Source: Oscillospiraceae bacterium (GTDB lineage Bacteria; Bacillota; Clostridia; Oscillospirales; Oscillospiraceae). From it: 32,200 bases of DNA. The stretch is taken from assembly GCA_017440065.1 (NCBI GenBank), contig JAFSHY010000050.1:1-32200 (forward strand), in the 5' to 3' direction. Of the stretch, positions 1 through 32,200 are shown piece after piece. Positions within the stretch are counted from its first letter, which is position 1. Each line of letters begins with the position of its first letter. Under the pieces are notes generated by a model. That model did not search any database. It had not been told where the DNA came from and saw only the letters and a list, made by a program, of their open reading frames with translations. Both the position numbers and the translations under genes were made by a program.

Positions 1-702
1 GAATACGCCTTCCTGGAGCACTGCCTCCGCGAAGACCTCAACGAAAATGCTGCCCGCGTGATGGCCGTTCTGCGCCCCATCAAGCTGACCGTGACCAACT
101 ATCCCGAGGGTCAGACCGAGACCTTTGAGGTGGAAAACAATCCCCAGAAGCCCGAGGACGGCACCCGCACCATCACCTTCTCCCGCAACCTCTATGTGGA
201 AGCCGATGATTTCCTCGAAGTCCCCGTGCCCAAGTACAAGCGTCTGTTCCCCGGCGGCCCCGAGTGCCGTCTGAAGGGCGCTTACCTCATCACCTGCACC
301 GGCTGCGTCAAGGACGAAAACGGCAATGTGACCGAGATCCTCTGCGAGTACGATCCCAACTCCCGCGGCGGCGATCCCGCTGACGGCCGCAAGGTCAAGG
401 GCGCTACCATCCACTGGGTCGATGCCGCCACCGCTGCGGACGCGGAAGTCCGTCTGTACGACGACCTCTTCCTCGACGCCGATCCCGATGCCTCCGGCAA
501 GGACTTCCTCTCCTGCCTGAACCCCGGTTCTCTGGAAGTGATCCCCAATGCCAAGGTGGAAGCCTCTCTGGTCAATGCCTCCGGTTCTTATCAGTTCATG
601 CGTCTCGGCTATTTCTGCCCCGACAGTAAGGATTCTACCCCCGAACACCCCGTGTTTAACCGCTCCGTCAGTCTGAAGGACAGCTTCAAGCCCAAGAAAT
701 AA
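1..702 (+). CDS. glnS: Glutaminyl-tRNA synthetase, C-terminal part (5' end outside window)
   Basis: The frame is open from base 1 and ends with TAA at 700-702, leaving 233 residues of a protein whose family is normally about 550. It covers the anticodon-binding beta-barrel region of class I GlnRS, which charges tRNA-Gln with glutamine in the cytoplasm. The seen stretch with REDLNENAARVMAVL followed by PIKLTVTNYPEG is the family's conserved entry into that domain. Other matches are the EVPVPKYKRLFPG region, GCVKDENGNVTEI and the ending with FNRSVSLKDSF. The catalytic Rossmann half (HIGH and KMSKS motifs) lies upstream, outside the window. A methionine at 61 is internal and is not the start. 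A strong terminator follows within 10 bases. GluRS is excluded by this beta-barrel C-terminus. Confidence 0.95.
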   Translation, partial: EYAFLEHCLREDLNENAARVMAVLRPIKLTVTNYPEGQTETFEVENNPQKPEDGTRTITFSRNLYVEADDFLEVPVPKYKRLFPGGPECRLKGAYLITCTGCVKDENGNVTEILCEYDPNSRGGDPADGRKVKGATIHWVDAATAADAEVRLYDDLFLDADPDASGKDFLSCLNPGSLEVIPNAKVEASLVNASGSYQFMRLGYFCPDSKDSTPEHPVFNRSVSLKDSFKPKK

Positions 703-707
703 TCCGC

Positions 708-739
708 AAGGCCCGAAGGCAAATTGCCTTCGGGCCTTT
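708..739 (+). terminator. Rho-independent terminator of glnS
   Basis: A nearly perfect inverted repeat pairs AAGGCCCGAAGGCAA with TTGCCTTCGGGCCTT, followed by a short T-rich stretch. It begins 6 bases after the glnS stop codon. Confidence 0.9.
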
Positions 740-839
740 GTTCATAAACTGTTCTTATTTTCTCGGGTTTTCCCTCATAATTGTTTCGATTTTCCAACTT
801 TTGGTGAAAGCATACTGAATGATTTGTGCAAAATAAGAA

Positions 840-868
840 TTGTAAATCTTCTGCTTTACGGCTATAAT
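840..868 (+). promoter_or_regulatory. SigA-type promoter of the HAD phosphatase gene
   Basis: TTGTAA (840-845), a 17-base spacer and a perfect TATAAT (863-868). The predicted start of transcription near 875 lies 60 bases before the ATG at 935. This argues against the longer open frame beginning at 824. Confidence 0.7.
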
Positions 869-934
869 GGCGCCGAGTCCAAAATCAAAAGAATGGGATC
901 TCGGCACGCGCTGCCGAAGAAAGGAGTTACCCCT

Positions 935-1726
935 ATGATCAATTTCAGCGAGAAAAAAGGCTTTATCTGTGACATGGACGGTGTCATCTACCATGGCAAT
1001 CAGATTCTCCCCGGTGTGGCCGAATTCATCGAATGGCTGCACCGCGAAAAGAAGGAATACCTCTTCCTCACCAACAACAGCGGTTATACGCCCCGCGAGC
1101 TGCAGCAGAAGCTGGGCCGCATGGGTCTGGAGGTTTCCGAGGAGCATTTTTATACCAGCGCCCTTGCCACAGCGGAATTTTTGAAGCGTCAGGCACCCGG
1201 CTGCTCTGTGTATGCCATCGGTGAAGCCGGCCTGTTAAACGCCCTTTATGACGCGGGCATGACGATGAACGATGTGAATCCCGATTATGTGGTCATCGGC
1301 GAAGGCAAGTCCTATTCCCTCGATACGCTGACCAAGGCCACCAATCTGGTGATGCGGGGCGCCAAGCTCATCGGCGCCAACACCGATGTTTCCGGCCCCA
1401 TCGAAGGCGGCATCTCCCCTGCCTGCGGCGCCCTCGTCGCTCCCATTGAGCTGGCCACGGGCAAACGCGCCTACTTCTGCGGTAAACCCAATCCCCTCAT
1501 GATGCGCACCGGTCTGCGGATGCTGGGCTGCCATTCCCACGAAGCCGTCATCGTCGGCGACCGCATGGATACGGATATCATCGCGGGCCTCGAATCCGGC
1601 GCCGATACCGTCCTTGTGCTCTCCGGTGTTTCCACCCGTGAGACCATCAAGACCTACGCCTACCAGCCCACCGTCATCCTCGACGGCGTTGGCGAGATCC
1701 CCCGCCTCGCTGGTCAGGTCATCTAA
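935..1726 (+). CDS. HAD-IIA family (NagD-like) sugar/nucleotide phosphatase
   Basis: This 263-residue protein is a haloacid dehalogenase-type phosphohydrolase of subclass IIA, probably cytosolic and Mg2+-dependent. Motif I is DMDGVIYHG, with the nucleophile and acid Asp13 and Asp15. Motif II is LTNNSG near residues 45-50, the motif III lysine sits in CGKPNP, and motif IV is VGDRMDTDI. The alpha/beta cap between motifs II and III and the total length fit NagD/AraL-type enzymes, which act on phosphosugars, nucleotides or p-nitrophenyl phosphate. The true substrate cannot be read from the sequence. ATG at 935 is chosen because AAAGGAG precedes it and a promoter overlaps the longer upstream frame. 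It is a single-gene unit closed by a terminator. Confidence 0.92.
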   Translation: MINFSEKKGFICDMDGVIYHGNQILPGVAEFIEWLHREKKEYLFLTNNSGYTPRELQQKLGRMGLEVSEEHFYTSALATAEFLKRQAPGCSVYAIGEAGLLNALYDAGMTMNDVNPDYVVIGEGKSYSLDTLTKATNLVMRGAKLIGANTDVSGPIEGGISPACGALVAPIELATGKRAYFCGKPNPLMMRTGLRMLGCHSHEAVIVGDRMDTDIIAGLESGADTVLVLSGVSTRETIKTYAYQPTVILDGVGEIPRLAGQVI

Positions 1727-1731
1727 AGACA

Positions 1732-1763
1732 AAAAACTGCACGCATTTCTGCGTGCAGTTTTT
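1732..1763. terminator. Bidirectional terminator between converging genes
   Basis: A 14-bp perfect stem, AAAAACTGCACGCA paired with TGCGTGCAGTTTTT around a TTTC loop. It has A and T runs on its two sides, so it can serve the HAD gene (plus) and the sigma-partner gene (minus), whose stop codon is at 1767. Confidence 0.92.
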
Positions 1764-1766
1764 CTT

Positions 1767-3638
1767 TTATCCGTTTGCCGGGAAGATCTCCAGATTGGAG
1801 GCGATGCGCTTCAGCGTATCAAGATCCGCCGAGCCGCGAATCGCCACAATGCAGTTATGCTCCGCGGAGCCGAGCATCAGATAATACCGATCCGGGAGGA
1901 GGAAGGCATCCTTGCTGACCGTACCTTCCGCGATTTCAAGGAGGTGTTTCTCTACAGCCGCTTCATCATAGCCGCCGGTCACCTTGATCAGATAACCCTT
2001 GAGTTCACTACAGGTCAGCTCGCTCTCCACCGTCGCGTACCCGCCGAAGCGCCAGTTCAGCACCGGTCCTTCCTGCCACAAACTGACTGTATAGAGTTCT
2101 TCTCCGGTCGCCTCATTCAAACAGAAAATGGAAGGAAAGTCGCTGTCGCGGTAGTCGTGGGTCAGTTCCCGTGGCAGCCATCCGGCTTCAAATGTGGCGC
2201 GGTATTCCGGGATTCCCACTTCCTCGAAAACAAGTTGAAGCTCGTTTTCTTCCTTTGGCGCATATTCTGCCAGTTCTTCCGGCAGATAACCGCCGAGTGT
2301 CAGATCATAATATTCCGTTTCTTTTTCCCAATTGACCGCCGAGGAAGCATCGGTCACACGGAACTCCAGCCCTTCCGCGATTTGCTCCAGAGTTTCCAGG
2401 CTTTCATCGCCTTCGATATGCACGAGCCAGCCACCGTCTTCTTTGTAAAGCAGCAGATGATTTCTGTCCCGCTCGCGGAAATCCTCCAGCTCGTATTCGC
2501 CCCGTTCGATGGCAGCCTTGTACTGCTCAGCCTGCCACGAATAGCGATCCGTCACCGATACCTCGATACGGCGGAAGCCGTTCCATATGTCATCCTTGAC
2601 GAGCTGCACGGTGCCGTCCGTATCGCGGAAGTAGAATACACGGTTATATACCGCATTGCCCCAATACATCCGAATGACGGGATCGCTCCACTCTGCCTCC
2701 AGCTTGGGGTATTCGCGGACAAATTCCTCGCCCGGAATCTGTCCCGGCGGCATCCACGCAGCTTTGAAGAACACCTGCGGGCAGCTTTCCGGAACCTCAA
2801 AGGTGAAATGCAGCGATTTCTCCGCAGCCTTGGCAGAATCGCGGGCAGAAACACCGCCGTCCAGATCCAGCGGCTGACTTTCATACAGACCGGACTCCAC
2901 AGGTGTTTCGATCACAAGATTTCCGCCCACCTTTATTTCCAGTTCCTTCGCCATCCGCTCCAGCTCCGCAAAGTCATACTCACCGCCGATGTTGAGCAGA
3001 TAATTATGCTCCGCCGAGAAGAGCAGCAGATAATTACTGTCCTTCCATTCGATGCCGTTATCCACACGAACTTCTGTCCGCTGCCAGCCGTTCCATTCAT
3101 CCTCCAGCACGATCTCCGTCTTTCCGCTGAGGAAGAAGGTCTTTTCCTTCAGCTGATCTCCGCGAAGAAGCTGGATCTCCCACCGGGGCTCCGGCATGGC
3201 AGACGATGCGGCTGCATATGTCAAATAACCGTCCGCATCCGGTGTGATCGGAATCGTGCGGGAAGCCGGAGTGGGTGTCCAGCCGGGTCTGAACCAAGCC
3301 TCCTTCAAATCACCCTCTATGGTGAAATTGAACGCAAGAGATGCTTCCGTCCATTCATAATAACAGTTGGGATCATCCGCCTTCGTATGGGAGATCACCG
3401 TTTCCCCGGATACATCCTTCACGGACATCCGCGACCATGCCACCGCCGCTACGGTGCCGGCAGCCAGCAATGCGATGACCGCTGCGATCAGCAGGGAGAG
3501 TCCCAGCTTTCTGCCCCGTTTCTTTCTTTTTTGATCCACCTGACCGCAAATTCTTTCTGCCAGCCCGGCATCGGGTTCGCAGATTTCGATCCCCACCGGG
3601 GAGCAATCATCCATCAAATCAAAAATCGGAATCTTCAC
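1767..3638 (-). CDS. Membrane-anchored anti-sigma-like protein with three extracytoplasmic repeats
   Basis: The 623-residue protein has a short cytoplasmic N-terminus (about 1-43, ending in a basic KRKKRGRK stretch), one membrane helix (about 44-69) and a large outer part. The outer part holds three divergent copies of one domain at about 101-238, 276-430 and 467-620. Each starts with a hydrophobic strand and an aromatic GW/AW-P turn and ends with a Y/H-LL, EHN and LE-IA-LE pattern. The ending resembles DUF4367-type sensor domains (inference). Start is GTG at 3636-3638, preceded by AAAGGGGG at suitable spacing. The gene overlaps the sigma gene by 20 bases, implying translational coupling, the usual arrangement for a membrane anti-sigma factor. 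No zinc-type HxxxCxxC anti-sigma motif is visible, so the binding role rests on context. Confidence 0.75.
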   Translation of the reverse strand: MKIPIFDLMDDCSPVGIEICEPDAGLAERICGQVDQKRKKRGRKLGLSLLIAAVIALLAAGTVAAVAWSRMSVKDVSGETVISHTKADDPNCYYEWTEASLAFNFTIEGDLKEAWFRPGWTPTPASRTIPITPDADGYLTYAAASSAMPEPRWEIQLLRGDQLKEKTFFLSGKTEIVLEDEWNGWQRTEVRVDNGIEWKDSNYLLLFSAEHNYLLNIGGEYDFAELERMAKELEIKVGGNLVIETPVESGLYESQPLDLDGGVSARDSAKAAEKSLHFTFEVPESCPQVFFKAAWMPPGQIPGEEFVREYPKLEAEWSDPVIRMYWGNAVYNRVFYFRDTDGTVQLVKDDIWNGFRRIEVSVTDRYSWQAEQYKAAIERGEYELEDFRERDRNHLLLYKEDGGWLVHIEGDESLETLEQIAEGLEFRVTDASSAVNWEKETEYYDLTLGGYLPEELAEYAPKEENELQLVFEEVGIPEYRATFEAGWLPRELTHDYRDSDFPSIFCLNEATGEELYTVSLWQEGPVLNWRFGGYATVESELTCSELKGYLIKVTGGYDEAAVEKHLLEIAEGTVSKDAFLLPDRYYLMLGSAEHNCIVAIRGSADLDTLKRIASNLEIFPANG

Positions 3639-4182
3639 GAAGATACCCCCTTTCTGCCAGCCACGCTTTCAGCTTCTTTCTGCCGCGGTGCAGCCTTGCG
3701 CGCACCGCCGGCTCCGTCAGCTTCATCCGGCTGGCGATCTCCGAAGTTTTTTGGTAAAAGTAATAGTACCGCAGAAAGATCTCTCTGTCCGGTTCTCCCA
3801 TGGCATCCACAGCGGCGCTGACCTGACGAAGAAGCTGCTTCCGGTGCAGCGATTCCTCCAAGCCTTCCGCGGCAGGCTGCACCGTAAGCAGATCATCCTC
3901 CAATGGGACTGTCGGCTTTTTGGTGCGCAGGCGGTTTCTGGCGCTGTTCCGCGCCATGGCTGCCAGATAGGACTGCAGGGAGACCGGTTCTATCTTCCTG
4001 CGGTTGTTCCAAAGAGAGAGGAAGACATCGGAAACCACTTCTTCAATATCCTCCCGCGGAAGCTCCTCGCGCAGGATATTGGCGGCAATGGCATAGAGAT
4101 AGGCGGAATACCGCCCGATCAGCGCGTGAAGCGCCCCGTCATCGCCCTTTTTCAGTTTGCGAAGTAAAGTCCTGTCGTCCAT
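3619..4182 (-). CDS. ECF-type RNA polymerase sigma factor
   Basis: The 187-residue protein has the two-domain layout of extracytoplasmic-function sigma70 factors. Region 2 lies at about 10-75, with DIEEVVSDVFLSLWNN and a QSYLAAMARNSARNRLR segment. Region 4 is the C-terminal helix-turn-helix REIFLRYYYFYQKTSEIA through KLTEPAVRARLHRGRKKL. It would direct RNA polymerase to envelope-stress promoters and be held inactive by the membrane protein encoded just downstream. The start at 4182 is chosen over an upstream in-frame ATG at 4254: a strong AAAGGAGGTGGGAGA ribosome-binding site precedes it, and the longer frame runs through the likely promoter. The subgroup cannot be assigned from sequence alone. 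Confidence 0.93.
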   Translation of the reverse strand: MDDRTLLRKLKKGDDGALHALIGRYSAYLYAIAANILREELPREDIEEVVSDVFLSLWNNRRKIEPVSLQSYLAAMARNSARNRLRTKKPTVPLEDDLLTVQPAAEGLEESLHRKQLLRQVSAAVDAMGEPDREIFLRYYYFYQKTSEIASRMKLTEPAVRARLHRGRKKLKAWLAERGYLREDSDF

Positions 4183-4214
4183 TCTCCCACCTCCTTTAAG
4201 TGCACTCACCAGTA

Positions 4215-4243
4215 TAGACACCGCCTGCATCGGAACTGTTACA
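4215..4243 (-). promoter_or_regulatory. Candidate ECF-type autoregulated promoter of the sigma operon
   Basis: Read on the minus strand: TGTAAC (4243-4238), 17 bases, then TGTCTA (4220-4215), about 33 bases before the sigma start codon. The TGTAAC box and a C/TGTC-like -10 resemble known Firmicute ECF promoters such as SigX, not the SigA consensus. Self-recognition is an inference. Confidence 0.5.
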
Positions 4244-4252
4244 GCCTTTTCC

Positions 4253-4286
4253 AAAAAATCCCCGATGGAATACCATCGGGGATTTT
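4253..4286 (-). terminator. Terminator of the GH25/RAYT unit
   Basis: A 14-bp stem, AAAATCCCCGATGG paired with CCATCGGGGATTTT, followed on the minus strand by a T run. It lies just past the stop codon of the transposase gene at 4290. Confidence 0.88.
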
Positions 4287-4289
4287 CTG

Positions 4290-4805
4290 CTACGATTCAA
4301 AATAACGGTCTGTTTCCCATGCGAACGGATTCTCCGCGATATACTTCATGATCTTTTGATAGTCTTCTTCTCCGCGAACGATATGATCATAATAGTTTCT
4401 CTGCCATACTGTTTCGTCACCATAGGTTTTCCGTATCGTTTTTGATGCGTTCATTTTGATGTATCCAACAACCTTTGATACAACAGACCTCCTATGTAGG
4501 GGCGATTCATGAATCGCCCGTTTCGGTTCGTTTGGGACGATCAGCATCATATGTACATGATTCGGCATGATCACATAATCAGCAACTTTTACATGCAGCC
4601 GTTCCGGTAAATGCTCTATGACATCCGCAACGATTTTTCCGCGTTCCGATAGGCACGTTTTGGGCGATTCGTGAATCGCCCCTACGATGTGGGATAACAT
4701 CATACGCTTTTCAAACGTACAAAACGTGATAAAGTATGCACCGGAACTGTTGTAATCGAATTTTTCAAGTCTTGTTGTTTTTCTTTGAGGCCGGTTATTT
4801 TCCAT
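4290..4805 (-). CDS. REP-associated tyrosine transposase (RAYT, Y1/IS200-like)
   Basis: The 171-residue protein is a single-domain HUH nuclease of the Y1 transposase family. The metal-binding HUH motif is His83-Val-His85 in MPNHVHMMLIV. The catalytic tyrosine is Tyr138 or Tyr139 in WQRNYYDHIVR. YFITFCTFEKR near the N-terminus and IAENP-W near the C-terminus are also family features. RAYTs are single-copy, domesticated relatives of IS200/IS605 transposases, thought to move or process short palindromic REP sequences. Two such palindromes lie inside this reading frame, each encoding AIHESP, at residues 43-48 and 97-102. The ribosome-binding site is weak and the start lies 9 bases after the GH25 stop, so translation may depend on the upstream gene. 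The frame is intact. Confidence 0.9.
   Translation of the reverse strand: MENNRPQRKTTRLEKFDYNSSGAYFITFCTFEKRMMLSHIVGAIHESPKTCLSERGKIVADVIEHLPERLHVKVADYVIMPNHVHMMLIVPNEPKRAIHESPLHRRSVVSKVVGYIKMNASKTIRKTYGDETVWQRNYYDHIVRGEEDYQKIMKYIAENPFAWETDRYFES
4496..4519. repeat. REP-like palindrome, copy A, inside the RAYT gene
   Basis: GGGCGATTCATGAATCGCCC at 4500-4519 is a perfect 20-bp palindrome, preceded by GTAG. On the minus strand it is read in frame as R-AIHESP. Confidence 0.9.
4662..4685. repeat. REP-like palindrome, copy B, inside the RAYT gene
   Basis: GGGCGATTCGTGAATCGCCC at 4662-4681 is the same palindrome with one central change, followed by CTAC. The flanking CTAC makes it an inverted copy of copy A, yet it again reads G-AIHESP in the same gene. 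Confidence 0.9.
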
Positions 4806-4814
4806 ATCCGCAGC

Positions 4815-5666
4815 TTATTCTTTCGGAACAAACAGAATGCTCAGATCGGCAGCAGTATAGACGCCTTCTACATCGCCGCCGTCCGTATACTGCCAGCACC
4901 AGAAGTCATAGATCATATCGGGGCGCTCGTTATACTGGGCATACCACAGGGGGAAATCCGTCAGCTTGCTCAGCTCGATCACATTGTAGATATCATGCTG
5001 ATTAAAATAGATGCCTGCCTCATAGCCGCCGGCTTCCACCGTTTCGCAGAAAGCGCGGGCATTGGCGGTGACCACATCACCGGGCAGGCCGTCCGTTCTC
5101 GCGGCATCGAAATGAATGGGCTCCCAGTCATAATAGATCGGATGCTGCAGCTCCACACCGTCCAGCAGACCCATGACGAAGGCCGCCTCTTCCCTTGCCT
5201 CATCCACGGAGATAGCCTGCGAGAAGAAATAGATGCCTACGTCCAGACCCGCTTCCATGGCGCCCTCCAGATTCTGACGGAAGTATTCATCCTCCCGCAG
5301 CGCACCGTTGCCGTAGCCGCGGAAACCGAGGCGGATGATGGCAAACTCAATGCCGTCCTGCGCCACCAGATCCCAGTCCACATCGCCCTGGAAGGAGCTG
5401 ACATCGATGCCGGTCACGGTTTTCCAGTTGTCATCCTCGTAGGTCACACGGTCGTCTTCCCAGACGAAATTCTCATAGGCATATGTACTGCGCGGGATCA
5501 GCGATTCCGGGCTGACCGGTTGGCTGATGTTCATCACGCGGTTCTGCTTTTCCTGCATGCCCCGCATCACGAGCCAGCCCAGCACCCAGATCAGCAGAAC
5601 GATCAGCAGCATCACGGCAAGGATCGCCGCGGTGCGTGTTTTTTTGGTTTTGGTTTTATTCGCCAT
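4815..5666 (-). CDS. Membrane-anchored GH25 family lysozyme/muramidase
   Basis: The 283-residue protein starts with a basic cytoplasmic tail and one membrane helix (about 13-35). A linker follows, then a glycoside hydrolase family 25 domain from about residue 84 to the end. GH25 enzymes cut the MurNAc-GlcNAc bond of peptidoglycan. The core motifs are present: GIDVSSFQGDVDW with Asp88, the catalytic DWE pair (Asp180, Glu182), and the terminal WQYTDGG strand. No cell-wall-binding repeats follow, so the enzyme would act while tethered to the outer face of the membrane. The start ATG at 5666 has AAGGAGGG upstream and a good promoter. Cell-wall remodelling is the likely job; a defensive lysin is less likely because of the membrane anchor. 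Confidence 0.93.
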   Translation of the reverse strand: MANKTKTKKTRTAAILAVMLLIVLLIWVLGWLVMRGMQEKQNRVMNISQPVSPESLIPRSTYAYENFVWEDDRVTYEDDNWKTVTGIDVSSFQGDVDWDLVAQDGIEFAIIRLGFRGYGNGALREDEYFRQNLEGAMEAGLDVGIYFFSQAISVDEAREEAAFVMGLLDGVELQHPIYYDWEPIHFDAARTDGLPGDVVTANARAFCETVEAGGYEAGIYFNQHDIYNVIELSKLTDFPLWYAQYNERPDMIYDFWCWQYTDGGDVEGVYTAADLSILFVPKE

Positions 5667-5699
5667 AATACCCTCCTTGATTCAGGGCTATTATGCGCC

Positions 5700-5727
5700 A
5701 TTATAGCATATTCTCGCGCTATTGCAA
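5700..5727 (-). promoter_or_regulatory. Promoter of the GH25/RAYT unit
   Basis: On the minus strand: TTGCAA (5727-5722), 16 bases, TATAAT (5705-5700), with an extended TGC before the -10 box. Confidence 0.7.
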
Positions 5728-5804
5728 ACCTTTTCTGCATTTTCTGCCGAACCGCTATGGTCAAACTGTTCAAAATCGCACAAAAAGTATGTCAGAATTT
5801 TTTG

Positions 5805-5833
5805 TTGTAGAAACAGAGAACCTGTTGTACAAT
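5805..5833 (+). promoter_or_regulatory. Promoter of the CapA-like gene
   Basis: TTGTAG (5805-5810), a 17-base spacer, TACAAT (5828-5833). The predicted transcript start near 5840 lies inside the longest open frame, so that frame's ATG at 5693 cannot be the start. Confidence 0.6.
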
Positions 5834-5866
5834 AAAAAGAGTCTGTCAGAAAGGAGGCGTCATTGT

Positions 5867-7144
5867 TTGGCACAGCCCGCAAAGAGACCCCGCACCGCAC
5901 CCAAAAAGCGCAGACCCGCTGCCCGAAAAGAAAAACCTGCCCGCAGCAAGCACTTCTATCCCATGCTCGTGCTGATCATATTCCTGGCTGCCATCGGCAT
6001 GGTCATCATCCAGTACTATGACAATGCTCCGCTTCCCGAAAAAGAGCCTGCCAGACCCGCCACCATGGTGGCAACGCTGACGGCTGTGGGCGATATCAAC
6101 ATTACACCCGAGCTGATCGAGGACGCGCTGCAGGTGGACGGAACCTACGATTTTTCTTCCGCCTTTTTTGATGTTGCCCATCTTCTGTACAAATCCGATC
6201 TGACGCTGGGCAATCTGGAACTGAACTTCCTCGGCGAGCCCTACGGCGATTACACCGCCTCCGCCCCCGAATCGCTGGCGATCACCCTGCGTACGCTGGG
6301 CTTTGATATCCTGCAGACCGCCAACTCCAAAACGCTGGCAGGCGGCATCAAGGGTCTTCGCAGCACGCTGGAGACCGTCCGCGCCCATGGCATCGATCCC
6401 GTCGGCTCCTATGCTTCCGTTGGCGAACGCAACGCCACGGGCGGTGTGCTGGTCAAGGAGGTCAACGGCATCCGCATTGCCTTCCTTGCCATGACCAAGG
6501 GCTTTGACGGCATGTCCATCCCCGACGGCAACGAATACTGCACCAACGTGCTCTATACCGACTACGACTCCGTCTATTCCAAGGTGGATACCGAGCAGAT
6601 CGTTTCGCTGATCGAAAGCGCCAAGGCACAGGAACCCGATGTGATCATCGCGCTGGTGCATTGGGGCAGTGAATACCGCATGACCGTCAGCAAGACGCAG
6701 AAGTCCATCGCGGATCTGATGTTCCGCTACGGTGTGGATGCCGTACTCGGTACCCATTCCCACATGGCAGGCCCCATGGAATTCCGCACGGTGGAAACCG
6801 TGGACGGCGAGGAAAAGGAAGTATTCCTGGCCTACAGCCTCGGTAACTTCTACGGCTCCGACTCCACGATCTACGCGCAGGAAAGTATGATCCTCAACAT
6901 GGAATTCTCCAAAGATTCCGAGACCGGTGTGACCACCATCACGAAAGCCGACTATATCCCCATCTATCTGACCGATCACGGCGAAGGTACGCAGGACCGC
7001 TATCAGACTCAGGCCATTGACCTGGCGCTGGATCTCTACGATCAGGCCTTTGCCACCAAGATTCCCGATACAAAGGTTCTGGAAGACGCCATCGAGACCG
7101 TGGAGGCCAACACCGCTCCCGTGGTGGAAGAGGAAGAAGACTAG
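5867..7144 (+). CDS. CapA family protein (poly-gamma-glutamate synthesis-type metallophosphoesterase fold)
   Basis: The 425-residue protein has a very basic N-terminal cytoplasmic stretch and one membrane helix around residues 35-53. A PGA_cap domain outside the membrane follows. Signature blocks appear in order: TAVGDINITPELI, LGNLELNFLG, ALVHWGSEY, a GVDAVLGTHSHM segment, and AYSLGNFYG. The conserved Asp, Asn, Glu and His residues form the metal site of this calcineurin-like fold. Family members take part in capsular poly-gamma-glutamate production, but lone copies like this, without capBC neighbours, have no proven role. Start is TTG at 5867, preceded by AAAGGAGG and placed just after a promoter. 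The C-terminus is a short acidic EEEED tail. Confidence 0.88.
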   Translation: MAQPAKRPRTAPKKRRPAARKEKPARSKHFYPMLVLIIFLAAIGMVIIQYYDNAPLPEKEPARPATMVATLTAVGDINITPELIEDALQVDGTYDFSSAFFDVAHLLYKSDLTLGNLELNFLGEPYGDYTASAPESLAITLRTLGFDILQTANSKTLAGGIKGLRSTLETVRAHGIDPVGSYASVGERNATGGVLVKEVNGIRIAFLAMTKGFDGMSIPDGNEYCTNVLYTDYDSVYSKVDTEQIVSLIESAKAQEPDVIIALVHWGSEYRMTVSKTQKSIADLMFRYGVDAVLGTHSHMAGPMEFRTVETVDGEEKEVFLAYSLGNFYGSDSTIYAQESMILNMEFSKDSETGVTTITKADYIPIYLTDHGEGTQDRYQTQAIDLALDLYDQAFATKIPDTKVLEDAIETVEANTAPVVEEEED

Positions 7145-7148
7145 TAAA

Positions 7149-7180
7149 AAAGAGGTTTATGCAGCAGCATAAACCTCTTT
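7149..7180. terminator. Bidirectional terminator between CapA-like and MATE genes
   Basis: A 13-bp stem, AAGAGGTTTATGC paired with GCATAAACCTCTT around AGCA, with an A run before and T run after. The two converging stop codons lie within 6 bases of its ends. Confidence 0.92.
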
Positions 7181-7182
7181 TC

Positions 7183-8532
7183 TTATTTCTTCTTTTGGAA
7201 GCCGTGTACCCAGTCCACCGACAGATAATAGATGAGCAGTACAGCAGAGCTGATGCTCCATGTGATGGGATAGACCCAGTTGACGATGGCAATGGTCTGC
7301 AGGATCGGCACAAAGATCCAGAGGATCGCCATACGGATCACGCACCACACCGCCAACATGACCGCCATGGGCGCCATGGCATGCCCCGCACCGCGCAGTA
7401 CCGCGGAAGCGCAATGGCTGTAGGCCAGCAGGCAATAGAACAGCGCGCAGATCCGCGCCTTTTGCACACCGTAGTCAATGGCCACGGCCTCGTCCGTGAA
7501 CGCACGAAGGATCACAGGCGAAAAGACGAACATCAGAACACCGATCAGCTCGGCAATGCCCATGGAGCAGAGCATCCCGTAGCGGGCACCTTTTTTAGCG
7601 CGCTCATATTCCTCCGCGCCCAGATTCTGGCTGACAAAGGTAGTAAGCGCCATAGTAAAGCTGGTAACGGGCAGGAAGGCGAAACCTTCCACACGGGTAT
7701 AGGCGCCGCTGCCAGCCATGGCCATCTCACCGAAGGCATTGATATGGGACTGCACCACCACATTGGCGATGGCGATGACGGAATTCTGCAGGCCGGAAGG
7801 CAGACCGTAGCGCAGGATCAGCGCCGTCATCTCCCGGTCAAAGCCCAACTTCCGCAGGCGAACACGGGCAGCGCCCTTCTGCCGCATCAGCCGACGCATA
7901 CAGAGAATTACGCTGATCAGCTGAGACAGAACTGTTGCCAGCGCAGCGGACCCGACTCCGCCGCGAAAGGCTGCGATAAAGATAATATCCAGCGCCACAT
8001 TGAGGATCGAGGAAAAAATCAGATAATAAAGGGGATGTTTACTGTCGCCCAGCGCCTGCATGATGCCCATGCAGCTGCTGTACATGACCATGCCCAGCGC
8101 GCCTGCAAAGTAGACCTGCAGATAGCTGACCGCATCGGGCAGTACTTCTGCCGGCGTATCCATCCACACGAGGATCTGCGGCGAGAGCAGAACACCACCT
8201 GCTGTCATCAGCAGCGCGGATACGATGGCAATCGCCAGCGTGGTATGGATGGATTTGGAAAGACGTTCCTCATCCTGCGCACCAAAGTAACGGGCAATGA
8301 CCACACCTGCACCGGAGCCGATGCCATTGAACAAACCGATCAGGAGGAAGATGAGGCTGCCCGAAGAGCTGACCGCCGCCAGCGCCTGACTGCCCAGCAG
8401 ATTGCCCACAATCAATGTATCCGCCGTATTATAAAGCTGCTGAAAAAGATTGCCCAAAAAGATCGGCATCGCAAACCGGATCATCTGCTGCCCGATCGGG
8501 CCTTCTGTCAGCCTGTTTTTTGTATCCTGCAA
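7183..8532 (-). CDS. MATE family multidrug/metabolite exporter
   Basis: The 449-residue protein has about twelve membrane helices in two homologous halves, as expected for MATE transporters, which export cationic compounds using Na+ or H+ gradients. The N-terminal LTEGPIGQQMIRFAMPIFLGNLFQQLYNTADTLIVG region, held over several helices, is the family hallmark, and a parallel GLPSGLQNSVIAIANVV segment opens the second half. The start is placed at TTG (8532-8530), which has AAGGAGG 8 bases upstream. The in-frame ATG at 8559 lies about two bases after the predicted transcription start and has no ribosome-binding site. The gene stands alone, divergent from a glycosyltransferase. Substrate is unknown. 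Confidence 0.92.
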   Translation of the reverse strand: MQDTKNRLTEGPIGQQMIRFAMPIFLGNLFQQLYNTADTLIVGNLLGSQALAAVSSSGSLIFLLIGLFNGIGSGAGVVIARYFGAQDEERLSKSIHTTLAIAIVSALLMTAGGVLLSPQILVWMDTPAEVLPDAVSYLQVYFAGALGMVMYSSCMGIMQALGDSKHPLYYLIFSSILNVALDIIFIAAFRGGVGSAALATVLSQLISVILCMRRLMRQKGAARVRLRKLGFDREMTALILRYGLPSGLQNSVIAIANVVVQSHINAFGEMAMAGSGAYTRVEGFAFLPVTSFTMALTTFVSQNLGAEEYERAKKGARYGMLCSMGIAELIGVLMFVFSPVILRAFTDEAVAIDYGVQKARICALFYCLLAYSHCASAVLRGAGHAMAPMAVMLAVWCVIRMAILWIFVPILQTIAIVNWVYPITWSISSAVLLIYYLSVDWVHGFQKKK

Positions 8533-8567
8533 GGCGAATGCCTCCTTGTTTGTTTCCATTGGATTCT

Positions 8568-8595
8568 ATTATAATGGCTTTCCGGATAATTGCAA
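8568..8595 (-). promoter_or_regulatory. Promoter of the MATE gene
   Basis: On the minus strand: TTGCAA (8595-8590), 16 bases, TATAAT (8573-8568). Confidence 0.7.
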
Positions 8596-8619
8596 CGGGT
8601 TCTTTCTCTTTTCCATCCG

Positions 8620-8657
8620 TTAAGAAAATCTTAATCTGTTCCCTACTTTTTTCTTAA
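8620..8657. promoter_or_regulatory. Candidate regulator-binding repeats upstream of the glycosyltransferase
   Basis: TTAAGA (8620-8625), AAA, TCTTAA (8629-8634) form an inverted repeat. A further TCTTAA stands at 8652-8657, 23 bases from the previous copy and next to the glycosyltransferase -10 box. Also, TTAA recurs at 8620 and 8631, an 11-bp step typical of OmpR/PhoB-type direct repeats. No regulator gene adjoins. Confidence 0.35.
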
Positions 8658-8670
8658 ACTATGCTTCCTG

Positions 8671-8676
8671 TATAAT
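8671..8676 (+). promoter_or_regulatory. -10 box of the glycosyltransferase gene
   Basis: Perfect TATAAT, with no good -35 box at 16-18 bases. A weak -35 beside TCTTAA repeats would suit an activator-dependent promoter. Confidence 0.5.
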
Positions 8677-8715
8677 TGCAATGCTAAAAAACATTCAGCA
8701 CCCCAAGGAGGCACT

Positions 8716-9957
8716 ATGAAGTGGATCAACACCGTCAATGCGTTACTCCATGCATTGTTTTTTCTCTGTTATGCATACCAGTTCTTTTACATCTTCGTTT
8801 CCCTTTTAAAAAAACCCCGCCAAACCTTTCCCGCAAAAGCCAACCGATATGCCGTTCTGATCGCAGCAAGGAATGAGGAAGCAGTAATTGAAACGCTTCT
8901 CACTTCTTTGCGGCAGCAGACGTATCCGGAGGATCTGGTGGATCTTTATGTGGTAGCTGACAACTGCACCGACCGAACAGCGGAATTGGCAGAAGCTTCC
9001 GGTGCGACAGTTTTCCGCAGAACTGATTCGACCCTGCGCGGAAAAGGGTATGCCCTGCAATTTCTTTTAAACCGCATTGACCGGTCTCTTTATGACGGCT
9101 TTTTTGTCTTTGATGCCGATAATGTACCGGACGAGCGTTTTATTGAGGAAATGAACCGCACGTTCTCCTCCGGATATCCCATTGTGACCGGCTACCGAAA
9201 TTCCAAAAACTTTGGGGACAATTGGATCTCCTACGGCTATGCGCTTTGGTTCCTGCGGGAATCCAGATTTCTGAATGATGCACGTATGCGGCTTGGTACC
9301 GGCTGCGCCGTTTCCGGAACAGGCTTTCTCTTTTCCCGGGAGGTGATCGAGGAAACGGACGGCTGGAATTTTTTCCTGCTGACCGAAGACATCGAATTCA
9401 CCGTTCATCATCTCTGCAACGGGAAACGCATCGGTTATTGCGGATCTGCCGTTCTCTATGATGAGCAGCCTGTAACCTTCCGCCAATCCTGGCGGCAGCG
9501 AATGCGTTGGGCCAAAGGCTATCTGCAGGTCTTTGGAGTCTACGGCAAAGACCTGCTGTGCGGCATCCTGAGCGGCAGCTTTTCCTGCTATGACATGGGC
9601 ATGAATATCCTGCCGGCGGCAGTGCTGTCTGTTTTCGGTCTCGTCTTCAATTTGTCCGCTCTGGCCGCAGCCGCTGTCGGCGGCTTCTCACTGCTTCCCG
9701 TCCTGCTTTCCGTGCTGGAAGGGCTGGGAAATACCTATCTGACGTTTTTGTTCATTGGCGGTATAACTGTCCTCTCCGAATGGAAGCAAATCCATACTAC
9801 CGCATGGAAAAAGGTATTCTATCTGTTTTCTTTCCCTGTTTTCATGCTGACCTACATCCCCATTTCCCTGGCAGCGCTCTGCAAGCGAAGGGTGGAATGG
9901 AAGCCGATCAAGCATAGCCGCAGCCTCTCTTTGGATCAGATTCGAAACGATCTGTAA
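8716..9957 (+). CDS. Membrane glycosyltransferase family 2 (cellulose synthase-like, COG1215 type)
   Basis: The 413-residue protein has an N-terminal membrane helix (about 7-30), a cytosolic GT-A domain and a C-terminal cluster of about three to four helices. Catalytic features are VLIAARNEE for nucleotide-sugar binding, Asp-Ala-Asp at 133-135 for the metal, TED at 223-225 as catalytic base region, and QRMRW at 261-265. DxD, TED and QxxRW together are typical of inverting, often processive, enzymes that make and extrude polysaccharide. The product is unknown, because no other polysaccharide gene adjoins. AAGGAGG precedes the ATG. The codon choice looks slightly less GC-rich than that of its neighbours, for example repeated TTT and AAA, which could hint at a different history, though weakly. 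Confidence 0.92.
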   Translation: MKWINTVNALLHALFFLCYAYQFFYIFVSLLKKPRQTFPAKANRYAVLIAARNEEAVIETLLTSLRQQTYPEDLVDLYVVADNCTDRTAELAEASGATVFRRTDSTLRGKGYALQFLLNRIDRSLYDGFFVFDADNVPDERFIEEMNRTFSSGYPIVTGYRNSKNFGDNWISYGYALWFLRESRFLNDARMRLGTGCAVSGTGFLFSREVIEETDGWNFFLLTEDIEFTVHHLCNGKRIGYCGSAVLYDEQPVTFRQSWRQRMRWAKGYLQVFGVYGKDLLCGILSGSFSCYDMGMNILPAAVLSVFGLVFNLSALAAAAVGGFSLLPVLLSVLEGLGNTYLTFLFIGGITVLSEWKQIHTTAWKKVFYLFSFPVFMLTYIPISLAALCKRRVEWKPIKHSRSLSLDQIRNDL

Positions 9958-9960
9958 ATC

Positions 9961-9997
9961 ACAGCCCCGAAGCACGGACGTCATGCTTCGGGGCTGT
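9961..9997. terminator. Terminator between glycosyltransferase and YesL genes
   Basis: A 14-bp stem, ACAGCCCCGAAGCA paired with TGCTTCGGGGCTGT, with a 9-base loop. T-richness after the stem is modest on either strand. Confidence 0.8.
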
Positions 9998-9999
9998 TG

Positions 10000-10653
10000 T
10001 CAGTCTTCTTCCGTTTGAGGGACATCCTCTTCCGGAATAAAGGGTTCAAAGACCGGACGGAGGATCGCGGCGATGGCATAGGAAAGAACCGCGGGCACGA
10101 TCAGAACGAACACCACCAGCAGCGTAAGGAAGGCCTGCGTGAAGAACAGGACCACCGCCACAGGCAGCCGGCTCAGCGCCATGGCGCCGAGGGTGCGCAG
10201 GGGCCTGCTCAGCGCCAGCGTCAGCGCGTTGCTCAGTGTGCCGCTCAGCGTATTTTCAAAATAGCAGGTCAGCGGGAAAGCATAGAGCGCCACCGCCATG
10301 GCGATCAGGAGGAAGCAAAGGAATGCCGCCAGCACCGCCAGCTGCAGAACCCTTGCGGAATAAAATCCGATGGCACTGTAGAGCAGATACAGGCAAAAGG
10401 CGACAACCGGCATCAGCAGCCAGATCAGCGTAGCCTGTTTCAAATTGGAGGCAAAGGCGCGGAAAAAGTCCGCGGTCTTGCAGGACTTATCCTCCCGCAG
10501 GTTGAAGACCATGCGGTACATGGCAGCGGTGGACGCGCCGACGGTGATCACGGGAATACAGCAAAGCAGCCAAAGCAGATTGATCCAGACCAGCGTACCT
10601 GCGTTGGTCACAAACTGCGCAAAGGGCGAATCGGGAGCGAATAGTTTTTTCAT
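10000..10653 (-). CDS. YesL family (DUF624) integral membrane protein
   Basis: The 217-residue protein has about five membrane helices. It carries the family's diagnostic block at the first helix, LLWLLCCIPVITVGASTAAMY, continuing into a MVFNLREDK loop. YesL-type proteins are often found beside carbohydrate ABC transporters and two-component systems in Firmicutes, but their biochemical role is not established. Here no sugar genes adjoin. ATG at 10653 is chosen because GAGG lies 8 bases upstream. An in-frame TTG at 10665 would overlap that site. A terminator immediately downstream separates it from the converging glycosyltransferase gene. Confidence 0.88.
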   Translation of the reverse strand: MKKLFAPDSPFAQFVTNAGTLVWINLLWLLCCIPVITVGASTAAMYRMVFNLREDKSCKTADFFRAFASNLKQATLIWLLMPVVAFCLYLLYSAIGFYSARVLQLAVLAAFLCFLLIAMAVALYAFPLTCYFENTLSGTLSNALTLALSRPLRTLGAMALSRLPVAVVLFFTQAFLTLLVVFVLIVPAVLSYAIAAILRPVFEPFIPEEDVPQTEED

Positions 10654-10686
10654 ACTGCGCCTCAATTTCTGAAAGTTCTACCATAT

Positions 10687-10714
10687 AGCTTAGCGGATTT
10701 TTCCGTTTTGTCAA
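10687..10714 (-). promoter_or_regulatory. Promoter of the YesL gene
   Basis: On the minus strand: perfect TTGACA (10714-10709), 16 bases, TAAGCT (10692-10687). Confidence 0.6.
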
Positions 10715-10734
10715 CCAAAGCGGATGATTTTCGC

Positions 10735-10769
10735 AAAAAACGGGAGCATCGGACGTCCGATACTCCCGT
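10735..10769 (-). terminator. Terminator of the GntR/ornithine cyclodeaminase operon
   Basis: A long stem, ACGGGAG-ATCGGAC paired with GTCCGAT-CTCCCGT with one internal mismatch. On the minus strand it is followed by six T residues. Confidence 0.88.
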
Positions 10770-10772
10770 CTT

Positions 10773-11465
10773 TTATTCCGTTTTCGCCGCCTGCGGCAGA
10801 TAGGCGCCGTAGTCCTTTTGGAGATGCTCCCGCATCCGCTGCCCCGCCAGCTGCGGGTCACGGAGCGCCACCGCCTCGGCAATGGCCTGATGCTCCTCAA
10901 TGCCCTGCAGATAGATTTCAAGCGTCAGCGAATCCAGCACGCGCAGCCCCTTCAGCTGGTTGGCAACGGACTGATAAAGTCCCGCCAGCACGCGGTTATG
11001 CGCCAGCTTGGAAAGCTCCATATGAAAGGCATGTCCCAATGCCATCAGGCTCATGCGGTCATGCTTTTCCCGCATCCGCTCCACGATCCCGAAGAGCCGC
11101 TGCAGTTCCTCCTCCGTGGCTTCCCGCGCCGCCAGCTCCGCCAACTGCGGTTCCAGCACATAGCGGGTCTGCACCAGATCCCGCAAGCCTTCGGGGGTCT
11201 GCATGATCTTTGCCAACTCCCGTGTGCCGAGGATCAGAGGCGCCGTTTCCGAAACAAAGGTGCCGGATCCCGGCTTTGAGCGCAGGATGCCCGCCAGCTG
11301 CAAACTTCGGACGGCTTCCCGCACCGTGCTGCGGCTGACATCAAATTCCTCCGCCAGCTGATCCTCCGGCGGCAGCTTTTCTGCCCAGACTTCGTTCTGG
11401 ATGCGGGCAATGATGTGGTTCGCCACATCCTCGAACAGCTTGATCCGCTGGATGGGGCTGCTCAT
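10773..11465 (-). CDS. GntR family transcriptional regulator, FadR/FCD subfamily
   Basis: The 230-residue protein has an N-terminal winged helix-turn-helix (about 10-75), with LPPEDQLAEEFDVSRSTVREAVRSL and the wing GSGTFV. An all-helical FCD ligand domain follows (about 85-220). Likely metal-ligand histidines lie in HAFHMELSKLAHN and EEHQAIAEAV. FCD regulators usually bind small organic or amino acids and release their operators. Its ATG overlaps the stop of the upstream enzyme gene (ATGA), so the two are translated together. It probably controls the divergent cluster 11462-14965, and an inverted repeat near the transporter promoter is a candidate target. The ligand is likely a substrate of the enzymes beside it (inference). 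Confidence 0.93.
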   Translation of the reverse strand: MSSPIQRIKLFEDVANHIIARIQNEVWAEKLPPEDQLAEEFDVSRSTVREAVRSLQLAGILRSKPGSGTFVSETAPLILGTRELAKIMQTPEGLRDLVQTRYVLEPQLAELAAREATEEELQRLFGIVERMREKHDRMSLMALGHAFHMELSKLAHNRVLAGLYQSVANQLKGLRVLDSLTLEIYLQGIEEHQAIAEAVALRDPQLAGQRMREHLQKDYGAYLPQAAKTE

Positions 11466-12451
11466 TTGGTCATATCCACGAGGGTGACCTGCTCGCCGGA
11501 CGCTGCCAGCTTCTCCAGCAGCAGACCGCCCACGGCCACATCCAGCATGCCGGTGCCGATGATCTGGGCATAAATACGGTCCTCGGGATCGGTGCGGGCG
11601 GGCATCATGCCGGCCAGCACCTCGGGAATCCGGATATCGAAGGAATCCGCCGTGATCTCGCCCATCTCCGCCAGTTCCTTGACATTGCCGCGGTGGAGGG
11701 ACTGACCCACCTGATCAACGGCGATCTTATCGGCCTTACGTACCACATCGAAGGAGGTCTCACGGAAGGAGCCCATGGTCATGACGAGGCTGCCCTTCTT
11801 GAGCCAGGGTTCTTCCACCAAATTGGCATTGGCATTGGTGACGGTGATGATGACATCCGCGCCACGGCAGCCCTCTTCATTGGTTTTGCACTTGACAAAT
11901 TTCCACGGCGCATCGGGGAAACGGGCAATAAAGGCATCCTGCGCCTGCTCGGAAATATCGCAGAGGCGGACTTCCTTCATGGGAACAACCTTGCTCATGC
12001 AGAGCAGGCTGTAGTAGGCCATCAGACCGGTGCCGATGATGGTGATGATGTCCGTAGAGGCAGCCAGCAGCTTCGTCATAATGGCAGGCTGGGCGCCGGT
12101 GCGCATATCGTTGATATAGTCGCCGCTGATGAGGGCGCGGAGGATGCCGGTGCGGGAATCGGTGATGACCACATTGGCCTTGATATAGGGAAGCCCCAGT
12201 GCTTTGTTGCCGTCATAGCCGCCGACGACCTTCAGTCCTGCCACGTCCATAGGCGCGATATAGGCAGGCATGGAATTGAACCAGCCGGGAACGCCCGCTT
12301 CCGACATATCCGTGGTGATCTTATTGGGCATGATGACCTTACCCTCGCCATACCATTTCCACGTCTTTTCCACGCATTCAATGACGTCTTCCGCCGTCAG
12401 ATACTTTCTGACAGTTTCCTCACCGATGATCATCGCCTTCTGTTCTACCAT
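11462..12451 (-). CDS. Ornithine cyclodeaminase / mu-crystallin family NAD(P)-dependent enzyme
   Basis: The 329-residue protein shows the family's two parts. The substrate region includes GLKVVGGYDGNKALGLPYIKA, the TGILRAL loop and the catalytic-site stretch DMRTGAQPAI. The Rossmann part has IIGTGLMAYYS binding the dinucleotide, then GADVIITVT and a later DQVGQ segment. Family members include ornithine cyclodeaminase (ornithine to proline plus ammonia), ketimine reductase, alanine dehydrogenase and opine-type synthases. The GTG-L-M loop differs from the usual GxGxQA, so the exact reaction is open. Start is ATG at 12451, where AAGGAG is 8 bases upstream. A GTG at 12460 is too close to it. It leads an operon with the GntR regulator. 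Confidence 0.9.
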   Translation of the reverse strand: MVEQKAMIIGEETVRKYLTAEDVIECVEKTWKWYGEGKVIMPNKITTDMSEAGVPGWFNSMPAYIAPMDVAGLKVVGGYDGNKALGLPYIKANVVITDSRTGILRALISGDYINDMRTGAQPAIMTKLLAASTDIITIIGTGLMAYYSLLCMSKVVPMKEVRLCDISEQAQDAFIARFPDAPWKFVKCKTNEEGCRGADVIITVTNANANLVEEPWLKKGSLVMTMGSFRETSFDVVRKADKIAVDQVGQSLHRGNVKELAEMGEITADSFDIRIPEVLAGMMPARTDPEDRIYAQIIGTGMLDVAVGGLLLEKLAASGEQVTLVDMTK

Positions 12452-12489
12452 GATAAACACTCCTTCGTTTTATCAAATGTTCTGATTCC

Positions 12490-12518
12490 ATTATAGATTT
12501 CTCCGAAGCAGATTGCAA
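12490..12518 (-). promoter_or_regulatory. Promoter of the ornithine cyclodeaminase-family/GntR operon
   Basis: On the minus strand: TTGCAA (12518-12513), 17 bases, perfect TATAAT (12495-12490). Confidence 0.75.
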
Positions 12519-12567
12519 GGACAGAAGTACCCCGTTTTGCAAGGTAATTCTCCCTGCGGGAATTTCC

Positions 12568-12618
12568 GCAACTGGCCTTTTTCCCGCAAATTGCTATTGA
12601 CTTCCCCCACCCAGTTGC
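12568..12618. promoter_or_regulatory. Candidate operator, distant inverted repeat at the AEC promoter
   Basis: GCAACTGG (12568-12575) and CCAGTTGC (12611-12618) are perfect 8-bp inverted arms with centres 43 bases apart. The second fills the spacer of the AEC promoter, where a bound repressor would block RNA polymerase. Confidence 0.4.
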
Positions 12619-12624
12619 TAAACT
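12597..12624 (+). promoter_or_regulatory. Promoter of the AEC transporter/M20 operon
   Basis: TTGACT (12597-12602), 16 bases, TAAACT (12619-12624). The transcript should start near 12631, excluding an in-frame ATG at 12629. Confidence 0.6.
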
Positions 12625-12670
12625 AATCATGAATAGATTTGTCCCTGCGGGGACGATGGAGGAAACTGCC

Positions 12671-13579
12671 ATGTTTATGCTGACGCTGCAGCAAGTGCTG
12701 AAGCTGTTTGTTTTCATGCTCATCGGCTTTGTGCTGCACCGCACCAAAACGCTTCCCGATGAGACCGCTTCGATTCTTTCCAAGCTGGAAGTGAATCTGC
12801 TGCTGCCGTGCCTGACATTCCGAACTTTTGCAGAGAACTTTACGCTGGAAAAGCTGACCTCGGATCCCGAACTGCTCATCATTGCGCTGATCTCTTCCCT
12901 TGTTACTCTGATCGTGGGCACGCTGATCGGACGTCACATCGGAACGGATCACTACGAGCAGAATGTCTGCATCTATTCCATCAACTGTCCCAATACCGGC
13001 TATGTGGGAACGCCGCTGGTACTGGGTCTCTTCGGAGCCGAAACGCTGATGAAGATGCTGATCTTTACCATACCCCTGGTTTGCTATACCTATTCCGAAG
13101 GCTACCGTCTTCTGACGGACAAGCGGGGCATTTCCATCCGTAATTTCATTGCCCCTCCGCTGATCGCCATGTTCCTGGGCGCCTTTGTGGGTCTTCTCCG
13201 CATCCCCATCCCCGCCATTTTCGGCGATGTCATTTCCGGTTGCGCGGACTGTATGGCGCCCCTCGCTATGGTGCTGACAGGCTGCATCATTGCCCAGTTC
13301 CGCTTCCGGGATATCCTGCGAGACCCTCACATCTACGAGGTCGTGCTGCTTCGCATGGTCGCCGTACCGCTGGTGGTTCTCTCCATTGCCAGGCTGCTGG
13401 ATGTCAGCCATGAAATGATGGTTCTGCTGGCAGCCGTTTTCGCCATGCCCACAGGTCTCAATACCATTGTAGTTCCCGCGTCCATGAACCGGGATTGTCA
13501 TCTGGGCGCAGGCATGACCTGCGTATCCAATATCTTCGGACTCTTGAGCATCCCGCTCTTTTTTGCAATATTCCTTTAA
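12671..13579 (+). CDS. AEC family transporter (auxin efflux carrier/malonate-type permease)
   Basis: The 302-residue protein is very hydrophobic, with about ten membrane helices and two inverted halves, matching the length of the AEC (Mem_trans) family. Recognisable pieces are the N-terminal FMLIGFVLHRT, the conserved SKLEVNLLLPCLTFRTFA, the NTGYVGTPL crossover region and the late MPTGLNTIVVPA block. AEC carriers move small organic anions such as malonate, malate or amino acid derivatives. ATG at 12671 is chosen because GGAGGAAA lies just upstream and the promoter excludes the ATG at 12629. It is the first gene of a two-gene operon with the M20 amidohydrolase (33 bases apart), so it probably imports that enzyme's substrate or exports a product. 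Confidence 0.9.
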   Translation: MFMLTLQQVLKLFVFMLIGFVLHRTKTLPDETASILSKLEVNLLLPCLTFRTFAENFTLEKLTSDPELLIIALISSLVTLIVGTLIGRHIGTDHYEQNVCIYSINCPNTGYVGTPLVLGLFGAETLMKMLIFTIPLVCYTYSEGYRLLTDKRGISIRNFIAPPLIAMFLGAFVGLLRIPIPAIFGDVISGCADCMAPLAMVLTGCIIAQFRFRDILRDPHIYEVVLLRMVAVPLVVLSIARLLDVSHEMMVLLAAVFAMPTGLNTIVVPASMNRDCHLGAGMTCVSNIFGLLSIPLFFAIFL

Positions 13580-13612
13580 TATCCCGCATTTGAATGAACA
13601 GGAGGAACCATC

Positions 13613-14965
13613 ATGGAAAATCAGTTTTACTTTGATCTCGTCAGCAAGCATCGCGAGAAGATCCTTGAAGCGGAACGCTATATCTGGGAGCATCCCGAAT
13701 CCGGCTTCAAGGAATGGAACACCAGCGCCTACATGGCCAAGATCTTTGAGGATGCCGGCTACACCCTGACCTACGCAGGCGACATTCCCGGCTTCTATAC
13801 GGATCTCGATACCGGCAAGCCCGGCCCCAAGATCCTCATCATGGGCGAGCTGGACGCCCTTGTGGCTCCCACTCATCCCGAAGCATGGAACAACTGCGCC
13901 CATGCCTGCGGCCATAATGCCCAGTGCGCCGGCCTTGTCGGCATCGCGCTGGCGCTGAAGGAGCCGGGCGCTCTGGACGGCCTCTGCGGCTCCATCCGTC
14001 TGATGGCGGTTCCCGCGGAAGAGCTGATCGAAACGGACTACCGTGATTCCCTCCGTGAGCAGGGCCTCATCCACTACCTCGGCGGTAAGGTGGAATATAT
14101 GTACCGCGGCTATATGGACGATGTGGATATCTCCTTCATGATCCACACAGGCTCCCGTACCCCCGAAAACAGCCATATCGTCTTCTCCTGCAACAAGGGC
14201 GCCAACGGCTGCATGGCCAAGAACATTGCCTACAAGGGCATGGCTTCCCATGCCGGCGGCAGCCCCCACAACGGCATCAACGCCATGTATGCCGCGACCC
14301 TCGGCCTCAATGCCATCAACGCCCTGCGTGAGACCTTCCGCGATGAGGACAAGATCCGCGTTCATCCTATCATGGAAGCCAACGGCAGCGCCGTCAATAT
14401 CATCCCCGCCAAGGCTACCGTCAATACCTTCGTCCGCGGCACCTCCATGGATGCCATCGTAGCCGCTAACAAGAAGGTCACCCGTGCCCTCGCTTCCGGC
14501 GCGCTGGCCATGGGTGCGGAAGTCTTCGTATCCGACCGTCCCGGCTATGCGCCTCTGCTCAACTCCCCCGAGCTGATGGAGGTGGCCAAGGAATGCATGA
14601 TCGCCGTCGCCGGTGAGAACGCGGTTTCCTTTGACGACAAGATGGGCGGAGGCTCCACCGATATGGGCGACCTCTCCACCGTCATCCCCTCCATGCATCC
14701 CCATGTGGCTGGTGCCAGAGGCAAGGGTCACGGCGATGACTACGGCATCGAAGATCCCGAGACCGCCTGCGTCAAGTCCGCCCAGTGCCAGGTTCTGATG
14801 GCCGTCGAGCTGCTGAAGGACAATGCCGCCAAGGCAAAGTACGTCATTGAAAACTTCAAGCCCGTGTATCCCTCCATCCAGGCTTACTTCGAGGCCGTCG
14901 ATCAGCTGATGAGCGACCGTGATCTGGTCAAGTATACCGAGAACGGTGCGGAAGTGGTCTTCTGA
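13613..14965 (+). CDS. M20 family amidohydrolase (AbgB/aminoacylase-1-like-2 type)
   Basis: The 450-residue zinc-dependent hydrolase would cleave an amide bond of an N-acylated or N-aroylated amino acid. Metal-site blocks are in order: MGELDAL, CAHACGHNAQ (Cys and His ligands), VPAEE with the catalytic Glu pair, MASHAGG in the dimerisation/lid region, and GGGSTDMGD with a following HPHV. The CGHN and STDxGD forms are closer to AbgB/ACY1L2 proteins than to plant-type IAA hydrolases, which use CGHD. AGGAGGAACC precedes the ATG. It shares an operon with the AEC carrier and ends at a strong terminator. With the divergent ornithine cyclodeaminase-family enzyme it suggests stepwise breakdown of an N-acyl amino acid; substrate unknown. 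Confidence 0.92.
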   Translation: MENQFYFDLVSKHREKILEAERYIWEHPESGFKEWNTSAYMAKIFEDAGYTLTYAGDIPGFYTDLDTGKPGPKILIMGELDALVAPTHPEAWNNCAHACGHNAQCAGLVGIALALKEPGALDGLCGSIRLMAVPAEELIETDYRDSLREQGLIHYLGGKVEYMYRGYMDDVDISFMIHTGSRTPENSHIVFSCNKGANGCMAKNIAYKGMASHAGGSPHNGINAMYAATLGLNAINALRETFRDEDKIRVHPIMEANGSAVNIIPAKATVNTFVRGTSMDAIVAANKKVTRALASGALAMGAEVFVSDRPGYAPLLNSPELMEVAKECMIAVAGENAVSFDDKMGGGSTDMGDLSTVIPSMHPHVAGARGKGHGDDYGIEDPETACVKSAQCQVLMAVELLKDNAAKAKYVIENFKPVYPSIQAYFEAVDQLMSDRDLVKYTENGAEVVF

Positions 14966-14977
14966 TCCGTTTTAAGC

Positions 14978-15015
14978 ATCAAAAAAGCACCTGCCGGACG
15001 GCAGGTGCTTTTTGA
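14978..15015. terminator. Bidirectional terminator between M20 and putP
   Basis: A 17-bp stem built on AAAAAGCACCTGCC paired with GGCAGGTGCTTTTT around GGAC, extended by ATC/GAT, with one bulged A. Confidence 0.92.
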
Positions 15016-15032
15016 TTCCGTATGGGTAAGTT

Positions 15033-16601
15033 TTATTCGGCAACCGCACCGGTGCGGACAGCTTCGAAGTCCTCTTCGATTTCCTTGGAGGGCTTTTCGG
15101 TCAGCAGGGACACCACGACGATGCAGATGCAGGAGAAGATGAAAGCGGGCAGCAGCTCATAGATGGCAAACACGCCGCCCAGCTTGCTGATGACCAGCTT
15201 CCACAGGAAGACCATACCTGCGCCGCTGACCATACCGGCGATGGCGCCGGCCTTGTTGGTGCGCTTCCAGAACAGGGAGAAGAGCATCAGCGGGCCGAAG
15301 GTGGCGCCGAAGCCTGCCCATGCGAAGGAAACGATCTGGAAGATGACGCTGTTTTCATCCAGCGCGATGACGATGCCAATGAGAGCCAGCACCAGCAGAG
15401 TGATACGAGAGACCAGCATGACCTGCTTATCGGTGGCATTCTTCTTGCAGACGCCCTGGAAGATATTCTTGGCGAAGGCAGAAGCGGCGATGAGCAGATA
15501 GGAGTCCGAGGAGCTGATGGTGGCAGCCAGGATACCGGCCATAACAAAGCCCGCGATGATGGGAGGCAGGGAGTTGGTAGCCAGCGTGATGAAGATGTTT
15601 TCCGCAGCGGACTTAGTGAGGTGGGCATCGGGATAGACCTGACGGCCGACGATACCGATAAACACGGCAACGGCCAGAGAGATGCAGACCCAGATCATGG
15701 CAATGCGGCGGGAACGCTTCAGCTCATCCTCGTGACGGATGGCCATGAAGCGCAGCAGAACCTGCGGCATGCCGAAGTAGCCGAGACCCCATGCCATCAT
15801 GGAGCAGACGGTCAGGAAGCCGTAGTCGGCAGCTTCGCCGAAGAGGGGCTTGCCGGCCTCGACGATCTGCTGGCCTTCGGCATTCAGCGTGGGCGTAGCC
15901 AGACCGAAGAATTCCAGGAAGCCGGGGATCTGCTTGGAATTCTCGATAACAGCGCCGATACCACCGGCCTGCATGGTGCCGAGGATGACGATCACAGCCA
16001 GCGCGACGATCATGACGATGGCCTGCATAAAGTCGGAAGCGCTTTCCGCGAGGAAGCCGCCCAGCACGGTATAGAGCAGAACAAACACCGCACCCACGAT
16101 CATCATGGTGACATAGTTGGCGCAGAACAGGGTGGAGAACAGCTTGCCGCAGGTGACGAAGCAGCTGGAGGCATAGACGGTGAAGAAGATCAGGATGAAG
16201 GCCGCGGCGATCAGCATGATGGTCTTCTTGTTTTCACGGAAACGGTTGGAGAAGAACTCCGGCAGGGTGATGGAGTTGTTGGCACGGACGCTGTAGCGGC
16301 GCAGACGCTTGGAAACGACGAGCCAGTTGAGGTATGTACCGACGGCAAGGCCGAAGGCAGTCCAGAAGGCATCCGCAAGGCCGCACCAGTAGGCGACGCC
16401 GGGAAGACCCATCAGCAGCCAGCCGCTCATATCGGAGGCTTCGGCGCTCATGGCAGTGACCCACGGGCCGAGAGAACGGCCGCCGAGGAAGTAGGCTTCT
16501 GAGTTCTTGTTGGCCCGCTTTGCGTAAACCAGGCCGATCCCGATAACGGCCGCCATATAAACGACCATGGCGATCAGGATCTGTACGGTGTTGTTGTTCA
16601 T
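15033..16601 (-). CDS. putP: Sodium/proline symporter, PutP type
   Basis: The 522-residue protein is a solute:sodium symporter with about thirteen membrane helices. The most specific marks are the first-helix region ending in YFLGGRSLGPWVTAMSA and SDMSGWLLMGLPG, which form substrate and Na+ contacts in proline transporters. Further matches are NSITLPEFFSNRF, GGFLAESASDFMQ and MAGILAATISSSDSYLL. Proline is therefore the best substrate guess. E. coli PutP is about 20 residues shorter, mostly in the C-terminal tail. GAGAGGAA precedes the ATG at 16601. It is transcribed alone from a TTGACT/TAAACT promoter and converges on the M20 operon. The neighbouring ornithine cyclodeaminase-family enzyme could link it to proline metabolism (inference). 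Confidence 0.9.
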   Translation of the reverse strand: MNNNTVQILIAMVVYMAAVIGIGLVYAKRANKNSEAYFLGGRSLGPWVTAMSAEASDMSGWLLMGLPGVAYWCGLADAFWTAFGLAVGTYLNWLVVSKRLRRYSVRANNSITLPEFFSNRFRENKKTIMLIAAAFILIFFTVYASSCFVTCGKLFSTLFCANYVTMMIVGAVFVLLYTVLGGFLAESASDFMQAIVMIVALAVIVILGTMQAGGIGAVIENSKQIPGFLEFFGLATPTLNAEGQQIVEAGKPLFGEAADYGFLTVCSMMAWGLGYFGMPQVLLRFMAIRHEDELKRSRRIAMIWVCISLAVAVFIGIVGRQVYPDAHLTKSAAENIFITLATNSLPPIIAGFVMAGILAATISSSDSYLLIAASAFAKNIFQGVCKKNATDKQVMLVSRITLLVLALIGIVIALDENSVIFQIVSFAWAGFGATFGPLMLFSLFWKRTNKAGAIAGMVSGAGMVFLWKLVISKLGGVFAIYELLPAFIFSCICIVVVSLLTEKPSKEIEEDFEAVRTGAVAE

Positions 16602-16627
16602 AGATTTTTTCCTCTCGCTTGTGTTAT

Positions 16628-16669
16628 TTTCGGAATATTTATGTTGAAAAGGTCACCGATTCCGAAAAG
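16628..16669. repeat. Inverted repeat in the putP leader
   Basis: TTTTCGGAAT (16628-16637) and ATTCCGAAAA (16660-16669) are perfect 10-bp inverted arms 22 bases apart. They lie in the transcribed leader between promoter and ribosome-binding site, and could be an operator or an RNA hairpin. Confidence 0.6.
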
Positions 16670-16678
16670 TTGCAGTTA

Positions 16679-16707
16679 GTTTACCACACTAGCGGAATAA
16701 AGTCAAT
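16679..16707 (-). promoter_or_regulatory. putP: Promoter of putP
   Basis: On the minus strand: TTGACT (16707-16702), 17 bases, TAAACT (16684-16679). Both boxes equal those of the AEC/M20 promoter at 12597-12624. Confidence 0.65.
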
Positions 16708-16730
16708 CCTTTATATCTCTTTATATGTAT

Positions 16731-16762
16731 ATGACCCGCAGACTTTCGTCCGCGGGTCATAG
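16731..16762 (-). terminator. Weak terminator-like hairpin after the nitrilase-GDPD gene
   Basis: TATGACCCGC pairs with GCGGGTCATA around a 12-base loop, 21 bases past the stop codon. No clear T run follows on the minus strand, so termination may be leaky. Confidence 0.45.
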
Positions 16763-16783
16763 TTTCGTAAACAATTTCGTTCA

Positions 16784-18430
16784 TTATGCTTTATTCGCAA
16801 GGCGGTACTTGGGGAGACCCTCAGCCACGCGGGCAACCCGCTGGAAATCATTGGTCAGAACCGTGTCCACGCCCTGCCGCAGGAACATGGCGGCTTCCTC
16901 CGGATCGTCCGACCAGAAGACATTGACCGCGATGCCGTGGCGGTGCGCCCGCTCCACCGTTTCCGCCACATAGTTCGGGCCGTAGTGGGCGAAATGGGGC
17001 TTATAAAGCTGGATCTTGCTGCCGCCCACCTCCAGCGCCATGGCCACCAGATCATACCCAACGATGCGGTTCGCGCCGGCGCAGCGGGCGATATCGGGAG
17101 CGATGTCCCGCATCTGCTTGAGAACAGGAACGGTGCTCATAAAGTAGCAGTACTTTTCGCAGTCGTACTTGCGGATGAGCCGCACGATCTCGCGCAGATA
17201 GGTTTCGTCCAGCAGCTCATCATCGCTGCGGGTCTTGATATGGACATTCATCACCGTATGGCAGGCCAGCTTCTGCAGGATCTGCTCGAAGGTGGGGATC
17301 TTCAGCCCCTCGAACGCAGCGCTCTTTTTGATGCCGAAATCATACTGCAGCAGTTCCTCATAGGTATGCTCCCAAACGTTGCCGCTGCCGGTGGATACGC
17401 GGTCCAGCACAGGATCGTGGATGGACACCACCACACCATCCTTGCTGGGCCAGAGGTCAAATTCGATCTCCTCCGCGCCGAGGGCTACGGCTGCGCCATA
17501 GGCAGGCAGGCTGTTTTCGGGCGCCACGCTGTTGAAGCCGCGATGGGCGCAGATGCGGGGATAGGCCATGATGGCATCATGCCGCACGATGGCGCTGCCG
17601 CCGGGGCGGTACTTCCAGGGTCTTCTGCCCGCTTCGATATAGGCATGGTGCGGGGCAGGCGGATTGCCGAAGCCCGCGGGCTTCAGATACCGCTTGTGGG
17701 GGTCAAACTCCGCCGTACCAAGGCCGACTTCGTTCTTCATGTCGATCAGCACGGTGCCGTCCGGGGCGGTGATCATGCTGCAGCCGCCCAAAAGAGAATC
17801 CCCGCCCATGCTCACGGAGGAGCGCACCACATAGGCATTGCAGTGGTAGCCGCAGAACTTCGTGATCATCTCCAGCGCGTTGTGGGTATCGCTGCGCTGA
17901 TGGGAGCAGCCGATGATGACATCGGGGTTATGGCGCGCCAGATTGGCGTAAGCTTCGTAAAAATAGAAATCGTAACAGGTCAGAAAGCCGTAGCGAACAC
18001 CGTCCAGTTCCAGGATCGTGGGTTCGGAAAACTCCCATGTGTAATCCGTATCCAGCGCGTAGGCGTTCATCTCGCTGGGAACCAGATGCTGCTTATAGTA
18101 GCAGCCGGCTTTCTTGCCGTCTCTGCCGAAGGCAACGGTGGTATTCCGCAGCCCCGTTTCCGTTTCCGTCAGACAGCCCACAAATACGGCGGCATCGCAG
18201 CGTTTCGCCGTTTCCGCCGCTTTTTCCAGCAGCGGCTTCGTAAACTTTCCGTAGCATTCCTCCAGCTGCTGCCGCGTTTGGGTATGGCAAGGCAGGTCGG
18301 CATACTCCGGCAGCACGATCAGATCCAGACTTTCGTCACACTGCTCCAGCATGGCGAGGGTCTCGGCAAAGCGGGCATCGGACAGGGCATAGTCCATGGA
18401 AAACGCAGGCTGGATCACGCAGGCTTTCAT
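16784..18430 (-). CDS. Fusion protein: nitrilase-superfamily amidase + glycerophosphodiester phosphodiesterase
   Basis: The 548-residue protein joins two complete enzymes. Residues 1 to about 265 are a carbon-nitrogen hydrolase with the Glu-Lys-Cys triad visible: Glu42 in LPEYAD, Lys113 in YYKQHLVPSE, Cys152 in LTCYDFYFYE. Residues about 290-540 are a GDPD TIM barrel. It shows AHRG (His296, Arg297), PENS (Glu305), EIEFDL (Glu323, Asp325), the SIHD histidine (His338), and a late VFWSDDPEEAAMF and GVDTVLTND. GDPDs release glycerol-3-phosphate from deacylated phospholipids using a divalent metal; nitrilases cut amides or nitriles. No signal peptide is visible, so the protein is cytosolic. Its ATG overlaps the upstream regulator's stop (ATGA). 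A joint role on amide-bearing lipid head groups is only an inference. Confidence 0.9.
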   Translation of the reverse strand: MKACVIQPAFSMDYALSDARFAETLAMLEQCDESLDLIVLPEYADLPCHTQTRQQLEECYGKFTKPLLEKAAETAKRCDAAVFVGCLTETETGLRNTTVAFGRDGKKAGCYYKQHLVPSEMNAYALDTDYTWEFSEPTILELDGVRYGFLTCYDFYFYEAYANLARHNPDVIIGCSHQRSDTHNALEMITKFCGYHCNAYVVRSSVSMGGDSLLGGCSMITAPDGTVLIDMKNEVGLGTAEFDPHKRYLKPAGFGNPPAPHHAYIEAGRRPWKYRPGGSAIVRHDAIMAYPRICAHRGFNSVAPENSLPAYGAAVALGAEEIEFDLWPSKDGVVVSIHDPVLDRVSTGSGNVWEHTYEELLQYDFGIKKSAAFEGLKIPTFEQILQKLACHTVMNVHIKTRSDDELLDETYLREIVRLIRKYDCEKYCYFMSTVPVLKQMRDIAPDIARCAGANRIVGYDLVAMALEVGGSKIQLYKPHFAHYGPNYVAETVERAHRHGIAVNVFWSDDPEEAAMFLRQGVDTVLTNDFQRVARVAEGLPKYRLANKA

Positions 18431-18810
18431 TCGCTTTTCTCCCCTCCGTAGAGCGCCACATGGCGCTTAATGGCTTCAAACGTCTCATCGCTGAGGGCAT
18501 GCTCGATCTTACAGGCATCGTTGGACGCAGTCTCAGGGCTGACACCCAGCCGCACCAGCAGGTCAGAAAGCACACGGTGGCGCTCATAGGTCTTTTCCGC
18601 CGTTTCTCTGCCGCTCTCGGTCAGATGGAGGAAGCCGTCTTCATCCACCGTAACATAACCGCCGCTCTTCAGAAGGCCGATGGCTCTGCTGACACTGGGC
18701 TTGCTGTAGCCCATATATTCGCTGACGTCGATGGATCGCACGGACTTACCCTGCAGTGATAACACGAGGATCGATTCCAGATACATTTCTCCGGATTCCT
18801 GCAGACGCAT
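18427..18810 (-). CDS. Metal-dependent transcriptional regulator, DtxR/MntR family
   Basis: The 127-residue protein has an N-terminal winged helix (about 1-65) with SGEMYLESILVL and RSIDVSEYMGYSKPSVSRAI, then a dimerisation helix and partial metal-site region with YERHRVLSDLLVRLGV and ACKIEHALSDETF. These are the patterns of MntR-like Mn2+/Fe2+ sensors. The first-site aspartate found in MntR (EDY) is Met here (EMY), so metal choice may differ. It lacks the C-terminal SH3 domain of DtxR proper. ATG at 18810 is preferred over ATG at 18819, because AAAGG is directly against the latter but 9 bases before the former. It is translationally coupled to the nitrilase-GDPD gene, whose GDPD half needs a divalent metal. 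Confidence 0.87.
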   Translation of the reverse strand: MRLQESGEMYLESILVLSLQGKSVRSIDVSEYMGYSKPSVSRAIGLLKSGGYVTVDEDGFLHLTESGRETAEKTYERHRVLSDLLVRLGVSPETASNDACKIEHALSDETFEAIKRHVALYGGEKSE

Positions 18811-18842
18811 TCCATTCATCCTTTCTAACAGGTATTTGATTT

Positions 18843-18871
18843 ATTCTACATGATTGCCGCTAAAAAATCAA
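18843..18871 (-). promoter_or_regulatory. Promoter of the DtxR-like regulator operon
   Basis: On the minus strand: TTGATT (18871-18866), 17 bases, TAGAAT (18848-18843). The -35 box overlaps the T run of the preceding gene's terminator. Confidence 0.6.
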
Positions 18872-18898
18872 GACTGCATCGTATACTGCGATACAGTC
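18862..18898 (-). terminator. Terminator of the HutC-type regulator gene
   Basis: GACTGTATCG and CGATGCAGTC-type arms (18889-18898 with 18872-18881, one mismatch) around a 7-base loop, followed on the minus strand by TTGATTTTTT. Confidence 0.75.
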
Positions 18899-18926
18899 CT
18901 AACTTTTTCGGTATAAATGAAAGGGA

Positions 18927-19664
18927 TCAGAGGCTTCTGTGCAGCTGGAAGGAATACTTGTCCGTGCGGTAATAGCCCCGCTTGTATTCCACCGTCCGCA
19001 TACTTTCATCGAGGATCACCGTTTCCAGCACCAGCACTGCCGTGCCTTCGGGGATCTGCAAAATAGATGAGATCCGTGCATCGGCATTCACCGCCAGCAC
19101 CCGCTGATCCACCTTTCCGATGGTGGTCATCGTTCTGCCGTAGAGGTCAAAGGTTGAAAAAGCTTCGCCTTCCGCTTCCGCCGCCATGGCAGCCTTGTGG
19201 AAGCGCAGCCCCACGGGCTTCTGCAGACAGGAATCATAGAACACCACCGGTTCTTCCTCTGCGTAGCCCAGCAGCATCAGGCGGGAAACGCCGCAGCCAT
19301 CCGTCTGCAAAAGCAAAGCGCTGTCCGTATTGTACGAATGCTCTTCAAATGATATGATCTTCGTATAGCCGCGGTAGCCCTGCTGCGCCAGCGTCTGCGC
19401 AAAGGTGCTGATATGCACCAGCCTGTCGCGGATCACGGGGCGGCGGACAAAGCTGCCCTTGCCCTGATGGGATGTGATCAGTCCTTCCGCCTCCAGCAGT
19501 TCCAGCGCCTTACGCACCGGAATACGGCTGACACCGTAGCTTTCGCACATTTCCCGTTCGGAAGGCAGCTTATCGCCATCCGCATAGCGGCCTTCGCGGA
19601 TCTCTCTGCGGATCAGATCACGGATTTGCTGATAAAGCGGCTCTGCCGCGTTGTGACGGATCAT
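18927..19664 (-). CDS. GntR family transcriptional regulator, HutC/UTRA subfamily
   Basis: The 245-residue protein has a GntR winged helix at about 5-72: PLYQQIRDLIRREI, LPSEREMCESYGVSRIPVRKAL and the wing GKGSFV. A UTRA effector domain follows (about 90-240), with a SRLMLLGYAEEEPVVFYDS strand pair and the EYKRGYYRTDKYSFQ ending that closes the ligand pocket. Such regulators sense sugars, amines or organic acids. Start is ATG at 19664 behind GAGGAGGTGGCAGA; a longer frame to 19754 crosses its own promoter. It is divergent from the AtuA/DUF4387/symporter operon, which it most likely represses. Two different palindromes in the shared intergenic region are candidate operators. Confidence 0.93.
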   Translation of the reverse strand: MIRHNAAEPLYQQIRDLIRREIREGRYADGDKLPSEREMCESYGVSRIPVRKALELLEAEGLITSHQGKGSFVRRPVIRDRLVHISTFAQTLAQQGYRGYTKIISFEEHSYNTDSALLLQTDGCGVSRLMLLGYAEEEPVVFYDSCLQKPVGLRFHKAAMAAEAEGEAFSTFDLYGRTMTTIGKVDQRVLAVNADARISSILQIPEGTAVLVLETVILDESMRTVEYKRGYYRTDKYSFQLHRSL

Positions 19665-19679
19665 TCTGCCACCTCCTCT

Positions 19680-19715
19680 GTATGCAAGCATACCATCTTT
19701 GCGGAAAAGTTGCAA
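19680..19715 (-). promoter_or_regulatory. Promoter and palindrome of the HutC-type regulator gene
   Basis: On the minus strand: TTGCAA (19715-19710), 17 bases, TATGCT (19692-19687). The -10 box lies inside the palindrome GTATGC-AA-GCATAC (19680-19693), which could be an autoregulatory operator. Confidence 0.55.
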
Positions 19716-19736
19716 GGCGTTTTCGCTCCGACTGTA

Positions 19737-19765
19737 TTGACAACCCCATTTCATAGTGTTATACT
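19737..19765 (+). promoter_or_regulatory. Strong promoter of the AtuA/DUF4387/symporter operon
   Basis: Perfect TTGACA (19737-19742), 17 bases, TATACT (19760-19765). Transcription should begin near 19772. Confidence 0.82.
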
Positions 19766-19768
19766 CCG

Positions 19769-19793
19769 CTTGTAATTACTTGTTATTACAAGT
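19769..19793. promoter_or_regulatory. Palindromic operator candidate at the transcription start of the AtuA operon
   Basis: CTTGTAAT (19769-19776), 8 bases, ATTACAAG (19785-19792) form a perfect inverted repeat over the predicted start. A second nested inverted repeat, ACTTG-6-CAAGT, spans 19778-19793. Position and symmetry suit a GntR repressor dimer. Confidence 0.65.
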
Positions 19794-19824
19794 TATCATC
19801 TGTCATATCAGGAGGAAACGAACC

Positions 19825-21192
19825 ATGAGCAAGGAAACACTGCGAATTATCTCCCCAAACGGCCATCTGGGCTTCGCTCCCACCAAAGAAGAAAGCTTTT
19901 GGTTGGGTGCCGCCACCAAACCGGACTACTATTGCTGCGACAGCGGCAGTGACGATATCGGCCCCGTGCCCCTGGGCGCAGATAAGTGCGCCAGTCATCC
20001 CGAGCATCAGAAGCACGATCTGGAGCTGATGCTGCTGGCAGCCCGTGAGCAGAATGTTCCCATGATCATCGGCTCTTCCGGCGATACCGGCACCAATTCC
20101 CGCGTGGATATGTATGTGGGCTTCATCAAGGAGCTGGCCAAAAAGCATCATCTGGCACCCTTCAAGCTGGCCTACTTCTATTCCGAGGTGGAGCCCGCTG
20201 AGATCCGCCGCCGCATGGAGGCAGGTCAGGTCATCGAGGGTCTGGACGGCCGCACAGACCTGACCTTCGAGGAACTGGACGGCACCGACCGCATCGTTGC
20301 CGTAGCGGGCGTGCATCCCTTCATCAAGGCGCTGGAAATGGGTGCGGACGTCATTATAGGCGGCCGTTCCAGCGATGCCGCCGTCTTCGCCGCTCCCGCC
20401 ATCTATGAAGGCTTTCCCGACCATATTGCCTACTATTGCGGCAAGGTACTGGAATGTGCCTCCTTCTGCTGCGAGCCCTATGGCGCCAAGGAATCCGTCA
20501 TCGGCACCATCACAAAGGATGATGTGAAGGTCACGGCCTGTGCCCCCTTCCAGCGCTGCACCGTCGCCTCCGTAGCAGGTCATGCCATGTATGAGCGCAC
20601 CAATCCTTATTATGAATATGTGGCCGGCGGTATGATGGATATGTCCGAATGCGTCTACGAACAGTTTGACGAAAAGACCTGCCGTATCACCGGTGCCAAA
20701 TTCGTCCCCATCGAAGGTAAGGTCAAGGTCAAGCTGGAAGGCTCCGGCAAGGTCGGCGAGCGCTACATGGGCATGGCAGGCATCCGCGACCCCTATACCA
20801 TCAAGCACATCGACAAGGTCATCGACTGGGCAAAATCGCAGGCAAAGGAACGGTTGGGCGACAAGCCCTATCAGCTGAGCTACCGCATCTTCGGCAAGAA
20901 CGGTGTTATGGGCGATCTGGAACCCATCAAGGAGACCAAGTCCCATGAACTGCTGGTGGTGGTCGAAGGCGTTTCTCCCGATATGAAGGTGGCCGAGGAA
21001 GCCACGCTGATCGGCACCCGTCAGATCTTCTATGCCCGTCTGCCCGAGGTCAAGGGTACAGCAGGCACGGCAGCCTTCGTGCTGGACGAAGTGACGGAGA
21101 TTTCCCCCGCCTACCGCTGGACACTGAACCACACGGTGGAAGTGGATGATCCGCTGGAACTGTTCCCCATCACCATGATCGACATTGAATAA
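19825..21192 (+). CDS. AtuA family protein (DUF1446, acyclic terpene utilization-like)
   Basis: The 455-residue soluble protein matches the AtuA/DUF1446 family. Seen blocks are SPNGHLGFAPTKEESFW, DYYCCDSGSDDIGP, MIIGSSGDTGTN, GADVIIGGRSSDAAVFAAPA and a cysteine-rich GKVLECASFCCEPYG. A late GRLxxV-type strand region ends with PAYRWTLNHTVEVDDPLELFP. The family is named after a Pseudomonas gene needed for citronellol/geraniol catabolism, but its chemistry is not established, and the annotation name should not be taken as a pathway call here. ATG at 19825 has AGGAGG 8 bases upstream; an in-frame ATG at 19756 lies inside the promoter. It heads an operon with the DUF4387 gene (12 bases on) and a symporter, under a HutC-type regulator. 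Confidence 0.9.
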   Translation: MSKETLRIISPNGHLGFAPTKEESFWLGAATKPDYYCCDSGSDDIGPVPLGADKCASHPEHQKHDLELMLLAAREQNVPMIIGSSGDTGTNSRVDMYVGFIKELAKKHHLAPFKLAYFYSEVEPAEIRRRMEAGQVIEGLDGRTDLTFEELDGTDRIVAVAGVHPFIKALEMGADVIIGGRSSDAAVFAAPAIYEGFPDHIAYYCGKVLECASFCCEPYGAKESVIGTITKDDVKVTACAPFQRCTVASVAGHAMYERTNPYYEYVAGGMMDMSECVYEQFDEKTCRITGAKFVPIEGKVKVKLEGSGKVGERYMGMAGIRDPYTIKHIDKVIDWAKSQAKERLGDKPYQLSYRIFGKNGVMGDLEPIKETKSHELLVVVEGVSPDMKVAEEATLIGTRQIFYARLPEVKGTAGTAAFVLDEVTEISPAYRWTLNHTVEVDDPLELFPITMIDIE

Positions 21193-21204
21193 GGAGGCCT
21201 CACT

Positions 21205-21531
21205 ATGAAAACGATGAAACTCGTGGATCTGGCCAAGACCATCCGCAGCAAGAATGCCGGTGTTGACCGCATTACCTTTGATATCATTTTCCGTGAACCG
21301 GAAACCTATTATATGGTGAAGAATTCCGGCGCCATCTCCCCCGATTCTGTCTGCGCTCTCTTCGGCATTGAAAAGACCCGTCTGGCCGATTTTGTGGAAT
21401 TTGACCCCGGCTATGCCATCAAGTTTACCATCAACCGCACCCAGCCCTCCGGCTCGTTCGGCGAAGGCGACGTGTTCGGCTGCCAGCAGTATCCCCCGCT
21501 CTATGACTTTGAGATCCCTGTAGCCGAATAA
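21205..21531 (+). CDS. DUF4387 family protein, likely partner of the AtuA protein
   Basis: The 108-residue protein is a whole-length DUF4387 member. Recognised features are LVDLAKTIRSKNAGVDRITFDIIF near the start, a YYMVKNSGAIS middle and the ending with INRTQPSGSFGEGDVFGCQQYPPLYD. The family has no established activity, but in my knowledge it is very often beside or fused to AtuA/DUF1446 proteins, so the two probably form one enzyme or complex. AAGGAGG lies just before the ATG and the spacing to the previous gene is 12 bases, so expression should be matched. Confidence 0.88.
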   Translation: MKTMKLVDLAKTIRSKNAGVDRITFDIIFREPETYYMVKNSGAISPDSVCALFGIEKTRLADFVEFDPGYAIKFTINRTQPSGSFGEGDVFGCQQYPPLYDFEIPVAE

Positions 21532-21552
21532 TGCAAAACAGGAGGAATCCCC

Positions 21553-22929
21553 ATGCAGCTCACCTTTGGAAATCTGCTCGGCGCGCTGGTCACGCTGGCG
21601 CTGGTCTTGATCGTCGGCATCCGTGCCGGCAAAAAAGTGAAAAATGCCGGTGATTTTACAAACGGCAGCGGCATGGGTGTTCCGATGATCGCGGGTTCTC
21701 TGGTGGGAACGCTGGTAGGCGGCGCCTCCACCATCGGCACCGCCCAGCTGGCCTTCCATTACGGCTTCTCCGCATGGTGGTTCACGCTGGGCGGCGGCAT
21801 CGGTCTTTTGGTGCTGGCGCTGGTATTCGTAAAGCCCATGGTGCGGGGCGGCTATCGCAGCCTCCCGCAGATTCTTTCCCATGTCTACGGCAAAAAAGCG
21901 GCGACCCTTTCTGCCCTGCTGATGTCGGCTGGCACGTTTATCAGCATCATTTCCCAGCTGCTCTCCGGTCAGGCGCTGATTCTTTCCGTGGCGCCTGTTG
22001 GCAAGGCAGCCGCCATGCTCATCGTGATCGCGCTGATGGCCGCCTATGTAGTCTTCGGCGGTGCGTGGGGCGCAGGCATGGTGGGTATTCTGAAAACCGT
22101 GCTGCTTTATGTGGCCACCGTGGTCTGCGGACTCTGCTCGCTGCGGCTGGCAGGCGGTCTTTCCGCTCTGCGGGAAGCCTTGCCCGCGGCGCAATTCTGG
22201 AATCTTTTTGCCCGCGGAATCTGGAAGGATGGCGGTGCGGGGGCTTCTCTGCTCTTCGGTGTGCTGACCACGCAGGCCTATCTGCTGCCCGTTCTCTCCG
22301 CGAAAAATGAGAAGATCTCCAAAGCAGGCGCCATGACAGGCGGTCTTCTGACCGTCATTGTGGGCATCGCGGGTATTTTTGTGGGCATGTATATGCAGCT
22401 GAGCGCCCCGGAGATCGATCCCGCCACAGCCATGCCCCTGTTTATCCTGCGCCATCTGCCCGGTTTTGTGGGCGGCATGGTGCTGGCCACGCTGCTGATC
22501 GCCATTGTGGGTACCGGCGCAGGTCTTGCCTTGGGGATTTCCTCCATGCTCTGCGGAGATCTCTACCGCTCCGTCCGCCCCAACGCAAAGGATCGGGAGC
22601 TTTTGCTGGTCTCCCGCGGGGTGATCACCGCCGTACTGCTGCTGGCCGCATGGTTCGGCTTCAGTGAGGCAGGCTCACTGATCCTCAGCTGGAGCTTCCT
22701 CTCCATGGGTCTGCGCGGTGCCGTGGCCTTCGCGCCCATGTGCTTCGCCCTGTTCGCGAAACGGACTGTCCCGCGTCCCTTTGCCGTCGCCGCCATGATC
22801 GCGGGGCCCGTGCTGGTGGCCGCCGGTTCGTATCTGCTTCCTGCCGAAATCGACCCCTTGTTCCTTGGTATGGCCGGTGCGCTGCTGATCTGTGCCGTCG
22901 GTTGGCTTGCCGGAAGACCGAAACAATAA
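21553..22929 (+). CDS. Sodium:solute symporter family transporter
   Basis: The 458-residue protein has about twelve to thirteen membrane helices of the SSF/LeuT-fold type. The opening GIRAGKKVKNAGDFTNGSG and SLVGTLVGGASTIGTAQLAFHYG correspond to the usual first-helix substrate/Na+ region, and GYRSLPQILSHVYGKKAA is the family's intracellular loop. It is clearly distinct from the PutP protein at 15033-16601. With AGGAGGAA before its ATG and 21 bases after the DUF4387 stop, it ends the operon and probably brings in the substrate of the AtuA/DUF4387 pair. No specific substrate can be read, though operon logic points to an organic acid or amino-acid-like compound. Confidence 0.9.
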   Translation: MQLTFGNLLGALVTLALVLIVGIRAGKKVKNAGDFTNGSGMGVPMIAGSLVGTLVGGASTIGTAQLAFHYGFSAWWFTLGGGIGLLVLALVFVKPMVRGGYRSLPQILSHVYGKKAATLSALLMSAGTFISIISQLLSGQALILSVAPVGKAAAMLIVIALMAAYVVFGGAWGAGMVGILKTVLLYVATVVCGLCSLRLAGGLSALREALPAAQFWNLFARGIWKDGGAGASLLFGVLTTQAYLLPVLSAKNEKISKAGAMTGGLLTVIVGIAGIFVGMYMQLSAPEIDPATAMPLFILRHLPGFVGGMVLATLLIAIVGTGAGLALGISSMLCGDLYRSVRPNAKDRELLLVSRGVITAVLLLAAWFGFSEAGSLILSWSFLSMGLRGAVAFAPMCFALFAKRTVPRPFAVAAMIAGPVLVAAGSYLLPAEIDPLFLGMAGALLICAVGWLAGRPKQ

Positions 22930-22945
22930 AGACCGTTCGTGTATG

Positions 22946-22982
22946 AAACCCCCGTCTGTGTCACAAAAACAGACGGGGGTTT
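22946..22982. terminator. Bidirectional terminator between the symporter and YfcC-type genes
   Basis: A 14-bp perfect stem, AAACCCCCGTCTGT paired with ACAGACGGGGGTTT, with a 9-base loop. It serves both converging genes; the minus-strand stop codon is at 22985. Confidence 0.93.
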
Positions 22983-22984
22983 TC

Positions 22985-24370
22985 TCAGATCAGCAGACCG
23001 CCCAGCAGGAGAAGGCTTGTCAGCAGCAGATTGAGCAGCTGGAACGGAAGGCTCCATTTGACCCATTTGCCATAACTGACGTCCGCAAGACCGAGGCTGA
23101 TGAGCAGCACGGGATTCGTGGGATAAAATACATTGGAGAAGCCGTCGCCAAAGGCAAAGGCAGAAACGCAAAGCTGCGCGGAGATCCCGAAGATTTCCGC
23201 CATGGGCAGGATCAGCGGCATCATGAGGAACACTTTGGCAGAACCGGAGCTGATGAAGAAATTCATCGCCAGCACCAAAAAATAGAGAAAGAGGATCACG
23301 ACCCATTTGGGCAGCACGGAAGCCGTCTGCACGGCGGCATGGAGCAGCGTATCCAGAATCCCCGCTTCCTCCATGGTGAATTTGATGGAGCTGGCCATCA
23401 GGATCATCAGCACCGCGGGAAGAATGCTCAGCAGGCCCGCAAGGAAATGCCCGCCCAGTTCCTTCACCGTCATGCCCGAAAGCAGCACCGCTGCCACACC
23501 CGCCGCAAGGAACATGACTGCCACGATGATCATCGTGAGATCCTGCAGGGCAGGCACCACCGCGCTGCAAAGCACCAACGCGATCCCCGCGCCAAGGATA
23601 CCCGCAAATGCCCAAAGGCCGCGGTTCTTTTCGGGCGAGAAGGCATCGTCCTCTTTCTGCAGCTGTTCCGCAGGCCGCTCGATCCTTTTGGCATAGCGGC
23701 GCAGGAAAGCCAGCAGCAGCAGATAGATCAGCACGAAGCACAGCAGGCGGTTGCCGATGCCGGAGAACATGGGAAGCCCCGCCACCTGCTGGGCAAGTCC
23801 CACCGTAAAGGGATTGCAGACACCGGAGGCAAAGCCGCAGCCCGCCGCCAGCAGGCTCATGCCGAGACCCGTCAGCGCGTCCCAGCCGAGGCGGACGGAT
23901 AGCCCCACCACCAGCGGAACCAGCGGAACGCACTCCTCAAAGGAACCGATAAACGCGCCCATCGACATAAAGAACAAAACGATAACGGCCTGCAGCCGAT
24001 ACTTGGCATGGCCAAAGCGGGAAGAAAGCCGCCCCAGCATATAGCGCATGAGGCCGCCCTTCTCCAGCGCGTTGAAAATGCCGCCCACCACCAGCAGAAA
24101 CGCGATGACCGCGATCAGCGTTCCGCTGCCGGAAGCGCCCAGCACCAGCACGGGAGAGAGCAGCCAGCGTCCAAGCGAGATGCCGCCTTCCACATAACGG
24201 AATTCGCCGCTTGTATCGATGATCGTATCTCCGCCGTCCGTCACGGTTCGGGGATAGGCGCCTGCAGGGATCAGAAAGGTCAGCCCGTAGGTCAGCGTCA
24301 TCAGCACCAGCAGCACAAGGATGGCGCCGAGAAAAGATTTCGCGCTGATATCGAGTCCTTTTTTCTTCAT
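22985..24370 (-). CDS. YfcC family carrier (DcuC/AbgT-related)
   Basis: The 461-residue protein has about twelve membrane helices. It starts with a basic tail and a long first helix ending in LTFLIPAGAYPR, then a short outside loop with GEFRYVEGG. FASGVCNPFTVGLAQQVAGLPMFSG is the strongest family mark; a second re-entrant copy-like region is FISSGSAKVFLMMPL followed by FGDGFSNVFYPTNPVLL. Family members are thought to carry dicarboxylates, amino acids or peptides; substrate is not proven. The ribosome-binding site is weak (GGTGA), and the gene has an extended -10 promoter. It is a single-gene unit converging on the AtuA operon. Confidence 0.87.
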   Translation of the reverse strand: MKKKGLDISAKSFLGAILVLLVLMTLTYGLTFLIPAGAYPRTVTDGGDTIIDTSGEFRYVEGGISLGRWLLSPVLVLGASGSGTLIAVIAFLLVVGGIFNALEKGGLMRYMLGRLSSRFGHAKYRLQAVIVLFFMSMGAFIGSFEECVPLVPLVVGLSVRLGWDALTGLGMSLLAAGCGFASGVCNPFTVGLAQQVAGLPMFSGIGNRLLCFVLIYLLLLAFLRRYAKRIERPAEQLQKEDDAFSPEKNRGLWAFAGILGAGIALVLCSAVVPALQDLTMIIVAVMFLAAGVAAVLLSGMTVKELGGHFLAGLLSILPAVLMILMASSIKFTMEEAGILDTLLHAAVQTASVLPKWVVILFLYFLVLAMNFFISSGSAKVFLMMPLILPMAEIFGISAQLCVSAFAFGDGFSNVFYPTNPVLLISLGLADVSYGKWVKWSLPFQLLNLLLTSLLLLGGLLI

Positions 24371-24400
24371 AATTATTCACCGATTTTCTTTTTTTCGCCA

Positions 24401-24429
24401 ATTATACCATGTAAACCCTGTTTTGTATA
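24401..24429 (-). promoter_or_regulatory. Extended -10 promoter of the YfcC-type gene
   Basis: On the minus strand: TATACA (24429-24424), 17 bases, TGG then perfect TATAAT (24406-24401). Confidence 0.65.
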
Positions 24430-24468
24430 CAGGCAATCCGAAAATCTATTCATCCCTCTGCCCGTTCC

Positions 24469-24498
24469 TTGACTTTCTGTCAGAACATCCTCTATAAT
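24469..24498 (+). promoter_or_regulatory. galE: Promoter of galE
   Basis: TTGACT (24469-24474), 18 bases, perfect TATAAT (24493-24498). Its position excludes a longer frame beginning at 24469. Confidence 0.75.
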
Positions 24499-24531
24499 AA
24501 CAGCATAAACATTGCAAAAGGAGACCCTGTC

Positions 24532-25533
24532 ATGACCATTCTTGTTACAGGCGGTGCCGGCTATATCGGCAGTCATACCGTTGTGGAGCTGCTGCAGGCA
24601 GGTCACACCCCCATCATTGCCGATGACCTCTCCAATGCCCGCGCGGATGTCATCGACCGTATCGAAACCATTACGGGTCAGCGCCCTGTTTTTTATCAGA
24701 CGGACTGTAAGGATGCCGCCGCGCTGCGCCGAATTTTTTCTTCCCATCCCATTGATGCCGTCATCCACTTTGCCGCCTTCAAAGCTGTGGGCGAGAGTGT
24801 CAAGCTGCCGCTCAAGTATTACAGGAACAATCTGGATACCGCCCTGACGCTGCTGGAGGTGATGGAGGAATTCGGCTGCAAAAACTTCGTATTCTCCTCC
24901 TCCGCCACGGTCTACGGGCCCAACAACCCCTACCCCTACCGCGAAGAGATGAAGGCCATCGAGTCCTCCAGCCCCTACGGTTGGACGAAGGTCATGATCG
25001 AGCGGATCCTGACCGACTACTGCACCGCGAAGCCCGATTTCAGCGCCGTTCTGCTGCGTTACTTTAATCCCATCGGCGCCCACGAAAGCGGCCTTCTCGG
25101 CGATGAGCCCAACGGCATCCCCAACAATCTGATGCCCTATATCGGCCGCGTCGCTGCGGGACAGCTGGAAAAACTGACGGTCTTCGGCGGTGATTACGAT
25201 ACGCCAGACGGCACCTGTCAGCGGGATTATCTCCATGTGGTCGACCTCGCCGTCGGTCATCTGAAAGCGCTTCAATACTGCGCAGCCCACAAGGGCGCGG
25301 AAGCCTTCAACCTCGGCACCGGCAGCGGTGTTTCCGTCCTGGAACTGGTAAATGCCTTCCAAAGCGCCAACGGCATTGACCTCCCCTACACCGTCGGCCC
25401 GCGCAGAGAAGGCGACCTGCCTGCCTTCTGGGCGGATGCCTCCAAGGCCAAGACTCTGCTGGGTTGGGAAGCCGTCCACACGGTGGAGGATATGTGCCGC
25501 AGCAGCTGGAATTTTGCGAAAAATGCCCGCTGA
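24532..25533 (+). CDS. galE: UDP-glucose 4-epimerase
   Basis: The 333-residue extended short-chain dehydrogenase interconverts UDP-glucose and UDP-galactose with bound NAD+. The dinucleotide motif is GGAGYIGSH (7-15). The catalytic Ser124 (SSSATVYG), Tyr149 and Lys153 (YGWTK) sit at the same numbers as in the E. coli enzyme. FNPIGAHESGLLGDEPNGIPNN is the substrate loop, and TPDGTCQRDYLHVVD is typical of true GalE. ATG at 24532 has AAAAGGAG upstream. There are no other Leloir-pathway genes nearby, so it may serve cell-surface polysaccharide synthesis as well as galactose use. Single-gene unit with its own promoter and terminator. Confidence 0.95.
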   Translation: MTILVTGGAGYIGSHTVVELLQAGHTPIIADDLSNARADVIDRIETITGQRPVFYQTDCKDAAALRRIFSSHPIDAVIHFAAFKAVGESVKLPLKYYRNNLDTALTLLEVMEEFGCKNFVFSSSATVYGPNNPYPYREEMKAIESSSPYGWTKVMIERILTDYCTAKPDFSAVLLRYFNPIGAHESGLLGDEPNGIPNNLMPYIGRVAAGQLEKLTVFGGDYDTPDGTCQRDYLHVVDLAVGHLKALQYCAAHKGAEAFNLGTGSGVSVLELVNAFQSANGIDLPYTVGPRREGDLPAFWADASKAKTLLGWEAVHTVEDMCRSSWNFAKNAR

Positions 25534-25550
25534 TCGATACCATATAAATG

Positions 25551-25580
25551 ACCGCAGCACCATACTGATGGTGCTGCGGT
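25551..25580. terminator. Terminator between galE and the oxidoreductase gene
   Basis: A 13-bp perfect stem, ACCGCAGCACCAT paired with ATGGTGCTGCGGT around ACTG, followed by TTCCTATTTC on the plus strand. Confidence 0.88.
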
Positions 25581-25617
25581 TTCCTATTTCTCAAAGCGGA
25601 ATTCGGCTTACTAATGC

Positions 25618-26589
25618 TTACCGCTCCTGCGGGAAGACCACGCCCCATTGGCGGCGCAGTTCATCCATGATGCGAAGCACGAAGATGCTCTCCTCCAGCG
25701 GCATGGACTCGCTTTCCGTTTTTCCTTCGCGGATGCAGCGCACCGCCTCGCGGAATTCATATTCATAGCCGCTGATCTGCTGCGGCACCTCATGGCGCTC
25801 CAGCAGCTGATCCTGCGTATCGTAGACTTCGATCCGCTGCGGATTATTGATATTGCTGACGACGATATAGCCCTTTTCGCCATGGAGGATGCCCTGACGG
25901 TCGGAGCGGCAATAGGTGCTGTGGTTCAGTACCGCCATGCGTCCGTCCTTCCAGAACAGGCTGATGGACTCCATGCCGTCTACACCCGTGGGCATCAGCT
26001 GCACCGAGGATTCGATCCGATCCAGTTCGTTGCCGAAGGCCATCAGGGCAAAGTTGAGGCCGTAAACACCCAGATCCAACAGCGCACCGCCTGCCAGCGC
26101 AGGATCCTTGATGCGGGGCTTGAAGGCATTATAGTAGCTGAGATTGGCAGTGAGGTTGGTGATCTTGCCCACGATGCCGCTATCGATCACATCCAGCAGC
26201 ATTTGCCGCGACGGCATATAGCGCGTCCAGATGGCTTCCGCCGCATAAACACCCTTTTCCCGGGAAATCGCGCGGATCTCTTCCGCCAGCTTCGCATTGA
26301 TGCAGAAGGACTTTTCGCAGATCACGGCCTTGCCGTGTTCCATAGCCAGCCGCATATGGTCATAGTGGAAGACATGGGGTGTGGCCACATAGACCAGCTC
26401 CACTTCCGGATCGCTGACCAGCTCCTCATAGCTGCCGAAGGCCTTTTGGAAACCATGCTCCGCGGCAAAGGCCTGTGCCTTTTGCAGAGAACGGGCAGCC
26501 ACCGCATAGCACTGCACTTCCTCCATCGCGGAAAGCGTCCGCGATACGACGCCCGCGATATTACCTGCGCCCAAAACACCGATCTTCAT
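25618..26589 (-). CDS. Gfo/Idh/MocA family NAD(P)-dependent oxidoreductase
   Basis: The 323-residue protein has an N-terminal Rossmann fold (about 1-120) with VLGAGNIAG and VYVATPHVFHYDH. EKSF follows, where most relatives have EKP with the catalytic lysine. The C-terminal alpha/beta domain carries AGGALLDLGVYGLNFA. Such enzymes oxidise or reduce sugars, inositols and their derivatives; trans-1,2-dihydrobenzene-1,2-diol dehydrogenase-like members look most similar in the EK-F and GGALLDLGVY region. No sugar transporter adjoins. Its ATG overlaps the stop of the CLC gene (ATGA) with only a weak GGTGA upstream, so its translation likely depends on that gene, an unusual pairing. Confidence 0.92.
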   Translation of the reverse strand: MKIGVLGAGNIAGVVSRTLSAMEEVQCYAVAARSLQKAQAFAAEHGFQKAFGSYEELVSDPEVELVYVATPHVFHYDHMRLAMEHGKAVICEKSFCINAKLAEEIRAISREKGVYAAEAIWTRYMPSRQMLLDVIDSGIVGKITNLTANLSYYNAFKPRIKDPALAGGALLDLGVYGLNFALMAFGNELDRIESSVQLMPTGVDGMESISLFWKDGRMAVLNHSTYCRSDRQGILHGEKGYIVVSNINNPQRIEVYDTQDQLLERHEVPQQISGYEYEFREAVRCIREGKTESESMPLEESIFVLRIMDELRRQWGVVFPQER

Positions 26590-27917
26590 TCTGGTTCACC
26601 GTTCCTTTCCAAATCGTCCGCTTCCTGATCCCGACGGCTCCAGCCCGTCTTGGAATACAGGATTTTCTGTTTATGATAGAGGCTGTGATAGCCGGAGAGC
26701 AGGTAGCTCACCGCCGCAGCCGTGAGATAATACGGCATTCCCGCAAAGCCGAACAGTTCAAAAGCAATGAGCAGCGCCGTGATGGGACAGTTGGTCACGC
26801 TGCAGAACAGCCCCGTCATACCGCAGGCCGCCGCCAGCGGCACAGGCAGCCCCAGCACAGGCGCCAGCACGCAGCCCAGCGCCGCGCCGATGGTAAAGGA
26901 AGGCACGATTTCCCCGCCCTTGAAGCCCGCGCCCAGTGTCAGCGCCGTAAAGAGCATTTTGAGCAGGAAGGACAGACTGTCCGCTTCGCCCTCATGGAAA
27001 ATACGCTCGATGATGCCCATTCCCGAACCGAGATACTGCTTCATTCCCGGCAGGAAGGAAAGCCCCATGACCAGCAAGCCGCCCACCGCAATGCGCAGGT
27101 ACGGATTGCGGAGATGTTTTTCATACAGATGCTCCGCCTTGTGAAGGATCAGGCAGAAGAGGATGCCCGCCGCAGCCACCGCCGCGGAAAGCCCCACCAC
27201 CTGCAGGAAGGAAAGCGGAGAAAGGGAGCCCAAGTCCGCCACGGGGAATATTTCGGGAGGAACCTTCAGAAGCCCCGCCATCATATGCGCCGTCAGCGAT
27301 GCCGTCACGCAGGGCACCAGCGCAGCATAGTGCATGGCACCCACAGCCACCACTTCCAGCGAAAAAACCGCAGCCGCCAGGGGCGTTCCGAACATGGCGG
27401 AAAAGCCCGCGCTCATACCGCACATGACGATGATGCGGCGATCGAACGGCTTCAGCCGCAGGAGACTGCCCAGCTTTTTCGCGATGCTTCCGCCCAGCTG
27501 CAGCGCCGCGCCTTCCCGACCGGCAGAGCCGCCAAACAGCTGCGTGATCACCGTGGAAAGAAAGATCAGCGGCGCCATTTTAAAGGAGATCTCCGAAGAA
27601 CTCTGAATGGACGCCAGCACCGTATTGGTGCCGCGGTCATCGTGATTCTTCGTCACGCGGTAGAGAAATACGATCAGAAGGCCGCCCAGCGGCAGCCCCA
27701 GCACCAGCAGCGGCCATGCAGCCCGCAACTGGTTGACATAAATTAATACATGCGCGAATCCCGATGCTGCCGCACCCACGATCACGCCCACCAACCCTGC
27801 GATCAGCAGCCATTTGAGCAGCACAGGCAGCGAGCGGACATAGTCCCCTCCGTGCCGCACCGCAGCCTCACGGGCATGGCGCAGCAACTGCCCGCCGTCC
27901 TTCCGGTTCTTTCCCAT
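26586..27917 (-). CDS. CLC family anion channel/antiporter, possibly fluoride-type
   Basis: The 443-residue membrane protein has the CLC fold of about 16-18 helices. GGSAGREGAALQLGG (about 129-143) holds the gating glutamate Glu135. Chloride-type CLCs usually have GREGP here; the non-proline form, the absence of a GSGIP motif in the first selectivity loop, and FTALTLGAGFKGGEIVPSF (about 323-341) are closer to the CLC-F fluoride/proton antiporter subgroup as I recall it. Fluoride removal is therefore a reasonable guess, but chloride transport is not excluded. Start is ATG at 27917 with AGGGGAGAGAG upstream. No fluoride riboswitch was recognised in the leader. The gene is first in an operon with the oxidoreductase. 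Confidence 0.88.
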   Translation of the reverse strand: MGKNRKDGGQLLRHAREAAVRHGGDYVRSLPVLLKWLLIAGLVGVIVGAAASGFAHVLIYVNQLRAAWPLLVLGLPLGGLLIVFLYRVTKNHDDRGTNTVLASIQSSSEISFKMAPLIFLSTVITQLFGGSAGREGAALQLGGSIAKKLGSLLRLKPFDRRIIVMCGMSAGFSAMFGTPLAAAVFSLEVVAVGAMHYAALVPCVTASLTAHMMAGLLKVPPEIFPVADLGSLSPLSFLQVVGLSAAVAAAGILFCLILHKAEHLYEKHLRNPYLRIAVGGLLVMGLSFLPGMKQYLGSGMGIIERIFHEGEADSLSFLLKMLFTALTLGAGFKGGEIVPSFTIGAALGCVLAPVLGLPVPLAAACGMTGLFCSVTNCPITALLIAFELFGFAGMPYYLTAAAVSYLLSGYHSLYHKQKILYSKTGWSRRDQEADDLERNGEPE

Positions 27918-27951
27918 CCGATTCTCTCTCCCCTTTTCTCATCTATTCTTC

Positions 27952-27980
27952 AGTATAAATCACTTTGCTTCAAAAGTAAA
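27952..27980 (-). promoter_or_regulatory. Promoter of the CLC/oxidoreductase operon
   Basis: On the minus strand: TTTACT (27980-27975), 17 bases, TATACT (27957-27952). Confidence 0.6.
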
Positions 27981-28001
27981 CATCGCGGATCATCGGCAGT
28001 A

Positions 28002-28036
28002 AAAAACCGCGCCTTTCGGTCAAAGGCGCGGTTTTT
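28002..28036 (-). terminator. Terminator of the acidic membrane-anchored protein gene
   Basis: A 15-bp stem, AAAAACCGCGCCTTT paired with AAAGGCGCGGTTTTT around a 5-base loop, with a T run on either strand. It lies 7 bases from the stop at 28044. Confidence 0.92.
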
Positions 28037-28043
28037 GAGCTGC

Positions 28044-28868
28044 TTAACGGTAGAGATTGAGGTCACCGGATGCCACGATTTCGGGCAGGGAAACGCCGCT
28101 GTAGACGCCGCCGAACAGCCACTTGACCTCCACGGGCACCGTGGCGCTGGCGCCGTCGGAGATGGTGATGTTATAGGTTTTGTTCGCCACGTGGTTCGTC
28201 ACAAGGCTGGAGGATTCAAAGCTCAGCTCCGGCATGCTCAGAGCGGTCGGTGTGCCATAGGCAGAGACGATGAGCGCCCCGGGAGAAGCGCCGGAATAGA
28301 GCGTATAGGATTCCACATAGACATCCAGCGTCAGTTCGGCAGAGGTGCTGCTGGTGGTAGTGCAGCTCCAGTAGACCACCAGATTCACATTCACGCCCGT
28401 GGAGGAGCGGAAGCTGCCGGAGCCGATCGTCCGCGGCACAAACTGAGGCACCGCAGGCTGAGAAGGCACAGGGTCGGGCTTCTTTTCCGGCTGCTGGGTC
28501 TGGGTCTGCTGCTGGGTCTGCTGCTGCGGTTCGGGCTGAGGCTGCGGGATACTGATCTGCGGGGTATAGAGGGTGCCGGTCTGCTTGCCGTCCTCGGTGG
28601 TGTTTTCGTCCTTTTCGGAGGGCAGCGTGGGCAGCTTGATCTCGTCCTCGTCCTCATCCCCGTCCTGCGTTTCGTCCGCGTCGGCATCCTCAGTAGGATC
28701 CTTCTGCGGCTTTCTGTCATCCTCCTGCCATGCCAGCGTACCCTTGTCCTCATTGTCCAGGGCAGGCCCTTTATCGGAAGGAGCATCCGCCAGAAGGATC
28801 ACCAGAAGAAGGATCACGACCACAAACAGAACCACAAAGGTTGCTGCCGTAGAGGTTCCGTGTTTCAT
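28044..28868 (-). CDS. Membrane-anchored protein with acidic and Pro/Gln-rich linkers, function unknown
   Basis: The 274-residue protein has one N-terminal membrane helix (about 8-27) with no lipobox cysteine. A strongly acidic stretch (about 39-92, many Asp and Glu) follows, then a Pro/Gln/Thr-rich linker (about 103-145) and a C-terminal globular domain (about 147-274). That domain is rich in beta-prone Ser, Thr and Val and begins GSGSFRSSTGVNVNLVVYW. The layout is that of an extracellular domain held off the membrane by an extended, disordered stalk. I do not recognise the domain. ATG at 28868 is chosen because AAAGGAAG lies upstream; an in-frame start at 28922 would overlap the promoter. 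It is a single gene with no informative neighbours. Confidence 0.82.
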   Translation of the reverse strand: MKHGTSTAATFVVLFVVVILLLVILLADAPSDKGPALDNEDKGTLAWQEDDRKPQKDPTEDADADETQDGDEDEDEIKLPTLPSEKDENTTEDGKQTGTLYTPQISIPQPQPEPQQQTQQQTQTQQPEKKPDPVPSQPAVPQFVPRTIGSGSFRSSTGVNVNLVVYWSCTTTSSTSAELTLDVYVESYTLYSGASPGALIVSAYGTPTALSMPELSFESSSLVTNHVANKTYNITISDGASATVPVEVKWLFGGVYSGVSLPEIVASGDLNLYR

Positions 28869-28910
28869 AAAACCGCTTCCTTTCCGTTCAGATTCAGAAT
28901 ACTTTTTTTC

Positions 28911-28922
28911 AGTATAGCACAA
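28911..28922 (-). promoter_or_regulatory. Extended -10 promoter of the acidic membrane protein gene
   Basis: On the minus strand: TGC followed by TATACT (28916-28911). No good -35 box, which extended -10 promoters can lack. Confidence 0.5.
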
Positions 28923-28978
28923 AATGTTCCGCTGCGGAATCCCCTTTTTCGGAACTTATCTCTGTTTCTGATCTTCCC

Positions 28979-29003
28979 GCAAAATTTTTTCAAAAAAATT
29001 TGC
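28979..29003. repeat. AT-rich near-palindrome upstream of a membrane protein gene
   Basis: GCAAAATTTTTT (28979-28990), C, AAAAAAATTTGC (28992-29003), inverted arms with one mismatch. It lies about 70 bases before the ATG at 29073, where no clear promoter was found, and may be an operator or an UP-like A/T tract element. Confidence 0.5.
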
Positions 29004-29072
29004 AGAATTTAAAACCGAACGGGATCTTCGATCGTCAAGAAGACAGAAACAATAAAAAAGGAGATTTCACTT

Positions 29073-29729
29073 ATGGAAAACTTACTCACCGCTCTTCAGA
29101 ATGCAGACCGCGTCTGCAGAAACGCCAATGTTCACTATGAAGCCGCTGCCCGCATCGAGCAGGAAGCGGAAGCCCTGCAGGCCGCCGCGAAGAAGACCAA
29201 GATCAAATGGATCCTGATCGGCATCGGCATCTGGTACCTCATGAACATAGTCGGCACGATCTTTATGCGGATCCCCTACATCGGTGCGGTGCTGGTGGTG
29301 CTCTGTTCGCTGGCAGGTATGGCAGGCGGTATCTATATTGGCATGAACGGCCTTCGCAGAGCCAAAGCAGAACAGAACGCAAAGCTGACCAAGCTCCGCG
29401 GCAGCGCACAGGCCGAACGGGACAAGGCACAGGCGATCTGTGACGCGGGTTGGCGCGAGCTGGCCATCCTGCCCGAGGACTACCGCTATCCGCTGGCCTC
29501 GACCTATCTGGTTCGCGCTGTTGCCGCCGGCAGAGCGACGACCCTCGCCGAAGCGCTGGACCGCTTTGACGCGCAGCTGCACCGCTGGAAGATCGAGCAT
29601 GCCAACGATCAGATCGTTTCCCAGCAGCAGGCGCAGTCCAAATACCTCAAAAGCATCGATAAGACCTCCAAGGTCAATGCCGCTGCCAACGTAGCCAACG
29701 CGGTATTCAACATCGCCTCCAAATTCTGA
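29073..29729 (+). CDS. Two-helix membrane protein flanked by coiled coils, function unknown
   Basis: The 218-residue protein has an N-terminal helical, coiled-coil-prone part (about 1-42), two membrane helices (about 45-64 and 69-91) joined by a short RIPYIG turn, then a second coiled-coil-prone stretch (about 95-125). A conserved-looking motif follows, LPEDYRYPLASTYLVRAVAAGRATTLAEALDRFD, split by a turn. Both ends should face the same side, probably the cytoplasm. This motif is reminiscent of uncharacterised Firmicute proteins with an 'LP..YR.P.A' block; I do not know a function. AAAGGAG precedes the ATG. A perfect terminator follows directly. Confidence 0.85.
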   Translation: MENLLTALQNADRVCRNANVHYEAAARIEQEAEALQAAAKKTKIKWILIGIGIWYLMNIVGTIFMRIPYIGAVLVVLCSLAGMAGGIYIGMNGLRRAKAEQNAKLTKLRGSAQAERDKAQAICDAGWRELAILPEDYRYPLASTYLVRAVAAGRATTLAEALDRFDAQLHRWKIEHANDQIVSQQQAQSKYLKSIDKTSKVNAAANVANAVFNIASKF

Positions 29730-29730
29730 T

Positions 29731-29771
29731 AAAAAACAGGAAGGATTCAAGTCGAATCCTTCCTGTTTTTT
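29731..29771. terminator. Bidirectional terminator, 18-bp perfect stem
   Basis: AAAAAACAGGAAGGATTC pairs perfectly with GAATCCTTCCTGTTTTTT around a 5-base loop. The stop codon of the converging MFS gene (29770-29772) overlaps the end of the stem. Confidence 0.95.
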
Positions 29772-30984
29772 AATGCTCCATTACGAATTTCTTCGTAGTC
29801 GGATGGAAGAAGAGGCACAGCATCGGCGCGAGGGAGATCAGATTTCCCGCAAAAAAGACCAGATACAGTGGAAATACATCGCCCAAAAGTCCGTAGATCA
29901 GACAGGAAAGCGCCATGCCGCCGGTGGATGCCGCCTGCACAAAGCCAAGGATCGCGCCTCTGTTCATTTCCGGCATCGCCAGCATCAGAGAAGCATTGAA
30001 GATGGTATTTCCCGCGCAGTTGGCCGCGGATGCCAGCATTGCCGCAATGCACATCGGTACAAACCGCGAGGAAAGATACACCGCGCAGAAAAAAAGAACC
30101 GAGCAGGAGTAGCAGACCGCCATGACCCAAAACCGTGCCTGGGGCGTCAGCTTGACGGTGCCCAGCACCAGCACGCACACCAGGGAAGCCGCCGTCCATA
30201 CCGCCATCAGATAGCCGTACCTATCCACGGCAAAGCCTTTTTCCATGCAGAAAGGCAGCATCAGACTCAGCGGACCTGCCGCCAGCAGGTTGAGCAGCAG
30301 CATACTGGGTACAAAAAGCCGCAGACATGGATCGGAAAAGATCATCTTCACCGCGTCGCGGGAATCCCGCAGAACGCCTTTGACCGTAACCGTTTTTCCC
30401 TGCTGCACCGTTTTCGGCACTCGGATCAGCAGTTCGGAGCAGGCGGAATACAGGTTGCTCACTCCGTTGAGGATCACGATGAGCGGAACGCCGAAGAAGG
30501 CCACCATTGCACCGCTGAAGGCGCTGCCCAGCAGATTGATAAGGGAATTGGAGCCGGAGAAGACAGACTGACCGCGCACCATATCATCGTGGGGAATGAT
30601 ATCGATCATCAGCGTGCTGACGGAGGGAGAATAGAACACGCTGCCGAGGGCTGCCAGAAAGGCAGCGATCAGAATGCCGGGGATGCTGAGCCGATCCCTC
30701 CATGCCAGAATGCCGACCGACAGCATCAGAACGCCCTGCATCACATCCATGCCCACCATCACCCACTTGCGGTTGCACTTATCCACGATGCTGCCTGTGA
30801 AGGGCGAAAGGAACATGGTGACGAACATGGAGATGGCGGACATGATGCCCATCAGTCCGCTGGAACCGGTCTGCTCATAGACCCAGTAGCCGATGGCGAC
30901 ACTGTACATCAGATCGCCGACGGTGCTGACGGCATTGCCCTGCAAAAGCAGGATAAAATCTCTGTTCCACAGCTTTTTTCTCAC
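29770..30984 (-). CDS. MFS transporter, DHA3-like exporter
   Basis: The 404-residue protein has about twelve membrane helices in two halves. LLQGNAVSTVGDLMYSVAIGYWVYEQTGSS and the loop SPFTGSIVDKCNRKWVMVGMD, a form of the MFS A-motif, are typical of the MFS_3/DHA3 exporters that move macrolides, tetracycline-like drugs or siderophores. The partner region SPSVSTLMIDIIPHDDMVRGQSVFSG is also characteristic. No resistance gene adjoins, so the cargo is open. Start is GTG at 30984, since GGGGAGGTGA lies just upstream. It has its own promoter with an extended -10 box and a palindrome over the -35 box, and converges on the two-helix membrane protein gene. Confidence 0.9.
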   Translation of the reverse strand: MRKKLWNRDFILLLQGNAVSTVGDLMYSVAIGYWVYEQTGSSGLMGIMSAISMFVTMFLSPFTGSIVDKCNRKWVMVGMDVMQGVLMLSVGILAWRDRLSIPGILIAAFLAALGSVFYSPSVSTLMIDIIPHDDMVRGQSVFSGSNSLINLLGSAFSGAMVAFFGVPLIVILNGVSNLYSACSELLIRVPKTVQQGKTVTVKGVLRDSRDAVKMIFSDPCLRLFVPSMLLLNLLAAGPLSLMLPFCMEKGFAVDRYGYLMAVWTAASLVCVLVLGTVKLTPQARFWVMAVCYSCSVLFFCAVYLSSRFVPMCIAAMLASAANCAGNTIFNASLMLAMPEMNRGAILGFVQAASTGGMALSCLIYGLLGDVFPLYLVFFAGNLISLAPMLCLFFHPTTKKFVMEH

Positions 30985-31007
30985 AGGCTCACCTCCCCAT
31001 TTCCCCG

Positions 31008-31055
31008 ATTATAGCACAAGCGTACATTTTCCGTCAATCAACCGCCTGTTGACGG
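31008..31055 (-). promoter_or_regulatory. Promoter of the MFS gene with an inverted repeat over the -35 box
   Basis: On the minus strand: TTGACG (31037-31032), 18 bases, TGC-TATAAT (-10 at 31013-31008). CCGTCAA (31031-31037) and TTGACGG (31049-31055) are inverted arms 11 bases apart, so a bound factor would cover the -35 box. Confidence 0.6.
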
Positions 31056-31060
31056 CAGAA

Positions 31061-31093
31061 AAAGCCCGCTCAACCGACGGTTGAGCGGGCTTT
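31061..31093 (-). terminator. Terminator of the nucleotidyltransferase gene
   Basis: A 15-bp perfect stem, AAAGCCCGCTCAACC paired with GGTTGAGCGGGCTTT around a 3-base loop, followed on the minus strand by TTCTGCC after five T residues. Confidence 0.9.
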
Positions 31094-31114
31094 GATCCTT
31101 GAATACTGATCATT

Positions 31115-31897
31115 TCATCCTTCTGTCCGGATCGATTTCAGGAACAGCGCATTCAGTTCATCCCATGTGACTTTCTCATTTTCCGTGATCGTGCGGATCA
31201 GTTCCTCCACCTCTGCGATCGAGGCATCCAGATAGTCATTGATGATATCCACACGGGGGCCAAGACCCAGTTCCGAGGTTTCCGTTTTCTTTTGCAGCAG
31301 GTCATTGACGGCAGGCTTCAGCGCCTCATCGAGGCAAGCCTCCGCGAGATCGGAAAAGCGCATGGGAGGAGGCGTCTGCTTCTGCAGGATCCAGCGGCAG
31401 GCAAGGATGGGGCGCAGCACATAGAAGTACTTTTTGAGCTTCACCATATCTCCCCTGAGATATTCCCGATAATTTGTTTTGGCGGTGCTGAGATAGTGGT
31501 GCAGGCCCGCCTTCTTTTGGAAGAACGTTCCGATGACCGCGGAGATCTCCGCCCATTCCGCCGTGGTCTTATAGACGATGGGGGAACTGTTCCATTCGAA
31601 CAGGGTCGGATTGGAATTGTAGAGCAGCCGCAGTGCCTTCTGCAGATCCCAGCCGTTGATGTCCAGGGTATCATCCAGCTGCCATTCGATGACGTCGCGG
31701 GTCTTATCCAGCCGCAGATAGAATTCCTGCGGGCGGACATAGATGAAGCGGACGTCGTAGTCACTGTCGGGCGAGGCAAAGCCCCAGGCACGGCTTCCCG
31801 ACTCGATGCAGTGAATGATCCGGATATTCTCGCGGGCTTCTATTTCCTTCAGCTTGGCAGGAATGATCTCCTGCACGATTCTTTCATGCTCCGTCAC
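31115..31897 (-). CDS. Predicted nucleotidyltransferase, YcgL/COG3541 type
   Basis: The 260-residue protein belongs to the DNA polymerase beta-like nucleotidyltransferase superfamily. The core motif GSRAWGFASPDSDYDVRFIY (34-53) contains Gly34-Ser35 and the metal-binding Asp46 and Asp48. YcgL-type members add the long helical C-terminal part seen here, with EWNSSPIVY, YREYLRGDMVKLKKYFYVLRP and ACRWIL at intervals. The substrate is not known for the family; some relatives modify RNA or proteins. Start is GTG at 31897, preceded by GGGAAGGATTGCC. A much longer frame to 32128 runs back through the promoter and into the repeat end of the neighbouring insertion sequence, so it is rejected. Confidence 0.88.
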   Translation of the reverse strand: MTEHERIVQEIIPAKLKEIEARENIRIIHCIESGSRAWGFASPDSDYDVRFIYVRPQEFYLRLDKTRDVIEWQLDDTLDINGWDLQKALRLLYNSNPTLFEWNSSPIVYKTTAEWAEISAVIGTFFQKKAGLHHYLSTAKTNYREYLRGDMVKLKKYFYVLRPILACRWILQKQTPPPMRFSDLAEACLDEALKPAVNDLLQKKTETSELGLGPRVDIINDYLDASIAEVEELIRTITENEKVTWDELNALFLKSIRTEG

Positions 31898-31927
31898 GGC
31901 AATCCTTCCCTTCGGTTCTTTTGTTCC

Positions 31928-31956
31928 AGTATAATCCATCACCGCGAAAAAATCCA
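31928..31956 (-). promoter_or_regulatory. Candidate promoter of the nucleotidyltransferase gene
   Basis: On the minus strand: TGGATT (31956-31951), 17 bases, TATACT (31933-31928). The -35 box is poor. Confidence 0.45.
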
Positions 31957-32053
31957 GTACCTCCCCGGCAGGCTGCATTTTAATTTCGAATCTCTCCTTC
32001 CTCTTGGGTTTGACGGTGATTATGGATACAATTCTCGGCAACCGTTTGGAGAA

Positions 32054-32200
32054 TGTACCCCTCCTGCACATTTTGTACCCCAAGTAATAAAAATGTACCC
32101 CAAGGATTGCGAATAAGCCTTGGGACATCAGATAGATAAATTGGAATTTACTCAGTTAGTAATCTTTCAGTTTCTTCCATGTCCCTTGCAATCAGCGGAC
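32054..32200. mobile_element. Probable end of an IS21-like insertion sequence (continues past the window)
   Basis: TGTACCCC occurs at 32054, 32074 and 32094, an exact 20-bp period. IS21-family elements begin with TG and carry two or three copies of a short repeat near each end, so 32054 is a likely outer boundary. After the repeats come an inverted pair CCCAAGG/CCTTGGG (32099-32124) and the tail of a reading frame pointing toward this end. The base composition is more AT-rich than the rest of the window. The other end and the transposase genes are outside, so family assignment is an inference. Confidence 0.6.
32148..32200 (-). CDS. Tail of an open frame inside the putative insertion sequence
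   Basis: On the minus strand a frame is open from the window edge, ending LIARDMEETERLLTE and TAA at 32150-32148. A second frame, ending at TGA a little earlier, is also open for ten codons. Either could be the C-terminus of a transposase or its helper ATPase. Too little is present to identify it. Confidence 0.3.
   Translation of the reverse strand, partial: PLIARDMEETERLLTE

Follow-up and report, generated by a model that had tools for sequence, protein, structure and literature searches.

Inside its own open reading frame (ORF), the RAYT gene described here carries two inverted copies of a REP, and the same two-site inverted layout, with different matching repeats, occurs in many gut clostridia. 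RAYTs are small bacterial DNA-processing enzymes thought to spread REP repeats. The comparisons made in this work suggest that the gene is probably a REPtron, the combination of a RAYT gene with its own REPs, that has taken its REPIN-like inverted REP pair into the transposase ORF, where the pair is kept as a linked substrate. What keeps RAYTs and REPs matched, and why RAYTs persist without any movement of their own, are open questions to which this finding is relevant. A RAYT family with its own current REP inside each gene would allow enzymes and substrates to be paired directly from sequence in dozens of natural examples, in some of which the four stem arms have changed together, and would be a clear case of DNA structure dictating the sequence of protein loops.

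The RAYT gene and its internal repeats

The gene lies on the minus strand at 4290..4805 (read 4805-4290) of the window, i.e., of the whole 32,200-nt stretch of DNA that was analysed, and encodes an intact Y1 transposase of 171 aa plus stop. Its identification as a RAYT in the original prediction is borne out by profile, residues and fold. It matches PF01797 with 33.9 bits (cut-off 23) and the REP-associated tyrosine transposase model NF047646 with E 2e-19 and 69.8 bits, which is below the NCBIfam REP_Tyr_transpos cut-off of 80, this being the score threshold of one model and not a biological defining feature. The best PDB match of its AlphaFold (AF2) model (pLDDT 90) is 4er8, TnpA_REP with bound REP hairpin (TM about 0.6), IS200-type structures ranking shortly after. 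Both histidines of the HUH motif H83-V-H85 (4551..4559, minus strand), the catalytic Y155 and the third metal ligand N159 (4329..4343, minus strand) are invariant in an alignment of 48, and the latter two correspond, at a constant offset of 40, to Y115 and N119 of E. coli TnpA_REP (numbering in PMC6006769 and PMC8266576). With the same offset, the 4er8 alignment places W134, Q135, D140, H141 and R144 (4374..4406, minus strand) on E. coli W94, Q95, E100, H101 and R104, the region contacting GTAG (roles given in PMC6006769); W134, Q135 and R144 are present in at least 90% of relatives. Three features expected of a RAYT are found in this gene: HUH with a single catalytic tyrosine and asparagine ligand, WQ....(E/D)H..R, and the TnpA_REP fold. 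We also considered an IS200/IS605 insertion sequence, whose transposase would be expected in several near-identical copies, and rejected it, as the genome holds a single full-length match and its other two RAYTs are only ~40% identical. Directly 3′ of the stop codon there is a 17-bp terminator-like inverted repeat (4252..4289), which is without GTAG and is not a REP.

The two inverted 20-bp palindromes predicted within the gene were located at 4500-4519 and 4662-4681. Self-complementarity is perfect in the former (GGGCGATTCATGAATCGCCC), as had been claimed, but not in the latter (GGGCGATTCGTGAATCGCCC), which has one central difference, and the real unit is one of 24 nt with polarity, made of GTAG followed by GGGCGATTCRTGAATCGCCC (full element GTAGGGGCGATTCRTGAATCGCCC). 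Site 1, the first in gene order, is at 4662..4685 on the minus strand (GTAGGGGCGATTCACGAATCGCCC) and encodes VGAIHESP, residues 41-48; site 2 is in the opposite orientation at 4496..4519 (GTAGGGGCGATTCATGAATCGCCC on the plus strand), where the gene reads R-AIHESP-L at about residues 96-103. Since GTAG is on the plus strand at one copy (4496-4499) and on the minus strand at the other (4685-4682), its ends pointing outward, the two are true inverted repeats. That they occupy loops agrees with the structural model, in which site 1 forms the turn joining two short strands (38-41 and 49-52) and site 2 is in the coil of residues 91-107, which connects the HUH strand to helix 108-128. The idea that either orientation of the palindrome encodes AIHESP in the same frame stands for one codon phase only: elsewhere the translation is GRFMNRP or meets a stop, and in reverse the CACG copy encodes AIRESP.

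Between the REPs lies a spacer of 142 nt (4520..4661, minus strand), which encodes the portion of the catalytic core containing HUH. Folded single-stranded, the internal pair makes a long REPIN-type hairpin enclosing this spacer, with the REPs pairing mutually around it (single-strand fold z -3.5 as RNA and -4.05 as DNA). The number of such palindromes expected in the window by chance is 0.00. A search of Rfam gave nothing significant, and no near matches of the locus were found in plasmids.

Internal REP pairs among related RAYTs

The survey sample comprised 150 RAYT-relative loci, from the family of the window's genome and from named genomes, the latter searched with peptide patterns avoiding the inserts; the denominator is the 145 different ORFs among them in which HUH could be recognised. 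An internal GTAG or GTGG palindrome is present in 106 of these, and the 145 divide into 52 with an inverted pair, 20 with a single symmetric double-foot element (GTAG...CTAC) at site 2, 34 with another internal element and 39 with none, this last class being threshold-dependent, as the finder misses weak palindromes (e.g., L134 has none by a stricter finder and a pair by a looser one). Inverted pairs were found in Bacillota or the window's own family only, and double-foot elements in non-Bacillota phyla only. No comparable element appeared in any of 131 codon-shuffled RAYT ORFs. Most of the surveyed genomes are drafts, and pairs are also present in single-contig genomes (L040 and L142 in G098, L143 in G078).

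The two palindromes of a gene are of equal length in all 52 pairs, and the edit distance between REP copies averages 1.08 within genes vs 8.69 between genes (0 of 10000 permutations). Between near relatives, such as L036 and L049 or L032 and L133, one base-pair exchange recurs in each of the four stem arms, in a concerted and compensatory manner. The spacer has a median length of 142 nt across the 52 genes (120-163). The number of origins of the internal pair is uncertain, because the deep branches of the RAYT tree are weakly supported, and many of its forks are unresolved. As to the loops themselves, that at site 1 is just 1 aa long in L039, L043, L154 and L157, and those of L051, a member of the small tree group of the window gene, are of similar length without a palindrome. 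Two further ORFs depart from the common layouts: in L060 (SVGD01000004.1) the site 1 element is reversed and that of site 2 forward, so that its layout mirrors that of every other pair, and in L089 (Betaproteobacteria CG2_30_68_42) tandem 12-nt units containing GTAG stand within the ORF beside a double-foot palindrome.

The internal pair seems to substitute for the REPs that usually flank such genes. REPs within 300 nt of the gene accompany 7 of 48 pair-bearing genes, as opposed to 9 of 12 clostridial genes without an internal element (Fisher 1.1e-4); when all phyla are taken, the figure for genes lacking an internal element is 24 of 34. In L051 there is no internal REP, and GTAGGGGCGATTCACGAATCGCCC and its inverse, the GATTC REP identical to that of the window gene, are found just 3′ of the stop codon, separated by under 100 nt; one and the same REP pair can thus sit outside or inside the ORF.

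Level of constraint and competing explanations

Among the 52 pair genes, 95% of stem positions are paired, compared to the 50% expected under random synonymous codons, despite 40 and 45 distinct peptides at the two sites. The constraint is thus on the DNA and not on the peptide, as originally predicted, and conservation of AIHESP in RAYTs without the palindrome, named there as counter-evidence, is not what these genes display. Judged from the sequences, AIHESP itself is incidental, as other RAYTs have other palindromes and peptides at the same sites. The figures for pairing and peptides contradict a function of AIHESP-like peptides with the palindrome as a by-product, a reading that is very hard to believe. 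The near-constant V-G-x(n)-P encoded at site 1 and the frequent P-T end of site 2 might be read in that way, but V-G and P-T are the translations of GTAGG and CCTAC, the REPs of site 2 use several codon phases, and neither the diversity of peptides nor stem pairing so far above the synonymous expectation would be anticipated.

The stem mismatches bear on whether DNA or message is preserved. They are mostly at stem pair 7, with identical bases on the GTAG-bearing strand of both copies (G.T, G.A, A.G): in the 20-nt class G.T is found at both sites in 4 of 10 genes, and in the 22-nt class pair 7 is purine-purine. The stems of E. coli REPs also have a conserved irregularity, which is required there (PMC8266576). 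With site 2 in the opposite orientation, the mRNA at that site would read A.C, and not G.U, where the REP strand reads G.T; mismatches that are strand-specific at both sites therefore argue for preservation of the REP as DNA rather than as message hairpin, which points to the DNA REP as the entity being copied. The shared polarity of the mismatches could follow from DNA copying alone. Mismatches of this kind go against the suggestion of the original prediction that the transposase message is selected to carry the hairpins. Control at the mRNA level, in which internal hairpins would govern how well the RAYT message is translated or how stable it is, perhaps with the protein binding its own mRNA, would profit from the unusually good folding of the coding strand, in which the two copies pair, but given this polarity, and a closest relative without internal REPs (L051) whose pair is outside the ORF, we regard it as improbable.

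A better contender, albeit still an unlikely one, is pure tolerance, in which a cis-acting enzyme makes REPs jump most often near or into its own gene, only the in-frame insertions in two permissive loops survive, and the internal copies, functionless, would be kept alike by gene conversion with dispersed ones. Both sites are loops in the model, the phase that would place TAG in frame at site 1 is never used by the 52 genes, and other bacteria also have in-frame REPs in genes unrelated to RAYTs (PMC3733652, where Di Nocera et al. 2013 list GTAG REPs inside many genes), all of which such tolerance would explain; insertions that were tolerated repeatedly and then homogenised would account for a large part of the same observations. 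Random survivors, however, would not be expected to keep a set orientation and spacing throughout the 52 genes, with a matching partner at both sites, or to be nearly devoid of flanking REPs whenever the pair is internal.

For the REPtron with an internalised pair, the explanation we favour, we infer all functional steps. The RAYT would recognise GTAG plus hairpin on single-stranded DNA, so that the gene would constitute a permanent linked copy of its own substrate. Strand transfer directed by the REPs, or gene conversion involving dispersed copies, would keep the REPs in the ORF matched to the enzyme, as would selection for joint carriage of substrate and enzyme. The two loops would tolerate the peptides encoded by the REPs, and since GTAG must not contribute an in-frame TAG, the need to keep the frame open would filter the insertions that survive. 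That clostridial RAYTs form a class of self-contained REPtrons, in which the ORF must carry the REPIN-like pair cognate to the enzyme, is a possibility that we raise tentatively and with less conviction. If it were true, specificity and substrate would be inherited and changed together, and a requirement of the DNA would dictate two protein loops.

Earlier descriptions and REP families of the genome

In-frame REPs in tnpA_REP genes are already known in kind. The available part of Quentin et al. 2018 (PMC6006769) reports such insertions as a unique feature of subclass 2.4, as a rule located between HuH and Y, found chiefly in Cyanobacteria and Bacteroidetes and with flanking REPs also present, and describes ‘double foot’ GTAG...CTAC REPs. 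The genes of this work share with that subclass RAYT-type HUH/Y1 enzymes with REPs in frame inside the transposase gene (for the window gene the likeness is in this in-frame feature alone, and membership is not claimed), as well as double-foot REPs, here at site 2 of the 20 non-Bacillota genes. They differ, as far as that part of the source goes, in having two single-foot REPs, inverted, one before and one after HUH, in Bacillota, which co-vary and largely replace the flanking REPs. Relative to the same part of PMC6006769, in which we found no test against synonymous recoding, the clostridial two-site inverted layout around HUH, the co-variation and the loss of flanking REPs appear to be new, although partial overlap is possible.

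The E. coli REPtron resembles the window gene in its GTAG, palindrome, HUH-Y1 enzyme with matching residues, low-copy gene and dispersed cognate REPs, but its substrate REPs (REPs/BIMEs) flank the gene instead of lying inside the ORF. Similarly, the REPIN (the inverted REP doublet of Bertels and Rainey) also consists of two inverted GTAG-REPs pairing into a long hairpin, whereas here the spacer is coding sequence of the transposase core and the doublet is not dispersed as a unit. Rickettsia palindromic elements (RPEs) are likewise translated in frame inside proteins, but they are CGTC-tagged and found in unrelated genes without a known dedicated transposase (PMC3733652); we rejected RPE membership for the repeats of the window, which are tagged by GTAG and not CGTC, and lie inside the gene of their presumed own transposase.

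The palindrome is not confined to the gene, absence elsewhere in the genome being another outcome that the original prediction had named as speaking against it. Pattern searches gave about 14 copies of the GATTC REP with GTAG in the 1.93-Mb draft genome, including the two inside the RAYT, and these are dispersed, with GTAG at the 5′ foot of the palindrome as in other REPs, in a number that is modest for a REP family. Two further RAYTs of the genome have different GTAG palindromes inside the ORF at the same two sites: GGGCGATCATTGATCGCCC in RAYT C151, and GGTGCGGC...GACGCACC in RAYT C103, a pseudogene through a TAG not derived from the REP. The REP families of all three RAYTs are dispersed (GATTC 14, GATCA 10 and GGTGCG about 7 matches, RAYT copies included). 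Apart from homologous RAYT coding sequence, the inter-REP spacer was not found elsewhere in the genome; there is thus no second example of pair and spacer together, and the gene is at most a candidate donor of the dispersed REPs.

The single same-genus genome tried has 0 copies of the GATTC REP and no RAYT match either. G078, the complete 4.3 Mb genome of a relative, has 191 matches with up to 2 mismatches, and no RAYT carrying the GATTC REP was found in it; its GATTC REPs might represent a relic family, or might be cross-mobilised. On account of G078 and G036, we rejected the idea that each REP is strictly tied to one RAYT from genome to genome. In the genome of the window there is also a second repeat family, TGTCATTCTGAGCGNAGCGAAGAATC, with 28 copies at up to 3 mismatches (e.g., C151:4063-4088, C34:9263-9288, and on C55, C61 and C123), some of them tens of bases from a REP. 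In addition, REPs of different families adjoin there as mixed doublets or clusters, at C123:3064-3170, C77:4162-4380 and C34:9169-9243.
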